A DNA stretch of 62,577 bases, taken from contig CAADGK010000077.1 of assembly GCA_900696515.1 (NCBI GenBank), positions 1-62,577 on the forward strand, given 5' to 3'. Shown here piece after piece: positions 1 to 62,577 of the stretch. The notes under the pieces are model-generated. The model saw nothing but the letters and a program-made list of their open reading frames with translations. It ran no database searches and had not been told where the DNA came from. This DNA comes from an uncultured Nitrosospira sp. (GTDB taxonomy: Bacteria; Nitrospirota; Nitrospiria; Nitrospirales; Nitrospiraceae). Positions within the stretch are counted from its first letter, which is position 1, and each line of letters opens with the position of its first letter. Position numbers and translations under genes: made by a program.

Positions 1-498
1 ATGGTGATCCGTCACGATCACATCGATCCCCAGTTGACTCGCGAGGGCAATCTCACGATGTGACGTCGTCCCACAATCGGACGTCACCAATAACGTGATG
101 CCGTCCTGCGCCAGGGCTCGAATCGCAGGCTCATTGAGTCCATACCCTTCGCGCAGGCGATGCGGTACGTAGGCTCGGACGTACGCTCCGAGATCACGGA
201 AAAAGGACACGTACACACTGGTCGCCGACATACCGTCCACATCATAGTCGCCATAAAAACAGACGCGCTCCCGCCGTTGCATCGCCTGATGCAACCGGTC
301 AATGGCCCGCTCGATGTCGGGAATCAAGAAGGGATCATGTGCTTGGAGCGGAGACATCCAGGCCAAGGCCTGGTCCACATTCGTCACACCTCGGTTGAGC
401 AACAACGAGGCGGTTGCGGAAGAAATGGAGAGGGCCTGCGAGAGACGGCCGCGTTGGATCGGATCAACGTGCCGAAAGACCCAGAGCTTAGACTTCAC
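1..498 (-). CDS. recJ: Single-stranded-DNA-specific exonuclease RecJ (N-terminal part, cut by window edge)
   Basis: Only the first 166 codons are inside the window; the C-terminus lies beyond base 1. The visible part contains the DHH phosphoesterase signature of RecJ: DYDVDG (motif I), the HRLREGYGLN stretch, SDCGTT (motif II), and VTDHH as the last residues before the edge. RecJ is a 5'-3' ssDNA exonuclease used in recombination and repair. The start is taken as GTG at 498 because GGAGG lies 6-7 bases upstream; an ATG at 513 is in frame, but the Shine-Dalgarno would then be inside the gene. It follows UBact and the pyrophosphatase gene on the same strand, with a 168-base gap to UBact. Family assignment is secure. 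Confidence 0.93.
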   Translation of the reverse strand, partial: MKSKLWVFRHVDPIQRGRLSQALSISSATASLLLNRGVTNVDQALAWMSPLQAHDPFLIPDIERAIDRLHQAMQRRERVCFYGDYDVDGMSATSVYVSFFRDLGAYVRAYVPHRLREGYGLNEPAIRALAQDGITLLVTSDCGTTSHREIALASQLGIDVIVTDHH

Positions 499-666
499 CG
501 CTGCCTCCTTCATACACCTGGGCCATGAGACGATTCAGACTATGACACTCAGGGAAACGAGCCAGACTCTAATAAGTCGCTGCTTCTTTGTCAAACAACG
601 CAGAGCGGAGAACACCAACGGGGTACCGGCAGAGGGAATGAAAGAGATTCGAAGGGAATCACCAGA

Positions 667-864
667 CTATTCACCGCCTTTCTGCACGTAGTTCTTCACA
701 AATTCCTCCGCGTTCTTCTCGAGAACGTCGTCAATTTCATCAACCAGCTTATCGATATCTTCCTTCAGCTTCTTCCCGGTCTCCACGACTTTCGGGTTGG
801 CCTTGACCTCTTCCTTGCCTTGTGGTTCTCGTCGCGGCTCCTGCTTTCGTTCCTGCTTTTCCAT
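667..864 (-). CDS. ubact: UBact, prokaryotic ubiquitin-like protein (Pup-related modifier)
   Basis: A 65-residue, highly charged and probably disordered protein, very rich in Lys and Glu, with a helical stretch (KLKEDIDKLVDEIDDVLEKN) and the C-terminus VQKGGE. A Gly-Gly-Glu end is the mark of Pup/UBact modifiers, which a PafA-type ligase joins to lysines of proteins destined for the bacterial proteasome; UBact has been reported from Nitrospirae and other Gram-negative phyla. Because the last residue is already Glu, no deamidation by a Dop-type enzyme should be needed. The start is ATG at 864, with AGGAGGTG about 6 bases upstream; a GTG six codons earlier would place that Shine-Dalgarno inside the gene. 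No proteasome, ligase or ATPase gene lies next to it here. Confidence 0.85.
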   Translation of the reverse strand: MEKQERKQEPRREPQGKEEVKANPKVVETGKKLKEDIDKLVDEIDDVLEKNAEEFVKNYVQKGGE

Positions 865-972
865 TCGAGCACCTCCTGTCACCCAGGGAAATCCTCGCGG
901 TCAGCTCGCAACTATCGATTATACATGCACATTACTCTAGGGGACAGAAACCCGTCAAGGCAAGGGTGGAAA

Positions 973-1006
973 CAAAAAGCGCCGTGTCCTGGTCGGACAC
1001 GGCGCT
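973..1006 (-). terminator. Rho-independent terminator after hppA
   Basis: A perfect 12-bp stem (978-989 with 995-1006, AGCGCCGTGTCC and its complement) with a 5-base loop, followed on the minus strand by a short T run (978-974). It lies 37 bases after the hppA stop and before UBact, so UBact probably has its own promoter or is reached by read-through. Confidence 0.9.
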
Positions 1007-1042
1007 TCATCATCACAATCAGCCTATATGATCGTAACGAAC

Positions 1043-3100
1043 CTAGCCCGCAATCAACGACACGATGAGCAGGGCGACGATATTGATGACCTTGATCATC
1101 GGATTGACGGCCGGTCCTGCCGTATCCTTATACGGATCACCGACCGTATCACCGGTCACCGCCGCCTTATGGGTATCGGTGCCCTTCAGCCCTTGTTCTT
1201 CGATAAATTTCTTCGCGTTGTCCCAAGCACCGCCGCCGCTCGTCATCGAAATCGCGACAAAGAGTCCGGTGACGATACTGCCGACTAACACCCCGCCGAG
1301 CGCTTGCGGGCCGAGCACCAGACCGATCACCACCGGCGACACCACCGGGATCAACCCGGGGATCATCATCTTTTGGATCGCGGCCTGAGTCACGATGTCG
1401 ACACAGGTGCCGTACTCCGGCTTGCCCGTGCCTTCCATAATCCCCTTGATCGTCCGGAACTGACGGCGCACTTCTTCCACGATCAACCCTCCGGCCTCAC
1501 CGACGGCCCTCATACACATGGAGCCGAAGATAAACGGCAACATGCCGCCCAGAAAGAGACCGACCAAGACTTTCGGATTTGAAAGATCAAAGGCCGCCAG
1601 TGCCGGATTATGCGCCGCGACTTCCCGCGAGTATTCGGCAAAGAGCACCACGGCCGCCAACCCGGCAGACCCGATGGCATAGCCCTTGGTGACGGCCTTC
1701 GTCGTATTGCCCACGGCATCCAACGGATCAGTGATGTCCCGAACTTCTTTACCCAGATGGGACATTTCGGCAATACCGCCGGCATTGTCCGTAATCGGAC
1801 CAAACGCATCGATCGCGACTACGATCCCGGCCATCGAAAGCATGGCCACGGCCGCAACCGCCACACCATACAGCCCACCGGACTCAGCACCGCCACAGAC
1901 CCAGTAGCTGCCGAGGATCGCCATGGAAATCACCACGACAGGAGCCGCTGTCGACTGCATGCCCACCGCCAGACCGGCGATGATGTTGGTCGCATGACCG
2001 GTTTCACTGGCTTTTGAAATGTACTTCACCGGCTCATACTCCTTTGAGGTGTAGTAGTCGGTGATGAAGACAAGCGCCAAGGTGACCGCTAAGCCGAGCA
2101 ACGCGGCAATGTAGTAGCTGAATCCACCGACGCCACCCACTCCGCCCATGATCATAAAGGTCACGGGCAGGAAAGCCAGCGCGGCAATCCCCCCGGCCAC
2201 AAACAACCCCTTGTATAGGGCGGGCATGATGTCGCCACCAGGAGCGACCTTGACAAAGAGGATGCCGACGATCGTCGCAAAGATCGTGATACCACCCAAC
2301 ATAAGTGGATACAGAATCGGAGCCGTCGCTCCCTTGAACATGGTAAAGGCCAGCACCATGGCCGCGACCGTCGTGACGGCATAGGTTTCAAACAGGTCCG
2401 CCGCCATACCTGCGCAATCGCCGACGTTGTCACCCACGTTATCCGCGATAACCGCCGGGTTCCGTGGATCGTCTTCCGGAATCCCTGCCTCCACTTTGCC
2501 GACCAAATCCGCTCCGACGTCTGCAGCCTTGGTATAAATTCCGCCACCGACCCTCGCAAACACGGAGATCAAGCTGCCTCCGAATCCAAGACTCAGTAAC
2601 GCATGAATGGCCTTTTCCTGCCCGGCTATCGATTCGGCGATCGTGTAGAACCCTGTAATGGCCAACAACCCGAGGCCAATCAGCAGGAGGCCCGTCACCG
2701 CGCCACCACGAAACGCCACAACCAGGGCCGCATTCAGCCCGTTGTGCGCGGCCTGGGCTGTCCGCACATTGGCTCGAACGGCGATGATCATGCCCACATA
2801 GCCGGCGAGCGCCGACGCGCTCGCGCCGACCAAGAACCCAACCGCCGTGAGCAAACCAAACTTATCCGACACGGCTCCGGCAGCCGCAAGAATGACGAAC
2901 AGACCTGCGGCCACATAGCCGACGGTTTTGTATTGTCGATTCATGTAGGCGCCGGCGCCTTCCTGAATGGCCTTTGCAATTTCCTGCATCTTTGCATTAC
3001 CGGCATCAAGCTTGAACACCCACATCGCCAGGTACAACCCATAGCCAATGCCCGCCACGGCCGCGATGAGGGCAAATGTAATAATCGCTGAGTCACTCAC
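1043..3100 (-). CDS. hppA: Membrane-bound proton-translocating pyrophosphatase, K+-independent type
   Basis: A 685-aa polytopic protein of about 16 membrane helices that couples PPi hydrolysis to cation pumping. The family's catalytic loops are present: [20 protein letters not shown] and [13 protein letters not shown] near residues 190-230, and [10 protein letters not shown] and [15 protein letters not shown] in the second half. Around residue 460 the sequence reads [10 protein letters not shown]. Lys at the position that is Ala in K+-dependent enzymes, with Thr three residues on, marks the K+-independent class, which pumps protons. GTG start with AGGAGG 7-8 bases upstream. It ends at a strong terminator. 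In a nitrite oxidiser it could recover energy from the PPi released in biosynthesis; that role is inferred. Confidence 0.96.
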
Positions 3101-3452
3101 GGGAGATCCTCCTACTGGTTAAACGGATTCCTGATGTCGCACGGCTCTCCGTGGCTTCAACCCAACCAAAGTACATGCGCGAGTGGGTAAATCCTAAGGT
3201 GGGCAGAGTCGATTTCGAAGCGAGCCACCCGAAAAGCTTGGCTATTCTAATGGAGTCCCACGGGAGGGATCAAGACCAAATACGGTCACCTTGCAAACAC
3301 CTCCCCAGTCTGATTCATACTGGCAGACGCTGCTCGGATATGCCCTGGGGGGCTGATACATGAGATCTCTCGCATCTTATGGGGCGAAAGAGGTGCTGCC
3401 GGATCGAGAGGGAGAGAGACCCTTCATCTCCATATAGAACAAGAGGTTACGC
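3101..3452. other. Divergent intergenic region, no gene seen
   Basis: 352 bases between the divergently transcribed hppA (minus) and sugar dehydrogenase-like gene (plus). It must hold both promoters. I find the two Shine-Dalgarno sequences (AGGAGG for hppA, AAGAGG at 3440 for the plus gene) but no convincing -35/-10 pair, operator or conserved RNA. Confidence 0.5.
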
Positions 3453-4616
3453 ATGAGACTGTCCATCGTGATGATCCAGAGCCTCTACCTGGTCAGCTTA
3501 CTCACTGCCTGCGGCAGCGAAAACCCGACAAGGAACTCGGCCTCAGCTCTGACTAGCCTCAAACTCCAAACGGTTACGAAGCATCTGAGCGCCCCGATAC
3601 TCTTGACTGCGCCTCCCGGGGATGCCGATCGCCTGTTTGTTGTGGAACAAGGAGGAACAATCAAGATTCTCGAGAGGACGAGTGGAACCGAGCTGGGAAC
3701 GTTTCTGACCATAACCGGCATCACCAGCGGAGGGGAGCGTGGACTCTTGGGGCTGGCCTTTGACCCACAGTATGACTCCAACGGCCGGTTCTACGTCCAC
3801 TATACAGATACCACCGGCACGATCATTATTGCCCGCTTTCTAGCCTCGGCAACGAATCCGAACGTCGCTGATCCGGCTTCACAGGCTATCCTGGTCTCCA
3901 TTCCCCATCCGACCTTCGCCAACCACAACGGGGGCATGGTGGCATTCGGACCGGATGGGTGTCTGTATGCAGGAATCGGCGATGGGGGTAGTGTAGGGGA
4001 TCCGAGCAACAATGCGCAGCACCTCACAAACCGGTTAGGGAAACTCCTCCGGATCGATCCCACGACCGGAACAGCCTGCACCAATGGAACGCTCAACCCG
4101 TTCGTCTTGGGCAGCGGCCATCCGCTCGTCTGGAGCTATGGACTGCGCAATCCCTGGCGATTTTCGTTTGATGGTGATGATCTCTACGTCGGCGATGTCG
4201 GCCAAGGTGCGCGAGAAGAGATCAATGTATCGACGGGTCCTCATGCGGGACGCGGGCTGAACTACGGCTGGCGACTCATGGAAGGATCAGCCTGTTTCAA
4301 TCTGACGTCGAACTGTGACCCTGGCACCCTCACCCTCCCGATCGTAGAATACACACACGACAAGGGAGCCTGCTCCGTCATCGGCGGCTATGTCTACCGA
4401 GGGCAAGTCGTGCCCGCCATCCAAGGGACCTACTTCTACGCTGATTTCTGTGCCGGGTTCGTCCGCAGTTTCCGCTTGAACAATGGATCGGTCATTGAGA
4501 AAGCCGAATGGCCGCTGCTGGCGGCTCCCTCCATCTCAAGTTTCGGCCAAGATGGCCTGGGAGAGCTCTATCTGACCACGCTGAGCGGCACGGTGTTTAG
4601 GATGGTCCCGAATTAG
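3453..4616 (+). CDS. PQQ-dependent aldose/glucose-sorbosone dehydrogenase-like lipoprotein
   Basis: 387 aa. The N-terminus is a lipoprotein signal (hydrophobic stretch ending LLTAC, lipidation Cys near residue 20), so the protein should be anchored facing the periplasm. The rest is a six-bladed GSDH-type propeller: GGERGLLGLAFDP, HNGGMVAFGPDG, GIGDGG, SYGLRNPWRFSFD, YVGDVGQ and INYGWR-like LNYGWRLMEG motifs occur in family order. The HNGG motif includes the His that acts as base in soluble glucose dehydrogenases. Members oxidise aldoses using PQQ, but substrate and cofactor cannot be read from sequence, and no pqq genes are in the window. Single-gene unit with AAGAGG before the ATG. Confidence 0.85.
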   Translation: MRLSIVMIQSLYLVSLLTACGSENPTRNSASALTSLKLQTVTKHLSAPILLTAPPGDADRLFVVEQGGTIKILERTSGTELGTFLTITGITSGGERGLLGLAFDPQYDSNGRFYVHYTDTTGTIIIARFLASATNPNVADPASQAILVSIPHPTFANHNGGMVAFGPDGCLYAGIGDGGSVGDPSNNAQHLTNRLGKLLRIDPTTGTACTNGTLNPFVLGSGHPLVWSYGLRNPWRFSFDGDDLYVGDVGQGAREEINVSTGPHAGRGLNYGWRLMEGSACFNLTSNCDPGTLTLPIVEYTHDKGACSVIGGYVYRGQVVPAIQGTYFYADFCAGFVRSFRLNNGSVIEKAEWPLLAAPSISSFGQDGLGELYLTTLSGTVFRMVPN

Positions 4617-4658
4617 AAATCTTTCGAGCAGCACATGCCGATGCCACGGCCCGACTGG

Positions 4659-4687
4659 TTTACGACTCGCGCTGACTTTGCTATAGT
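4659..4687 (+). promoter_or_regulatory. Sigma-70-type promoter for the 4705 gene
   Basis: -35 TTTACG (4659-4664), 17-base spacer, -10 TATAGT (4682-4687). The predicted start of transcription is about 10 bases before the ATG at 4705, and no Shine-Dalgarno is visible, so the mRNA would have almost no leader. Confidence 0.55.
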
Positions 4688-4704
4688 TCGCCAACCTGAC
4701 CTCT

Positions 4705-4959
4705 ATGGGACTTGAGCCGAACTACATTGTTGTCGACGGGCAGACGTTCAGCAAGGCCAAGTTGGCATTGGATAACCATGTCTATAAGAACTGCCAGATC
4801 GACGACTGCGATCTGTACTACAGCGGCGGACAGTATGAACTGCTCGATACCCACATCACCAACTCACGCCTGATTCTGAACCACCCGGCAAAAGGCATCT
4901 ACAATGCTCTGCAGATCTTCAAGATGAAATCCCCCGGGTCCCGCATCGTCTTCGAGTAA
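4705..4959 (+). CDS. Conserved-looking small hypothetical protein
   Basis: 84 aa, function not recognised. The sequence has short hydrophobic/polar alternation (VYKNCQIDDCDLYYSGG, then THITNSRLILN) that resembles one or two turns of a right-handed beta-helix or pentapeptide-like fold. No signal peptide or membrane helix. It is preceded by a good -10 element but no Shine-Dalgarno. It stands alone between the sugar dehydrogenase gene and the HDOD trio. Its composition matches the neighbours, so I judge it a real gene of unknown role. Confidence 0.6.
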   Translation: MGLEPNYIVVDGQTFSKAKLALDNHVYKNCQIDDCDLYYSGGQYELLDTHITNSRLILNHPAKGIYNALQIFKMKSPGSRIVFE

Positions 4960-5390
4960 TCTCACGGAATGTTGAGAAGGCTTGATACCTTCGTTCTCGC
5001 TGCGCATCCGAGCGAGTGAAGTGTTTCCCTCCCTTCGACAACACTCAGAGCCGTGCACATGTCGAACGGCGAAGCGTCGTTCGCTCAGGAGAGACGTGAT
5101 GCGAACAATAGGCCCCGAGCGCGCGGCCTCGCCGAACGAACGGGTCGAACATCCTGCGTGGCTTTCCTGCGATATCCAACAGCATGTAGTGTGTCGTCAG
5201 ACCCTGATGCCAGCATAGGCATTCAACAACCTGCTGATCTATTCCTCCCATCGCTTCAAGATAGTCTTTAGAACAGGTACGAAGATTCCGATAAGGAGAT
5301 GACAGCCTGTGGCCGCTCCTGCGCTGGACCTGCTGCCGAGTCACCTGACGCTCAATGAAATGTGACCGAAATATGAGGAGCTTCAAATAG
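4960..5390. other. Gene-free spacer with a short dispersed repeat
   Basis: About 430 bases without a credible gene. Bases 5063-5085 carry a small palindromic motif containing GCGAAGCGTCGTTCG. Its complement recurs at 40754-40770 and a variant at 15545-15560, so it belongs to a short dispersed repeat family. The last 25 bases contain GAGGAG, the ribosome binding site for the 5391 gene. Nothing else is recognisable. Confidence 0.45.
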
Positions 5391-5726
5391 ATGAAACGCG
5401 TGGTCGTGTATGAGCTCCTGCCCGATATGGTGCTGGCGAGACCGGTCACCAATGCCAACGGACTCCCCATTGTCGCAGCCGGAACCGTCTTGAACGCCGC
5501 GCTGATCCAACGGCTCCAAGAGCTGGGATTGCCCTCAGTCTATATTGAGGGCGATGCGCTGGACGCCGGTGGGAAAACGCTGGAAGAGCTGGAAGCCGAA
5601 CTCGATCATCGATTCCGGCATGTCGCACATGATCCTGTTCAGCAACTGATTCTCCGAACGCTCCGTACACACTTGCGCGCCACTCATGGTATGGCACCGG
5701 ACATCGAGAAGCCGGAGGCGGCATGA
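5391..5726 (+). CDS. Small unknown protein, first gene of an HDOD/GGDEF unit
   Basis: 111 aa, cytoplasmic. The first 50 residues (ELLPDMVLARPVTNANGLPIVAAGTVL, then LIQRLQELGLPSVYIEG) resemble the short beta-rich segment often found at the front of HD-GYP and related c-di-GMP signalling proteins. The tail is helical. Its stop codon overlaps the next gene's start (ATGA), so translation is coupled to the HDOD protein, which suggests a shared signalling job. GAGGAG lies about 10 bases before the ATG. Function is inferred from context only. Confidence 0.75.
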   Translation: MKRVVVYELLPDMVLARPVTNANGLPIVAAGTVLNAALIQRLQELGLPSVYIEGDALDAGGKTLEELEAELDHRFRHVAHDPVQQLILRTLRTHLRATHGMAPDIEKPEAA

Positions 5727-6562
5727 CCCTCTTCAATCCGATAGACCTGCGCAACCGGATCGAGCAAGTGGGAGAACTTCCCACGCTGCCCCATGTCGTG
5801 CAACGGCTGGCTACGATGATTGGTTCTCCCACCGTGTCAGCCGAGGAAATCGGCACCATTATCGAGAAGGATCAGGTGCTGGCCGCCAAAGTACTTCGAC
5901 TGGCGAACTCTCCCTTTTACGGGTTCCCCTCACGAATCGGTTCCGTCTCCCACGCCGTGATCGTGCTGGGCTTTAACGTCGTGAAAGGGTTGACGCTCTG
6001 CGCCTCGGCGCTGACCATCATGAAAGACGCGGGCATGGACCAGTTGTGGCGCCATTCCCTCGGCGTCGCCATCACCGCCAAGCTTCTCGCGACCAGACTG
6101 GAGATCAAGAACCCTGAAGAACTGTTCGTCTCCGGCCTGCTCCATGACATTGGGAAGGTCGTGCTTTACGTGAAATGGCCCGACGTGGGCAACAGCATCA
6201 AAGACGCTCTGAAGACTCGCACCGATCACTCACTCTTCGACGTAGAGCTGGAATTGACGGGCCTCTCGCATGCCGAGATCGGCGGCCACCTGGCAGGCGC
6301 ATGGCATTTGCCGGTCACACTTCGCGAACCGATCCTCTACCACCACAACCCAACCCAGTCCAAAGAGGCCACGCTGCAAACGGCCATCGTCCATGTGGCC
6401 GATATCCTGGTCAAGGGGCTGGCCTGTGGCAACCCCGGCGACGATCTCATTCCACCGCTGTCCAAGCCGGCCTGGAACCAAGTCGGGCTGGATGAACAGA
6501 GTCTGGCCGAATATATCGACAAGGCCTCACAAGAGTTTCTGACCATCGACGACTACCTATGA
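5723..6562 (+). CDS. HDOD domain signalling protein
   Basis: 279 aa. It begins with the HDOD hallmark (LPTLPHVVQRLATMIGSP, then EIGTIIEKDQVLAAKVLRLANS) and continues with the helical core (VSHAVIVLGFNVVKGLTLCAS). Unlike many HDOD proteins it keeps an LLHDIGKV motif near residue 140, so metal binding of HD-domain type is possible. HDOD proteins act as signalling or regulatory modules in motility, stress and c-di-GMP pathways. It overlaps by four bases both the upstream small gene and the downstream GGDEF gene, giving a three-gene translationally coupled operon. Confidence 0.9.
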   Translation: MTLFNPIDLRNRIEQVGELPTLPHVVQRLATMIGSPTVSAEEIGTIIEKDQVLAAKVLRLANSPFYGFPSRIGSVSHAVIVLGFNVVKGLTLCASALTIMKDAGMDQLWRHSLGVAITAKLLATRLEIKNPEELFVSGLLHDIGKVVLYVKWPDVGNSIKDALKTRTDHSLFDVELELTGLSHAEIGGHLAGAWHLPVTLREPILYHHNPTQSKEATLQTAIVHVADILVKGLACGNPGDDLIPPLSKPAWNQVGLDEQSLAEYIDKASQEFLTIDDYL

Positions 6563-7560
6563 ACCACTCCAGTGCCGGCCGGAGAATTCTGCTGCTCCCC
6601 AATGAGCTGACCTCAACCCCGGCACTCTCCTCAGCCCTGGAGAAAGCCGGTTATCAAGTGGTGGAAGGCCATCTGTCGCAGCTGGCACTGCATGAACTCG
6701 TCCATGATCCTCCCTGCCTCGTCCTCGCTGCAGAAGGGTCCGGGGGCCATTCCGTGGAAACACTCACTCGCACCCTCAAGCTCGATGCCTTTCTCGGGCG
6801 CTTGCCCCTCATCGTCTTCGTCCGCGATAGTCGGCTCAATGACGTTGACTGGGGTTCGTTGGGCGTGGACGACTTCATCACCGTTCCCTATCGCACCGAA
6901 GATGTTGTACATCGTGTCCGCCTCTGCCTCAGCCGACTGACTCGGTCACTCGATGCGAATCCCCTCACTCGGCTGCCGGGTAACACCACCATCCTCTGTG
7001 AAACCACTGCTCGCATTCAGAGCCAGCAACCCTTCGCGCTCGCCTACCTCGATATCGACAATTTCAAGTCGTTCAACGACCGCTACGGCTATGGACGCGG
7101 GGACGAAGTCCTGATCGTCGCCTGTCGCATCCTCACGACAGTCGTCGGTGAGTTAGCTGGTTCGGAAGGATTTGTGGGTCATGTCGGAGGCGACGACTTT
7201 GTCTTCATGAGCCGGCCTGATACCATCGACGCAATCTGCGAGACCATCATCAAGCGATTTGATCTGGTGATCCCAGACTTCTACGACCGTGAAGATCGCC
7301 TGAAAGGCTACATCGACTCCGTGGACCGTCGAGGGAATAAAGAACAATTTCCGATCATGAGCCTGTCGATTGCCGTCGTCACCAATGAACGAAGTCCCAT
7401 TGCCCATCCCGGTGATGTCAGCAAGATTGCTTCAGAGCTCAAGAAGCGAGCGAAGGCCATGAAAGGCAGCGTCTACGTCAAAGACCAACGCGGCCAGGCC
7501 GTTGGTGAAACACATTCTCTGAAGACCGATTCCATCACGCAACTTCCCACCACCAGCTGA
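6559..7560 (+). CDS. Receiver-like plus GGDEF domain protein (GGDDF variant)
   Basis: 333 aa. Residues 8-125 look like a receiver-type domain (RILLLPNE, VLAAEG, LPLIVFVRD, DDFITVPY). The phosphoacceptor region is poorly conserved, so it may be a pseudo-receiver. Residues 130-320 form a GGDEF domain: NPLTRLPGN, AYLDIDNFKSFNDRYGYGRGDEVL, and the signature loop as VGGDDFVF. The family core is GG[D/E]EF, so Asp at the fourth position makes cyclase activity uncertain; it could bind c-di-GMP or GTP instead. It is the last gene of the coupled trio. Confidence 0.85.
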   Translation: MNHSSAGRRILLLPNELTSTPALSSALEKAGYQVVEGHLSQLALHELVHDPPCLVLAAEGSGGHSVETLTRTLKLDAFLGRLPLIVFVRDSRLNDVDWGSLGVDDFITVPYRTEDVVHRVRLCLSRLTRSLDANPLTRLPGNTTILCETTARIQSQQPFALAYLDIDNFKSFNDRYGYGRGDEVLIVACRILTTVVGELAGSEGFVGHVGGDDFVFMSRPDTIDAICETIIKRFDLVIPDFYDREDRLKGYIDSVDRRGNKEQFPIMSLSIAVVTNERSPIAHPGDVSKIASELKKRAKAMKGSVYVKDQRGQAVGETHSLKTDSITQLPTTS

Positions 7561-7628
7561 ATCAAAGATCGCACGATTTCTTGTTTCGAGTATCTTTCGT
7601 CATCATAACCATTCAACTTGCTGTGCAC

Positions 7629-9572
7629 CTACTCGCACTTCTGCAACAATGTCCCGAGGCATTTGAGCGTCCCACGTGGGTTCATGAGTGGCTTGCGCAG
7701 GACTGACCCGGGCGGGGGATTGATCGCATTGCGCCCCGCAGTCGACAAGAAATTCTCAACGCCCTTCGTGCCTGTCTTGGCCCCATTCACCAGAGCCGCA
7801 ATGGCCCGCCCCACCCCAAGGTCATGGTCAAATGCAACTCCGGCGACATGCACCTTGATTGCATCCGGCTTACCGCAATCCGGAGCAGACGGGAAGGTCT
7901 CGTCCTTGTGGATCAAGGCCACGATCTCTTTGTTTCGGTCTTCGGCGTCAAGGTCATCCCCCTCGCTCCACGACGCCGACGCCGAAAACTCAGCCCGGAA
8001 ACCGTTCGCATCGGCGAGGAGCTGCGTCGGTGCATAGGTGATCGCCGCAAACGGTTTTGGCGCCGCGACGGTGACCCCCTTGATCCCGCGCAGTACCCGG
8101 TCCGCCTTCACCATTTTTGGCAGACCCATCAACGCGGGAATCAGAGTAGGCTTTCCCCCTCCGACGAGTTGACTCACTGTCACACCCACCGAGAGATCGC
8201 CGTCATCTAGGACCGTGAGTGGAAACTTCGAACAATCGAGGTGATTCATCGCGATCAGGACCGGCACTCCGGCGTACGTGCGAATCGCAAAGGACAACGT
8301 CCCCTCCAGCACAGGGGATGCAGTCCCTTCCAACGTGGCGCGTTTCCCGACACCGCCTCCAATCAAGGGATCAAAGTGGACATACAGAATGGTGTTCGCC
8401 TCAATATCAACCGAAGCGGAATAGGCTAAACCCTTTTCGCTCCAGGTCGAGGAAACCTGTTTGAGCGTCACGGTTCCCCAAGCCGCATCACGACTATCCA
8501 ACTCGACGGACAGCCCACCGTCCCCGAGCAGATTGTCCCGCCATTGCTTCTCATACAATTTTCCGCGGGACCTGGTGGATTGAAACGACACGGTCCGCTC
8601 ATCGCTGGAGCGCCCATTGAACTGCGCCGTGAGCTTTTCAAGCAGTGGCTTCCTGACGATGATCGCTGAATCACCGGACCAGAAATTCAAGCCGGCTGCG
8701 GCAGCACGGAGGGCATACGTCAGCCGACCAATCTCCGATTCCAACTGTTCCGGAGGCACTCGAGCCACCGGTTTGGGAATAGAGGGAACCTTGTCGCCGT
8801 ATCGCGCAAAAATCCAAAACCCCGAGTCGGTCATCAGGAACTGCGAGTACCGAGCAACAAGCGGCATGTCGAACTTCGGACTGGCATAGGCGATCTTGAT
8901 CTGGAAACCCTTCTCCTCATCCTTCATCACTTCACTTCCAGAAAGCCCCAACGCAAGCTGGTCCAGCTTGGCCGTGGGCACTTTCATCACAAGACTCTTC
9001 TCCACCTGTTCAATCAATCGATACCGGAGATAGTCGCGCATCGTCGAGATGCTTTGGAGCGGCAAAGAATACCAGGAAAGACGTGGATGAAGCTCTCGAA
9101 CCTTCATCCTGAATGTCAGCTGATCTTCAGGTGTGTCCGTATCGAGTTCTGGCGGCAAGAATAGGAGATCACCCGTCATGGTGGCTGCAAAATGGATATG
9201 GTTAGCAGGACTGGCAAGAAAGAACTCCAGTTCCAGCTCGCTCCGGCCCGCCCTGCTGACCAATTGGATATCCTCAATTCGCACTGACAGATCTTCATAC
9301 CCCTTGGGCGGCTGGGTTGGACTGATGACAAGCCCCTTGAGCAGCGACAGCAACTTGCCCATGCCTCGATTCGAGATCCCAATCCCGAGATCAGCCGCAG
9401 CATGCCCACCCCCCTGCTGCTGAAGCTGGTCTTGCAACGCCAGGCTCTCATAGACTGCCCGCTGATGGTCCACAATCAGTTGGCCTTCTCGATCTGAACC
9501 ACAGCCAGATAACACCATCATCCAAAGCACCAACAGCACTGCCGCTTGTTTGCGTCTCATATTCACTTTCAT
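7629..9572 (-). CDS. Large unknown outer-membrane or periplasmic lipoprotein
   Basis: 647 aa. The N-terminus is a type II signal peptide ending LSGC (lipidation Cys at about residue 24). No family is recognised. The body is mostly beta-rich, with a Gln/Gly-rich stretch (LQQQGGGH) near residue 50 and no heme or metal motifs, repeats or membrane helices. The start may be the first ATG or the one four codons later. It is the last gene of the long minus-strand NXR-associated block but is separated from the cytochromes by a 358-base spacer containing a palindromic repeat, so co-transcription is doubtful. It converges with the GGDEF gene, with 68 bases between stops and no obvious terminator. Confidence 0.75.
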   Translation of the reverse strand: MKVNMRRKQAAVLLVLWMMVLSGCGSDREGQLIVDHQRAVYESLALQDQLQQQGGGHAAADLGIGISNRGMGKLLSLLKGLVISPTQPPKGYEDLSVRIEDIQLVSRAGRSELELEFFLASPANHIHFAATMTGDLLFLPPELDTDTPEDQLTFRMKVRELHPRLSWYSLPLQSISTMRDYLRYRLIEQVEKSLVMKVPTAKLDQLALGLSGSEVMKDEEKGFQIKIAYASPKFDMPLVARYSQFLMTDSGFWIFARYGDKVPSIPKPVARVPPEQLESEIGRLTYALRAAAAGLNFWSGDSAIIVRKPLLEKLTAQFNGRSSDERTVSFQSTRSRGKLYEKQWRDNLLGDGGLSVELDSRDAAWGTVTLKQVSSTWSEKGLAYSASVDIEANTILYVHFDPLIGGGVGKRATLEGTASPVLEGTLSFAIRTYAGVPVLIAMNHLDCSKFPLTVLDDGDLSVGVTVSQLVGGGKPTLIPALMGLPKMVKADRVLRGIKGVTVAAPKPFAAITYAPTQLLADANGFRAEFSASASWSEGDDLDAEDRNKEIVALIHKDETFPSAPDCGKPDAIKVHVAGVAFDHDLGVGRAIAALVNGAKTGTKGVENFLSTAGRNAINPPPGSVLRKPLMNPRGTLKCLGTLLQKCE

Positions 9573-9610
9573 CGATCGAGACTACACATCGGTCACTGGA
9601 TAGAGCGATC

Positions 9611-9828
9611 ATGACTAGCAGGCTGTTGACAAACTATCTGGGCCATAGTCCGCTGCATGAGAGTCGAGTGCCTGTAACGATCATGGGATGTCCCGCAGGA
9701 TGGTCAAAATGGCCGTCCAGCGAGGCCGCAGCGAGCGAAGGGGCGAATCGTACTCCGCGCCGTACGTTGAGCCTCTGAGCGAGACGAGAACAAAGCCGGC
9801 GGACTTTTTCAACATCCTGCTAGTCATC
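9611..9828. repeat. Palindromic repeat element, copy A
   Basis: The outer arms ATGACTAGCAGGCTGTTGA (9611-9629) and 9810-9828 are inverted copies differing at one base. An inner left arm begins at 9695 (GCAGGATGGTCAAAATGG). The interior carries the family's GGCCGCAGCGAGCG core. It lies about 100 bases beyond the stop of the pentaheme cytochrome gene at 9931. It fills most of the 358-base spacer 9573-9930, in which I see no gene. Confidence 0.8.
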
Positions 9829-9930
9829 AGATCGCCTCTTCACATGGCTGGTAAGGCAGGGGCCTTCACTACATCCCGTTCGGCAATCTCTTGCCTGAAT
9901 AAGAGACGCTTCACGAACGCCGAGCGACGA

Positions 9931-11184
9931 CTATTTGCCCACCGGGACATTCTCTGTCCGCTTCACGATCTCGATCGGTTGGAAGACAGGATCTTGTGAT
10001 CCTTGAGACGATTCGGCTTCGACGCGCTGGAGGAATGAGGCAGGACCAGTCAGCGGAGCGTAATTCAAGCCGACTTCAACATCGAATGTCTTGGTATCTT
10101 TGGGCGTGGGGAAGGTAAAGGTTTCCTCTCTCGCCTCTTCAGGCTTCAACACTGTATCCTCGGCTACTTTGACAGCTTCAAAGTCGAAGATCGTCGGCTG
10201 TCCCTGGGCGTCCTGGTATGTCCGACCATAGACCCGCTTGTCTGAAAAGACGGTTTTGAGGTTTTTGCCCTTGATCTCCAAATTCAACACCACCGACGCC
10301 CAGGCCGGATGGGTCGCCGGCAAGTTGTGCGGGACGAGACTTTGCACCTTGACCGTCACGGTCGTTTTGTCGCCATCGACTTTCGTCTGCACGGCTAACT
10401 TCGCCGCCTCCTGGCGAAGCTTGCCGAGACGCCCTGGGAAACTATGGTTCGCGATGGTCCGCTTCTTTTCCCCATTGGCTGATTCGCCTACTTGTTGCGG
10501 CATGTGGCAGGTCTGACATTCCTTACCCGACTTCACGGCCCGACTCTGGTCCCAATTCCCCAGCAAGTCATTGCTCTTCCCCAGATTCGCCGCCGACGGC
10601 ACCGACTGATGACAGTTCAAGCAGAGATCGGACTTCTGGAACAGACTCGATTCCATCGACTGATGGGCCAAATTCTGCACAAAGTCTTTGTAGGGTCCGT
10701 AGAGTGTTTTTCCGCCGACCTCATACTTCGGCTCGGGAGGATGCTTCGCACGATCCACGTGCTTGATCAAATGGCACTGGCTGCAGGCCACACCGTCCAA
10801 CGAGGGATCGCCCCCTTTGGCTTGATCCACAAACAGTTGTGCATGTTCGGAAAACTCCCGCACATGCGGCGCATGGCATCGGAAACACAGCGCCTGATCT
10901 TTTCCCCCAGGCGACTTCAGATACGCATCCAAGGCGGTACGAAACGCCGGAGAATGGATGGACTTTGATAGAGGCGACGTTTCCCACTCTTCGTACACCC
11001 GTTCGTGACAGCGTTTACATTTATTGGAATGGGGGAAGGTCTTCTCGATCAAGGACTGGCTTTGGACTGTTTGCGCCTGCACCGGGTGGATTGCCCCGAC
11101 CGGCATGAATGCAATGCAGACCATCAGCGAGACACTGAGCCCGATCACCTGCCTACCCTGCCCTCGTCCCATCGGTGCCGCCAT
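9931..11184 (-). CDS. Pentaheme c-type cytochrome (c554-like), second of a tandem pair
   Basis: 417 aa with a signal peptide (cleavage after about residue 37). Five heme c attachment sites: CKRCH 56-60, CFRCH 100-104, CSQCH 134-138, CLNCH 188-192, CQTCH 223-227, all in the first 230 residues. They are followed by a heme-free beta-rich domain of about 190 residues. Heme spacing and the YGPYKDFVQNLAH segment match the cytochrome c554/multiheme family. It is periplasmic and presumably an electron carrier. It begins one base after the stop of the homologous gene upstream, so the two are an operon and a duplication. Partner and redox role are inferred from the NXR-associated neighbourhood. Confidence 0.9.
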   Translation of the reverse strand: MAAPMGRGQGRQVIGLSVSLMVCIAFMPVGAIHPVQAQTVQSQSLIEKTFPHSNKCKRCHERVYEEWETSPLSKSIHSPAFRTALDAYLKSPGGKDQALCFRCHAPHVREFSEHAQLFVDQAKGGDPSLDGVACSQCHLIKHVDRAKHPPEPKYEVGGKTLYGPYKDFVQNLAHQSMESSLFQKSDLCLNCHQSVPSAANLGKSNDLLGNWDQSRAVKSGKECQTCHMPQQVGESANGEKKRTIANHSFPGRLGKLRQEAAKLAVQTKVDGDKTTVTVKVQSLVPHNLPATHPAWASVVLNLEIKGKNLKTVFSDKRVYGRTYQDAQGQPTIFDFEAVKVAEDTVLKPEEAREETFTFPTPKDTKTFDVEVGLNYAPLTGPASFLQRVEAESSQGSQDPVFQPIEIVKRTENVPVGK

Positions 11185-11185
11185 G

Positions 11186-12526
11186 TCAGGAAAGCACCTT
11201 CACACGGTAGGTCAGGAAATGCCGTTGTGTATATTCCTGCACGATGTTCTTCGCCTCGTCTCGCGCGGCATCGGTCGCCAAGGTGGCCAGATATCTCTCC
11301 AGCAGAGTAGGCGCAGGGATGGGAATCAACGCATAGCTCAAAACGGCTTCGATCGACGCTGCAGCCTTTCCCTCAGGAAGCGTCAATACGAACGGCACCT
11401 TCCTCGTATTCCCACCCTTAATGAAGGGATCCGGAATGGGACCACGGAGAAGCTGGTCGTAGGATAATCCGAACTGCTGCGTCTCTTCCGCCAAGGTCTG
11501 CCCTTTTGCATCCTTTGCCGTGACGGTCAGGAAGAACTGTTTGAGCACTGGATCGCCATCGGGAAAGCCGTGTGGCAGGCTGCCGACCTTCACAAGAGTT
11601 CTTCCTTCCACGGTCGCGCCGGTCTTCGTCACTTCCAGATCAATGCGTGGCATCCATTCGGCCTGCACGTTCCGGTTCTTGAGCATCGTCCCGGCGACAA
11701 CGACCCCGCGAAACCAATGGCGGCCGATGGATCGGGTCATGGCGCCACGCCGTGACGTCGAGCTCCCGGTTGAGGGCTCCATATGGCAATCCTGACAGAT
11801 CGTCCCTTCGAGGATTTCACCGGGCAGATTCTTTTGCGTGACATCTTTCACTTTATCGAAGTGGCAGGAGGCACAAAAGCTGGCCTCTCGAAACTGCGTC
11901 GACTGCACGGCAGGATGGACGAGGTTCTCCTCCGGATTGGCATAGGGGCCAAAGAGGGTTCGGCCAGGCTGCAGCGTAAACATCGGCGGCGAGGATGCAT
12001 GCCTATCCATCCCCGCCATCAAATGGCATGCCGCACAGCCGATGCCTTCCACCCCAGATTTTCCACTCAGGACTTGGCCGGCGATCTTCTCGGCATGTTC
12101 AGGGAACACCGTCACGGCAGGCGCATGGCACGACAGACATCGGCGCTGCTCATCCGCGGTTGGATTCGTCTCTTTCCAGAGGCCGAGGACCGTTCGAAAG
12201 ACCGGTGAAGTCAACGATGTCCCGTGCAAGAGCGCCGCATCGACACGACCAAACGTCTTCAAATCAGGCGTCTGCTCTCTAACACCCTTCCATTCTTCGT
12301 AATGCCGCTCATGGCACTGCTTGCAGTCCTCCGACCGGATGAAGATCTTTTCAATTTCCGCTACCCAATCACTGGACACCTGCTCGTTCGTGCCTTCCGC
12401 CATCACCTGACCATCATACAAACCGCTCGGCAGACTAAGCAGGATGATGAGCGACAGGAGACACACCACCGCAGCAATTCGTTCCAACCACAATCTCCCG
12501 CCGCCTCCACTCGCCTTACCCTTCAC
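11186..12526 (-). CDS. Pentaheme c-type cytochrome (c554-like), first of a tandem pair
   Basis: 446 aa. An N-terminal hydrophobic segment (about residues 14-36) acts as signal or anchor. Five heme sites occur with the same order and spacing as its neighbour: CKQCH 68-72, CLSCH 130-134, CAACH 164-168, CASCH 218-222, CQDCH 244-248. A beta-rich C-terminal domain follows. Shared LFGPYANPEENLVHPA and GVEGIGCAACH segments show it is a paralogue of the next gene. The apparent GTG start (12526) sits in G/A-rich repetitive sequence, so the true start could be a few codons later. Likely a periplasmic electron-transfer protein. Confidence 0.88.
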   Translation of the reverse strand: MKGKASGGGGRLWLERIAAVVCLLSLIILLSLPSGLYDGQVMAEGTNEQVSSDWVAEIEKIFIRSEDCKQCHERHYEEWKGVREQTPDLKTFGRVDAALLHGTSLTSPVFRTVLGLWKETNPTADEQRRCLSCHAPAVTVFPEHAEKIAGQVLSGKSGVEGIGCAACHLMAGMDRHASSPPMFTLQPGRTLFGPYANPEENLVHPAVQSTQFREASFCASCHFDKVKDVTQKNLPGEILEGTICQDCHMEPSTGSSTSRRGAMTRSIGRHWFRGVVVAGTMLKNRNVQAEWMPRIDLEVTKTGATVEGRTLVKVGSLPHGFPDGDPVLKQFFLTVTAKDAKGQTLAEETQQFGLSYDQLLRGPIPDPFIKGGNTRKVPFVLTLPEGKAAASIEAVLSYALIPIPAPTLLERYLATLATDAARDEAKNIVQEYTQRHFLTYRVKVLS

Positions 12527-12570
12527 TCCTTACCCCTCACCCTTTACCGTTCACCCCTCACCCATCCCAA

Positions 12571-13002
12571 CTAATCCCGCTTGCAGCCGACAAAGTGAAA
12601 ATTCACTCCCCATCCGACCGGATCACCGGGATCAGCCGGTTCATAGGTTCCCACGGTCACATTGCATTCCTTCATCGCCTTTTTAATGGCCCGTCCGAAG
12701 TCCGCCATGTTTCGAATCTCTTGTTTATTGATCTCCTTGATGACGGACCGCACTTTGATACCGGCATAGTCTGCACGGGAGTTCCCAATGACCTCGAAGA
12801 CCGCAACCCCCTGAGGCCTCTCAAGATGGAGTTCTTTCTGAATCGCTTCATCGACGGCGCCGACGACTATCCCGAATTCCTCGCCCAGCTTCGATGCTTC
12901 CTCCTCCGTCATTTCACCGGATTGCGCCTCAGCCTGTGTGACCCCGACAGCGGCAAAAATGAACAGACCCAACAACACCTCACTCAGCATTCCTCCATTC
13001 AC
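12571..13002 (-). CDS. Small periplasmic PDZ-domain protein
   Basis: About 143 aa. The signal peptide ends near AEAQ (about residue 28). The rest is one PDZ-like domain: the peptide-binding loop is GVAVFEVIGNSRADYAGIKV, then VIKEINKQEIRNMADFGRAIKKA. There is no protease domain, so it would be a scaffold or adaptor. Two Cys (about 112 and 140) could form a disulfide. GTG start chosen because GGAGG lies 8 bases upstream; a TTG one codon earlier is also possible. It lies between the NxrC-like gene and the pentaheme cytochromes, so a role in assembling that periplasmic complex is plausible but unproven. Confidence 0.75.
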   Translation of the reverse strand: MNGGMLSEVLLGLFIFAAVGVTQAEAQSGEMTEEEASKLGEEFGIVVGAVDEAIQKELHLERPQGVAVFEVIGNSRADYAGIKVRSVIKEINKQEIRNMADFGRAIKKAMKECNVTVGTYEPADPGDPVGWGVNFHFVGCKRD

Positions 13003-13040
13003 CAAAGGTTCCTCCGAACCTGTTGCGATTCTTCACTCCC

Positions 13041-13170
13041 GCAGGGTGGTCAAACAGGCTGTCCAGCGAGGCCGCAGGGAGTCCGGCAACTGAGGCGTAC
13101 CCTATGGGGTACGTCGCAAGGAGACGGACGACCGAGAACAAAGCTGGCGGCCTGTTTCACCATCCTGCTA
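13041..13170. repeat. Palindromic repeat element, copy B
   Basis: Left arm GCAGGGTGGTCAAACAGGCT (13041-13060) and an inverted right arm ending in CACCATCCTGCTA (13158-13170). Both arms read AAACAGGC where other copies have AAAAAGGC, so the arms have changed together. The TAG stop codon of the 13168 gene is the outermost triplet of the element. Confidence 0.8.
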
Positions 13171-13998
13171 CAACCCTGCGACGGGATCGATGCGTAACTG
13201 AAACCACGGCGCCACCGCCTTTTGCCCGTTTCGCTCTTTGTTCTCTCCATTCCAGACGGAGAATGACACGGTTTGGATCCGTCCGGGAACGAGTGTCGCT
13301 TCGTTCTCCTGCTCCTCGCTGAGGAGCGGACGTCGCATCATGACGTGCCACACCCCGTCCTTCCAAAATCCTTGCCCCTGCACTCGTCCCTGTTTGTCTT
13401 TCGTCGTCAGCGTGCTGAACCCCCCGCCGATGAGGTCCTCCACGGAAGACACTCGCCGTGGGATGACCTCGAACGTTCGCACGCCACCTTCTTTCTTCTC
13501 CGGAGCGCGCGCGGCCCGACGATCGATATCGCTCTGCCAGTCCGCCTTCCAATGCCAGATGTTGATGTAGTGATCCAACTGCCCCATGCAAAAGAACGCC
13601 GGAGCATCACCGAGAGGGAACCCGATCGCCACCCCATCGCGGAACGTCCCAGGAGTCAGCCGATCATTTTTAGTGTTGTCCTGCCATTCCAAGAGAAAGG
13701 CAATATCGGTCCCATTGTGGACGGATCGCACCGTCAACGCACGAACGGTGGGCTCAGGCCAGACCGGCCTGGTAATGACTTGACCGCTGAGAGGAATAGT
13801 GATCGATGAGATGGTTTTCCAGACCTCATCATCGGCTGTCTTCGGCATTTCATCTTGGATCAAAAACGCTCGGATCGTCATCCCCTCGGAACTCACTAAC
13901 GGAACCCCGAAGGCGCCAAGTACACTCGCGATGACGATCAGCCCGGATAAGAATCCAAGCACATGAAACCGGACGCTACCGATGGACGTCGTTCGCAT
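13168..13998 (-). CDS. NxrC-like heme-b protein (ethylbenzene dehydrogenase gamma-subunit family)
   Basis: 276 aa with an N-terminal signal/anchor helix (about 12-34). The domain belongs to the type II DMSO-reductase gamma-subunit family, which binds one heme b through Met and Lys. The Met side is seen in FFCMGQLDHYINIWHWKADW and the Lys side in ERNGQKAVAPW, both aligning with the NxrC in this window (QCMGQ...NIWRWNAEW and ERNGMKSLSTW). It is shorter than NxrC because a central loop is missing. GGAGT lies before the ATG. Its stop codon is the edge of a palindromic repeat. Probably an alternative gamma subunit or an electron carrier. Confidence 0.85.
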   Translation of the reverse strand: MRTTSIGSVRFHVLGFLSGLIVIASVLGAFGVPLVSSEGMTIRAFLIQDEMPKTADDEVWKTISSITIPLSGQVITRPVWPEPTVRALTVRSVHNGTDIAFLLEWQDNTKNDRLTPGTFRDGVAIGFPLGDAPAFFCMGQLDHYINIWHWKADWQSDIDRRAARAPEKKEGGVRTFEVIPRRVSSVEDLIGGGFSTLTTKDKQGRVQGQGFWKDGVWHVMMRRPLLSEEQENEATLVPGRIQTVSFSVWNGENKERNGQKAVAPWFQLRIDPVAGL

Positions 13999-14088
13999 AG
14001 CACTGTACTCCGAGAAATGACCGCGCTCAGAATATCACAAAACCTGATCGAGACAAATGTGAGGAGAGGACAGATACTGACGGATGGT

Positions 14089-15342
14089 TTAGGAGAGTTT
14101 GAGGCGGCGGATCTTATTTTCTCCACGTTCGCAGATATAGAGATAGCCCTGTGAGTCCAGCGCCAAACCAACGGGAGAATTCACCACCGCGTCGACAGCC
14201 AACAGACCGTCACCGTGCTTCAACTGTCCGGCGGACTCTTTCGCGACAAACCGAGCCGCTCCGCAGCCACCGATGTTCTTGTCTTCGTAGCCGCTGTCCC
14301 CGTTTCCCGCGACCGTGGTGATCACGCCGGTCTTGCCGTCCACCTTCCGCACGCGATGATTCATGGTGTCGGAAATGTAGAGATGGCCGTCTCGATCAAA
14401 GATCGCGGCTTCCGGAGCATGCAACATGGCTCGCACAGCCGGTTTGTCGTCACCATCGTATCCGTATCGACAGACCCCGGCGACGGTCGAAATCACACCG
14501 GTCCGGGCGTCGATTTTTCTGACTCGATTGCTTCCCTTATCGACCACATACACATGATCCCTGTCGTCGACCGCAATCCCGACGATGTCGTAGAGACGCG
14601 CGTCCATCGCGGGCTTTCCGTCATCCAGATACATGGACATATCGAGCCCATCGGAACAGACCGGCATGAGCCATCCTTGATCATCGCTGAAATCAATCCC
14701 GATCGCATCACCGGAAAGCACCACGAGGTTCCGCGCCACCAGCGGTTGTTCACGCGCATCGTCCTCAGCCGTCCAGGTGCCCGCGATCGTCGTCACCAGA
14801 TCCGTCTTGGGATCGTACCGCCGAACCTTGTGCGCCTGCGTGTCGGCGATGTACAACCGATCGTCCTGGCCGAATGCGATGGCTGCCGGCCACGTCAGAT
14901 TGACCTCGCGCGCCGGGCCGTCCCCGTTAAATCCATGCTGACCGGTCCCGACGACGGTCGTGATAATGCCTGTCTCATGATCGACTTTCCGAATCCGATT
15001 ACTTCCGGAGTCACAAATGTACAGATTGTTCTCCGAATCAAAAGCGACCCCCAGAGGCAAATAGAGCCCGGCCTCTCCACACACACCTTCATCCCCGCTA
15101 TAACACGTTTCCCCGATTCCGGCGAAGTTGTGGACCGTCCCGTCTTGAAGGTGCACCCGCCGGATGCGATCCGATCCTGACTCCGCGAAGTAGAACCACT
15201 GCTCAGCCCGATCGAGTGCCCCGTGATGAGGAAGCGGGATTCCCGCCTTCACGGCGCGCTTGCCGTCCCCTGTACTTCGAGCCTTCCCGTTCCCGGCAAA
15301 GGTTTCAATATAGCCGACGGCCAATCCAACTTCGGTTTCCAT
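14089..15342 (-). CDS. NHL-repeat beta-propeller protein
   Basis: About 417 aa built from NHL repeats. Recurrent units are VAFDSENNLYICDSGSNRIRKVD, IAFGQDDRLYIADTQAHKVRRYD, IAVDDRDHVYVVDKGSNRVRKID and AIFDRDGHLYISDTMNHRVRKVD, giving a propeller of six or so blades; each is followed by a GVITTVAGNG-like strand. No signal peptide is evident with the chosen start. The ATG at 15342 is preferred because the 51 codons upstream of it are translated from repeat-element DNA. No good Shine-Dalgarno is seen. Such propellers usually serve as binding scaffolds. It lies between tatA and the NxrC-like gene. Confidence 0.8.
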   Translation of the reverse strand: METEVGLAVGYIETFAGNGKARSTGDGKRAVKAGIPLPHHGALDRAEQWFYFAESGSDRIRRVHLQDGTVHNFAGIGETCYSGDEGVCGEAGLYLPLGVAFDSENNLYICDSGSNRIRKVDHETGIITTVVGTGQHGFNGDGPAREVNLTWPAAIAFGQDDRLYIADTQAHKVRRYDPKTDLVTTIAGTWTAEDDAREQPLVARNLVVLSGDAIGIDFSDDQGWLMPVCSDGLDMSMYLDDGKPAMDARLYDIVGIAVDDRDHVYVVDKGSNRVRKIDARTGVISTVAGVCRYGYDGDDKPAVRAMLHAPEAAIFDRDGHLYISDTMNHRVRKVDGKTGVITTVAGNGDSGYEDKNIGGCGAARFVAKESAGQLKHGDGLLAVDAVVNSPVGLALDSQGYLYICERGENKIRRLKLS

Positions 15343-15356
15343 ACGTACGATACTTT

Positions 15357-15652
15357 CTAGGAGGCTGTTAAAAGATGATCTGACCGCTCGCGCATGTTCG
15401 ACGCTCGACACAGGAGGCGCACATAGACCTGTGCTCTCACCCACCCCTGCGCGCGGCTCGACTGAGCTCGCCGAAGTCCAAGACGCGCATTTCACCGCCC
15501 AAGACCTCGCTCTCGTACCTCGGACTCGTATCTCGTAGCGAATGACGCTTCACGGAACTCGCATCACGCGCTTGAAGCGCTGCGACCTGCCTTGCCAAGC
15601 CGCTTCGTCAAGTCGGGAGCTGCCGCCGGAGGACTGTTTCACATCCTGCTAG
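15357..15652. repeat. Palindromic repeat element, copy C (decayed)
   Basis: Outer left arm CTAGGAGGCTGTTAAAAGAT (15357-15376) and right arm ending ACATCCTGCTAG (15641-15652). The interior is diverged and carries a second short repeat at about 15515-15560 (CTCGTACC/CTCGTATCTCGTAG, then TGACGCTTCACG). The outer CTAG contains the TAG stop codon of tatA. Confidence 0.65.
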
Positions 15653-15924
15653 GCGCGTGGCGCGGGCTGCACCGTGGCCCCTGCGGGCTGACTCAACGGC
15701 GCACTCTGGGCCGGAGCGGCCGTGGCCACTTGAGGAGCAGCGGTCTGTTGGGCCGCCGCTTGGGCTTCGGCTTCGATGGCCTCCGCCTCATGCACGGACT
15801 TCTTAAAGCCCTTGATCGCCTTCCCCAGGCCTTCGCCTAACTGCGGAAGTTTTCCGGCGCCGAAGATGATCAACACGATCATGAGGATGAGGATCAGCTC
15901 GGTGAACCCTAGACTGCCGAACAT
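15649..15924 (-). CDS. tatA: Twin-arginine translocase subunit TatA/TatE
   Basis: 91 aa. Typical TatA: a short N-terminal membrane helix ([21 protein letters not shown]), the FGAGKLP hinge, an amphipathic helix ([15 protein letters not shown]), then a low-complexity Ala/Pro/Gln tail. TatA forms the pore that exports folded, cofactor-loaded proteins, such as molybdenum enzymes and Fe-S proteins with twin-arginine signals. Its location beside the NXR-associated genes, including a Tat-signal ferredoxin, fits a dedicated export role. tatB/tatC are not in the window. The stop codon TAG is formed by the edge of a palindromic repeat. Confidence 0.93.
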
Positions 15925-15947
15925 AGGACACCTCTTCTAAAAGTGAA

Positions 15948-16757
15948 TCAAGGTCTCGGACCATCCTTGGCCTTCTTGGCAAACCGCTCTTTCAACCGCT
16001 TCCTGGCCTCTTCGGCCTGCTCAAACATCTTGCACTTGTCGTACACACTGATGAGATTGTAATAAGCCAACGGCTCGTCGGGATTGTGCTCCACCGCGCT
16101 TTCCATCACGCGAATCGCCAAATCGGTCTTCTTATGATTCAACGCGATCTCCATCAATTTGAAGGCCGACTCCAAGTGTTTGGGGTCCAACTCCAACGTA
16201 CGAAGATAACACTGGATTCCCATATCGATCGTGTTGTAATCGGACACCTGGGGATTATCCAGCTCAATATAGACGCCGGCGAGGTTATACCACGCGATCG
16301 GATCATCCGGTGTGATTTCCACGAGACGCTCGTAATACCCCTTCGCCTCCATGTATTGCTTCTTGTCCGCGTGGAGTCTGCCCAGATTGAAGAGCGCCAG
16401 CACGTCATGGGGAAAGACTTGTAACGCGTGTTGGAACTCGGCCGCTGCTTCGTCGGCCATATTCTTGGTCGCGTAAATCGTACCCAAGTTGGCATAATAC
16501 ATGGCCAGCGAACGGTTCATTTCGGCACGAAGCGATTCCGCCATCTCGATGGCCTTCTTGACCTCGGCCAACGCATCGTCGAGACGCCCTTTGCTGAAAT
16601 ATAATTCCCCGAGACGACAGCGCGCCTGAAAATCGTCCGGCTCACTGGCCAACAGTTTTTCAATCCCGGCGATCTCTTCTTCCGGAGTGAGCGGTTGATC
16701 CCCGAGATCAACCGCCGTGTCCCCTTGCGGGGGCGTGGATGTGGGTGTGTCCATCAT
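15948..16757 (-). CDS. Tetratricopeptide-repeat protein
   Basis: 269 aa with no signal peptide. About five TPR units cover residues 25-255, for example FQARCRLGELYFSKGRLDDAL, AMYYANLGTIYATKNMADEA, VLALFNLGRLHADKKQYMEA and PIAWYNLAGVYIELDNP. It is a scaffold for protein-protein contacts, probably cytoplasmic. It sits 17 bases after the polytopic membrane gene and 23 bases before tatA, so all three are likely co-transcribed, and a role in assembly or targeting of exported enzymes is a reasonable guess. Confidence 0.85.
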   Translation of the reverse strand: MMDTPTSTPPQGDTAVDLGDQPLTPEEEIAGIEKLLASEPDDFQARCRLGELYFSKGRLDDALAEVKKAIEMAESLRAEMNRSLAMYYANLGTIYATKNMADEAAAEFQHALQVFPHDVLALFNLGRLHADKKQYMEAKGYYERLVEITPDDPIAWYNLAGVYIELDNPQVSDYNTIDMGIQCYLRTLELDPKHLESAFKLMEIALNHKKTDLAIRVMESAVEHNPDEPLAYYNLISVYDKCKMFEQAEEARKRLKERFAKKAKDGPRP

Positions 16758-16774
16758 TTAACTCGTTCTGGGCC

Positions 16775-17911
16775 TTACGCCCGACCGGTCATCAATCCAT
16801 CCGATGCCGGCATCATCGGACCGGCACTCGTCGATAGTGCTTCAGCTGTCGCAACCTTGACCCGATCACAGGCCAGCAGCATGACCCCCAGCACTACCAT
16901 CAACGTCAAGTTTGAAAACAGCAGCGCATAGCCCGCGATAAACATCAGTCCAATGCCATAGCCGGCCAGTCTCCCCATGGTCATGAGCTTCACCACCGTG
17001 TAGGACCAACAGAGTAAGCCCCCGACATAGAGGGCAAAGGGGAGATAAAACGTATAGCCCATCCCGAACTGAAAGATCCACCCGATGCCTTGCGAGGCCT
17101 GCCGAAACCCGGAGGCGAATCCTGGAGCAATGCGATCCAACAGATAATCGACCACAAGGAGGGTCGTAAACGTTACGCCCGTGACCGACCAAAACCAGAT
17201 GGCTCGGTTGCGTTGCTGCCGATTCTTCGTTCGCAGCGAGAGGCTCTTACTCTTGCCATAGGCCAGAAAGGCACAGACGCTGGCGAGGACCATCAAGGCC
17301 TCGCCCATACGATGCGATTCATACACCAAGGGAGGCTGCGCAATCGTTCCCATCAGACTATACGCCGACGACACGATCTGATAATACAGCCAGCCGGACA
17401 TACCCAAGAAATAGGTGACCGCCAACGCTCGTTGAGCCGGCTCACGATGCGTCATCGCATAGTCCGACACAAATGCGGTCAGCACCAACAGGGTCAATCC
17501 GTTGTAGACAATGGCACCCAACATCCCCGGCGGCACAACCAAAAACCCAACAGTGAGCACCAACAGCAGGGCCGTTCCGATGATCCCCAGTTTCACCAGT
17601 CGACTGTTGTCGCTCCCTCCCCAACGATTGACCATGGTGAGCGTCAGGGCCAAAAACAACAACACCGCGACGATGTTGAGGAGCCACGCTCCTACTTCGG
17701 TCAAGGCCGTGAATGTCGGGGTAATCCATGGATGCGTTGCGGCCATCTTACTGAGATGCATCCCAAGACGCGACAACAAACGGTACAACACAAGTTCGAG
17801 AAACGATGCGAGCAGGACGAGCTTGACCGTGTAGTCAAACAACGGACCAAAGTCCGATACTTTCCCGATCACCCGTTCGCTCAGCGTCGCCGGTTTCATC
17901 ACGGTATCCAT
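16775..17911 (-). CDS. Polytopic membrane protein of unknown function
   Basis: 378 aa with about nine or ten predicted membrane helices (first at about 27-45, then regularly to the last near 345-360). Family not recognised; I see no CXXC, heme-handling WWD or transporter signature. A few His and Tyr residues within helices (LYYQIVSSAYSL, VYESHRMGE) could face a cofactor, but this is speculation. The ATG at 17911 lies only about 11 bases after a consensus -10 box and lacks a Shine-Dalgarno, so translation from a leaderless mRNA is likely. Confidence 0.8.
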   Translation of the reverse strand: MDTVMKPATLSERVIGKVSDFGPLFDYTVKLVLLASFLELVLYRLLSRLGMHLSKMAATHPWITPTFTALTEVGAWLLNIVAVLLFLALTLTMVNRWGGSDNSRLVKLGIIGTALLLVLTVGFLVVPPGMLGAIVYNGLTLLVLTAFVSDYAMTHREPAQRALAVTYFLGMSGWLYYQIVSSAYSLMGTIAQPPLVYESHRMGEALMVLASVCAFLAYGKSKSLSLRTKNRQQRNRAIWFWSVTGVTFTTLLVVDYLLDRIAPGFASGFRQASQGIGWIFQFGMGYTFYLPFALYVGGLLCWSYTVVKLMTMGRLAGYGIGLMFIAGYALLFSNLTLMVVLGVMLLACDRVKVATAEALSTSAGPMMPASDGLMTGRA

Positions 17912-17921
17912 AGGAATCGAT

Positions 17922-17951
17922 ATTATAGCCGCCGTAGAAAAAGAGGGTCAA
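17922..17951 (-). promoter_or_regulatory. Strong sigma-70-type promoter giving a near-leaderless mRNA
   Basis: On the minus strand: -35 TTGACC (17951-17946), 18-base spacer, consensus -10 TATAAT (17927-17922). Transcription should start about 3-4 bases before the ATG at 17911. The -35 box overlaps the stop codon of the radical SAM gene. It would drive the membrane protein-TPR-tatA set separately from the radical SAM gene. Confidence 0.75.
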
Positions 17952-19726
17952 TGTGCGGCCATCGACGCCGGCTTTGCTCCTGCTTTGGCCTTCGAGATGT
18001 AGAGCAACCCGTCCGCCATCGCATAATTGAACGGCAGCTCGCACACCACCTCGCTGATCCTTCCGTACACGTACTGGTACAACCGCTCCGCTTCATCCGG
18101 GGTCATCCCCTCTTGCACCTCGTAGAAGAACCCAAGACTCAGATCTTCCGCGGACGGCCGCATGATCCGACGGATCCCATAGCTACCGGGATCGCTCATG
18201 ATCGGCGCTTCCTTTTCCAAATCAAACAGACAGGGCTGGCACGAAAACCCGTAGGACTCGTGCAATCGCTTGTTTTCAACGATGAAGTTCATGGTCTCAA
18301 GCGCTTCTTCTTCCTTCTCCGTGGGGAATCCGACGATGATGTAACAATGCACGGCAATCCCGAGGTCCACGCAGTCATCCGCAACCCGCCGGACCCACTC
18401 CTGCTTGATCCCCTTCTTCATAAAATCCATGATCCGCTGGTTGAAGGATTCCAGCCCAAACACGATCTTCAAACAGCCGGCATCCCGCATCGAGGACAGC
18501 AGCTCGCGTGAGAGATTTTTCTCGAAGCGCATCTCGCAGGTCCATTTGACATCAACCTGCTTCTCGATCAGTTGCTGGCACAACCGTTTGGTCGGCGACA
18601 GGGCGAAACATTCGTCGGTGAAAAAGAAGTGGCGCGCCCCGTAACGCTGTTTCAGCCATTGCAATTCTTCGACCGTACGGCTCGGATCCTTCTGCCTGAA
18701 ATTCTGGTGATCGAGGGTCAACGCGCAGAACGCACAATCTTTGTAGTAACAGCCGCGCGAAAACTGAACAGGGAGAACCGGTTCAGGCGAGAGGTAAAGA
18801 TCCAGAGGGAAGCCATCATAATTCGGGGCCGGAAGCTGATTCACATTCTCGGAATAGAACGGCTGGTTGACCGTGATCTTGCCGTTCTGCCGATAGATCA
18901 GGTTGGGCACCTTGCTGTAGTCCTTCTTCCCGGCCAGCTGGTTGACCAATTCAAGCAAAGCCGTTTCCCCCTCAAACACGACGATGTCGTCGGTGAGCTC
19001 GAACAGGCTGGGGCATCGGCGGATGTTATCGACCAGACGGGTAAAGATGCTGCCGCCGATCGTAATATGCAGATCGGGAGCCGCCTCCTTGATCAGTCGA
19101 CAGAGTGTGAGGCCCGGAATGATCTGCGATGTCGCGGTAATCGACACCCCAATGAGATCGGGACGGCTGTCGACGATCGACGGAATGAAGCGGTCACGAA
19201 AAAGGCTGAGATACGGATTCTGCGCCTCGTCGCGCACGACTCGCATCAGATCCTTCGAGGAATAGATCGAGTAGCTCCCAAACTGATTATCAACGACGGT
19301 CAATCGGGTCGGGAAGTAGACGGAGGACACGACCTCCAGCCACTTATCGATCATGAAGAGACTGGCACGATAGGCATCAGGGTCGTAAAATTCTTCACTC
19401 CGCAGAGTCTCCTTGGCCAACTCAATCCGATCGACCAGATACCCAAACCGATCAAGCGAGTCCGTCACCTTGCCATAGTGCTCGCGGCTTCCCGGCCCCG
19501 TCTCTCCCGTTTGGCTCCGCTCCAACTCGCGTTGCTTGGCCGTCAACTGTTGGTACACCTCTGCCGCATAGCCCCTGGTCAGTATGGTGTCCAATAATTC
19601 GATACCCAAATCACGCTGGGAAACGTTGGAAACCCCGCCTTGATGCAGAAACCCCGTCAGGGACGGCAAGCTGAGGTATGGCTGGGACGGATGCCAGGTC
19701 GGAGGGAAAAGGAGTGAGACGTTCAT
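17948..19726 (-). CDS. B12-binding-type radical SAM protein
   Basis: 592 aa. The N-terminal half resembles a cobalamin-binding Rossmann domain (GVSITATSQIIPGLTLCRLIKE, then ITIGGSIFTRL, FEGETALLELV), without an obvious DXHXXG motif. The radical SAM core starts near residue 320 with SRGCYYKDCAFC: the cluster cysteines (about 325, 330, 333) are spaced CX4CX2C rather than the usual CX3CX2C. FFTDECFALSP, MRFEKNLS, IVFGLESFNQRIMDFMKKG and CYIIVGFPTEKEEEALETM follow as expected for the barrel. It catalyses an unknown radical modification. It stands first in the second NXR-associated unit. Confidence 0.88.
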   Translation of the reverse strand: MNVSLLFPPTWHPSQPYLSLPSLTGFLHQGGVSNVSQRDLGIELLDTILTRGYAAEVYQQLTAKQRELERSQTGETGPGSREHYGKVTDSLDRFGYLVDRIELAKETLRSEEFYDPDAYRASLFMIDKWLEVVSSVYFPTRLTVVDNQFGSYSIYSSKDLMRVVRDEAQNPYLSLFRDRFIPSIVDSRPDLIGVSITATSQIIPGLTLCRLIKEAAPDLHITIGGSIFTRLVDNIRRCPSLFELTDDIVVFEGETALLELVNQLAGKKDYSKVPNLIYRQNGKITVNQPFYSENVNQLPAPNYDGFPLDLYLSPEPVLPVQFSRGCYYKDCAFCALTLDHQNFRQKDPSRTVEELQWLKQRYGARHFFFTDECFALSPTKRLCQQLIEKQVDVKWTCEMRFEKNLSRELLSSMRDAGCLKIVFGLESFNQRIMDFMKKGIKQEWVRRVADDCVDLGIAVHCYIIVGFPTEKEEEALETMNFIVENKRLHESYGFSCQPCLFDLEKEAPIMSDPGSYGIRRIMRPSAEDLSLGFFYEVQEGMTPDEAERLYQYVYGRISEVVCELPFNYAMADGLLYISKAKAGAKPASMAAH

Positions 19727-19851
19727 GGTCTGCGATGTCCTTTTACTCTTGAAAATCAGTGGCTTCTATTTCTTGAATTTTATACATTCCGCTCAAGGCG
19801 AAATGCAATCCTACTTGGGTGAATCGATCGGATGGATACAGATCACAGCAC

Positions 19852-19903
19852 AAAAAAAGGCCCCGGACCGCTCCCTCCTGTGAGGGCATCGATCCGAGGC
19901 CTT
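19852..19903 (-). terminator. Rho-independent terminator after nxrC
   Basis: On the minus strand, AAGGCCTCGGA pairs with TCCGGGGCCTT around a loop containing a secondary hairpin, followed by a run of seven T (19858-19852). It ends the nxrC transcription unit and separates it from the radical SAM unit. Confidence 0.85.
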
Positions 19904-19956
19904 GTTGAACTTCGAGAACGAGGCAGCCAAAAATCTGCCTCGCACGAATCAGATGA

Positions 19957-20907
19957 CTACAGCTTCAGCGTAAACCAGGTCGACAACGACTTCATGCCGT
20001 TTCGCTCGATGTTGGCGCCGTCCCACACTGCAAATGCAATGGGTACCGACATCCCCGCCTTGAACTGCACATCGTTCGCATCGCTGGTTTCCAATGTCCG
20101 CTTCACAACCACCCGCCAGGTTGGCCCGGTATACCCGCCGCCCTTCACGGACCCTGATGGCTCCCAAACACCGTTCCCGATGACATCCTGATGAGCTTGC
20201 GTCGTGAGGGTGCTGAAACCATTGGCGCTCAAATCCTCAACCGAACTCACACGGAGCGTCGGGTCAGACATGATATTTCCTGACCAGATGCCGGAGTTGA
20301 ACGGTCCGAGGCTGCGGCCGATACGGTCGGGATAGGTGACGCCTCCCGCCGGCTCTTCAAAGTAATAGTCCCAGAAGATTCCAGGGTACTGGTCGTCCAC
20401 ATCCCAGATGCCTGCACTATCCTTGCCGATGTCCTTCTGCCACTCAGCATTCCACCGCCAAATGTTGGTGGTTCCGCCGGATTGCCCCATACACTGAAAC
20501 GGCGGAGCTCCGGCCGTGTTCACCGGGAACATCAGCGCCACTTGATCGCGGAAGTCTTGCGGGCCGATCGCCGTATCATTCTTCGTCTGATCGATCCACT
20601 CCAACCGTAACCCCACTTCCTTACCGTTCGTCATTGCCTTCACGAACACCGATTTCACCGAAATATTCGGGTGCATCGGGGTGGTGATCAGCTGACCGCT
20701 CAGAGGAACGACAACTCCCGGCACGCTCTCCCAGACAGGGTTGGCACCGTCCATCGGAATTGAGCCCTTAACCGTCTTGGCCGGTATCGTCACCGGTTGA
20801 CTGACGGCGAGTGGTACTCGCCCCAACGTCAGCATCAGGCCGACAGTGAGGGCGGAGAGAAGAACGGCAAACACCAATTTCTTGTTGGTCGTCTGCGCTA
20901 CCCTCAT
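19957..20907 (-). CDS. nxrC: Nitrite oxidoreductase gamma-subunit candidate NxrC
   Basis: 316 aa from the ATG at 20907, with GGAGGG about 10 bases upstream. A signal peptide or anchor covers about residues 10-35. The mature part is the heme-b domain of type II DMSO-reductase gamma subunits (EbdC, ClrC, NxrC). The heme ligands are probably Met in PFQCMGQSGGTTNIWRWNAEW and Lys in ERNGMKSLSTW. In Nitrospira such proteins are candidates for the electron-transfer subunit passing electrons from NxrB onward. Placing the gene right after a TorD-like chaperone supports this. nxrA and nxrB are not within the window. A strong terminator follows. Confidence 0.85.
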   Translation of the reverse strand: MRVAQTTNKKLVFAVLLSALTVGLMLTLGRVPLAVSQPVTIPAKTVKGSIPMDGANPVWESVPGVVVPLSGQLITTPMHPNISVKSVFVKAMTNGKEVGLRLEWIDQTKNDTAIGPQDFRDQVALMFPVNTAGAPPFQCMGQSGGTTNIWRWNAEWQKDIGKDSAGIWDVDDQYPGIFWDYYFEEPAGGVTYPDRIGRSLGPFNSGIWSGNIMSDPTLRVSSVEDLSANGFSTLTTQAHQDVIGNGVWEPSGSVKGGGYTGPTWRVVVKRTLETSDANDVQFKAGMSVPIAFAVWDGANIERNGMKSLSTWFTLKL

Positions 20908-20985
20908 AGTATTATTCCCTCCTCGTGAAAATTGAATGAAAGATAACATCTACTCGCGAACCGTACCGAGCATTTCCACAGTCAC

Positions 20986-21957
20986 TCACGCAGTTCCAGA
21001 AGGCCGCCCTTCTTCCTGATCCTTGTCCTTCTCTTTCACATCCATGAAGGACTGGGCCCCGACTTCATTCAGCAACATGCTCAACTCATTCCCTTGGTCT
21101 TGCGCGCCGCACTCATAGGTCTGACCTTCCGGCGAACTGAACGTTGCGGGTCGATAATCGGTCTCCGTGTAGGGTTGAGGCGCCACGGCTAAGAACGCCG
21201 CCTCAAACTCCATCCAGTCACCGGTCATATCGGCCACCAACTTGAACAAGCCGGAGTCCGCCTTCTTGGCCAACATGCGGCAGAACAAGGGCACCCATCG
21301 ACCGATATGATTCTTCACGAATTTCTTTTGCGCCTCCACCACGATCTGGGTCTTTTCAGGCCCATCGTGACAGAGCGAGTACGACTCCTTGTAGGCAAGG
21401 AAATGCATGAACTCGAACTCCACACTGAGGTGGTCGAGCCGTTCATGGATGTCCTTGGAGAGTTCGACTCCAAACGCCTTGTAGAATCCCGAGATATCGC
21501 CCATGACATGAGACTGGGCAAATACGTGGTCGTTCCCGAACAGGGTTTCATAGGGGGGACAATCGAGCGTAATCACGTTACTGAACACGCGACGATGTTC
21601 CGACTGGAGATCGCTCAGTTGCCAATTGACACATTCTGAAGAGATCAGCCCCTCCACCATCTCCAACTGTTTTTTCAGCGCGACCAGCTTGTCCTTGGCA
21701 CGTTGGCTCCCATCGGCGCCGAGGGCAACGCCCAACGTATCAAGGGCCGTCCGACCATCTTCGACAAACTCCCCGCACCGCAAATAGTCCAGAAATTCCT
21801 CATCCTCCGGATAGAGGAGGCTCCAGGAGATCAGTAGATAAATTTTGCTGCGACTGAGTGCTCGCTCAACGGCCGGCGAATCTTTCAGTGTGGAAGGGTT
21901 CGGCAACGTGGCGGCTGCAGATGCAGAGACTCTGTGCATCGGCTGTTGACTCGTCAT
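20986..21957 (-). CDS. TorD-like molybdoenzyme chaperone
   Basis: 323 aa from the ATG at 21957 (GGAGGCGA upstream); an earlier in-frame start lacks a Shine-Dalgarno. All-helical TorD/DmsD/NarJ family: RSKIYLLISWSLLYPEDEEF, the family landmark VFSNVITLDCPPYETLFG, then HLSVEFEFMHFLAYKE and HIGRWVPLFCRML. These chaperones bind the molybdoenzyme catalytic subunit until its cofactor is loaded. In this setting the client is most likely NxrA. It is longer than typical (about 200-260 aa), with a disordered N-terminal 30 residues and an acidic/basic C-terminal tail. Next gene: nxrC, 78 bases on. Confidence 0.9.
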   Translation of the reverse strand: MTSQQPMHRVSASAAATLPNPSTLKDSPAVERALSRSKIYLLISWSLLYPEDEEFLDYLRCGEFVEDGRTALDTLGVALGADGSQRAKDKLVALKKQLEMVEGLISSECVNWQLSDLQSEHRRVFSNVITLDCPPYETLFGNDHVFAQSHVMGDISGFYKAFGVELSKDIHERLDHLSVEFEFMHFLAYKESYSLCHDGPEKTQIVVEAQKKFVKNHIGRWVPLFCRMLAKKADSGLFKLVADMTGDWMEFEAAFLAVAPQPYTETDYRPATFSSPEGQTYECGAQDQGNELSMLLNEVGAQSFMDVKEKDKDQEEGRPSGTA

Positions 21958-22143
21958 AGAAATCGCCTCCTGTCCGTCATCCGCACCCTGCCTCACAACG
22001 ATCACGTTCCAAGGTGTGACGGAAAAGCCCTGTATGTATATGAAATGGCCGGTGTGAAGTCAAGGGAGAACTCACCGGCCCCGTGATGATGCGATCGTGC
22101 TGATACGATCCGAGTGAAGCACTGCCAGCTCATGGAACGACCC

Positions 22144-22731
22144 TCACCATTGTCTCGCCGGAATCACACGAATCGCGACACGATCATTCACCGTCTTGCA
22201 AATCATCTCGCACATACCGCACCCCACGCAAGCTTCTCGAGAAACCAACAGGCGAAGCAAGGCCACATCCAGGGCGAGGGCATTGGTCGGACACTTCGAG
22301 ACACAGGCGTGGCAGCCCTGACCAGCCGTGCAGAGTCGATGTGAGATCTCCGCCGTCCCCATTCGAACCTGGTCAACCCCGCTGACCGGCATGAGCGCAT
22401 CCGTTCGGCAGGCCGTGATGCAGGGAAAATCTTCACACAATAGGCAGGGGGACTGATCGGCATAGAGAATAGGGGTACTATCGCCAGGATGCGCAGTGAT
22501 GGCTCCAGGGGGACAAGCCGTGACACAATCGTTGCACCTGGTACAACGGTCCAAGAATAGTCCTTCCGCCACAGCGCCGGGAGGACGTAACCAGTCCGGC
22601 CGAACTGCCGGCACGGCAGCCTCGCTGGGTGAAGCGTCCGCGTGTTTGACGAACTCCTGTGCCGCCCTGACGGTTGAGACGACGGAATCCTTCAGGAAAT
22701 CTCGCCGACCGTATGAAGGGTTGGTGGCCAT
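22144..22731 (-). CDS. Tat-signal polyferredoxin (NapG/NapF-like), four [4Fe-4S] clusters
   Basis: 195 aa. The N-terminus has a twin-arginine-like motif (GRRDFLKD, residues 9-16) but a weak hydrophobic stretch, so export is not certain. Four cysteine sets can hold [4Fe-4S] clusters: C63/66/69/73, C96/99/104/108, C134/140/143/147 and C168/171/174/178. This layout matches NapG/NapF/MauM-like ferredoxins. The start at 22731 is chosen because upstream codons fall in a palindromic repeat. It stands between the HExxH gene and the TorD-like chaperone, suggesting a role in electron transfer to, or maturation of, NXR. Confidence 0.87.
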   Translation of the reverse strand: MATNPSYGRRDFLKDSVVSTVRAAQEFVKHADASPSEAAVPAVRPDWLRPPGAVAEGLFLDRCTRCNDCVTACPPGAITAHPGDSTPILYADQSPCLLCEDFPCITACRTDALMPVSGVDQVRMGTAEISHRLCTAGQGCHACVSKCPTNALALDVALLRLLVSREACVGCGMCEMICKTVNDRVAIRVIPARQW

Positions 22732-22742
22732 GGGTTTTCTTG

Positions 22743-22868
22743 GAGGAGGGTCAAAAAGGCCGTCCGGCAAGGCCGCAGGCGATACAAGAACCGCAGGCGT
22801 ACATTCGGAGGTACGTTGAGGATTCTTGTGAGCCGAGAACGCAGCCGGCGGCCTTTTTCACCCTCCTC
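22743..22868. repeat. Palindromic repeat element, copy D
   Basis: Left arm GAGGAGGGTCAAAAAGGCCG (22743-22762) and a near-perfect inverted right arm (GCCGGCGGCCTTTTTCACCC, 22844-22863, then TCCTC). The copy-specific GAGGAGGG occurs in both arms. It starts a few bases after the TAG stop of the HExxH gene and ends just before the ferredoxin gene's start region, so the transcript would fold into a long hairpin between two genes of one operon. Confidence 0.82.
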
Positions 22869-22870
22869 AT

Positions 22871-23869
22871 CTACATGACGCCGTCGGCACGCAGCTTATA
22901 CACCTCCACACAGCGGTCACAGGCTCCGAATTCGACATCCCACCCAGGGTGATTCTCACGGATGAAGTCCAGCACGTAGGATTCCAGTTTAGTCCCCATA
23001 TCTTCGACCCACGAATAGGTCGGAAACCGGCAGAGCGGGCACGGGAACCCCGGCATCAGCATGATTTTATTCTGAGTTTCCGGCACCTCGCCGCCTTCGA
23101 CATCCACGGCCCGATCCATCACGCGAAGGATATCGGCGGCCATTTCGATCAACTCGGAGTGGGAGAAATAGGAGGTCTGCCAGAGCCCCTCGAACACCGA
23201 CTTCAGTTGAGGAGGCGGAATCTTTCGGTACCAGGACCGGAACTCCTTGAATCGATCCTCCTTGCTCAACATTGGCTCCTTGCCCGCCGCAACGAGCCGA
23301 CTATCCACGCTCAAACTCCATAACACGCGATAGCGCTGAAGGATCAGCGTCTCTTCCCCTGGATTCAACCCGACCTTGGTGTCAGGATCGTAGCCGAACA
23401 ACGGATCGATCATGTCGGAGATATGCATCAGTTCATGGCGACAGTACCGAGTAAGCGCCGGGTCGTAGAAGCGACGGGGAATCAGCTTAATCCCGACTCC
23501 CTTCATCCCCTTCTCTTCAAATTCCCTGGCCAGGTCCTTTTCAACCGATCCCCATTTCCTGAGGATATCGACGCCTTCCTGATCTTCTTTCAAGACCCCT
23601 TTGACCAGGACGATCCCGACCTTCTCCCTGAGGAGCGGGTATTCATTAAAGGAATCACGAACGATATCCGAAAACCCCCAGGTGCCGAAGAGGTACTGGT
23701 ACAACTTCTTGAACTCCGCCTCCCGATCTTCAAGGATGAACTTCTCGTAGATCGGATCCGCATGCTCGTGGAATTCCTTGTAGTACGTCGGATCCCCCTC
23801 TCGTTCCGTCTTTTCCACGAACGAGTCGATTACTTCCTGAAGCAATGCCGGTTGGAACCTGATTTCCAT
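22871..23869 (-). CDS. Unknown protein with an HExxH motif and two CxxC pairs
   Basis: 332 aa from the ATG at 23869, cytoplasmic, with no signal peptide. RYCRHELMHISD (HELMH at 145-149) matches the zinc-metallopeptidase HExxH consensus. Two CxxC pairs near the C-terminus (C277/C280 in FPCPLCRFPT, C317/C320 in ACDRC) could bind a structural zinc or Fe-S cluster. The family is not recognised. It is the first gene of the unit that continues with ferredoxin, TorD-like chaperone and nxrC, so a processing or maturation job for NXR is a sensible hypothesis. Peptidase activity is unproven; Glu-rich surroundings make chance occurrence possible. Confidence 0.75.
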   Translation of the reverse strand: MEIRFQPALLQEVIDSFVEKTEREGDPTYYKEFHEHADPIYEKFILEDREAEFKKLYQYLFGTWGFSDIVRDSFNEYPLLREKVGIVLVKGVLKEDQEGVDILRKWGSVEKDLAREFEEKGMKGVGIKLIPRRFYDPALTRYCRHELMHISDMIDPLFGYDPDTKVGLNPGEETLILQRYRVLWSLSVDSRLVAAGKEPMLSKEDRFKEFRSWYRKIPPPQLKSVFEGLWQTSYFSHSELIEMAADILRVMDRAVDVEGGEVPETQNKIMLMPGFPCPLCRFPTYSWVEDMGTKLESYVLDFIRENHPGWDVEFGACDRCVEVYKLRADGVM

Positions 23870-24140
23870 TGAAATACTCTCAATCACATCATGAGGCCAT
23901 TGCCACACAACCCGCCGGACGGTTCAAGTGCAAGGGAGTCGAAACTATCAGCGCGAGATCTCCGCGACGTCCGCTGAATACCCTCGGCATCGATCTACAG
24001 CCTGCCGTTCATATGGGCAGGCCCGTCGAAGAGTTGACTTGATCGTGAGGCATCTCTTACGATCTGAATTATCGAATGAAATTATACTGGCCGGGTTGTT
24101 CACCAATCAAGGACCAGACAGCCAAGGAAACGCACGACCT

Positions 24141-25235
24141 ATGTCCGATCCAACGATGACTCCTTTCCTCGCGCCCGGTTCCGTTCGGATAGAACCTACA
24201 TCAACCCCATCCATCGACTTCCTAGCGTACTGGGGCACGGATTGTCGGGAAGTGAACACCTTCCGAGGCCATTCGCATGGCGTGTGGACCGTCGCCTTTT
24301 CACCGGATGGGGCCGTGCTTGCGAGCGGCGGCGCCGAACGCCTCGTCCGCATGTGGGACATTGAAACCGGTCGGCTGCTCCGCTCCCTTCGCGGCCATAC
24401 CCACGATATCCGTGCCATCGTCTTTACCCCGGATGGACAAACCCTCGCAACCGGCAGCGAGGACCGCACCATCCGACTCTGGAACGGTAAGACAGGGGAG
24501 CCAATAAAGCTTCTCTTTACTCGCTACGACCATAATGTGTGCAGCTTATCCCTCTCCCCGGATGGACTCATGCTCGCGCGTGGGAGCCATAATAAAGACA
24601 TCAAGATTTGGGAAGTCACCACCGGCACCGAGCTCATGACCCTGCTGGGCAAAGACGAGTACGATCACCATTGGTCGGTGTGCGTCGCATTCTCACCGGA
24701 CGGCATTCATCTCGCCAGCGGGACCGACATCGGAAAAATTAAAGTATGGGAAGTGCTCCCAAGCGGGGAGGAAAAAGTCCTCCACGACGGCCATTGGCGA
24801 AAAGACCAAGTGGATTCAACGGAGACCCGTGGTTACTTCATCGAAGACGACGGCGGGTTCCAAAAACCGATGGACTACTGGATCGGCGCGATGACCTTCA
24901 CCCCGGATGCAAAATTTCTGATCACCGGCAGCCGGGATACCACTATCAAGCTCTTTGAGATGCCGACGGTGGTCGAGAAGAAAGCGTTGACCGGTCACAA
25001 GGGTTGGGTCCGCAGTCTTGTCGTCTCCCCGGATGGGAAAGTCTTAGTCAGCGCGAGCGACGACCAGACCATCAAGTTTTGGGATCTGTCCACCGGTCGA
25101 AACTTCCGAACCCTCAAAGGCCACAGTGGCCCAGTCCGCGGATTGGCCTTTTCTCCCGACGGCAAACGCCTCGCCAGCGCCTCCTGGGATCGGACGGTGA
25201 AGCTATGGGAGGGGGGAGCAAAGACAGAGGAGTAA
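24141..25235 (+). CDS. WD40-repeat beta-propeller protein
   Basis: 364 aa from the ATG at 24141 (AAGGAAA about 10 bases upstream); an in-frame start 71 codons earlier would read through what looks like promoter sequence shared with the divergent HExxH gene. Seven WD40 repeats cover nearly the whole protein, each with an FSPDG-type strand and a final W/F (FRGHSHGVWTVAFSPDG... LVRMWD; FWDLSTGRNFRTLKGHSG; KLWEGG). They should close a seven-bladed propeller. No catalytic domain or signal peptide, so a binding scaffold of unknown partner. Confidence 0.87.
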   Translation: MSDPTMTPFLAPGSVRIEPTSTPSIDFLAYWGTDCREVNTFRGHSHGVWTVAFSPDGAVLASGGAERLVRMWDIETGRLLRSLRGHTHDIRAIVFTPDGQTLATGSEDRTIRLWNGKTGEPIKLLFTRYDHNVCSLSLSPDGLMLARGSHNKDIKIWEVTTGTELMTLLGKDEYDHHWSVCVAFSPDGIHLASGTDIGKIKVWEVLPSGEEKVLHDGHWRKDQVDSTETRGYFIEDDGGFQKPMDYWIGAMTFTPDAKFLITGSRDTTIKLFEMPTVVEKKALTGHKGWVRSLVVSPDGKVLVSASDDQTIKFWDLSTGRNFRTLKGHSGPVRGLAFSPDGKRLASASWDRTVKLWEGGAKTEE

Positions 25236-25395
25236 TGCGGAACTTGGGTTGAGACTCCATGAGGACATGGATACTTGTTAGTCAAGTATGAGTCAAGTTA
25301 TCAGTCAACCTCTTTGAAAACTTTGTACCAACTTAGCCATCAGATCGTCCGTAAACATGCAACATCGTCTCTTCCATATTCTATAAACAGGACAC

Positions 25396-26121
25396 TCACT
25401 TCGGCGCGATTTCGTAGACCAGCGTCACTGTGGCTTCAATCTTGAGTTCACCCGATGAAATCGGCACATCGCCGGCGCTCGCCTCCATCGCCATGCGTGC
25501 CATTGCCACCGCAGGCCTGACGACATGGCCCCCTTCATTGACCGACAGCACCCGCACAAGCTTTACATGAAGTGCTTCACCCAGCACCGATGCCTTCTCA
25601 CGTGCCTTGGCCGCGGCCTGTTTCAACGCACTGAGCCGTACCGATTGTTCTTCGCGTAACCCCCAGTGCAACCCCTGAAACGTGTTGGCGCCGGCCTTTA
25701 GGACTTCTTCGATCACCGTGCCGACCTTGTCGAGGGCACGGATTTCCACAGTCACCATGTTACTGACCACATAGCCGATGATTTCCGGGGACGCAGGTGA
25801 GACATCCATAGGACGGTTCGATGGCGGCCGATATTGCGGCGACACCGTAAACGACGATGTCTGGATCCGTTCTCTCTCAATCTGTAAGTCCCGCAGCCGG
25901 TCCATGACTTTGCTCATAACCGTACCGTTTCGCTTTTGTGCGTCAGCGAGGGACTTACTGGCAGTCTCCAAGCCGAACGACACAAAGGCCGTATCCGGCG
26001 CATGCGGGACAGTCCCGGTTTCACTGACGGTGAGGGTTGATGTCTCGGGTTTCGTCTCATCGTGTGCCCACGTCATGGTTGGCACCCCAAGCACCAACAC
26101 CAACAACCAGATGATCCCCAT
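25396..26121 (-). CDS. SIMPL-domain (DUF541) periplasmic protein
   Basis: 241 aa. The signal peptide ends at TWAHD (about residue 19). The mature protein fits the SIMPL/DUF541 family: LTVSETGTVPHAPDTAFVSFG near the start, AQKRNGTVMSKVMDRLRDLQIERERIQTS in the middle, the conserved LKQAAAKAREKASVLGEAL helix, and a final VTVTLVYE-type strand. Family members such as BP26 and E. coli YggE form periplasmic rings; a role in oxidative stress tolerance has been suggested. Monocistronic and divergent from the thioredoxin-like gene. Confidence 0.9.
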   Translation of the reverse strand: MGIIWLLVLVLGVPTMTWAHDETKPETSTLTVSETGTVPHAPDTAFVSFGLETASKSLADAQKRNGTVMSKVMDRLRDLQIERERIQTSSFTVSPQYRPPSNRPMDVSPASPEIIGYVVSNMVTVEIRALDKVGTVIEEVLKAGANTFQGLHWGLREEQSVRLSALKQAAAKAREKASVLGEALHVKLVRVLSVNEGGHVVRPAVAMARMAMEASAGDVPISSGELKIEATVTLVYEIAPK

Positions 26122-26300
26122 GGCAAGCTCCTTTCATAGACAATCCTGTTCAGCGCCGCTACGCTCCCGCCATCCTTATCCGCATGTAGTGGGAACAGCT
26201 TACTTCCCGCTCCACAATGATGCAAGGAGCACAGCCTTCATAGCGACTTGCCCCCTGCTCAAGATATCCGGCATCTTCTTTCTTGGAGGGGCAATAACTT

Positions 26301-26876
26301 ATGGCCATGACTTCAACTATGCTGCCGCTTGGAACCACAGCACCGCCGTTCGTTTTGCAGGACGTCGTAACCGGACAACGCTACTCGCTCGACTCGTTCA
26401 CTGCGAAGACAGGCCTGCTCGTTATGTTCATCTGCCGGCACTGTCCCTATGTGGTGCATGTGGAGCAGGAACTTGCCAGGCTCGGACATGACTATCAGAA
26501 AACGAATTTGGGAATCATCGCCATCAGCAGCAATGATCCCGTCACCTATCCCGATGATGCACCGTCAAGGCTAAAGGAAATGGCCGTACGTCTGGGCTTG
26601 ACCTTTCCATTCTGTCACGACGAGACCCAGGAGGTCGCAAAAGCCTATCGCGCCGCCTGTACTCCGGAATTCTATCTCTTTGATCGAGATCGCCGCCTGG
26701 CCTACCATGGACAACTCGATGACAGCCGCCCCGGCAACAACAGGCCGGTCACAGGTCACGATCTCCGCACAGCCATCCAAGCCGTGCTCACCGGTAATCC
26801 CGTTGAGGGCAAGCAGAGACCCAGCATAGGCTGCAGCATCAAGTGGAAACCGGGTCATGCTCCGCCTTACGCTTGA
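26301..26876 (+). CDS. Thioredoxin-fold (AhpC/TSA-type) protein
   Basis: 191 aa, apparently cytoplasmic. Typical layout: GTTAPPFVLQDVVTGQ, active-site region VMFICRHCPYVVHVEQEL with a CxxC pair, IAISSNDPVTYPDDAPSRLKEMA, the cis-Pro segment ACTPEFYLFDRD, and GQLDDSRPGNN. This matches the peroxiredoxin-like thioredoxin subfamily in which CRHCPY is conserved. Probably a thiol reductase or peroxidase; substrate unknown. Strong Shine-Dalgarno GGAGGGG about 8 bases before the ATG. Confidence 0.9.
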   Translation: MAMTSTMLPLGTTAPPFVLQDVVTGQRYSLDSFTAKTGLLVMFICRHCPYVVHVEQELARLGHDYQKTNLGIIAISSNDPVTYPDDAPSRLKEMAVRLGLTFPFCHDETQEVAKAYRAACTPEFYLFDRDRRLAYHGQLDDSRPGNNRPVTGHDLRTAIQAVLTGNPVEGKQRPSIGCSIKWKPGHAPPYA

Positions 26877-27102
26877 GAGGCGATTGAACAAGAGCCCCTC
26901 CGCATCGTACTCAAACCCTGTAAGCCTGTTCAGCTCGCAAGGCCCAACCCCGCTGAGACTCCATCTATCCACCTGACAGTAAAACGGTCATGCAAAGACG
27001 TCTGGCGTCTCAGCCGCTATGGAATCCAAGAATTCCAACCGGTTACCTAAAATCCTGCCGTTGAAATTCGAAGTGGCACGAGAATTCACATTCCACATCT
27101 TC

Positions 27103-27340
27103 TGTGGATAGCCCTGTGCATAAAGTGCAGAATTCTATAAAAGACGGTGCAAATGGCGTGTGAATTTATCAAATCGCCTATTTTTTAGGCATCCGCTTCA
27201 TCTTGCCATCACCACAAGTAATAGTGGTAACAGCCTGAGTTCATTGCGTTCTTGCATATTCCTAGAAATAAAGCTTGACACAATTCATGAAGGACTCCCT
27301 CATCACGACGTTCATGTCACCAATCCCATGGTTATCCACA
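27103..27340. other. Cluster of DnaA-box-like sites
   Basis: Plus-strand TTATCCACA (27332-27340) matches the bacterial DnaA box exactly. TGTGGATAG (27103-27111) and TGTGCATAA (27115-27123) are one-mismatch boxes on the other strand. They lie in a gene-free, AT-richer stretch. No dnaA, parAB or gidA gene is nearby, so an origin is doubtful; titration sites or chance remain possible. Confidence 0.25.
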
Positions 27341-27602
27341 GGTTCAGCACATTTCTGGGGATGACTGCTCTCAGCAGCAGGAGCGAGGTTTCGTTTCTGT
27401 CAAGAGGCGGGAGCAAGAAAGAGGGCTTAAAAATACGCTAAAGAGGACCTAGGGACGAAACTCCTGCAACCAGGTCCACATGGCACAGCACACATACCCT
27501 GGCCATGTTTCAGGAGCAGTCCGGATGGTCTAGCGGATCACTATCTCCGGACCGGATGGAATGGAGCCAAGTGGGAAACCGAGCATGAAGCGGGAGAACA
27601 GC

Positions 27603-27636
27603 CTACCAGGCGTAGGCTTCGGGTGCAGCCCCCCGA
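27603..27636 (-). pseudogene. Remnant resembling the 3' end of an aldo/keto reductase gene
   Basis: Read on the minus strand up to a TAG stop, this encodes RGAAPEAYAW, nearly the same as the last residues of the intact aldo/keto reductase in this window (GGTAPEAYAW, ending at 34196). The DNA match is about 22 of 24 bases (TACCAGGCGTAGGC and flanks). Upstream similarity is not convincing, so it may be a very short relic or coincidence. Confidence 0.3.
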
Positions 27637-27801
27637 TCCTGGCAAAGGCCGGTCCGAATCAGTGAGCCACGAAGATGTTTGCACGAATGCGATGAAGCCT
27701 GAGAAATCGGTCACGCTGGGAGGGGGCAGGACGCACGAGAGATAGCAGAGATAGAACAGCCCGCGGCAACTTCACATCTGACAGCATCCCCTGATCGCAA
27801 T

Positions 27802-27880
27802 GGGAACAGGAATCAAGCAATGGATATTGCGCGGAAACTGAGACGAGATCGGACAGATATTTTTAGAAGCGACCGGCAGG
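27802..27880. repeat. Dispersed repeat, copy 1
   Basis: Shares GGGAACAGGAATCAAGC, a diverged middle, and TCGGACAGAT...AGAAGCGACCGGCAG with the segment at 31993-32070 in the same orientation. Non-coding in both places. Resembles flanking repeats left by small mobile elements; type not identified. Confidence 0.45.
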
Positions 27881-28148
27881 CCCCGAGCCAAAGCAGAAGT
27901 TCATGACCGACCGCCACCAGCAGGGGGGCTCACACCGATCCGTATAACCACCCGTGCTCAATGGTCGATGGGCCATAACGCATTGTACTCCCCGTCGATG
28001 ATGGGATATTGTTCACGACCATTGAACGTGTGCTACAGGGATAAAAATTGCAGACTCTGTTCCGTATGAGGGTCGCCTAAATATAGTTGGGCATCGTTGG
28101 ATGAGTTTTAATCGAGCAACCAATAACCAAAATGGAAAGGATATGACG

Positions 28149-28442
28149 ATGCGATTCATGATCACATGGAAACTGCACCCTGGGAAGCTTCACGACGCGC
28201 TTGCGCATTTTTCGCAGATGACGCTGGAGCAAGAAATGTCCGGATTGGGCAGCAGCACCAAACTGATTGGCCGCTGGCATTGCCTGGTGAATGGAACGGG
28301 GGTCGCAATTTGCGAGTCTGACAGTACTGAGATGGTTTCCAACTGGTTGTTGAACTGGAACACCATTATGGATTTTGAAATTGCACCTGTTTTGAATGAC
28401 GAGGAGACACGGGCCCTCGGCAAGAATCGTCCGAAACGGTGA
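28149..28442 (+). CDS. DUF3303-like small protein
   Basis: 97 aa from the ATG at 28149 (AAAGG 8 bases upstream); an ATG two codons earlier is too close to the Shine-Dalgarno. The start MRFMITWKLHPGKLHDALAHFS and the later GRWHCLVNGTGVAICESDS and LLNWNTIMDFEIAPVL fit the DUF3303 family, an alpha/beta ferredoxin-like fold related to dimeric barrel proteins. Function unknown. It begins the accessory region and has no clear partner gene. Confidence 0.75.
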   Translation: MRFMITWKLHPGKLHDALAHFSQMTLEQEMSGLGSSTKLIGRWHCLVNGTGVAICESDSTEMVSNWLLNWNTIMDFEIAPVLNDEETRALGKNRPKR

Positions 28443-28540
28443 GCATCAACAACGTGCGCATGTGGCAGTTGCCCGACCGAACCCCGGCCTGGTGCACTGC
28501 GGTTCCCTCAGACATCGAACCTAATCACAAGGAGATCACC

Positions 28541-29077
28541 ATGAGCTTCCTCCGAGTCACTCGTGCCGCCACAGCCGTCGTGGCTCTGGGCGCGTTGTCC
28601 AGCGCTGCAGCCGAGACCAACAGCGAAATCGCAGGCCGCCTGATCGACAAGCAAAGCACCGCCGTACCGGCCTGTGCGCTGCTTTCCGATCAAGAGATCA
28701 CCAAGATGACGGGACGACCTTCCTACACGAAGGCCGAGGGCGTGCAACTCAAGAACGGCGGCTCGTCGTGCACCTGGGACAGCGGGGTTAACATCAACCT
28801 GTTCTCCGGGCCACGCTCGGCCGAACAGCACGAGGATTTCCTGAAAGCCTTCAAGCAGGACAAGACCCCGCGGCAGACCGTTTCTGGCCTCGGCGACAGT
28901 GCGTACGCGACGGCATGGATGGGCAACCATTACCAGGGCAATCACGCCGTGCTGGTGGTGCGCAAGGGCGTTCACACGATGGGCATCTCGCTGCAGGCCG
29001 AGGGCGGCGAAACGCCGCAGTCGGTGCAGCCCAAGTTGATAGCGGTGGCCAAGGCGGCGTTGGCCAAGCTGCCGTGA
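28541..29077 (+). CDS. Secreted protein, DUF3558-like
   Basis: 178 aa. A signal peptide covers residues 1-24 (TAVVALGALSSAAAE). The mature part has the pattern of DUF3558-type proteins: ACALLSDQEITKMTGRPSYT, a Cys-Trp pair (SSCTWDSG), GLGDSAYATAWMGNHYQGNHAVLVVRKG, and a final helix. Two Cys may form a disulfide. Strong Shine-Dalgarno AAGGAGAT before the ATG. Codon use is richer in GC and CTG/GCC than its neighbours, hinting at acquisition from another bacterium. Function unknown. Confidence 0.7.
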   Translation: MSFLRVTRAATAVVALGALSSAAAETNSEIAGRLIDKQSTAVPACALLSDQEITKMTGRPSYTKAEGVQLKNGGSSCTWDSGVNINLFSGPRSAEQHEDFLKAFKQDKTPRQTVSGLGDSAYATAWMGNHYQGNHAVLVVRKGVHTMGISLQAEGGETPQSVQPKLIAVAKAALAKLP

Positions 29078-29350
29078 ACGCGGCGGCTGATTGTGCCAGC
29101 GCTCGAATGCAAGAAATAAAAGTTAGTCAACAATTGCAAGGATGATTGAAGGGAACTGACCCGATGATTCGTTCCAGACGGTAGATGGCTCAATTTTAGA
29201 AAGGCGGTTTGCTGATTGGCACGGGAACCTGTGAGACATGGCCCCGTCCTTACGATTCATTGAGACAACAGCATGGCTCATCATTCACGAGCCGCGTTCA
29301 GAAAATAGGCTCTGACCCCGTGGCAATTCAAAGTCAATACTCATGCCTGA
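29078..29350. other. Spacer with fragments, no gene
   Basis: About 270 bases with no coding signal. Short phrases such as GCTCTGACCCC (29309-29319) and GCCTGACCCCA (29345-29355) resemble the repeated tracts that often flank small transposable elements; no element is intact. Confidence 0.35.
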
Positions 29351-29614
29351 CCCCACATCTTCGTTAAAACACGGAGAGACCTTGGCCTTCGTTTGCCTTG
29401 GTTGTTTCAAGCCGGGAAGCTACCCGAGCCTTTGCGTAGCTTATCTTTCTGCATTAAAGAGAATGGAAACGACGGGGCACACGCTGGAAGGCTGAACGAG
29501 ATAGACGCGAATGACCTACTGGATTTTACAGCAGCTTTGCTTGAACGGCTATACGCCGAACCAGAAAGACTTCGGCTTGCGCAGGAAAGACGTGATGCCC
29601 GGCGAAATGGTTAA
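29351..29614 (+). pseudogene. C-terminal fragment of a DUF4145-domain gene
   Basis: An open stretch of 87 codons whose translation ends KLPEPLRSLSFCIKENGND, GAHAGRLNEIDANDLLDFT and LLERLYAEPERLRLAQERR, a close fit to the C-terminal part of DUF4145 proteins. An in-frame stop at 29348 and the absence of the N-terminal domain and of a proper start show that this is a truncated relic. DUF4145 proteins often travel with mobile or defence islands. The remaining 330 bases to 29944 hold nothing I can identify. Confidence 0.6.
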
Positions 29615-29944
29615 CGTCTCGGCCAACTGGACGCCCCAACAACTGCTCTGCTGGTGCTCCGTCCGTGCTGCGCGCTCCGGCGCCGGTTGCCTCCAGCGTT
29701 AACGCGACACGACTGAGGACCGCTTGATAGGGGTGCAACCCCTTCGCCGAACCTCCGCACATGGCCGTTCTACGACCATCGCACCCGACCCAACGCAGAC
29801 GTACAGGGCGTCATTTGCCCTTCATCTGATCGAATATTCCGTTATCCCGGCTGCGCCCCAATCCGCTGCCGCTGCCGGTCTCACTGTCTGCAGTGACATC
29901 CGGAATTGTTTGGAGCGTTGATGGGGCAGGCCTGAGCGTACGGG
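29615..29944. other. Spacer without a gene
   Basis: 330 bases between the DUF4145 fragment and the 29945 gene. No open frame looks coding, and no repeats or hairpins of note were found. Confidence 0.4.
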
Positions 29945-30691
29945 TTACGACATGCCTTGTTCGACTAACCCATTCTCGATCGTGACGCCCATTCGTTCTA
30001 TCAGCCGCGTGAGTAAGGTGAAATGGGCGCGCGAGTCAGTCGCAACGGCCAGCTGTTCAGCCGTCGCCAGTTGGATGGTATACACCAGTGAGGCGGAGGT
30101 CTTCAGGAGGGCCAAGCCATAGTCGAAGAGATCCGCGTCTCTGCCGATGAGCCGTCGCCGGCTGAGTTGACGGATACCGGCCACCGTCAAGGGAGTCGTC
30201 TCGAATGAAATATCTTTCAACCGAACCACCAAAGGCTGCTCGGCATGGCCATCTGGGTGACGCCCCGTGATGTCTGTGCCGTCGAACAGACCGCGTTGGA
30301 ATCGGCGATTCTCCACCAGCGCGCGATGAAAGAGCCCACGCCACGTTGCATCGGTGAGATCACGATCCACGGCGAGACAGGTGTCCGGCGTGAGCGGTCC
30401 GCTGACGTTGTACCCCTGCACCAGTCGCTGGCTGGCCAGAAGGTCGGGGAAGGCATCGCCCATCCGTTCGGGAAAGGCCGTGGTCCCGCAGAACGGACTG
30501 ACTTGGATGGCCATATAGTCCCGGAAATGCACTTGCGGATACCGCGCCAGCAGCCACTGCAAGGTGCGCTCGTGGCACAGGTGGAACGGATAAAATAGGA
30601 CGCCGGATCGTGTCATGCCAGTCATGCAGCATAGCTGCTCTGCAACCGTATCGGCAAGCTGTCGTCCCACGCTCCTGAGGCATGATGACAA
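29945..30691 (-). CDS. Hypothetical protein of the accessory region
   Basis: Up to 248 aa; the true start may be one of the ATGs near codons 23-26 (MTGMTRSGVLFYPFHLCHERT). Family not recognised. It looks cytoplasmic and helical, with a conserved-looking FYPFHLCHERTLQWLLARYP N-terminus and several Cys/His (LCHE, PFCGTT). Length and composition support a real gene. It is transcribed away from the toxin-antitoxin pair, whose promoter overlaps its 5' end. Confidence 0.65.
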   Translation of the reverse strand: MSSCLRSVGRQLADTVAEQLCCMTGMTRSGVLFYPFHLCHERTLQWLLARYPQVHFRDYMAIQVSPFCGTTAFPERMGDAFPDLLASQRLVQGYNVSGPLTPDTCLAVDRDLTDATWRGLFHRALVENRRFQRGLFDGTDITGRHPDGHAEQPLVVRLKDISFETTPLTVAGIRQLSRRRLIGRDADLFDYGLALLKTSASLVYTIQLATAEQLAVATDSRAHFTLLTRLIERMGVTIENGLVEQGMS

Positions 30692-30713
30692 AAGGCATCG
30701 CCTTGCCTATACT
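30685..30713 (+). promoter_or_regulatory. Promoter of the toxin-antitoxin operon
   Basis: -35 ATGACA (30685-30690), 17-base spacer, -10 TATACT (30708-30713). The predicted transcription start falls at or within a couple of bases of the GTG start at 30720, so the mRNA should be leaderless; no Shine-Dalgarno precedes the GTG. The site is also the natural operator for autorepression by the antitoxin. Confidence 0.6.
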
Positions 30714-30719
30714 TTCCGG

Positions 30720-31001
30720 GTGAAAACATTTCGAGGGAATTCACGAAAGAACGAATTACTGAAAGCAGGTCGTGGCGTTTCCTTTGATGATGTGGTGTTG
30801 GCCACTGAAACTGGTGGATTGCTGGATGTTGTAGGACATCCCAATCCCACTCGGTATCCAAACCAAGGCCTCTTTGTCGTAGCCGTGAGTTCCTCTGTGT
30901 ATCTCGTGCCGCATGTTGAGGAAGTGGACTACGTGTTTCTGAAGACGATTATTCCGAGCCGCAAAGCCACGCGAGAGTATGGAATGAAGGGAAAGCTATG
31001 A
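30720..31001 (+). CDS. Toxin-like protein (BrnT/DUF4258-type) of a type II TA pair
   Basis: 93 aa from GTG at 30720. The sequence KNELLKAGRGVSFDDVVLAT, then GHPNPTRYPNQ, YLVPHVEEVD and the ending FLKTIIPSRKATREY follow the pattern of BrnT-like RelE-fold RNase toxins (KN..L...RGVSFEDV..., then IISARKAT). The reading frame is open for 35 codons further upstream, but homologues begin near this GTG. The stop overlaps the antitoxin start (ATGA). Toxin first, antitoxin second is the usual BrnTA order. Activity is inferred. Confidence 0.75.
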   Translation: MKTFRGNSRKNELLKAGRGVSFDDVVLATETGGLLDVVGHPNPTRYPNQGLFVVAVSSSVYLVPHVEEVDYVFLKTIIPSRKATREYGMKGKL

Positions 31002-31321
31002 AAACGCTTGATCGCTATGAGAAACACGTTCTGGCGGCGTTCGAGGCCGGTAAGCTGACCTCAACGGTGACGTCCGAGGCGGCATTGCGTCGATATCGCG
31101 AGTATGCTCGTGCGACCCTCAGCAAAAACAAGCGGGTCAATATTCGACTCTCCACCCCTGACCTTTCTGAAATCCAATCGCGCGCTGCGGAAGAAGGCAT
31201 TCCCTATCAAACGCTGATTGCGAGCGTCTTGCATAAGTTTGTGGCAGGCCGCTTTGCAGAAAAGCCATCGCGCCTCGCGACGCGCGCCAGCGGGCGTGGC
31301 AAGAAGCGCCGAGCGGCGTAA
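30998..31321 (+). CDS. RHH-type antitoxin (BrnA/CopG-like)
   Basis: 107 aa. The central segment NKRVNIRLSTPDLSEIQSRA, followed by GIPYQTLIASVLHKFVAGR, is typical of the ribbon-helix-helix DNA-binding antitoxins that pair with BrnT/DUF4258 toxins. The N-terminal 45 residues probably bind the toxin. The basic tail (RASGRGKKRRAA) is unusual. It is translationally coupled to the toxin by a four-base overlap, with AAGGGAAAG ahead of the ATG. It probably represses the shared promoter at 30685-30713. Confidence 0.8.
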   Translation: MKTLDRYEKHVLAAFEAGKLTSTVTSEAALRRYREYARATLSKNKRVNIRLSTPDLSEIQSRAAEEGIPYQTLIASVLHKFVAGRFAEKPSRLATRASGRGKKRRAA

Positions 31322-31620
31322 GACTGTGCACAGATTACGCCATAAAAAATGGAGAATTCAGCTGTTCGCTCGAGGCTTGGTCATTTGGCGAAACAGTGCA
31401 AGGTAAAAACGATTCCTTGTTTCACCTTGTGCCGAAATGGGTTAGGCCATGGAGCATCATAATTTGACCACCAGGTGCATTGTAACTGTAGGGTAATGGG
31501 TTGAGACAAGAAACAAGATCTGACGCTGATTTCATCTCACAATAACCAGTGGGTCATTGCGCACCAAGCGGCGGGGGAAGTAGAAGAGAACACCTTGCGC
31601 CCGCATGAAGGAGGCATCCC
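31322..31620. other. Spacer with an imperfect hairpin
   Basis: About 300 gene-free bases. At 31397-31432, GCAAGGTAAAAAC faces GTTTCACCTTGTGC to give an imperfect stem of about 12 pairs. There is no T run after it on either strand, so it is not a classical terminator. A clear Shine-Dalgarno (AAGGAGG) ends the spacer. Confidence 0.45.
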
Positions 31621-31824
31621 ATGGATAATGATCCCCCCTCTGCCCTCTATGCCCTGGGTGCGACGTTCCTGTATGTCCTTCCAACCTTTCTCGCCCTCGC
31701 ACGAGGCCACCCCAACTCCTTCCTGCTTGCGATCGTGAATCTCTCGCTCGGATGGACCGTAATAGGCTGGGTGGGCGCGTTGGTCTGGTCGCTCACGAAG
31801 CAACCTCGTGGAGGGAAATCGTGA
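31621..31824 (+). CDS. Superinfection-immunity-like small membrane protein
   Basis: 67 aa with two membrane helices (about 9-25 and 34-58). ATFLYVLPTFLALARGHPNS followed by IVNLSLGWTVIGWVGALVWS is the signature of the phage T4 Imm-like superinfection immunity family, whose T4 member blocks injection of DNA by a second phage. Many bacterial members are of unknown role. AAGGAGG lies 6 bases before the ATG. Its stop overlaps the next tiny gene (GTGA). It may act in phage exclusion; this is inference. Confidence 0.8.
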   Translation: MDNDPPSALYALGATFLYVLPTFLALARGHPNSFLLAIVNLSLGWTVIGWVGALVWSLTKQPRGGKS

Positions 31825-31940
31825 CTGAGCACAAGGTCAAAATAGCGGCAGCCCACAAGGGAAAGACGGTGAAGGATTTTCTGATGGAACTCGCGATTCA
31901 GGAACTAGAACGGAAGGGCATCTTGCCGAGGGGAAAGTGA
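31821..31940 (+). CDS. 39-aa ribbon-helix-helix-like protein
   Basis: 39 aa, starting at GTG 31821, which overlaps the stop of the superinfection-immunity gene by four bases (GTGA). The sequence VTEHKVKIAAAHKGKTVKDF, then LMELAIQELERKGIL, looks like the helix-turn part of an RHH DNA-binding protein with a conserved KTVKDFLMEL segment, as in ParG or small antitoxins. The coupling suggests it regulates or works with the immunity-like membrane protein. No toxin partner is seen. Confidence 0.55.
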   Translation: MTEHKVKIAAAHKGKTVKDFLMELAIQELERKGILPRGK

Positions 31941-32294
31941 CCAAGCGAGACAAAATGAATGGAAGCGTATTAGTAGGATCCAGCAAAGAAAAGGGAACAG
32001 GAGTCAAGCCATATAAATTGGCCAGAAACGGAAACGTGTCGGACAGATGCTGTCAGAGGCAACCGGCAGCGATCGACCCACCCCGGTCGATTGCTCTTAG
32101 CTGTAACAACTATCCAGATGTGAGGAAGGAACCCAAGAAAAGAGATATGGACGCCTTTGATCGACAGGGATAGACTGCTAGGCGCGGGGGAAAAGCTCTG
32201 ACTTCTGGGGAAGGCCCGTTCGGGAGCCCGTCTCACTCACATACCCTGGCCGGGTGATCTGGCGGAGCGCACAGACCAACCAGAGGAGGTTCTC
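31941..32294. other. Spacer with repeat remnants before the RTX gene
   Basis: 354 bases, no gene. Bases 31993-32070 are related to 27802-27880. CACATACCCTGGCC at about 32239-32252 also occurs near 27489-27502. The last bases carry the Shine-Dalgarno GAGGAGGTT of the RTX gene. Confidence 0.5.
31993..32070. repeat. Dispersed repeat, copy 2
   Basis: Begins GGGAACAGGAGTCAAGC and ends TCGGACAGATG...AGAGGCAACCGGCAG, aligning with 27802-27880 in the same orientation with moderate divergence. Confidence 0.45.
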
Positions 32295-33845
32295 ATGGCC
32301 ACAAATGGAAATGACGTGATTTTCGGTACGGCGGGGAATAACACGCTTGACGGACTCGCTGGCAACGACATCGTATATGCGCTGGCTGGAAACGATAGCC
32401 TCATCGGCGGGCTCGGCGATGACACGCTCAACGGCGGCCTGGGCAATGACACCTTGAATGGAGGAAGCGGGATTGATACGGCCGACTACAGCAGTGGCGT
32501 TGTCGATCCTCCAGGCCCGGTCGGACCGCAGTCTGTCACTGGAGCGAGCAGTGGTGTCACAGTTAATCTCAATCTGCAGGGGGTCGCCCAGAACACGGGG
32601 GGAGCGGGAATCGATACGCTCGTGAGTATTGAGAACGTCTTTGGCACCAACTTCACCGATATCCTCACCGGCAATAGTGCCAGTAATGTACTGTCAGGCC
32701 TGGCTGGCAACGACCAGCTCAGCGGTGGCGGGGGCAACGACACGCTCAACGGGGGGAGCGGCAATGACCTGCTGAATGGGGGAACCGGGAGTGATACCGC
32801 CTCCTACAGCAGTGCCACGGCAGGCGTCACGGTCAATCTCAATACCCAGAGTATCGCGCAGAATACGGTGGGGGCCGGAAGTGATACCCTCGTGAGCATT
32901 GAGAACCTCTCTGGCTCAAGGTTCAACGACGTGCTCCTCGGCAATGCGGGCAATAACGTGCTCGCGGGCCGGGACGGCAATGATCTGCTGAACGGGGGAG
33001 CCGGAATCGATACCGCCGACTACAGCACGGCGACAGCGGGGGTCACGGTCAATCTCGAGCAGGTAGGATCGAAGAGCACAGGGGGTGCGGGCGTCGATAC
33101 GCTCGTGAGCATCGAGAACCTCATCGGCTCAAACTTCAACGATACGCTCTACGGGACCGGCCTACTCAATAACACATTCAACGGCGGAGCTGGCAATGAT
33201 GCAATCACAGGTGACGTTTGTGATAATAGCATCTTCAACGGCGGGACCGGCAATGACAAGCTGATCATTAGTGACTTCATGAACAATACCACGCTGAATG
33301 GGGAGGATGGAGATGACATCCTAGGAGCTCGCACCGGCCTCGACGCCACACTGAATGGCGGGGCCGGCAATGATATGCTGGGTGCCAGCGAGGCTACCGT
33401 TACGCTCAACGGCGGAGCCGGTGATGACATGATCAGGATTGGTAACGCCTCTGGTTCCACGCTGAACGGGGGCGCGGGGGCCGACACTCTGGAACACTGG
33501 ACGCCTTTTGAGGCGATATCCTTCGATTACAATGCGGTGAGCGATAGTCCTGCTGGAGTGGGCAGGGACACCATCATCGGGTTTGGTGGAGTCAGCGGTG
33601 AAGTAGATGAAAACGGCGCCCAGATCGATCTAACCACGATCGATGCCAACACCTTAGTGAGTGGCAACCAAGCCTTCACCTGGAAGGGTTCTACGCCAGG
33701 TGGAGCGGGAACACTGTGGTATTCCGGCGGGATCCTGAACGGCAACATCGATGGGGATGCGACGGTAGAGTTCCAGATTCAGCTGGCCGGCACGCCGGCA
33801 CTTTTTGTCCAAGCCGGGCATCCTGGCAGCGACATTCTCCTGTAA
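32295..33845 (+). CDS. RTX (hemolysin-type calcium-binding repeat) secreted protein
   Basis: 516 aa with no N-terminal signal peptide. About 20 GGxGxDxUx-type nonapeptides form calcium-binding beta-rolls, for example GLGNDTLNG, GSGNDLLNG, GAGNDMLGA and GAGDDMIRI, interspersed with three longer units containing TAGVTVNLNTQ-type and DTLVSIENL segments. The last 100 residues have no repeats and probably carry the type I secretion signal. The protein is Asn/Asp/Gly-rich with very few Cys. Such proteins are exported by ABC-type I systems (none in the window) and act as adhesins, surface-layer or enzyme scaffolds. Strong Shine-Dalgarno GAGGAGG. No catalytic domain seen. Confidence 0.9.
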   Translation: MATNGNDVIFGTAGNNTLDGLAGNDIVYALAGNDSLIGGLGDDTLNGGLGNDTLNGGSGIDTADYSSGVVDPPGPVGPQSVTGASSGVTVNLNLQGVAQNTGGAGIDTLVSIENVFGTNFTDILTGNSASNVLSGLAGNDQLSGGGGNDTLNGGSGNDLLNGGTGSDTASYSSATAGVTVNLNTQSIAQNTVGAGSDTLVSIENLSGSRFNDVLLGNAGNNVLAGRDGNDLLNGGAGIDTADYSTATAGVTVNLEQVGSKSTGGAGVDTLVSIENLIGSNFNDTLYGTGLLNNTFNGGAGNDAITGDVCDNSIFNGGTGNDKLIISDFMNNTTLNGEDGDDILGARTGLDATLNGGAGNDMLGASEATVTLNGGAGDDMIRIGNASGSTLNGGAGADTLEHWTPFEAISFDYNAVSDSPAGVGRDTIIGFGGVSGEVDENGAQIDLTTIDANTLVSGNQAFTWKGSTPGGAGTLWYSGGILNGNIDGDATVEFQIQLAGTPALFVQAGHPGSDILL

Positions 33846-34195
33846 TACCTGGAAGACTTGCGACCCCACCCGGGGCAACCACGGGCCGAGCCCCCCGGAG
33901 TAGGCCGATCAGACGAGCGCTGGACAGGGAATCTTGAAACGGCGATTCACTGGCTCCGTTCAGGGGAAGTTCGACCTGTCATGCCAATCATGTGATCAGA
34001 ACCACTCCTTCCAGCGAACGCGCTAACGCGCCGTTGAACTCAAACGTTACTGCGATAGGGCTAAGGACTGCTTTTCGGCGGTGTGACTTCGGCGCCGACC
34101 TTCCACACTTGGCCGATAGCGGCCATCCCGAACAGTCCATCTTGCCGTTTCTCAACTGAAACTCGCGAGCCAATCCAACACGGAACATCGGGCAT
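33846..34195. other. Convergent intergenic region, no gene seen
   Basis: 350 bases between the stops of the RTX gene (plus) and the aldo/keto reductase (minus). GC-rich, with short C and G runs but no T-tailed hairpin. It marks the right edge of the accessory region. Confidence 0.4.
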
Positions 34196-35167
34196 TTACC
34201 AGGCGTAGGCCTCCGGTGCGGTGCCACCCGGGCCGGGAAACAGATCATCAAGCTGCTTCATCGTTTCCTGACTCAGTGTGAGACTCAGCGCTCGCATTGC
34301 CCCATCAAGCTGTTCCATGGTGCGTGGCCCAATAATCGGTGCCGTGACGGCTTTTTGATGCAGCAACCACGCCAAGGCGACATCCGCCGGGCGTTCATCA
34401 ATCTGTTTGCAGAGGGCTTCATAGGCTTCTAATGTGGCGCGCGACTTCGCGATCTCCTTCTTCAGGTCTTCGTCCGCACGGCGCCCACTATTGGCTGGTT
34501 GCAGCACTCCGGCTAAGAGCCCACGCCCCAATGGACTCCAGGGAATCAGACCGATCCCATAAGCTTCACAAGCAGGAATGACCTCCAACTCAATCGTGCG
34601 CTCAGTGAGGTTGTACAGACTTTGCTCTGACACTAAGCCTAGAAAATTTCGGCTGCGCGCCGCTTCCTGAGCCTGGGCCAGATGCCACCCAGCAAAGTTA
34701 CTGCTGCCCACATAGACCACCTTGCCTTCTCTCACCAGCTGCTCCATCGCCTGCCAGACTTCCTCCCAGGGCGTCTCCCGATCGACATGATGCATCTGAT
34801 ACAGATCGATCCAGTCTGTGTGCAGCCGGCGCAGACTCGCTTCACAAGCCTGTTTGATATGGCGGGCCGAAAGGCGAGACTGGTTCGGCCACTCCCCCAT
34901 ACGGCCGAATACCTTGGTGGCCAGCACCACCTTGTCTCGACGACCGCCTCCCAGAGCAAGCCACCGGCCGATGATCTGCTCTGTCCAGCCCTCGCCGAGC
35001 TTCCAGCCATACACATTCGCCGTATCAAAAAAGTTGACACCGAGATCTAACGCTCGATCCATAATGGCGAAGCTGTCCTGCTCACTTGTCTGCGGTCCGA
35101 AATTCATCGTCCCCAGACAGAGCCGACTGACTTTGATCCCCGAGCGACCGAGATGAACGTATTGCAT
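34196..35167 (-). CDS. Aldo/keto reductase
   Basis: 323 aa, TIM-barrel NADPH-dependent oxidoreductase. The catalytic tetrad is visible: Asp and Tyr in FFDTANVYGW, Lys in VVLATKVFG, His in LYQMHHVD. YVGSSNFAGW and the cofactor-binding IIGPRTMEQLDGAMRALSL segment near the C-terminus are typical of the YajO/Tas-like group. It reduces aldehydes or ketones; natural substrate unknown. Monocistronic; a palindrome-free 49-base gap separates it from the next upstream gene on the opposite side. A short relic of a similar gene end lies at 27603. Confidence 0.93.
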   Translation of the reverse strand: MQYVHLGRSGIKVSRLCLGTMNFGPQTSEQDSFAIMDRALDLGVNFFDTANVYGWKLGEGWTEQIIGRWLALGGGRRDKVVLATKVFGRMGEWPNQSRLSARHIKQACEASLRRLHTDWIDLYQMHHVDRETPWEEVWQAMEQLVREGKVVYVGSSNFAGWHLAQAQEAARSRNFLGLVSEQSLYNLTERTIELEVIPACEAYGIGLIPWSPLGRGLLAGVLQPANSGRRADEDLKKEIAKSRATLEAYEALCKQIDERPADVALAWLLHQKAVTAPIIGPRTMEQLDGAMRALSLTLSQETMKQLDDLFPGPGGTAPEAYAW

Positions 35168-35216
35168 GGGACAAACTTTCCTCGACAGAACGCCTCACCG
35201 AGACATATCGACGTTC

Positions 35217-35624
35217 CTAATACCCGCGTCCCGTACTTCCTCCACGCCCCATTCGATCGAGTGGGAGTGCGTCGTAGCGCTGTTTCAGGTCTGGATGCTC
35301 GCTCAGATACTGCTTCACCGCTGCATCATCGGCAAACACTTCTGCACTGCGTGCCCGATAGTCGTCGAGTGTCAGATCATGCTTAGCCAGTACCGCAGTG
35401 AGTTTCGCATTGATCTCGTCGCGCATCTTATTCATCTGCTCGGGAGACGGCCGCTGTCCGCCGCCATAACCCGCTCCACCCTGAAAATAGTTCGTCATCA
35501 TCTCGCCGATCTCAATGCGGGAGTTGACGAATTTCTCAACGTCCGCCGGCTCCGCTGCTAGAGCAATACCTGAAGCAAAAATCCCTCCTACGAACATCAC
35601 AATGATCCGAGACCACAGATTCAT
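35217..35624 (-). CDS. Small secreted protein of unknown function
   Basis: 135 aa from the ATG at 35624 (GGGAGT upstream); codons before it lack a signal. A signal peptide covers about residues 1-23 (IIVMFVGGIFASGIALA). The mature part is helical and ends in a Gly/Arg-rich tail. DDYRARSAEVFADDAAVKQY and EHPDLKQRYDALP are reminiscent of small periplasmic proteins with DUF4168-like helices, but I do not assign a family. Monocistronic. Confidence 0.7.
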   Translation of the reverse strand: MNLWSRIIVMFVGGIFASGIALAAEPADVEKFVNSRIEIGEMMTNYFQGGAGYGGGQRPSPEQMNKMRDEINAKLTAVLAKHDLTLDDYRARSAEVFADDAAVKQYLSEHPDLKQRYDALPLDRMGRGGSTGRGY

Positions 35625-35800
35625 CACGTGACTCCCTTCATGAATGAGTGACTCACACAATATCTCTTGTTTGTCCGCTTCCTTGCGTCAGACTCCACCC
35701 AACCGATATGAGACCAGCAGCAAGCAGTTTACTGAAAAAATCGGTTTCTGCATCACGCACCGTTGCACCATGAGAGAAAGAACTGTGGCACTCTACACCT

Positions 35801-35993
35801 CAGAATGCTCAAAAAGGCCTTCCAGCAAGGCCGCAGCGAGCAAAGTGGCGAGGAGGTACATACCAAGCTTCGCTTGACCCGCTCGCTTTGATCACATGCG
35901 AGCGGATAGGTACTTTGCCTCCAGTGGTCTCTACAGTGTTGAGCGCCTGAATGATGCGAGAACGCCGCTGGAGGACTTTTTCAGCATTCTGCT
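35801..35993. repeat. Palindromic repeat element, copy E
   Basis: Left arm CAGAATGCTCAAAAAGGCCT (35801-35820) and an inverted right arm (CTGGAGGACTTTTTCAGCAT, 35968-35987, then TCTGCTAG). The copy-specific CAGAATGCT occurs in both arms. The interior is longer than in other copies and has its own inverted repeat (GCGAGCGG / CCGCTCGC-like at 35877-35915). The TAG stop of the sigma-54 regulator gene is the outermost triplet. Together with 35625-35800, where no gene is seen, it fills the spacer. Confidence 0.82.
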
Positions 35994-37437
35994 AGGCCTC
36001 ATCGTCTCCTTCGCTATACGCCGAGGGAATCCCATAGCGCTTACACTTTTCCCACAAAGCTTTTCGCGACAACCCCAGAATCTTTGACGCGGTCGTGCGG
36101 CTCCCGTCGACTCGCTCCAGTACAGAAACAATATAGTCTTTCTCAAACCCTTCTCGCGCTACGGCCAGGGACGTCATGGAGGCAGCCTGTTTTCTTCCCC
36201 CCCCGGTCAACCCTTCCTGACAGAACCCACAGGCCTCCTGCGTACTTCCTCCGGAATAGGGGCAGGACTGAAATCCACAGAGGTCGTTCGGTTGAACCGC
36301 CGTCCGATCTCTCCCCAACGCGACGGCCCGCTCCACAAGATTCTGCAACTCGCGTACGTTTCCCGGATACGAATACCGCAGCAAGAGCTCTCGCGCCGGC
36401 TGGGAAAACCCTCGCAGCTGTTTATTCAATTTCGGCGAACAGGTCTCCAAAACATGCTCGGCAATCACCATGATGTCTTCTTGCCGTTGCCGAAGCGGCG
36501 GCACGACGATCGGCACGACATTGAGACGATAAAAGAGATCTTCTCGAAACCGGCCCTGCGCCACTTCCTTGCGCAAATCCCTCTGAGTGGCGCACACCAA
36601 CCTGACATCGACCTCGATCGGCTCGTTACTGCCGACCCGTTCAAAAACCCGCTCTTGTAAGACGCGCAGGAGCTTCACTTGCACGACAGGCGAGATTTCT
36701 CCGATCTCGTCGAGAAACAGCGTCCCTCGGTTGGCCATCTCGAATCGTCCCCGTCGCTGGCGTAGGGCCCCGGTAAACGCGCCTTTCTCATGCCCAAAGA
36801 GCTCCGCCTCCAGCAACGTCTCGGGCAAGGCCGCGCAGCTGACTTTAATCAAGGGCGATCCCTTGCGCAAACTGTTCTGATGGAGGGCATTGGCCACCAA
36901 TTCTTTCCCCGTGCCGCTTTCCCCGACGATGAGGACCGTGGAATCGGTTTCCGCCACCATCTTGATCTTGTCCAAGACCGCCCGCATCTGGCTGTTGGCC
37001 CCCAAGATGCCGTGAAAGCAAAACTTGTCTTCGAGTTGATGTTTGAGGTCCTGATTCTCCCGCCGTAAGGCGATCACCCCGCCGATCCGCTCAATGATGA
37101 GCAGTAATTCATCCATCTGAAACGGCTTCGTAATGTAATCAACGGCCCCCAGCTTCATGGCGCCGACCGCGGTTTCCACAGACCCATGGGCGGTAATCAT
37201 GAGCACTTCTGTTTGCGCGGCCTTCTCCTTGGCCGTCTTGAGTACCGTGAGCCCATCGGCGCCCGGCAGCCGCAGATCGGTGATGACGAGATCAAAAGCG
37301 CGTTTTTCAATAGCCTCGATCCCTTCCAGGCCGGTCGCCGCAGCCTGCACGTCGCACCCGACTGCCTCCAGCGCATCCAGCATCGACAAGCGCATCAGCG
37401 GTTCATCGTCGACCAGCAGAACAGCCAACCCTTTCAT
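35992..37437 (-). CDS. Sigma-54-dependent response regulator (NtrC family)
   Basis: 481 aa. Receiver domain (1-120: LLVDDEP, phosphoacceptor Asp in LVITDLRLPG, Lys in YITKPF). AAA+ domain (about 140-375) with Walker A GESGTGKE, GAFTGA sigma-54 contact loop in EKGAFTGALRQ, and Walker B TLFLDEIGE. C-terminal Fis-type HTH (GSRTTASKILGLSRKALWEKCKRYG). Between AAA+ and HTH is an unusual Cys-rich insert with C387, C392, C403 and C406, which could bind metal or sense redox state. It overlaps the histidine kinase gene by four bases, so the two form one system controlling sigma-54 promoters; targets unknown. Confidence 0.95.
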   Translation of the reverse strand: MKGLAVLLVDDEPLMRLSMLDALEAVGCDVQAAATGLEGIEAIEKRAFDLVITDLRLPGADGLTVLKTAKEKAAQTEVLMITAHGSVETAVGAMKLGAVDYITKPFQMDELLLIIERIGGVIALRRENQDLKHQLEDKFCFHGILGANSQMRAVLDKIKMVAETDSTVLIVGESGTGKELVANALHQNSLRKGSPLIKVSCAALPETLLEAELFGHEKGAFTGALRQRRGRFEMANRGTLFLDEIGEISPVVQVKLLRVLQERVFERVGSNEPIEVDVRLVCATQRDLRKEVAQGRFREDLFYRLNVVPIVVPPLRQRQEDIMVIAEHVLETCSPKLNKQLRGFSQPARELLLRYSYPGNVRELQNLVERAVALGRDRTAVQPNDLCGFQSCPYSGGSTQEACGFCQEGLTGGGRKQAASMTSLAVAREGFEKDYIVSVLERVDGSRTTASKILGLSRKALWEKCKRYGIPSAYSEGDDEA

Positions 37438-40400
37438 ACATCCTTCTCCGCCAAGACGCGCTCTCGCGACACCGGCAAATACAAGGTGAAGGTACTGCCC
37501 GTCCCGACCTCGCTCTCCACCGAAATTTTTCCGCCGTGGCGCTCGACGATGCCGAGGCTCACGGAGAGACCCAACCCTGTCCCCTCTCCTTCGCTCTTGG
37601 TCGTGAAGAAGGGGTCGAAGATACGCGGGAGTACCGAGGCCGGAATCCCGGCCCCTGAATCTTGCACGTCCACACGGCAGATGCCTTCCGATACGGAAGT
37701 CCGGATGGTCAGGACACCGCCCTGTTTCATCGCTTGCACGGCGTTGAGGATCAAATTCATCAGCACCTGTTCGATCATGTGCCGGTCGATCATGACAGGC
37801 GGAAGGCCCTGGCCTTGGATGATCTCCAGGCGAATTCCACTGGGCGCAAACAGATGGGTCGTCAGCGTCAGCACCTGATCGACGACTCGGTTGATATCCG
37901 CCTGGCTGAACGCCGGCTCATGCTGTTGCGAAAAATCGAGCAATTGCCGGACGATTTTTTGCACACGCCGGACACCATGCTCCATTGAGGTCCAGTACTC
38001 CTCCTGGCGTGCCGGCGAGGGTGTCCCTTTTCGAAGGTTGTAGAGACAGTTCAGGATCCCACCCAGCGGATTGTTGATCTCATGCGCCACACCGGCCGCG
38101 AGCTTGCCGATCGACGCCAGTTTTTCCGCGTTTTGAATCTGTCGTTCCAGCTTCTTGGTCTCCGTCATGTCCCGCGCGATACCGAGGACACCCAAAATAT
38201 GCCCGTCCACTCCATGCAACGGCGAGACACTGACCATCACGGTCCGCAGTTCGCCCAGACGAGTCACAATTTCGACCTCGTACACCTGTTTGGCGCCGAT
38301 ATCCAGCGTGCTCTTCAGCCGGCGCCCACGATGACGCCGTGACAGGAGCGAGAGATAGGGACGGCCGATCAGGTCATCCTTGCGATAACCCCATGCGTTG
38401 ACCTTGCCGTTGACATAGGTGAACTGTTGATCCAGATCGAGCGTATAGATGACATCATTCGCGTTCTCGAGCAGATTCTCCAGATACTGCTTCGTCTCCT
38501 CGATTTCTCGCGTCCGCTCGCCGACTTTGAGTTCGAGATCTTCTCGATACGATTGGAGCTGGCGCTCAAGCTTCTTCCGAACGGTGATGTCCCGCAGCTG
38601 CACCATGACGAGAAGCGGGTCGGTTCCACCGACTCGAATCAGGTCCATTTCCACAGGAACTTCATGGCCATCGGCATGGCGCACGGCAATCTCCTGGGTC
38701 GTGACCTGCCGCTGCTCAGTACAGACATCGGCCAGCCAGCCTTCGAATACTCCATGATATTCCGGAAGCAAGACCTCGCGAATCGGCTTCCCGACGATCT
38801 CCGATTCCGCATACCCCAAGACCTGAGATTCCCGTTCATTCACCGCGACGACCGCTCCCGTCACGTCGGCCATAAACACGGAATCCGCCACCACATCGAA
38901 GAGGGCCTTGTAGCGAGCTTGCGAGACCGTCAACTGCCTGGTGCGCTCCGACACGACCTGTTCCAACCCCACAGTATACCGCTGCAACTCCTGCTCCAAT
39001 CGGCGGCGCTCGGTCACATCACGCACAAAGGCCCGAGAATGCACCAACCCACCCCGCTCATGGTCGAACAGCGCCGTTGCATGAATCTCGACTTCGATCC
39101 GGCGGCCGTCTTTCGTCAGTAATACCGTCTCGATGGAACTCTGTCCCCGACACACCAGCTGTTCGAGATAGTGCAACACCCGACCTTCCTGGCCTTGGGG
39201 CACCAGTTCCCACAATTTCATGTTCAACATCTCTTGACGGCTGTACCCGAGCTTGTCGAGCCCCGTCTTGTTGATGTGAACCAGTCGCCCCCCCCGATCC
39301 AATTGGCAAATCATTTCCGGCGCCTGCTCGATCAAGTCCCGATATTTCTCCTCCAGTTGCCTGATCTCGGCAATGCGCTGCTCCAATTGGCCAAAAGACA
39401 ATTGAAGATTGGTGGCCATCTGATTGAACGCCCGCGCAAGCCCTTCGATTTCATCGCCGGTCTTCAGCTCCACCCGCTGGTCCAACCGACCGCTTCCGAT
39501 CTGCTGAACCCCCTCATGGAGAACACGAACCGGTTTCGTAATCCGGCGAGCGACGACGACTCCGATGCCGCTCAGTCCCATCAACACCACGACACCGAAC
39601 AAAAGAATTTTGGCGATCAATGCGCCAAGCGGGGCGAATGTTTCGGCTGGATCCTGACGGACCACCGTCATCCACCCTTTCTCGCCAAGACTTCCCGGCG
39701 CCAGGAGATCGGTAAACCGGACCGGGGCTACCCCGATCAGCGCATCCTTGTTGCCGTGCCAATCGTCGGCCGCGATGAGCCATCCAGGTTTCCCTGTGAT
39801 AACGGCGTCAAGGAATTCGGCATCGATCGAATGGGCTTCCGGCGCGAGAAGCGGACAAATGACGACACCACCATCTGTCGTGACCAGCATGGCATGTCCG
39901 GTCGCACCGAAGGACTTCTCCGCGATCGATTGGAAGAGCGTATCTCGCCGTAACAGAATCGTGACGGCCCCCACCACCGTCTGACGGTGATCATCCAGGA
40001 TCGGGGTTGCCACAGCCACGACATGCGTGCCAAACGAAGGATCAAAAATGATCTCACTCACATAGGGTCGTCGACTGCCGCGCTTGACGACCGCTTGCCA
40101 CCAGGCCGTCTTGGCGTAAGAGTACTCCACTTGCGGAATGGAACTGACGACCAACGCACCCTGCCCGTCGGTCACCAAAATCCCGATATAGTCGGACTTT
40201 CGAATCTCGTGCCACTGAATCACATAGTTGGTCACGATCCGGTTGACGAACAGCGGAAACTCGCTTCGCTTCGCCCGCTGCCCCCATCGCTGCTGCCACT
40301 CCTTGATGATTTCAGAAATGCCGCGCGCATCCTTCCCTTCGTAGGTTCGGTTCGATTCAAGGACAGCTGTACGGAGAAATGGCGTGGTCGCAAGCTGCTG

Positions 40401-40613
40401 GGCTTCGCTCATTCCTCGCGTGATCTGCATCTCGATCCGGCGAGCGGCTTCGACGGCGACTTCCTTGAAATCCGCGCCCGTCGTCTCGCGCAGCACCCGT
40501 CGTTCTTCCGCATAGATCAAGACCAGCAGGAGGGCAAGTGGGAGGAGGCCGACCATGACGATCGCGCCGATGATTTTCTGCTGGAGACTATATGACCGGC
40601 TCCAGATCGTCAT
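37434..40613 (-). CDS. Membrane sensor histidine kinase (Cache-HAMP-3xPAS-HisKA-HATPase)
   Basis: 1059 aa. Membrane helices at about 13-34 and 333-355 flank a periplasmic Cache-type sensor (ILVTDGQGALVVSS, PYVSEIIFDPSFGTHVVAVATP). HAMP follows at about 356-410. Three PAS domains lie at about 425-540 (LIEQAPEMICQLD), 570-690 (LFDVVADSVFMAD) and 710-820 (NANDVIYTLDLD). The HisKA phosphorylation site is HEINNP near 842. HATPase boxes are NLILNAVQAM, DSGAGIP and GTGLGLSVS. It phosphorylates the coupled sigma-54 response regulator encoded next. Cache domains often bind small carboxylates or amines; the ligand is unknown. Confidence 0.94.
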   Translation of the reverse strand: MTIWSRSYSLQQKIIGAIVMVGLLPLALLLVLIYAEERRVLRETTGADFKEVAVEAARRIEMQITRGMSEAQQLATTPFLRTAVLESNRTYEGKDARGISEIIKEWQQRWGQRAKRSEFPLFVNRIVTNYVIQWHEIRKSDYIGILVTDGQGALVVSSIPQVEYSYAKTAWWQAVVKRGSRRPYVSEIIFDPSFGTHVVAVATPILDDHRQTVVGAVTILLRRDTLFQSIAEKSFGATGHAMLVTTDGGVVICPLLAPEAHSIDAEFLDAVITGKPGWLIAADDWHGNKDALIGVAPVRFTDLLAPGSLGEKGWMTVVRQDPAETFAPLGALIAKILLFGVVVLMGLSGIGVVVARRITKPVRVLHEGVQQIGSGRLDQRVELKTGDEIEGLARAFNQMATNLQLSFGQLEQRIAEIRQLEEKYRDLIEQAPEMICQLDRGGRLVHINKTGLDKLGYSRQEMLNMKLWELVPQGQEGRVLHYLEQLVCRGQSSIETVLLTKDGRRIEVEIHATALFDHERGGLVHSRAFVRDVTERRRLEQELQRYTVGLEQVVSERTRQLTVSQARYKALFDVVADSVFMADVTGAVVAVNERESQVLGYAESEIVGKPIREVLLPEYHGVFEGWLADVCTEQRQVTTQEIAVRHADGHEVPVEMDLIRVGGTDPLLVMVQLRDITVRKKLERQLQSYREDLELKVGERTREIEETKQYLENLLENANDVIYTLDLDQQFTYVNGKVNAWGYRKDDLIGRPYLSLLSRRHRGRRLKSTLDIGAKQVYEVEIVTRLGELRTVMVSVSPLHGVDGHILGVLGIARDMTETKKLERQIQNAEKLASIGKLAAGVAHEINNPLGGILNCLYNLRKGTPSPARQEEYWTSMEHGVRRVQKIVRQLLDFSQQHEPAFSQADINRVVDQVLTLTTHLFAPSGIRLEIIQGQGLPPVMIDRHMIEQVLMNLILNAVQAMKQGGVLTIRTSVSEGICRVDVQDSGAGIPASVLPRIFDPFFTTKSEGEGTGLGLSVSLGIVERHGGKISVESEVGTGSTFTLYLPVSRERVLAEKDV

Positions 40614-40753
40614 ATGGATGATCCGCCTAGGATGCGGAAACCTGTGAAGGGTGACGCATTCAGATTCAACGGTTGGAAGGTTCTCGTTTCACCTGTTCGG
40701 AGTTATTCTCCGACGACGCGAAACCTGAACCTTTGAACCAGTGACGCTACCGC

Positions 40754-40787
40754 AGAACGAACGACGCTTCACAAGCGACGCCGTTCT
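40754..40787. repeat. Short hairpin repeat between secF and the kinase gene
   Basis: AGAACG...AAGCG-type imperfect palindrome (AGAACGAACGACGCTTCACA facing AAGCGACGCCGTTCT). CGAACGACGCTTC recurs in inverse orientation at 5070-5086, and a variant at about 15543. There is no T tail, so it is not a typical terminator for secF. Confidence 0.5.
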
Positions 40788-40801
40788 CTTCTCCCATTCG
40801 A

Positions 40802-41719
40802 TCAATTGCGCTTCAAAAGTCGGCCCTGCGTTCCGGGCCACAAGAGCACGAGCGGGCTGGCCACAAATACGGATGAATAGGTCCCGAAAATCACCCCCCC
40901 CAGCAGGGCCAGCGAAAAATCATGGAGAACTTCTCCTCCTGCCAAGGTCAAGGGAATGAGGACCAGCACGACCGTCAAGCTGGTCACAATGGTCCGGCTT
41001 AAGACCTGATTGACCGCGCTGTTGATCGTCGCTTCCTCGCTCTCACGGCGACGCTGCTTCAGATTTTCCCTGATCCGGTCGAAGACGACCACCGTGTCGG
41101 TCAGTGAATACCCCGCCAGCGTCAAGAGCGCCGTCACGATCAACAGCGTGATTTCTTTGTCCAAGATATAAAAAACGCCGACGACGGCCAATACATCGTG
41201 AAAGGTCGCCAGCGCCGCCGCGACTCCAAAACGCAGCTCGAATCGAGCCGCAATGTAGAGAATAATGCCCACGAACGAGATGACGATGGCCACGAGCGCA
41301 TCTTCCTGTAGTTTCTTTCCGATGGTCGGACCGATCTCGGTGGTGGAGTCGACCACAAACTTATTGTTGGGGAAATCCTTTGAGAAAATGGCCACCACGC
41401 GTTCCGCAACTTTTTCCTCAATCGTTGTGGAGGTCTTCACTCGAATGAGCAGCTTATTGTCCTGCCCGAATTCCTGCAATTCGGCATCATTGAGACCATT
41501 CGTCTCCAGAACCTTTCGAGCTTCGTCGATCCGGACCGGTTGGTCGAACTTCAACTGAACCGCGGTCCCTCCGGCAAAATCGATCCCCAGATTGGCCGCC
41601 CCCCGCGCAATCTGCACGAGCGCGATCAGCCCAAGCAGCACCATGATGCCAGAAAAGAGAAAGGCGAACTGGCGCTTCCCCATGAAGTCAAAATTGGTTT
41701 TCCCTAGAATCTCTAACAT
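40802..41719 (-). CDS. secF: Protein translocase subunit SecF
   Basis: 305 aa from the ATG at 41719 (AAAGGGAG upstream). Six membrane helices with a large periplasmic loop after the first. Family features: FAGGTAVQLKFDQPV after helix 1, GPTIGKKLQEDALVAIVISF, the membrane motif LTLAGYSLTDTVVVFDRIREN, and the final helices NQVLSRTIVTSLTVVLVLIPL. With SecD it uses the proton motive force to help pull exported proteins out of the SecYEG channel. It follows secD by 62 bases in a yajC-secD-secF operon. Confidence 0.96.
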   Translation of the reverse strand: MLEILGKTNFDFMGKRQFAFLFSGIMVLLGLIALVQIARGAANLGIDFAGGTAVQLKFDQPVRIDEARKVLETNGLNDAELQEFGQDNKLLIRVKTSTTIEEKVAERVVAIFSKDFPNNKFVVDSTTEIGPTIGKKLQEDALVAIVISFVGIILYIAARFELRFGVAAALATFHDVLAVVGVFYILDKEITLLIVTALLTLAGYSLTDTVVVFDRIRENLKQRRRESEEATINSAVNQVLSRTIVTSLTVVLVLIPLTLAGGEVLHDFSLALLGGVIFGTYSSVFVASPLVLLWPGTQGRLLKRN

Positions 41720-41781
41720 GCGCGCTCCCTTTTGATAGCCCCGAGCCTCACCGTGGACAGTCAGTACCGATGGCGTCATGG

Positions 41782-43419
41782 TTAAATGCTCAGCGCTTCA
41801 ACCTTCTGCTTCTGATACAAGAGATCAAAGATCACTTTTGTTCCGACCAACGCCGTAAAGAGATTGATCGCGATGCCTAAGCACAGCGTCACGGCAAATC
41901 CCTTGATCGGCCCGGTCCCAAAGAGAAACAACGCCACTCCCGTTATCAACGTCGTGACGTGTGAGTCGATAATGGTGAGCAAGGCTTTGTCGTACCCCGC
42001 ATCGATGGCCGACCGCACGGCCTTCCCACTTCGAAGCTCTTCTCGAATACGCTCAAAGATCAAGACGTTTGAGTCGACTCCCATCCCGATCGTCAACACA
42101 ATGCCTGCGATCCCCGGAAGAGTCAGCGTCGCCGTCAATGCCGAGAGGGCACCCATCAAACACACGAGGTTTAAGGCTAAGGCAAAGTCCGCGATCAGCC
42201 CAGAAAGACGGTAATACACAATCATGAACACGACGACCATGACCCCGGCGATCAAGGTCGCCCTGACTCCCTTGTCGATGGAGTCCTGCCCCAACGATGG
42301 CCCCACCGTCAGATCTTGAACGATCTTCAACGGTGCCGGGAGGGCGCCGGCCCTCAGCACGATGGCCAGATCGTTCGCCTCCTGAGTGGTGAACGTGCCC
42401 GTAATTTGCGCCCGCCCTCCGGCTATCCGTTCTTGAATCACCGGCGCGGAGTAAATGGTGTTATCCAGCACCACGGCCATGCGCTTTTTGACATGTTCCC
42501 CTGTGATGCGTTCGAACTCTTGCCCGCCCTTGGAATCAAAGGTGATCGACACGTACGGATCATTGAATTGGCCGATGGCGACCCGCGCGTCGCTCAGGAC
42601 ATCGCCGGTCAACATCACGCGCTTCTTGACCACGTAGGGAGCGCGAAATTCAACCCCCGTGTCCTTATCAACCACCCGCTCGAACAAGATCTGATCGCCT
42701 TCGGGCAGCTTGCTCTCGAACTGCTGCAACACCTCCGTCTCTTTGTCCTTCGTCACGTGACTCGGCAAATCCAGTCGGATGTCTTCATCCAACATTTTGA
42801 ATTCGAGCAGCGCCGTTTCTTTGATCAAATCCTTGGCACGCTTGGGATCCTTGACGCCTGGAAGCTGGACGACGATCTGCTTCAGTCCCTGCCGCTGTAC
42901 GATCGGTTCCGCGACTCCGAATTGATCGATTCGGTTTCGGATCGTTTCCAATGCTTGATTGATCGCCGAATCCTTGATGCGTTTGGTCTCCGCCTCCCGC
43001 AGCACCCAGACGACGGTCGCCGCCGACTCCATAGATTCATTTTCAACGAAGCTCGGAAAGCTATCGACCAGCTTTTGCGTGGACGTCTTGGCCTCGGTAT
43101 TCGGGACTTGAATCGTAATTTGTTCGTGTCCGACCCGCTTGACCGAGTCGACGGCGATCTTCTTTTCCGTCACGAGATCTTGCAACGCCGTGACGGACCG
43201 GTCCACGGCGATTTCCACGGCTCGATTTTCATCCACCTCCAGCACCATATGGATGCCGCCCTGCAGGTCCAAGCCCAGCGTAATGCCTTTATTCGGCAGC
43301 ACCGCCTTCAACCAGCTCGGCATGGCTTGATAGAGCGGCGGGTAGGAGGGAAGAAATGCGACGAACGATCCCACCAACACCAGTGTCAACAACCATAAAC
43401 GCCCACCTACTTTTTTCAT
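41782..43419 (-). CDS. secD: Protein translocase subunit SecD
   Basis: 545 aa. One N-terminal helix (WLLTLVLVGSFVAFLPSYPP), then LGLDLQGGIHMVLEVD, the P1 head domain, VQLPGVKDPKRAKDLIKETALL, and a five-helix C-terminal bundle with GVRATLIAGVMVVVFMIVYY, TLPGIAGIVLTIGMGVDSNV and LIFERIREELRSGKA. Works with SecF as the proton-driven auxiliary of the Sec translocon, important here because many c-type cytochromes are exported. Same operon as yajC (39 bases upstream) and secF. Confidence 0.97.
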   Translation of the reverse strand: MKKVGGRLWLLTLVLVGSFVAFLPSYPPLYQAMPSWLKAVLPNKGITLGLDLQGGIHMVLEVDENRAVEIAVDRSVTALQDLVTEKKIAVDSVKRVGHEQITIQVPNTEAKTSTQKLVDSFPSFVENESMESAATVVWVLREAETKRIKDSAINQALETIRNRIDQFGVAEPIVQRQGLKQIVVQLPGVKDPKRAKDLIKETALLEFKMLDEDIRLDLPSHVTKDKETEVLQQFESKLPEGDQILFERVVDKDTGVEFRAPYVVKKRVMLTGDVLSDARVAIGQFNDPYVSITFDSKGGQEFERITGEHVKKRMAVVLDNTIYSAPVIQERIAGGRAQITGTFTTQEANDLAIVLRAGALPAPLKIVQDLTVGPSLGQDSIDKGVRATLIAGVMVVVFMIVYYRLSGLIADFALALNLVCLMGALSALTATLTLPGIAGIVLTIGMGVDSNVLIFERIREELRSGKAVRSAIDAGYDKALLTIIDSHVTTLITGVALFLFGTGPIKGFAVTLCLGIAINLFTALVGTKVIFDLLYQKQKVEALSI

Positions 43420-43458
43420 CTCGCCCTCAACCCCTTATCCTGTTTGACCGACGGAACA

Positions 43459-43806
43459 CTACTCCTTATCTTTATCCTCGTCTTCCGTACGCAGTCGGGA
43501 AATATTCTCCCGCTGCATCTTGATCTTGGTATTGTCCGCAATTTGCAACGTGACGGTATCTTTCCCAAGATTGGTGATGGTTCCCCAAATGCCCGATGTG
43601 GTCACCACCTTGTCGCCCTTTTTGACGGCGTCCAACAACGCCTGTTGCTGCTTTTGCTTCTGTTGCTGCGGACGAATGAGAAGAAAGTAAAAAATCACGA
43701 AGATGAGGAGAAAGGGGACCAACGACAACATCCCTCCTGCTCCGCCACCCGCAGCCGCCCCGCCTCCGCCTGTTCCTTCCGCCCATGCCAGTGATTCCAT
43801 CAACAT
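43459..43806 (-). CDS. yajC: Preprotein translocase subunit YajC
   Basis: 115 aa. A Gly/Ala-rich N-terminus is followed by one membrane helix (LVPFLLIFVIFYFLLIRPQQ) and a cytoplasmic domain with LDAVKKGDKVVTTSGIWGTI and the IADNTKIKMQRENISRL segment typical of YajC. Accessory member of the SecDF-YajC complex. AGGGAAG lies 9 bases before the ATG. It is 15 bases after tgt; the tgt-yajC-secD-secF order is common in bacteria. Confidence 0.95.
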   Translation of the reverse strand: MLMESLAWAEGTGGGGAAAGGGAGGMLSLVPFLLIFVIFYFLLIRPQQQKQKQQQALLDAVKKGDKVVTTSGIWGTITNLGKDTVTLQIADNTKIKMQRENISRLRTEDEDKDKE

Positions 43807-43821
43807 CGCACATCTTCCCTT

Positions 43822-46730
<2,909 letters not shown>

Positions 46731-46857
46731 AATACCTGGCGACAAAATAATTCCCTCAGCCGTGTCTAACAGACGGAAATCAACGGAGCACTCTAGCATT
46801 ATGAGATGGCGAGAGACAAGGCGGTTTACTTTGAATTCCGAGGGGTTCCGGCCAAGG

Positions 46858-47844
46858 CTATGTTAATCCAGAGGCTTCGAACGAGGTAAAAATCTGATCC
46901 GCCGACACATCCAAACAAGGTTTCTCGTGACATTCTCTCACCTCATTCCATGACGGACAGAGACAGGATGGCCCTCGCACAATCGTCACGTGATCTCCAA
47001 GAGGTCGCCACCGAGCCGGGTCGGTTGGTCCAAAGACGGCAACGGTACGGACACCGAGGAGAGCAGACAGGTGGGTCACACCCGAGTCATACCCCAGATA
47101 AAATCTGGCCTGCACAAGAATTCCGGCAAGCCTTGTGAGCTCAAGATTTCGAAGAATTGGGGGTCTTGGTCTGACTACCTTCAGTACCTGCTCAACCGCA
47201 CGCTGATCAGCCGGCCCCTCGATGATAACCGGGAACAGGCCCTTTTGATCAAGTCTCTGAATGATATCCGCAATGGTGATTGGATTGAGACACTTATGCG
47301 CGCTGCCGCTTCCAGGATGTACCAGCACAAATGGCCGCCCCTTTGGAATCCCGATATGCTCAAGACAGGCGCTGCCATCCTCCACGATACTCGGAGAGAC
47401 TTGGGCGAACCTCTCTGACAGCCCATCGGTGGCAGGCTCTTCCACTATTTCAAGGAAACGATCGCTTTGATGCGTCGCGCGTAAGACAGGAGAGGAGGGG
47501 GATTGGACCCATACTTGTGCGATATGGAATTCCCGGAAAGTGGCGCGAATGGCGTCCTCGCGGTCGTCCAGCCAGGCAACCGCGGCATCACATCGGCTCA
47601 ACCACGACTCTAGCTCACGCGGTAGTCGCCGCTCTCGTGAAAAGAGCCCAACCCCAGCCGGTCCGTCCAGGGACATCCAGTCATTGAGGATTCCACAAGC
47701 CACCAGCAGTCTACCGATCGAGTCACGAGCAATAAGTAACGTATCCCGCTTCGGATAGCGAGCATGAAGCCGCCGTATGGCCGGTACTGCAAGTAAGACA
47801 TCCCCCAAGGAACCTGGATGCACAATGACCAACGACCCTGTCAT
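46858..47844 (-). CDS. Family 9 glycosyltransferase (heptosyltransferase-like)
   Basis: 328 aa, GT-B fold. The N-terminal IVHPGSLGDVLLAVPAIRRL and the C-terminal donor site FVLVHPGSGSAHKCLNPITI, FYLGYDSGVTHLSALLGV and TVAVFGPTDPARWRPLG are characteristic of ADP-heptose:LPS heptosyltransferases (GT9). It probably adds a heptose-like sugar to lipopolysaccharide at the inner face of the cytoplasmic membrane. It overlaps the mobA stop by four bases (ATGA), so translation is coupled although the functions are unrelated. Confidence 0.9.
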   Translation of the reverse strand: MTGSLVIVHPGSLGDVLLAVPAIRRLHARYPKRDTLLIARDSIGRLLVACGILNDWMSLDGPAGVGLFSRERRLPRELESWLSRCDAAVAWLDDREDAIRATFREFHIAQVWVQSPSSPVLRATHQSDRFLEIVEEPATDGLSERFAQVSPSIVEDGSACLEHIGIPKGRPFVLVHPGSGSAHKCLNPITIADIIQRLDQKGLFPVIIEGPADQRAVEQVLKVVRPRPPILRNLELTRLAGILVQARFYLGYDSGVTHLSALLGVRTVAVFGPTDPARWRPLGDHVTIVRGPSCLCPSWNEVRECHEKPCLDVSADQIFTSFEASGLT

Positions 47845-48479
47845 GACTGCTTCGGAGGTTCATCGTATCCGTCTTCCGCCTGATCTCCGGAAAGGGCCCG
47901 AGCGCAGTCAAGATCCAACGGTGTATTGACATTAAGAAATGATCGCCCCTCTGGATCAATCCGGCGAATATCTTCCTCCGTAATGAGCCGAACACGCAGT
48001 GCGGGACTTTCAACCAGCCTCTGTATTTTTAGATCGCCGCGACTGATAAGTCCCTCCACTACCGGCAGGCAGTTCCGGCTATAGACCGCATGGGTCGGCT
48101 GGGGTCTGCCCTTCCAATAAGCAAGAACAACATCCGCTTCGTCCTTTTTTCCGACCATGTATTGCACGAGGTCCGCGTGCATAAAGGGCATGTCGCAGGC
48201 AGCCAGGAAGATATACGGCGTGACTGACTGGTATAGCCCGGTATACATGCCGCCGAGACTTCCACACGAGGGAATCAGATCACGAAGGACTGTGACAGGA
48301 GTTTCGAGAGGCTGACTATCCTGAGCAATGACGATACAGACACATTCAAAAATCCGAGAAAGAATGTTGCGACTCCTTTCCATGAGGGTCTGCTCCCCCA
48401 CGGTAAGAAATCGCTTGTCAGCCCCCATCCGCCGACTCTTTCCACCCGCCAGAAGAACCCCTGTGACATCGGAGATCAT
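47841..48479 (-). CDS. mobA: Molybdenum cofactor guanylyltransferase MobA
   Basis: 212 aa from the ATG at 48479. Nucleotidyltransferase signature GVLLAGGKSRRMGADKRFL at the N-terminus, then LIPSCGSLGGMYTGL, FLAACDMPFMHADLV and FLNVNTPLDLDCA at the end, all standard for MobA. It attaches GMP to molybdopterin to make the guanine dinucleotide cofactor needed by DMSO-reductase-family enzymes, which include nitrite oxidoreductase. Its place just downstream of the respiratory cytochrome operon suits this. A strong terminator separates it from the upstream cytochrome genes. Confidence 0.94.
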   Translation of the reverse strand: MISDVTGVLLAGGKSRRMGADKRFLTVGEQTLMERSRNILSRIFECVCIVIAQDSQPLETPVTVLRDLIPSCGSLGGMYTGLYQSVTPYIFLAACDMPFMHADLVQYMVGKKDEADVVLAYWKGRPQPTHAVYSRNCLPVVEGLISRGDLKIQRLVESPALRVRLITEEDIRRIDPEGRSFLNVNTPLDLDCARALSGDQAEDGYDEPPKQS

Positions 48480-48496
48480 GAATCCATCACCGGCCA

Positions 48497-48530
48497 AAAT
48501 AAAAAAGGGGGTGGGTTACCCCACCCCCTT
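48497..48530 (-). terminator. Rho-independent terminator of the bd-like oxidase/cytochrome operon
   Basis: On the minus strand, GGGGGTGGGG pairs with CCCACCCCC around TAA, then TTTTTTATTTT. A textbook terminator 35 bases after the stop of the cytochrome-NxrC-like fusion gene. Confidence 0.93.
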
Positions 48531-48564
48531 CACGCTGACAACCTTGCACGGATTTCAAATGAAA

Positions 48565-50337
48565 CTACAGCGTCTTCCCTTTTTTCTTATTCGCACGGCG
48601 GGTCAAAACCCAGCCCTCCAGGAGAACCACACCGACTGCGATGACGACCGGATAAATGTACGTTTCCTGTGGAACCGGTGGATTCATGAAGGTGTAGTAG
48701 AAGGCCGACACGGCCATCTTTCGCCCTGCATCGCCATTATGACCATCCCAGGCAAAGAAGACCGTCGGAATATACTGGCCCACCTCAAAGAAGGTATCCT
48801 CATCGTAATCCTGATCCTTCTTATTTCCCACGGGCCGCTGAATCATGACGTACCATCTGCCATTCTTCCACTCCGCCTTCAGGAGCTTCATGGCCTCTTC
48901 GTAATTATCACGCTCTTCAAAGTCCTTATCCCAGCCCGTCCCTTTGAAGGCACGAAGGGATCCGTCTGCTTCCCACTTCACAATGTCCATCGGGAATTGT
49001 TCGTTCGTACCGAACAAGTACCGCGGCTTGATCGGAGCCGGAAGTTCTTTCCACTTGACGGCGGTTTCAATGGCAATCGCATCATTGTAGACCGCATAGT
49101 TATTCTGCTGAGCTGCGATGGATCCCTCTTCTCCGGTCTTGGGATCCTGTTCCTTGATATCGATATTGACCTGCGTAGGAGCCCAGGGGAGCTTTCCCTC
49201 GGCCACGCTCTTCGTTCGGTCATCCCACTCAAGCAGATAGACAATGTGCTTATCGTTGTAGAGCGAGCGCACCCAAATATCATCAAGCCGATTCACAAAG
49301 TTCCTCGGCTTGTGGGTAATCTGTCCACCCATCGCCACGTATCGTTTTGGAGCCTTTTTCCATGCTTCATGTTCAAGATCAGTCGGGATTTCCCCTTCGA
49401 CCATATCTGACGGAATGACGAAATTGATTTTCGGTTTATCAGTCAGAGGATCGATTGGCAACGGATTGCCCAGCGAATCCCGTTCGCAAAGCGAATTGAC
49501 GAAGTTGGCAATATCCCACCGTTCATCAACAGTCGTGTTGTCTGCAAATGAAGGCATCGGTGTCCCGTTGACACCTGTCGAGAAAGTCCGAAAAATATTG
49601 CTTACATTGTAGGGATCCTGACGGCTGCCACGGAAGTTCCAACACTTGTGCCAATTGGCTGGCTGGATGGAGAAACCCCAGTCGTCCTTCAGATTGAAGG
49701 CGTTCCCGTCACCCCGACCTTCCATCCCATGACATTCCACGCACTTTTTCTCGACGATTAACTCGCCGCCACGCTTCCTACTTTCATCAGTGGCTGGTTT
49801 TGGTTTCAAATCAGCCAACTGCAGCACTGTCTGAGACTCGGACTGCTTATCGGTGAATTTTCGATCTTTAACAAGCTGGGTCGTCACAAACGAGAGGACT
49901 TGCAGCCGCTGCTCCTCGCTCAGGATACCTTCCCACGGAGGCATCGCGGAACCGGGGAGACCGTGTGTCACTGTTTCAAAGAGATCGTTTTGACCAGGAA
50001 TCGGCTTCTTGGCGTCAAACAACGGCAACTCGCCGCTGGCAGTATGCCGAATCTTAAATGTACCCTGATTGAAATTGCGCGGACGAGGCCAGAGACGATC
50101 AGCACCAGGTCCGTCACCGGCTCCATCTACCCCGTGACACCACACACACTTGGTAAAATAGACTCGCTTCCCTGCTTCAATCATTTCCGCCGAAGGTTCG
50201 GCTGCAAGCTCACCTTTTTTGAAGCCTTCAGGCATTCCTTGCGCTGAAACCGGCGAATATCCCGCAGTAGATACTAACACCACTCCGAAGGCTGCAGCCG
50301 CGATGATCCCGGCCTTCTGAGTCATACTGTCCATCAT
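48565..50337 (-). CDS. Diheme cytochrome c fused to an NxrC-like heme-b domain, membrane anchored
   Basis: 590 aa from the ATG at 50337 (GAGG 7 bases upstream). The signal peptide ends at VSAQG (about residue 34). Two cytochrome c domains: CVWCH 64-68 with distal Met in SAMPPW (132), and CVECH 199-203 with distal Met in GTPMPSF (261). Residues 310-555 form a type II DMSO-reductase gamma-subunit domain with probable ligands Met450 (EQFPMDIVKWEADG) and Lys540 (DAGRKMAVSAFYY). A C-terminal helix (562-580) anchors it. One chain could therefore pass electrons through heme b and two hemes c. Last gene of the bd-like oxidase operon. Confidence 0.9.
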   Translation of the reverse strand: MMDSMTQKAGIIAAAAFGVVLVSTAGYSPVSAQGMPEGFKKGELAAEPSAEMIEAGKRVYFTKCVWCHGVDGAGDGPGADRLWPRPRNFNQGTFKIRHTASGELPLFDAKKPIPGQNDLFETVTHGLPGSAMPPWEGILSEEQRLQVLSFVTTQLVKDRKFTDKQSESQTVLQLADLKPKPATDESRKRGGELIVEKKCVECHGMEGRGDGNAFNLKDDWGFSIQPANWHKCWNFRGSRQDPYNVSNIFRTFSTGVNGTPMPSFADNTTVDERWDIANFVNSLCERDSLGNPLPIDPLTDKPKINFVIPSDMVEGEIPTDLEHEAWKKAPKRYVAMGGQITHKPRNFVNRLDDIWVRSLYNDKHIVYLLEWDDRTKSVAEGKLPWAPTQVNIDIKEQDPKTGEEGSIAAQQNNYAVYNDAIAIETAVKWKELPAPIKPRYLFGTNEQFPMDIVKWEADGSLRAFKGTGWDKDFEERDNYEEAMKLLKAEWKNGRWYVMIQRPVGNKKDQDYDEDTFFEVGQYIPTVFFAWDGHNGDAGRKMAVSAFYYTFMNPPVPQETYIYPVVIAVGVVLLEGWVLTRRANKKKGKTL

Positions 50338-50393
50338 GTTTGGCCTCATAATCTTCATTATGTTTGGTTTGGCATTATCAAGCGATATGGCGA

Positions 50394-51431
50394 CTAATCC
50401 CAAGTCCGCGGATAGTAGCCGGTGTGCCAATATTCAAACAAAACGACTTTCCAAATTTCATCCACGGTCAAGTGTTGTTCCCATGGGGGCATGACTGAAG
50501 CCCAAGGGAATCCTTCGTTAGGCAAGCCGATACCACCCTTCGAGACGCGCCAGAAGATAAAGGTTTCTTGCAGCTGTGCGATTGTACCAGGATCGGTAAA
50601 GTTTGCCGGAATCGGATTGAAAGCAAAGGCATGGAGCCCTCTGCCATTCAAGTTATCTCCGTGGCAGAAATGGCAGTTTTGGAAGAAAATCTCTCCACCC
50701 TCTCTGACGTACTTCAGATAACCTTGGTTTTTTTCATCCCAGGGATTGGCATTTGGTTTCATCAAACGCCCCATTCCCTGCTCCACGATATTGGCGTTAG
50801 AAAACTCCTGGTCGTACTTACCTTCAGGATTAACCCGATATGGGTTCTGGGAAGTCTGAAGCGTATAGGTCTTCCCATGCACCTTTGTGCTGGCAGGGGG
50901 CGCAGGATGTACCGTCCGAAGCTCAATAGGCTCTTCGGATTTCGGCATCATGGCATTGAATGAAAATCCCCCAATAAGAATTGGAATAAGTACGAGGTAC
51001 GCATATCTGAGGAGCCTGTTCATTCCCGTCTGGGCATCAAGGACATTCATGATCGGCTGCTTAAATTTCTTCCAATCCTCTTCATTGGCAGACACCCACA
51101 TGAACACGGTGACAAGTCCCACCGTTCCATACATTGCGCGCACGCTGAAAGGAATTGGAGGATAGACGCGATATTTGAGATAGACCATCAAAAATATCCA
51201 GAAGCCGATCCCCTGCCAAAACCTCGGGAGAGCCATCCCCATCGCACTCATCATATAGCTCAGCCCGGTAAAACCTATCACATAGCATGCCACTTCAAGC
51301 AGCAACTGGATCGGCATGTACCCTTCGACTAACCGCACGGTATTGGAGGGAACAACGTCAAAAATCATTCCACCCAACAGGAGCAACCCCGCTACTCCTA
51401 TCAAGGCACCAAGAGACATCAATGCTTTCAT
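50394..51431 (-). CDS. Membrane-bound monoheme cytochrome c
   Basis: 345 aa from the ATG at 51431 (AAAGGGAG upstream). Five membrane helices in the first 160 residues (about 6-24, 40-65, 70-88, 100-115, 142-160). A periplasmic cytochrome c domain follows with CHFCH at 253-257 and a distal Met in ASVMPPWEQHL. It ends with WHTGYYPRTW. The membrane part matches no family I recognise. It lies between two other c-type cytochrome genes downstream of the bd-like oxidase and should be part of the same electron-transfer complex. Confidence 0.88.
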   Translation of the reverse strand: MKALMSLGALIGVAGLLLLGGMIFDVVPSNTVRLVEGYMPIQLLLEVACYVIGFTGLSYMMSAMGMALPRFWQGIGFWIFLMVYLKYRVYPPIPFSVRAMYGTVGLVTVFMWVSANEEDWKKFKQPIMNVLDAQTGMNRLLRYAYLVLIPILIGGFSFNAMMPKSEEPIELRTVHPAPPASTKVHGKTYTLQTSQNPYRVNPEGKYDQEFSNANIVEQGMGRLMKPNANPWDEKNQGYLKYVREGGEIFFQNCHFCHGDNLNGRGLHAFAFNPIPANFTDPGTIAQLQETFIFWRVSKGGIGLPNEGFPWASVMPPWEQHLTVDEIWKVVLFEYWHTGYYPRTWD

Positions 51432-51474
51432 CGGCAAACTCCCTTTACTCTCCGCATGACAGACAACCGGGATC

Positions 51475-52779
51475 CTAGGAAACCTTTGGTGGCGGCGCTC
51501 CGGTTTTCACTTGCGACAAGTAGTCTACGATTTTCTTTAAGGCTCCGGCGCTTAATTTCTGGCCAAATATGGCCGGCATTGTCTTATCCGGGAATGGCTT
51601 TACGACATAGGCGCTCGGATCAACGATGGACTCCATAATATATTCAGCAGCTGATTTTGCCGTGCCCTTGTAGGCTGGATCCTTAATACGCTGCGGGGCC
51701 GTCGTCCCCTCTTCAAGCTTCGGGCCAATTGTCCCCGTGGCACCTGGGATACCAGGGATGGTATGGCACGACACACACTGAGCCTTGGCAAAAATTTGAT
51801 CAACAGGCTCTGAACCATCTGCCAGCAGTGACGTAGCTCCTGCGGGCTTATCATCCGCCTGCTTGGGTCGGTCTGCTTCAGGAACGAACTTTTCGTACGA
51901 CTTCACGAGTTCATCGAACGATGGAGGTTCGACACCCTCACGTGCATACATCCATGTGTCAACCGCCGCAAGCTCTGCGAGACTGAGAGATATCGGTGGC
52001 TTATGGATCGATGGCATCGGGCTTTCTTTATCGTTTGTGCCCTTTACTCCATAGCCGGCAACAACATAGCAACTAGGACAGGCGTGTGATTCTGCGATAT
52101 ATTCCTGCACAGTTTCAGCAGTGCCCGAACCAGGGAATGCTTCTTTGACCGAATACTCGCGCTTCGACGGATTACCCTTAGAATACTTGGGATCCTCTAA
52201 GCGCTCCTTACGAGTCGGCAAGCCTAACAAGTTCGGCGCTCGCTCGCCGAGCATCCCTGCATGGAACGCATGGCAAAGCGGGCATTGCCCCTTACCGATC
52301 GCACCTTGCTCTTTATTCTTTCCGACGCCGCCAAAGATAATTTCTTCACCCTTGTCAGCCAACTGCTGAGTGGACATCGTCTCCCATGTAACCTTCTCCT
52401 CTACCGGCGGAAAGCCGCCTTCCACTTGGGGAAGCCAGTTCCCATAACCGGAAAGAAACGCGGCCACGAAGAACATCATGCCACCGATCTTCAGGAGGGC
52501 GCTAAGGTTGGTGAAGTACAGCGCCATAATAAAGGTTGTCACCGTGATCATCACCAATGAGACGGGAAGCAACCGGCTTTCGCCATAGAAGTTAGTCTTG
52601 TAATTGGCGATCGCGATAAAGAGAAGGAAGCAGGATATAATCCCAATGAACGTCTTAAATACTGCGCGCTTCTTCGCAGCAGGGTCGCTGATACTTACTT
52701 GAAAATAAACCAGCAGACCCGCAAGGATGGCCAGCGCCATCCAACCCATCGACAGTGCTTCTGCAATCAAATTACCCAA
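51475..52779 (-). CDS. Membrane-bound diheme cytochrome c
   Basis: 434 aa, TTG start with AGGAGG 8 bases upstream. Four helices (about 9-29, 41-60, 70-92, 95-115) precede two tandem cytochrome c domains: CPLCH 166-170 with Met in SPMPSIHK, and CVSCH 335-339 with Met in KTMPAIFG. A third pair, CPSCY (234-238), is not a heme site: it occupies the place of DPSAY in the second domain, so it is an extra CxxC that may form a disulfide or bind a metal. Downstream of the bd-like oxidase gene in the same operon. Confidence 0.9.
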   Translation of the reverse strand: MGNLIAEALSMGWMALAILAGLLVYFQVSISDPAAKKRAVFKTFIGIISCFLLFIAIANYKTNFYGESRLLPVSLVMITVTTFIMALYFTNLSALLKIGGMMFFVAAFLSGYGNWLPQVEGGFPPVEEKVTWETMSTQQLADKGEEIIFGGVGKNKEQGAIGKGQCPLCHAFHAGMLGERAPNLLGLPTRKERLEDPKYSKGNPSKREYSVKEAFPGSGTAETVQEYIAESHACPSCYVVAGYGVKGTNDKESPMPSIHKPPISLSLAELAAVDTWMYAREGVEPPSFDELVKSYEKFVPEADRPKQADDKPAGATSLLADGSEPVDQIFAKAQCVSCHTIPGIPGATGTIGPKLEEGTTAPQRIKDPAYKGTAKSAAEYIMESIVDPSAYVVKPFPDKTMPAIFGQKLSAGALKKIVDYLSQVKTGAPPPKVS

Positions 52780-52861
52780 GGTCGTGACCTCCTACAGCTA
52801 CAACAGCGGCGAGAAGATATCCCCACCAGTCCGCTGAGCCGACTATCAAAGAAGACACAGG

Positions 52862-54778
52862 TTAATGACTGGGCGCCGGCTGCGGAACACTACCAGGGAT
52901 CCCGGCTTTGGATTCAACCGGAACCTTCTTCGCCGTCAAGCTACCCAACCAGAACACAAAGAGAATGGTAATCCAGAAAAACAACACATTGGCTGAAATC
53001 ATATTGGCCGCGAATCCTACCGTATGGGTATAGGCCCAAGGGGAATTGTCGCGCATGATTTCATTGACATGCCAAAAGAGCCGGACTGAGGAGCGAATAT
53101 AGCCCATCAATCCCATCATCCAGGTAAACGCGGTCGCCAACATGATGAGCGCGTATTGCGATCGAGCGGAAATCTTCCCCCACTCAATCGGCCCCATTTG
53201 CTTGGCGCCCTTCATCATGAAGCTGTTCAGGGCAAACATGAAGAAGAGACAAGACAAGGTGGTCGCGACCTGAGGAACCGACAGACCCACCCGGACGTTT
53301 GCCGGAATATAATATCCGTACACGGCGAGGAATATAATGTTGAAATACGCACAACCGAAGAACACGCCCATAAAGATGTTACCGAACCTCGCCCAAGATA
53401 CAGTTGAGACTTTATTGCCTCGCATATACCAGACGAAGCTCAACACCGTGGTTGTAATAATGACGTTAATGCCTCCGTTTTTAGCAGACATAACCCCATA
53501 GTTACCCAACACCGGATGCTGCTGACCTCCCATGGCCTTCAGCTCGGCCGGGGTCATCACCATCGTGTGCGGAGTGATGAAAACCATATAGCCGCAGGCA
53601 AGCAAGAACACCAAGTACTTGATGTATCGCTGATACTTCTCTGCCCCACGCATACGACCCATGGCCTGCCAGAGGTAGTAATTGGTACTCAAGAAGAGGA
53701 TCCCGATCATGGTGGCCTGAATAATGAACAACCAAGCAAGCAGCCCACCCATCAGCGTGATACCCATCTGCTGACGATAGGCATAGACCTCGCGCATGAG
53801 CCAATATCCGGCAAATGGCAATGGAATCAGAAATGCCACGCCCAGTGCCATCGCGATGTAACCCATCCAGTCATAATGAGCTCGGTCTTCATCCGTCTTT
53901 GAGGCCAAGAACTTATACGCAGCATAGGCCGCGACGACACCGCCGCCGAACGCCATGTTCCCCAGGATTCGGTGAAGATTGAGCGGATTCCACAAAGCTG
54001 TATGAATCACGTGCCAAATATTTCCCAGATAGCGCCCCTGCTCATCGACGCCGGCGGGCGACATCATGAAACCAATCCAGGAATTCGCCAGGAACATGAG
54101 CAACGTTCCAATGATGTTCAAAATAACCGACATGCTCAAGTGAATCCACTTGAGGAAGCCCTCCTTCATCTTGTCCCATCCATAATAGTAGATGTAGAGG
54201 GTTCCGCTCTCGGCCACAAACATCAAGGCATAGATGTGCATGACGGGACGGAAGATTCCTGACAGATAGGAGAAGAAGGCCGGATACAGAGTCAGGAAGG
54301 TAAAGATCAGAATACCTCCCAGAATAGCCGTGAGGGAGTAAGCAGTAAGACTGATCTTAATAAAGTCATACGCTAGTTGATCATAGCGCTTCGCGAGCGC
54401 TTTATCCTTCGTCACGACCCCCATAAACTCGATGATCATGCAGAAAATCGGGACGGCCAATACGAAGCTGCCGTAATAGAGGTGCTGCTGGTTCGCAAAC
54501 CAGAGCAACACGCGACTTTCAAAGTTATACCTCGGATAGTCCTTGACGCCATCCGTCGTCTTTGGAGCGGGAGCACCGGACACGATGCCTTCGGTCTTAT
54601 AATAGACATCCCGACCCTTTTCGACTTTATCCCCGTCCTTCTTTGCCGCATCGCCCGCATGAGTTTCTTCACCGATGGCCAGTGAAGGCAACGCCACGAC
54701 GACCGGAAGCAGAAGGAGGCCGACCATCATGCAGAGCGCCACGATCGAAAATATGCGCTTGCCGACTAAAAGGCCCAT
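52862..54778 (-). CDS. Cytochrome bd-like oxidase, large subunit (paralogue 1)
   Basis: 638 aa. The signal or first helix is followed by about 14 membrane helices. The N-terminal half is CydA-like: NQQHLYYGSF (His99, heme ligand candidate) and SPAGVDEQGRYLGNIWHVIH. Further His candidates are His181 (RPVMHIYALMF), His213, His256/259 and His269 (NLHRILGN), then PHTMVM, QQHPVLGNYGVMSAKNG, LFWHVNEIM and a His in AYTHTVG. Much longer than CydA and lacks the CydA Q-loop, as described for the Nitrospira bd-like putative terminal oxidases. It probably takes electrons from cytochrome c rather than quinol; that remains a hypothesis. Confidence 0.88.
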   Translation of the reverse strand: MGLLVGKRIFSIVALCMMVGLLLLPVVVALPSLAIGEETHAGDAAKKDGDKVEKGRDVYYKTEGIVSGAPAPKTTDGVKDYPRYNFESRVLLWFANQQHLYYGSFVLAVPIFCMIIEFMGVVTKDKALAKRYDQLAYDFIKISLTAYSLTAILGGILIFTFLTLYPAFFSYLSGIFRPVMHIYALMFVAESGTLYIYYYGWDKMKEGFLKWIHLSMSVILNIIGTLLMFLANSWIGFMMSPAGVDEQGRYLGNIWHVIHTALWNPLNLHRILGNMAFGGGVVAAYAAYKFLASKTDEDRAHYDWMGYIAMALGVAFLIPLPFAGYWLMREVYAYRQQMGITLMGGLLAWLFIIQATMIGILFLSTNYYLWQAMGRMRGAEKYQRYIKYLVFLLACGYMVFITPHTMVMTPAELKAMGGQQHPVLGNYGVMSAKNGGINVIITTTVLSFVWYMRGNKVSTVSWARFGNIFMGVFFGCAYFNIIFLAVYGYYIPANVRVGLSVPQVATTLSCLFFMFALNSFMMKGAKQMGPIEWGKISARSQYALIMLATAFTWMMGLMGYIRSSVRLFWHVNEIMRDNSPWAYTHTVGFAANMISANVLFFWITILFVFWLGSLTAKKVPVESKAGIPGSVPQPAPSH

Positions 54779-54847
54779 GGAATACCTCCTTAATACCCTA
54801 CGTTAAATGTATGATTTTCAAATACCCGACGACACCTTCAGGAGGGC

Positions 54848-54979
54848 TCAGTTTTTGAAGAGATACCAAAAGTCTAGCCCCTGCATATCCATGAGGTAGT
54901 GGTCAACCAACACAAAATAACCAACGGTAATAATAAGAGAAACAACAAGTGCTATGACTGGATTGTTAAGCGCGCTCAT
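54848..54979 (-). CDS. 43-aa single-helix membrane protein upstream of the bd-like oxidase
   Basis: Starts at ATG 54979 with AGAGGAAG about 8 bases upstream; stop TGA at 54850-54848. One hydrophobic helix (VIALVVSLIITVGYFVLV, residues 8-25) is followed by a short polar tail with DHYLMDMQGLDFWYLFKN. It resembles in size and layout the small subunits of terminal oxidases (CydX, CcoQ/CoxM-like), although the sequence is not recognisably homologous. It is 69 bases ahead of the large subunit on the same strand, so it is likely a small oxidase subunit or assembly factor. Confidence 0.7.
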   Translation of the reverse strand: MSALNNPVIALVVSLIITVGYFVLVDHYLMDMQGLDFWYLFKN

Positions 54980-55065
54980 CTTCTTCTTCCTCTCTTCTGT
55001 CGACCAATGCCATCAATCAGTTAAGCCGGACAGACTCCCCACACAAGACAAACTCTACCCACAAC

Positions 55066-55194
55066 TCAGCAGGGGCACTGAATACCGGCAAACCAATAGA
55101 AAAACCATAATCCGACAGCACAAGTAATGTAAAAAATCATCTTCCCGATTTTTACTTTAAGCTCGCTATCAGGGGTAGCTGTTGCCATCGCCAT
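55066..55194 (-). CDS. 42-aa single-helix membrane protein ending in CPC
   Basis: Starts at ATG 55194 (or 55188), preceded by CGGGAG; stop TGA at 55068-55066. Polar N-terminus (ATPDSELKVKIGK), one helix (MIFYITCAVGLWFFYWFAG), and a C-terminus QCPC. The terminal Cys-Pro-Cys is unusual and could bind copper or heme-related thiols on the outer face. First of two small genes directly ahead of the bd-like oxidase large subunit. I know of no family; the good ribosome binding site and operon position argue that it is real. Confidence 0.7.
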   Translation of the reverse strand: MAMATATPDSELKVKIGKMIFYITCAVGLWFFYWFAGIQCPC

Positions 55195-55250
55195 TTAACT
55201 CCCGATCAAGATAGTTGGTAAGGGATAGAATTCAGAATTACTGCATTTCC

Positions 55251-55279
55251 TTGACAGGCATTCGGCCCTGTGTTATCAA
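55251..55279 (+). promoter_or_regulatory. Promoter for the 34-aa plus-strand gene
   Basis: -35 TTGACA (55251-55256, consensus), 17-base spacer, -10 TATCAA (55274-55279). Predicted start of transcription is near 55286, leaving a leader of about 30 bases with AAAGAGG before the GTG at 55318. Confidence 0.6.
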
Positions 55280-55317
55280 AATTTCTCAACTTCCAACACG
55301 AAATTAAAGAGGAAATT

Positions 55318-55422
55318 GTGTCGAAAAACTCAAAAGTGTTTGACATTATAGTTTTGGCCGGAATGGTTGTCAACATCATTTTGGCCGTGTTTTTGATCCT
55401 CTACTACTTTGATTTCCTGTAA
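55318..55422 (+). CDS. 34-aa single-helix membrane protein on the opposite strand
   Basis: GTG start at 55318, 5 bases after AAAGAGG, with a consensus -35 promoter upstream. 34 residues, mostly one hydrophobic helix (FDIIVLAGMVVNIILAVFLI, then LYYFDFL). It is the only plus-strand gene in this 20-kb stretch, and its last 47 bases lie inside the 3' end of the formylglycine-enzyme-like gene on the other strand. It could be a small oxidase subunit, or its RNA could act as antisense to the neighbour. Family unknown. Confidence 0.5.
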   Translation: MSKNSKVFDIIVLAGMVVNIILAVFLILYYFDFL

Positions 55423-56323
55423 ATTCTTCCGGTTTTTTCTTCTCTTCCTCCAGCGTACCGGCAGTCGAATTTGCACAGCGGAATCCGATGGTTTCATCCC
55501 GAAAATCTTGCATCATCTTGCTTCGGCTGGTAATCCGAACATCGCCACCTGCCGTCGTATATCCTCCCCCGCGAAGCACCCGATAGGTGCCATACTCGGG
55601 ACTCGGCGGATTGTGATCCGGCGAACTCTTATAGTAAGTCTCGTCGTACCAATCAGCCACCCACTCCATGACATTGCCGGCACCATCCATCACTCCATAG
55701 GGGCTCTTGTCGCTCTGGAAGGTGCCGACACGCGCCGAAGCTTCATAACCATCCTGCACGCGAGCCCAATTGGCCCCATCAGGCAGCTCTTTGTCTCCCC
55801 ATGGCCAGAGCCTTCCATCCGTACCACGCATGGCCTTTTCCCACTCGGCTTCGGTCGGAAGCCGCTTGCCCTTCCAACGACAGTACCCATCCGCGTCTTC
55901 CCATGACACATAGACGATGGGCTGATTGATTCCACGTACTTTGGCCCCGCTCTTGGCATAGCGTGAAGGGAGTCCTGGCTTTCGATGCCCCGTGGCTACG
56001 ACAAACTGCTGATACTGGTAGTTCGTCACCTCGTACCGATCAATCCCAAACGCATCCAGATGGATGGTTCGTTGCGGACGCTCATCGAAGCCTCCGCCCT
56101 CAGTTCCACGAATGAACGGCCCCGCAGGAATCGTGACCATCTCGCCAGAAAGAGGTTCCTCTCCGGGAGCACTCTCCGCCATCGACACCACTTCAGCAGC
56201 GGTATCAGACGCCGGCTTCTCATACGGCGTGACCGTGGTCCCTCGCATAATGGCGACGATGGGCATCGCCGCGCATGCCAGGACCACAAACAGGAAAACC
56301 AGTTTGAATTTTGACTCGAGCAT
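55376..56323 (-). CDS. Membrane-anchored formylglycine-generating-enzyme-fold protein (2)
   Basis: 315 aa. An N-terminal anchor helix (8-25) is followed by a periplasmic SUMF1/FGE-sulfatase domain: MVTIPAGPFIRGTEGGGFDE, FGIDRYEVTNYQYQQF, PIVYVSWEDADGYCRWKGKR, RLPTEAEWEKAMRG, YGVMDGAGNVMEWVADWY, RVLRGGGY and ETIGFRCA. The two active-site Cys of true sulfatase activators are not evident, so it is probably a binding or structural variant. It lies 13 bases after a paralogue and upstream of the small oxidase-associated genes. Its 3' end overlaps the plus-strand 34-aa gene. Confidence 0.87.
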   Translation of the reverse strand: MLESKFKLVFLFVVLACAAMPIVAIMRGTTVTPYEKPASDTAAEVVSMAESAPGEEPLSGEMVTIPAGPFIRGTEGGGFDERPQRTIHLDAFGIDRYEVTNYQYQQFVVATGHRKPGLPSRYAKSGAKVRGINQPIVYVSWEDADGYCRWKGKRLPTEAEWEKAMRGTDGRLWPWGDKELPDGANWARVQDGYEASARVGTFQSDKSPYGVMDGAGNVMEWVADWYDETYYKSSPDHNPPSPEYGTYRVLRGGGYTTAGGDVRITSRSKMMQDFRDETIGFRCANSTAGTLEEEKKKPEEFTGNQSSRGSKTRPK

Positions 56324-56336
56324 GCCGCCCTATCCC

Positions 56337-57248
56337 TCAGCTTCCACCTGAAGCCGGATCCAACTCGCTCGCGCAACGCACACCGATCGTGACATCAGTA
56401 CGCCAATGTTTTGCCGCAAACCGCTTGGACAATCTTGCGTGATGCTCCGTCTCTCTCCAAGAGCCTCCCCGCACGACTTTCAAATCTGCATTGTCAGGCC
56501 CCTTGGGATCACGAAACGGAGATTTCTTGTAGTAATGTTCGTCGTAGGAATCCTCAACCCATTCCGCCACATTTCCCGTCATGTCGTGAAGGCCATAGGG
56601 ACTGCGTCCGGCCTCGAAGGATCCGGGAGGTGCCAGATACTTATATCCATCCTCCGTCCCGTCGACATTGGCCGCATTGACGACGAACTTGTCTCCCCAG
56701 GGATACCTCCGCTTACTCTCACCTCGACCGGCTTTCTCCCATTCCGCTTCCGTGGGCAAACGCTTCCCCGCCCACTTGCAGTAAGCCGCCGCCTCATCCC
56801 ACGAGACGCTCATCGCCGCAAACTCGGGCTTCAAGATCTTTGATTGATCGTCGTCAAACACTTCGATTTTCGGCATCCCCCGCTTCGTCATCTTGGCAAA
56901 CCGCTGATATTCTTGCTGCGTCACCTCATTCCGATCGATATAGAACCCTTTCAAGTAGACTTGGTGCTCGGGCGCCTCATCAGGATCCCCATCATTACTT
57001 CCCATCGTAAAAGGCCCTTCCGGAACTTGCACCATTTCCCGCCCTTCGTCTCCGATCTTGGTCTTATACATGGAGAAATCCTGAGCAGGCAGACTACTGG
57101 CCGTCGGTCGCGCTTCGGACTTCACTGAAGCTGCAAGCTGTTTCATCTGCTTGGCCTTGTAGGATTCGTAGGCCAACAGACCGATCATGAGAAAGAACGA
57201 CGCAAACACAAAGATAATGGAGCCGACTAAAACACCTTTATTTTCCAC
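56337..57248 (-). CDS. Membrane-anchored formylglycine-generating-enzyme-fold protein (1)
   Basis: 303 aa from GTG at 57248 (GAGG 5 bases upstream). An anchor helix (about 8-28, VGSIIFVFASFFLMIGLLAY) is followed by an FGE-sulfatase domain with MVQVPEGPFTMGSNDGDPDE, FYIDRNEVTQQEYQRF, AMSVSWDEAAAYCKWAGKRL, PTEAEWEKAGRG, YGLHDMTGNVAEWVEDSYDE, VVRGGSW and VTIGVRCA. Paralogue of the next gene. A tandem pair of membrane-bound FGE-fold proteins beside a terminal oxidase is uncommon; they may help assemble or stabilise the periplasmic side of the complex. Confidence 0.87.
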   Translation of the reverse strand: MENKGVLVGSIIFVFASFFLMIGLLAYESYKAKQMKQLAASVKSEARPTASSLPAQDFSMYKTKIGDEGREMVQVPEGPFTMGSNDGDPDEAPEHQVYLKGFYIDRNEVTQQEYQRFAKMTKRGMPKIEVFDDDQSKILKPEFAAMSVSWDEAAAYCKWAGKRLPTEAEWEKAGRGESKRRYPWGDKFVVNAANVDGTEDGYKYLAPPGSFEAGRSPYGLHDMTGNVAEWVEDSYDEHYYKKSPFRDPKGPDNADLKVVRGGSWRETEHHARLSKRFAAKHWRTDVTIGVRCASELDPASGGS

Positions 57249-57278
57249 ACATACCTCGACAATCAATACCCCTGAACC

Positions 57279-57635
57279 CTACGACGGCGACGTTTCAACC
57301 TGCTCTGCCGCCGCCTTCTTCGCCGCACGCACATCAAGCAACATCGAAATCTGAACACCAAGAAATCCACCCATGGCCGCTCCGGCTCCGGCACCAACCC
57401 AGATTCGATCAGCACCGGCCAGCAACCATGCCAACAGACCGCCAGTGACCGTGCCGACAAGAATGCTCACGAGAAACCGACGACCACCAAGAAAACCGAT
57501 CACCACGCCGAGAACAAGACCGATTGCAACGGCAACCGGCATCAGCCCTCCGCCCATAGTCGTCCCGATCAGGGTTCCAACCGTTCCCATCACGACGACG
57601 CCGAGGGCAATATCAACGATCTTGCGGCTCTCCAT
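57279..57635 (-). CDS. Small Gly-rich polytopic membrane protein
   Basis: 118 aa, three or four Gly/Ala-rich membrane helices with small-residue packing ([66 protein letters not shown]). No functional motif. Resembles glycine-zipper-type proteins, family not assigned. It is 30 bases before the first FGE-fold gene and 31 bases after the DUF3047 gene on the same strand, hence part of the respiratory block. Confidence 0.75.
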
Positions 57636-57666
57636 CACGTCAATCTCTTATGAGCCCAGACACACG

Positions 57667-58317
57667 TCACTTCCCGGGAAGGGCGACAAGCGGACCAAAA
57701 TCGATCTCTACCCCAGGCGCGGCGATAATCGAAATCCCCCAGGCCTTCTCCGCCGGTTCATGCTTATGAATCCGCTTAAAATCCTCATACACATTCACCC
57801 GTTCCTCAAACCACTGTCCGATTTCCTTCGTTCCGGACTGGACGACGATCTCCGATCCGCTGAACATTCCCCCTTCGGTCAAGGTGCCGTCCGGTTTCGA
57901 TTCGCTCCAGACATATTTCGTGAACACCGGAATAAACAGGAGATCCGTATCGAGCGAGGCATAGACCGCCGCGAGCGGTTCATTCCCCGTCGCCGCCTTG
58001 GTCAGGCGCCAGCGCCAGGTCAGAACTGGATAGGCCTTCGGATCCCAATCGATTTTCTTTTTCTTGATCCGTTGCCCCGCATCTTTGGCCGACAGAAAAC
58101 TTGCCCCGTTCTCCGTCCGTACCTTGTAGGCGTCGCGGCCCTTTGTTTGGCTCCGCTGGTTTTCGTGTTCCCACAGTGATGGAAACCCGTCCGCCTCTTT
58201 TGCTTGAAAGTCTTCCAAGACCAAGGTCGGTTCTCCTGCAATCGTCGGCACACCCCCGCTCACGAGAAGGATTGAGCCGAGCATGGCTGCCGCAGCCATC
58301 GACAGAGTACGTGTCAT
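57667..58317 (-). CDS. DUF3047 family periplasmic protein
   Basis: 216 aa. Signal peptide to about residue 28 (GGVPTIAG). The mature part fits DUF3047: LEDFQAKEADGFPSLWEHEN, YPVLTWRWRLTKAATGNEPL, AAVYASLDTDLL, KYVWSESKPDGTL, and AWGISIIAAPGVEIDFGPLV. These are beta-sandwich proteins of unknown role with a carbohydrate-binding-like topology. It is 15 bases downstream of the second bd-like oxidase gene, so it belongs to that unit. Confidence 0.85.
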   Translation of the reverse strand: MTRTLSMAAAAMLGSILLVSGGVPTIAGEPTLVLEDFQAKEADGFPSLWEHENQRSQTKGRDAYKVRTENGASFLSAKDAGQRIKKKKIDWDPKAYPVLTWRWRLTKAATGNEPLAAVYASLDTDLLFIPVFTKYVWSESKPDGTLTEGGMFSGSEIVVQSGTKEIGQWFEERVNVYEDFKRIHKHEPAEKAWGISIIAAPGVEIDFGPLVALPGK

Positions 58318-58332
58318 GCCCTGATTCCCTTT

Positions 58333-60207
58333 CTATGTTTCTTGCGATGGGATCGGAGTCAGCAATGGCGACTCTTTCTCACTCGCATCCTCAACCATCA
58401 CCGGCTGCTGTCCCCGTTCGCACATCCAGAACAGCGCGAGAACCGCCGCCCAGAACACCACCATATTCAGTGTCACCATTTTAGTCGCATACTGAAGATC
58501 AGGGGTGAAGGCCCAGGGCGAGACATCGGCCATCAATTCGCTGACGTGCCAGGATAGCCTCCCTGAGGAACGGATGTACCCCATCAACCCCATCACCCAA
58601 CTGAACGATGCCGCCAATCCAAACAGGCCCACCATACCCCGTAGCGGAATCTTCCCCCACTGAATCGGCCCATGCAGCACCGCACGCCTCAGCATGAGGC
58701 GATTGATCACCACTCCGACCAGAATAACCGTGAACGTGGTGAAAGCCTGCGGAGCGGACAGACCGACGCGAATTTTCGCCGGCAAATAGAATCCATAGAT
58801 CGATAGCCAAATGATGTTCACTGCACCGACCACATACAGCACTGTGATGAGGATGTTTCCGGTCTTGATCCAGGAGATGGTCATGGTGCGATTCGCGCGG
58901 CGATAATAAAGGAAACTCAGCGCGGTCACGAGGATCAGGATATTGACCGCTCCGTTCTTCGCCGACATGACTCCATAGTTGCCGATGACCGGATGTTGCG
59001 CGCCTCCCATTGCCTTGGCCTCACTGGCAGACGTCAGCAGCGTATGCGGCGTCAACCAAATGAAGAGCGCCAGCATCAACACACCCAGAAGGATTTGGTA
59101 ATACGGCTGATATCGCTCTCCTCCCTTGATCCGCGCCATGCTCTGCCACAGATAGTAATTGATCCCCAAAAACAAGACACCGATCAAGAGGGCCTGCACC
59201 ACAAAAAGCCAGGTGAGCAGTCCGCCCATCATCGTCACCCCCATGGTCTGACGAAACACGAAGACCGACTTCATCAACCAGTACCCGGCGAACGGCATGG
59301 GAATGAGGGCACAGACCGTGACGAACAGGAACACATAGCCGACCCAATCAAAATAGGCACGCTCCTCGTCGGTCTTGCTGGTAAAAAATCGGTAACAGGC
59401 ATAGGCAAGCACCACCGCTCCGCCGGACATCATATCCGCCAGGAAGCGATGGACGTTCAGAGGATTCCAGAGCGCGGAGTGCAATAGATGCCACGCGTTT
59501 CCGAGAAACCGCCCCTGCGCATCGACCCCGGCGGGCGACATCATGAACGCAGACCAGGCGTTGGCCATCATCAGCAATGCGGTCCCCACAATATTGGTCA
59601 GAATCCCGATCGCGGCGTGAACCCATTTCATGCCACGGTCTGTCATCCGGTTCCAACCGTAGTAGTAGACGATCAGCAGCAGCGCTTCTCCGAAAAATAC
59701 GGCGGCGTAGGCAGGCATGAATCCTTTGAATGTCCCGCCCATATACTTCATGAAACTCGGATAGAGCGTGATGAACATCGTCAACATCAAACTACCGATC
59801 AGTGCCGTAACCGACATAGCCAGGACCGCCACCTTCGCAAGATCCCTTGCCAAGCCATCATAACGAAGGGCCAAGGCCGGCTTTTTCGTGATCAACCCCA
59901 AGAACTCAAGTAAGGCGCAAAACAACGGCAAGGCGAGAACGAATCCGCCGAAATAGGTATGTTGCTGCGTCACGAACCACACCAGCAACCGACTATCCAG
60001 TGAACCGACTTGAGGATAGACCGTTTCCTGAGGAGTGGGAGCCGCCGGCCCCTGCGGAATTCCCTCGGTCCCGAAATACACGTCCGTGGATGAGTCGGCA
60101 AAGGACAGATCAGTGCCACTCCCCAGAAAGCCAAGGGCGATTAAGGCGAATCCGATACACATCACCACGCGAAACAGAAAACTGTTCATCCTGAATTCTT
60201 GGCCCAT
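58333..60207 (-). CDS. Cytochrome bd-like oxidase, large subunit (paralogue 2)
   Basis: 624 aa, about 14 membrane helices, aligning over its whole length with paralogue 1. Conserved: TQQHTYFGGF (His83), KWVHAAIG, NAWHLLHSALWNPLNVHR, PHTLLTS, AQHPVIGNYGVMSAKNGA and LSWHVSEL. Two His of paralogue 1 are replaced by Pro: FMPAYAAVFF (Pro165) against VMHIYALMFV, and PWAFTPDLQ against PWAYTHTVG. It may therefore bind a different set of hemes or metals, or be a non-oxidase partner. Starts 4 bases after the upstream gene, whose last codons provide the Shine-Dalgarno GGGGTAGG. Confidence 0.87.
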   Translation of the reverse strand: MGQEFRMNSFLFRVVMCIGFALIALGFLGSGTDLSFADSSTDVYFGTEGIPQGPAAPTPQETVYPQVGSLDSRLLVWFVTQQHTYFGGFVLALPLFCALLEFLGLITKKPALALRYDGLARDLAKVAVLAMSVTALIGSLMLTMFITLYPSFMKYMGGTFKGFMPAYAAVFFGEALLLIVYYYGWNRMTDRGMKWVHAAIGILTNIVGTALLMMANAWSAFMMSPAGVDAQGRFLGNAWHLLHSALWNPLNVHRFLADMMSGGAVVLAYACYRFFTSKTDEERAYFDWVGYVFLFVTVCALIPMPFAGYWLMKSVFVFRQTMGVTMMGGLLTWLFVVQALLIGVLFLGINYYLWQSMARIKGGERYQPYYQILLGVLMLALFIWLTPHTLLTSASEAKAMGGAQHPVIGNYGVMSAKNGAVNILILVTALSFLYYRRANRTMTISWIKTGNILITVLYVVGAVNIIWLSIYGFYLPAKIRVGLSAPQAFTTFTVILVGVVINRLMLRRAVLHGPIQWGKIPLRGMVGLFGLAASFSWVMGLMGYIRSSGRLSWHVSELMADVSPWAFTPDLQYATKMVTLNMVVFWAAVLALFWMCERGQQPVMVEDASEKESPLLTPIPSQET

Positions 60208-60211
60208 AGAC

Positions 60212-61279
60212 CTACCCCTTTATCCCGGTCTTACCGAGTGCCAACTCCCCGGTTGCATCGGTGGAACCGATGGTCTTGCCTAGAATCCCCATGACAAACG
60301 GGCACCGTAACATGCCACTCGAGAGTTGGGGTGCCTGTTCATCTTCAATATGACGGCGATCACCCAGATAGTACCCATACAAAGCCATGATGGCTGTCAC
60401 GATCGCCCCCATCACCGCGGCCGAACCTAATGTGATCGTGGGCTGTCTCATCACAAACAGCAGCAACCCCATCGCAACCAGGTAATAGGTCGAGGCAAAG
60501 GCCATCCCAGGCCACCACCAATATTTCATCAGCTCACCCGGTGCTGTCCGGCGAAGCGTTTGCACCCACGGAGTAGATGGATAGAGTCCGCCGAAATACG
60601 CGCAGAGAGTCACCCCGCCACCAAGAACGGTCACGGCGAATAACTGAGCCAACGCCGCTCCTTGAATGTCTGCAACGAGCAGTCCAGGAATTGATGCCAG
60701 CGCACCAACCGCAAGTCCGGCAAGGACCCACGGCCCCAGCTGCCCGGCCTTGTGCTGCAGCAAGACCCGGAGTGGCGCTCCATCCGGGAACGTGAGAAAG
60801 GGTCGCCCCATCTGCGTGAGCCGGCGCACATGCCCGATTTCAAAGGCATCGCGTGCGACGGATGTACAGGAGATGATGATGGCCATCATCGCCGGCCCAT
60901 CCGGGTGCTGGAGATAGCTATAGCTCATGATCCACAAGAGAGTCAGCACCAACAGCGAGAGCTGAATCCCGTAGACGGCACCAGTCCATCCGACGAGCCA
61001 GCTGAGCAACCGGACGCCATCGTGGCGCACAATCTCCGCCCAGGGCGCAGCACGCCCGACCCGATAGGCCAAGGCCGCCGTCACCATGGCGACCAGCGCA
61101 CTCACGGCCAAGAGCACCAGCGGCTCGGCGATCGGCACAAGATGCTTGGCAAGCCGATAGACTCCGAAGGCGATCAACCCCGGCACAAACATCACGATGC
61201 GTTTTCTCTTGCGCACAGCCTCTTCCGTCACCGCCAAACTCAAGCTCGGAAGTACCCGCAACGCCATTCGATGCAACAT
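60212..61279 (-). CDS. Polytopic membrane protein of unknown function
   Basis: 355 aa, about nine or ten membrane helices. No family recognised. Notable segment SYLQHPDGPAMMAIIISCTSVARDAFEIGHVRRL in the middle (given in two parts: SYLQHPDGPAMMAI and ISCTSVARDAFEIGHVRRL), which has His and Cys within a helix. GGAGAAG precedes the ATG. It is coupled to the second bd-like oxidase gene by a 4-base gap, so it may be its partner subunit, in the place where CydB would be expected, but sequence similarity to CydB is not evident. Confidence 0.78.
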   Translation of the reverse strand: MLHRMALRVLPSLSLAVTEEAVRKRKRIVMFVPGLIAFGVYRLAKHLVPIAEPLVLLAVSALVAMVTAALAYRVGRAAPWAEIVRHDGVRLLSWLVGWTGAVYGIQLSLLVLTLLWIMSYSYLQHPDGPAMMAIIISCTSVARDAFEIGHVRRLTQMGRPFLTFPDGAPLRVLLQHKAGQLGPWVLAGLAVGALASIPGLLVADIQGAALAQLFAVTVLGGGVTLCAYFGGLYPSTPWVQTLRRTAPGELMKYWWWPGMAFASTYYLVAMGLLLFVMRQPTITLGSAAVMGAIVTAIMALYGYYLGDRRHIEDEQAPQLSSGMLRCPFVMGILGKTIGSTDATGELALGKTGIKG

Positions 61280-61285
61280 CTTCTT

Positions 61286-61379
61286 CTCCGTGAGGAGTGA
61301 AGGGTCAGGGGTAAGGGGAGGGAATGTTTTCTCGATCGTTGTTACTTTACCCCTTACTCCTCACCCCTAACCCCTTACG
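61286..61379. repeat. G/A-rich degenerate repeat in inverted arrangement
   Basis: Plus-strand GTGAGGAGTGAAGGGTCAGG (61289-61308) and the opposite-sense TTACTCCTCACCCCTAACCC (61353-61372) form a loose inverted pair made of GTRAGGGG-like heptamers. Related tracts lie at 12524-12566 and 61879-61901. Confidence 0.5.
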
Positions 61380-61866
61380 TCTTCTGAGCTGCCATTCCAA
61401 AGTACTTCGCTTTAATCTCTTCCATCAGCGACACGGTGATGCGAGACAATCCGCGATCTGCCGCGGTTCGTTCAAGTTCAACCCGTGCCATTGCACGAAC
61501 CGGCGCTGGCACCCGGTCCAACCGCCGTTCCGCTTCCGGGTCCCATTCGATGCGTTCTCCCGTACGGGGACGAAGCAACGTGTCATAGGTGACGACTCGT
61601 TCTCCTTGGCTACGGAGATGTTGCTCCACCTCATCTCGAACCAACGGTGCCACATAAGGCGGCATGCGGGCCAATCGATGCAGCGCCTCATCGGTCCAGA
61701 ATAATCGATCAATGAGCCCTCGTGTCTGACCCTCCGGCACATCGACACCGACTTTCAACCCACAGCCTCGGCACTCCGAGCGGATGAACCAGAACGCACC
61801 AGCTTCACCACCACGTTCCTCAATCCCCTCGGTATGCATCCAGCGACCACAACCGCAGGTCAGCAT
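61375..61866 (-). CDS. PCP_red-domain protein with N-terminal Cys cluster
   Basis: 163 aa, soluble. N-terminal zinc-ribbon-like Cys set (C4, C6, then C32 and C35 in SECRGCG). The C-terminal 60 residues fit the PCP_red domain named after the light-independent protochlorophyllide reductase: EWDPEAERRLDRVPAPVRAM followed by GLSRITVSLMEEIKAKYFG. In non-phototrophs this domain is found in small proteins of unknown role, often near respiratory or Fe-S genes. It lies between a DUF420-like gene and the bd-like oxidase unit. Confidence 0.8.
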   Translation of the reverse strand: MLTCGCGRWMHTEGIEERGGEAGAFWFIRSECRGCGLKVGVDVPEGQTRGLIDRLFWTDEALHRLARMPPYVAPLVRDEVEQHLRSQGERVVTYDTLLRPRTGERIEWDPEAERRLDRVPAPVRAMARVELERTAADRGLSRITVSLMEEIKAKYFGMAAQKT

Positions 61867-61917
61867 GATCTCTCTAGTGAGAGGTGAAAGGTGAAAAGTA
61901 AGCGGCTGTTCATCGAG

Positions 61918-62577
61918 TCATCCGATCTTGCCTGGGTACAGGATGTACAGCATCGTATAGGTGAAACTTCCGGTCATAAAGAGCACACAGTAGATAACCA
62001 TCGTGAATCGACCCAGCGCCCGATGCCGCCGTGCGCCGTCCGGCCAGATTCGCTGGATCGTCATCTCAATCGCAAACACAAAGGCGACGAGTGCAAGGAA
62101 GATCAGGTAAACCTCCATCTTGCGCATCGAAAATCCGGCGGTCGCCACGCGCGAAAAAAACAACCCCAATACGATCACGGCCACAACCCCGAACACAATT
62201 CCGATCTTCTTCCACGTGGTCATGAGCCGTGACTCCCGGAGCGACCGCACCCCGTCGATGAATTGTTGAGAACGAAACCCCAACACCATCATGTACACCG
62301 CCATGATCAGCCCGATGATGACCAGGATAATGTGGAGGGTCAGTACCGGGATGAAGACGTAGTCATAGAGCGATTGTGACCCACCGAACCCTTCCTTCCC
62401 CTCAAAAGCCAGAACCCCGAGCTGCCGAAAGAGATAGTACGCGATAAAGAAGCTCAACATGGCGATCATGCCGCCCAACATCAGCCAATGGTGCGCATCT
62501 GCCTTTCGCTGGCGTGCCTGAAACCATCCGATGACAAAGAGTCCGGTAAAGAGCGTGGCCATCAGCTGACTGAGGTC
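61918..62577 (-). CDS. DUF420-like membrane protein (N-terminus beyond the window)
   Basis: At least 219 residues are visible, the frame remaining open to the window edge, so the true start is outside; an internal ATG at 62562 is unlikely to be the start. Five or six membrane helices with conserved His residues: DAHHWLMLGGMIAMLSFFIA, IPVLTLHIILVIIGLIMAVY and RRHRALGRFTMVIYCVLFMT. This pattern fits the DUF420 family, membrane proteins often encoded with cytochrome oxidase assembly genes. It would be the first visible gene of the second bd-like oxidase unit. Confidence 0.8.
   Translation of the reverse strand, partial: DLSQLMATLFTGLFVIGWFQARQRKADAHHWLMLGGMIAMLSFFIAYYLFRQLGVLAFEGKEGFGGSQSLYDYVFIPVLTLHIILVIIGLIMAVYMMVLGFRSQQFIDGVRSLRESRLMTTWKKIGIVFGVVAVIVLGLFFSRVATAGFSMRKMEVYLIFLALVAFVFAIEMTIQRIWPDGARRHRALGRFTMVIYCVLFMTGSFTYTMLYILYPGKIG

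Follow-up and report, generated by a model that had tools for sequence, protein, structure and literature searches.

A putative cytochrome c-fed bd-like complex of Nitrospirota with small single-helix membrane proteins, probably not specific to nitrite oxidation

A window of 62,577 nucleotides (the whole stretch of DNA that was analysed) from an uncultured bacterium of the Nitrospiraceae carries an operon that raises three questions. Are the tiny reading frames at its head genes, do its products form one complex, and does that complex serve nitrite oxidation, as a preliminary description of this DNA proposed? The features concerned are the following.

48504..48531, minus strand: terminator-like hairpin at the operon end (12-pair stem, 8 G-C, T-run)
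48565..50430, minus strand: 'alt_NxrC' c-c-heme-b protein, 621 aa as the longest ORF (two c-heme sites, EB_dh)
50394..51437, minus strand: membrane-anchored monoheme cytochrome c, 347 aa (one CXXCH, Pfam, TM-like stretches)
51475..52779, minus strand: membrane-anchored diheme cytochrome c, 434 aa (two CXXCH, Pfam, hydropathy)
52862..54778, minus strand: bd-like CydA homologue, 638 aa, without Q-loop and without CydB partner
54848..54979, minus strand: small43, 43-aa single-helix protein
55066..55194, minus strand: small42, 42-aa single-helix protein, operon gene 1
55251..55279, plus strand: ORF34 promoter-like site TTGACA-17-TATCAA (10/12), facing the operon promoter
55318..55422, plus strand: ORF34, 34-aa single-helix protein, divergent, GTG start
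55345..55373, minus strand: operon promoter TTGACA-17-TATAAT (12/12 consensus), antisense inside ORF34
55376..56323, minus strand: FGE-sulfatase-domain protein (Pfam 2e-55), just upstream of the small pair
58333..60207, minus strand: bdB, paralogous bd-like protein (48% identical), no small pair

All six operon ORFs of the preliminary description were recovered on the minus strand, and no CydB-like ORF was found in the operon (48.5-55.2 kb, ORFs and Pfam matches), in line with its claim that a CydB-type subunit is missing. Its strong terminator stands as a 12-pair hairpin with a T-run at the operon end, but such terminator-like sites are overall no commoner than in shuffled sequences. The annotated starts of the 621- and 347-aa proteins are probably over-extended. 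Shine-Dalgarno sequences, judged by eye, favour later ATGs that give about 590 and 345 aa, with the true 'alt_NxrC' start probably near 50340.

In the 638-aa protein, Pfam placed Cyt_bd_oxida_I (PF01654, 2e-20) across residues 88-335, and it placed cytochrome c domains in the 434-, 347- and 621-aa proteins, which contain two, one and two CXXCH motifs, respectively. Hydropathy revealed four TM-like stretches at the N-terminus of the 434-aa protein and a C-terminal one at 592-610 of the 621-aa protein. The diheme part of the latter matched PDB chain 6h5l_B (E 4e-40), its C-terminus carries an EB_dh heme-b domain (DMSO-reductase-gamma-like, 5e-9), and its match to TIGR03477 falls short of the family cut-off. 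Among PDB sequences the bd-like protein had a single match, a weak one covering the N-terminal half, with a cytochrome bd subunit I, and structure prediction from the two window copies gave no usable model (pLDDT 40). The Q-loop is missing: the Pfam match stops at profile position 241/418 and the alignment has other sequence instead, in agreement with Luecker 2013 (PMC3578206). Among 72 bd-like homologue rows, the equivalent of His19 is His99 (70/70), that of His186 is His269 (72/72) and that of Met393 is Met430 (70/72), the last aligned but unanchored, its pairing coming from an 18-row alignment and the canonical rows being gapped there in the 72-homologue alignment. Glu99 and Glu445 are heme ligands of canonical cytochrome bd. 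In all 72 homologues the former is replaced by Tyr and the latter by Leu, Val, Ile or Met, never Glu, and His570 is a new invariant residue of this set.

The 42- and 43-aa proteins, which the preliminary description had proposed to seek in other genomes, naming a lack of conservation as a refutation, proved to be conserved. They stand in tandem upstream of the orthologue in 54/56 of the Nitrospirales genomes sampled; of the remaining two, G091 is interrupted by a contig break and G181 lacks the orthologue. The pair likewise precedes the orthologue in 9/9 further genomes of class Nitrospiria and in four more distant Nitrospirota (three f11 genomes and one f16 genome), and in all over 60 orthologues were located; the pair matches in L033 and L184 lie outside the profile that found them. 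The conserved cores are GKxIFYxTCAxxxWFFYWFxGIQCPC in small42, which matched no Pfam or NCBIfam family, and YFxxxDxxLMDxQGLDYWYLF in small43. Given this tandem recurrence in the Nitrospirales and pN/pS values of 0.115 (small42) and 0.239 (small43), calculated from 23-29 distinct sequences for each small ORF, the recurrence is beyond chance; judged by sequence conservation, both tiny ORFs are genes. An orphan copy of small42 was observed in L041, where operon neighbours were not found. The small proteins were missing at all 15 anammox loci, suggesting that they are dispensable for the core in some lineages.

Both tiny helix proteins of the preliminary description are thus real, but it missed a third conserved gene at 55318-55422 (+), ORF34, whose GTG start is preceded by AGAGGA (by eye). 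ORF34 was found in 54/56 genomes of the Nitrospirales and in 9/9 relatives at class level, with a pN/pS of 0.069. It is very probably the third conserved small membrane protein of the gene cluster. It belongs to the operon less certainly than the small pair does, because it is divergent from the operon in the Nitrospirales and lies on a separate contig in G157 and G185. In the f11/f16 genomes (L197, L199, L200 and L198), it is co-directional and is operon gene 1, in loci that read ORF34-small42-small43-bd-c-c-alt_NxrC on a single strand. The operon promoter within ORF34 matches at 12/12 positions in 16/18 relatives and at 11/12 in the remaining two, and synonymous positions are invariant where the two overlap. 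The ORF34 promoter-like site is kept within the genus and scores 9-10/12 at most other Nitrospirales loci. Reading the conserved TTGACA/TATAAT as a promoter alone was rejected, since ORF34 is coding; both constraints hold. It is hardly credible that the small ORFs are chance frames whose conservation is that of regulatory DNA: the operon promoter does sit inside ORF34, but the three ORFs have pN/pS values of 0.069-0.239 across their 23-29 distinct sequences, and in G119 the promoter lies elsewhere, yet the ORF34 amino acids are kept.

The distribution of the operon bears on its supposed link to nitrite. NxrA was found in 0/9 class-level Nitrospiria genomes, all of which have the operon and the small pair, and anammox bacteria retain the four large genes but not the tiny ones. 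An NXR-dedicated module was rejected because of these nine genomes, and the 'nitrite-to-oxygen' label of the preliminary description was abandoned. The gene set predates nitrite oxidation in Nitrospirota, so the cluster probably encodes a respiratory complex of general use whose small subunits had been overlooked, not a nitrite-specific one. A dedicated module linking nitrite oxidoreductase with a bd-like terminal oxidase would fit the high transcription of the cluster in N. moscoviensis on nitrite, as described in PMC6606698, and the resemblance of the heme-b domain to NXR-gamma. It is nonetheless very improbable, given the NxrA-free genomes, the absence of the small genes from the anammox cluster and the position of the proposed nitrite-fed oxidase, a paralogue on another contig. 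That protein, NIDE0901 or bd-like_2, is proposed as the Nitrospira terminal oxidase in the same paper (PMC6606698); the preliminary description had cited such a proposal for the bd-like oxidase of Nitrospira, but gene neighbours indicate that it concerns the different paralogue on contig C79. The NxrA-free distribution suggests that the name alt_NxrC is misleading. Two neighbours also recur: the FGE-domain gene, possibly encoding a maturation factor, adjoins the operon in Nitrospirales and at most class-level loci, and bdB, a duplicate that by sequence comparison arose within Nitrospiria, lies near the operon in Nitrospirales.

Building on the genes, conservation, selection, linkage, residue pattern and independence from NxrA, which are directly observed, we infer that the products of the whole operon form a single respiratory complex in the membrane. 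The core would be the bd-like CydA homologue, which would have lost its quinol site and be supplied by c-type hemes from the periplasmic side. Electrons would pass from an extramembrane electron carrier or dehydrogenase to the two-c/one-b 'alt_NxrC' protein, then by way of the two membrane-anchored cytochromes c, monoheme and diheme, to the b-heme of the core (His269/Met430). From there they would move on to the high-spin heme near His99, at which O2 would most likely be reduced in aerobic members. The 42-, 43- and 34-aa helices may be accessory subunits or assembly factors against the core, like CydX or CcoQ in role, with CydX homology absent. A single complex is supported by the small pair being tied to this orthologue (none of small42, small43 and ORF34 was found beside the paralogues bdB, C79 and C86), by the fusion of the bd-like protein to a homologous diheme cytochrome c domain in Scalindua and Anammoxibacter, and by the single-strand gene order of the f11/f16 loci. 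Collectively, we consider it rather likely that this is a cytochrome c-fed bd-like complex with three single-helix accessory proteins, general to Nitrospirota and independent of nitrite oxidation.

The small proteins could instead be assembly, heme-insertion or regulatory factors, or partners of another membrane complex, rather than stoichiometric subunits. Their absence in anammox relatives, the unlinked ORF34 in two genomes, the orphan small42 of L041 and the conserved FGE-domain neighbours, which could be maturation factors, point in this direction. We consider it unlikely, since this orthologue is the only one of the bd paralogues to which the pair is linked, since the pair heads the operon, and since similarly sized small proteins in cytochrome bd are subunits (PMC4325964).

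The electron acceptor is a separate matter. The preliminary picture of a cytochrome c-fed bd oxidase with its own small subunits agrees with the lack of a quinol loop and of CydB, the several cytochromes c and the small membrane proteins, but O2 as acceptor is unproven; on sequence evidence the chances for it are about even. No heme-copper or canonical bd oxidases were found in 7/9 class-level relatives, which makes O2 reduction plausible, and in G131 (f4) no CydA-family protein other than this orthologue was found. Counting against O2 are the replacement of Glu99 and Glu445 everywhere and the existence of another paralogue as the proposed Nitrospirales terminal oxidase. Anammox bacteria do not respire O2 for growth. 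As they retain the large genes, O2 need not be the acceptor, and the same conservation, together with the lost canonical high-spin heme ligands, would suit reverse electron transport, in which electrons from periplasmic hemes reduce quinone, driven by the pmf, without O2 reduction. Such a role is proposed for the homologous cluster of Nitrospina and anammox bacteria in PMC3578206 and PMC6606698. It appears somewhat doubtful here, because the bd-like protein lacks the Q-loop and the known quinol-binding residues and its residue pattern matches that of the proposed terminal oxidase, the paralogue on C79. The 7/9 class relatives without heme-copper or canonical bd oxidases, and G131 with this operon only, would also speak against it if they are aerobic. 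Extending the c-fed reading, we tentatively suggest an ancient seven-subunit bd-like oxygen reductase, with three single-helix subunits, that would predate nitrite oxidation in Nitrospirota and be the sole terminal oxidase in some lineages; in the Nitrospirales one gene would have been reversed and now carry the operon promoter, with opposed transcription.

In Nitrospira, the most widespread nitrite oxidisers, this concerns the route by which electrons leave periplasmic donors, either forward to O2 or in reverse to quinone. For the bd-like enzyme family, we found neither a solved structure nor an assay in the literature, and its subunit list has so far been guessed from the large genes. The three strongly conserved single-helix proteins, overlooked until now, are concrete candidate subunits to seek in complexome, cryo-EM and ribosome-profiling data, and with its presence in genomes that lack NxrA the complex no longer fits a nitrite-specific frame.

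The OR-N type CydAA' is a CydA homologue without a quinol site, with cytochrome c as donor and two CydA homologues per enzyme. Here the Q-loop is absent and the operon has three c-type cytochrome genes, whose products would be putative donors; bdB is near in Nitrospirales, but only one CydA homologue was found in G131. The NIDE0901-type OR-N2/OR-N1 CydAA' shares a homologous core, the same ligand columns and, at C79, the order bd, c, c, alt_NxrC-like. In contrast, it forms a separate tree branch and has shorter cytochromes, with no small42, small43 or ORF34 alongside. Canonical cytochrome bd with CydX/CydY/CydZ (PMC4325964) likewise belongs to the CydA family (Pfam) and has single-helix small proteins in its operon, whereas here CydB and the Q-loop are lacking, Glu99 and Glu445 are replaced, cytochromes c take the place of quinol and the small genes are at the 5' end; the CydX motif YxxWxxGx15E/D is absent from the three small families (by eye). 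TO_1 of Ca. Manganitrophaceae (PMC9040806), a proposed terminal oxidase of non-nitrifying Nitrospirota, also pairs a periplasmic cytochrome b with its bd-like protein, a likeness drawn from its description alone, with identity to this operon inferred. The large-gene cluster itself is already described. In the available parts of the two reports, the bd-like_3/alt_NxrC_2 cluster (Mundinger 2019, PMC6606698), with homologues in Nitrospina and Kuenenia (PMC3578206), has the same bd-like protein, two cytochromes c, one-TM diheme alt_NxrC with heme-b and second bd-like copy nearby. Those parts do not mention small proteins for the cluster and link it to nitrite oxidation, a link contradicted by the nine genomes that lack NxrA. 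What is new are two, very probably three, conserved single-helix membrane proteins of 34-43 residues.

The window is contig C77 of a genome of 4.59 Mb that is 99.99% complete; gene content and synteny point to Nitrospira as the genus. The six ORFs of the preliminary description were all located as described on the minus strand (55194 to 48565), and where it placed a terminator at the operon end there is a 12-pair hairpin with a T-run (48531-48504). Reading by eye placed Shine-Dalgarno sequences ahead of the genes for the 42-, 43- and 638-aa proteins. The 638-aa bd-like protein matched Cyt_bd_oxida_I (2e-20), but only in its N-terminal half. The following two genes encode cytochrome c domains, with two CXXCH motifs in the first and one in the second, and the last protein, alt_NxrC, combines two cytochrome c domains with an EB_dh/DMSO-reductase-gamma-like heme-b domain. 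Hydropathy revealed TM-like stretches at the N-terminus of both middle cytochromes and at each end of alt_NxrC. The diheme part of alt_NxrC (48565-50430) matched PDB chain 6h5l_B ('conserved hypothetical cytochrome protein', E 4e-40). Elsewhere in the window, two adjoining ORFs with five CXXCH motifs each (9931-12526, minus strand) form a possible multiheme cytochrome pair.

The preliminary description had proposed searching for the 42- and 43-aa frames (small42 and small43) upstream of this oxidase in other Nitrospira genomes. They proved conserved: among 198 Nitrospirota genomes, the pair was found in tandem in 54 of the 56 Nitrospirales. In one exception (G091) the contig starts within the bd-like gene, and in the other (G181) no orthologue of the operon's bd-like gene was found. 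Of the 19 bd-like loci examined, 18 keep the order FGE-sulfatase-domain gene, small42, small43, bd-like; in the nineteenth (L033), small42 was detected with a wider profile. A bd-like orthologue (59-67% identity) also occurs in each of nine other genomes of the class (families f3-f9), directly preceded by the tandem pair in 9/9. The matches at L033 (4e-7) and L184 (1e-7) lay outside the profile's training set. Codon comparison gave pN/pS of 0.115 for the 42-aa ORF and 0.239 for the 43-aa ORF, and on the sequence evidence both are genes. Neither matched a Pfam or NCBIfam family. Every Nitrospirales small42 ends in CPC, a C-terminus that other lineages lack; this end is predicted to face the periplasm and is a possible metal or disulfide site. 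An orphan extra small42 copy with a longer N-terminus lies apart from any operon gene in genome G143 (L041, 8676-8921).

A third small gene, ORF34, was missing from the preliminary description. It lies upstream of the pair on the opposite strand, among the following features.

Features upstream of the small pair
55251-55279, plus strand: promoter-like site of ORF34, TTGACA-17-TATCAA, conserved and facing the operon promoter
55318-55422, plus strand: ORF34, 34 aa, VSKNSKVFDIIVLAGMVVNIILAVFLILYYFDFL, AGAGGA ahead of the start
55373-55345, minus strand: sigma-70 promoter of the operon, TTGACA, 17, TATAAT, a perfect consensus
55376-57266, minus strand: two FGE-sulfatase-domain proteins in a row, each with an N-terminal membrane anchor

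ORF34 is present in the same 54/56 Nitrospirales genomes, nearly always at an identity of at least 85%, and in 9/9 class-level relatives, with weaker matches further out; its pN/pS is 0.069. The observation is confirmed, and a third small protein joins the two already described. Four more distant Nitrospirota (three f11 genomes and one from f16) have ORF34 co-oriented with the pair and immediately ahead of it; up to the contig ends, their gene order is ORF34, small42, small43, bd-like, diheme c, monoheme c, alt_NxrC. In f17 it is placed after alt_NxrC, and G157 and G185 have it on a separate contig. ORF34 was therefore probably a member of this operon originally and turned divergent in Nitrospirales.

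In Nitrospirales, the operon promoter is antisense to ORF34 codons. Of 18 relatives, 16 match it at 12/12 and two at 11/12; chance would yield about 0.0003 such sites in the stretch. Across 28 distinct Nitrospirales ORF34 sequences, in which coding and promoter constraints are both visible, the four synonymous third positions within the hexamers are all invariant; those outside the hexamers ranged from 0.29 to 1.0. Transcripts of ORF34 and of the operon are expected to run head-on into each other and to share sequence near their 5' ends. One or both FGE genes adjoin the operon throughout Nitrospirales and in most class-level relatives, but the f11/f16 loci gave no FGE match. These neighbours are possible maturation factors.

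The operon had been labelled a candidate nitrite-to-oxygen module. A search with the NxrA of this genome (L191) turned up 83-87% homologues in those Nitrospirales tested, but weak generic matches at most in the nine class-level relatives bearing the operon and small pair. This argues against a nitrite-specific role, and the label is not supported. In anammox genomes, reached via a 16S signature, the order bd, c, c, alt_NxrC was kept in most loci, and no homologue of the small42, small43 or ORF34 families was found there. In Scalindua and Anammoxibacter, the diheme cytochrome c is fused to the C-terminus of the bd-like ORF, which supports a single physical complex.

Fusion ORFs of bd-like protein and diheme cytochrome c
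L146, 8295-10853: open frame of 853 aa
L149, 8087-10735: open frame of 883 aa

At the level of gene conservation and linkage, the preliminary proposal of a cytochrome c-fed bd-family complex with its own small subunits is supported as a general idea.

The operon's bd-like gene is not the one put forward as terminal oxidase, which is NIDE0901 / bd-like_2. Judging from the neighbouring genes, we place the equivalent of the latter on contig C79 in this genome: the bd-like gene there precedes two cytochrome c genes and a short alt_NxrC-like gene. A fourth bd-like gene is on contig C86, and the genome has two canonical CydA genes. The second bd-like protein of the window, bdB (58333-60207, minus strand), is 48% identical to that of the operon. 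In a tree built by a quick method, with some long branches, bdB is a duplicate arisen within Nitrospiria, the f11/f16/f17 sequences branch below the Nitrospiria ones, and C79 and C86 are on separate, deeper branches. Ahead of bdB, a 355-aa multi-TM protein (weak DUF4010) stands in place of the small pair, and the block p355-bdB-DUF3047-p119-FGE-FGE is syntenic across all Nitrospirales loci read. In two f5 genomes, a further bd-like paralogue adjoins the operon in divergent orientation (L185, 4897-6819; L186, 11192-13177).

Candidate catalytic residues were placed by sequence alignment alone, with E. coli numbering set by PDB alignment of a canonical CydA from this genome. The 72 bd-like proteins retain His19 (His99 here) and His186 (His269 here), and mostly Glu107 (Glu190 here); Glu99 is replaced by Tyr, and Glu445 by Leu, Val, Ile or Met. 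They also align a Met (Met430 here) with Met393, a pairing taken from a smaller alignment, the canonical rows being gapped there in the larger one. His570, adjoining the former GRQPW site, is invariant. The loss of canonical ligands counts against O2 reduction and favours reverse electron transport, as does the presence of the large genes in anammox bacteria, for which PMC3578206 suggested quinone reduction. At all these positions the operon's bd-like protein carries the same residues as its C79 paralogue, so nothing here would mark it as less fit to be an oxidase than the proposed one. Neither a heme-copper oxidase subunit nor canonical CydA was found in 7/9 class-level relatives, and in G131 (96% complete) the operon's bd-like orthologue is the sole CydA-family protein found. 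If these seven are aerobes, their O2 reductase has to be the operon complex or one of its close paralogues. For manganese-oxidising Nitrospirota that lack nitrification genes, PMC9040806 puts forward TO_1, a bd-like complex that includes a periplasmic cytochrome b, as terminal oxidase; likened by description alone, TO_1 may be equivalent to the window operon. We give O2 reduction by the operon complex a roughly even chance and regard reverse electron transport as rather unlikely.

The large genes of the operon fit what PMC6606698 describes for N. moscoviensis as the bd-like_3 / alt_NxrC_2 cluster, which has another bd-like copy a few genes off. PMC3578206 reports conservation of the large-gene set in Nitrospina and in Kuenenia, an anammox bacterium. 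No mention of the small proteins was found in the consulted passages of these cluster descriptions; an earlier mention elsewhere is possible. The core cluster is already known. What appear to be new are the small proteins, their occurrence outside nitrite oxidisers and the location of a promoter within a coding sequence.
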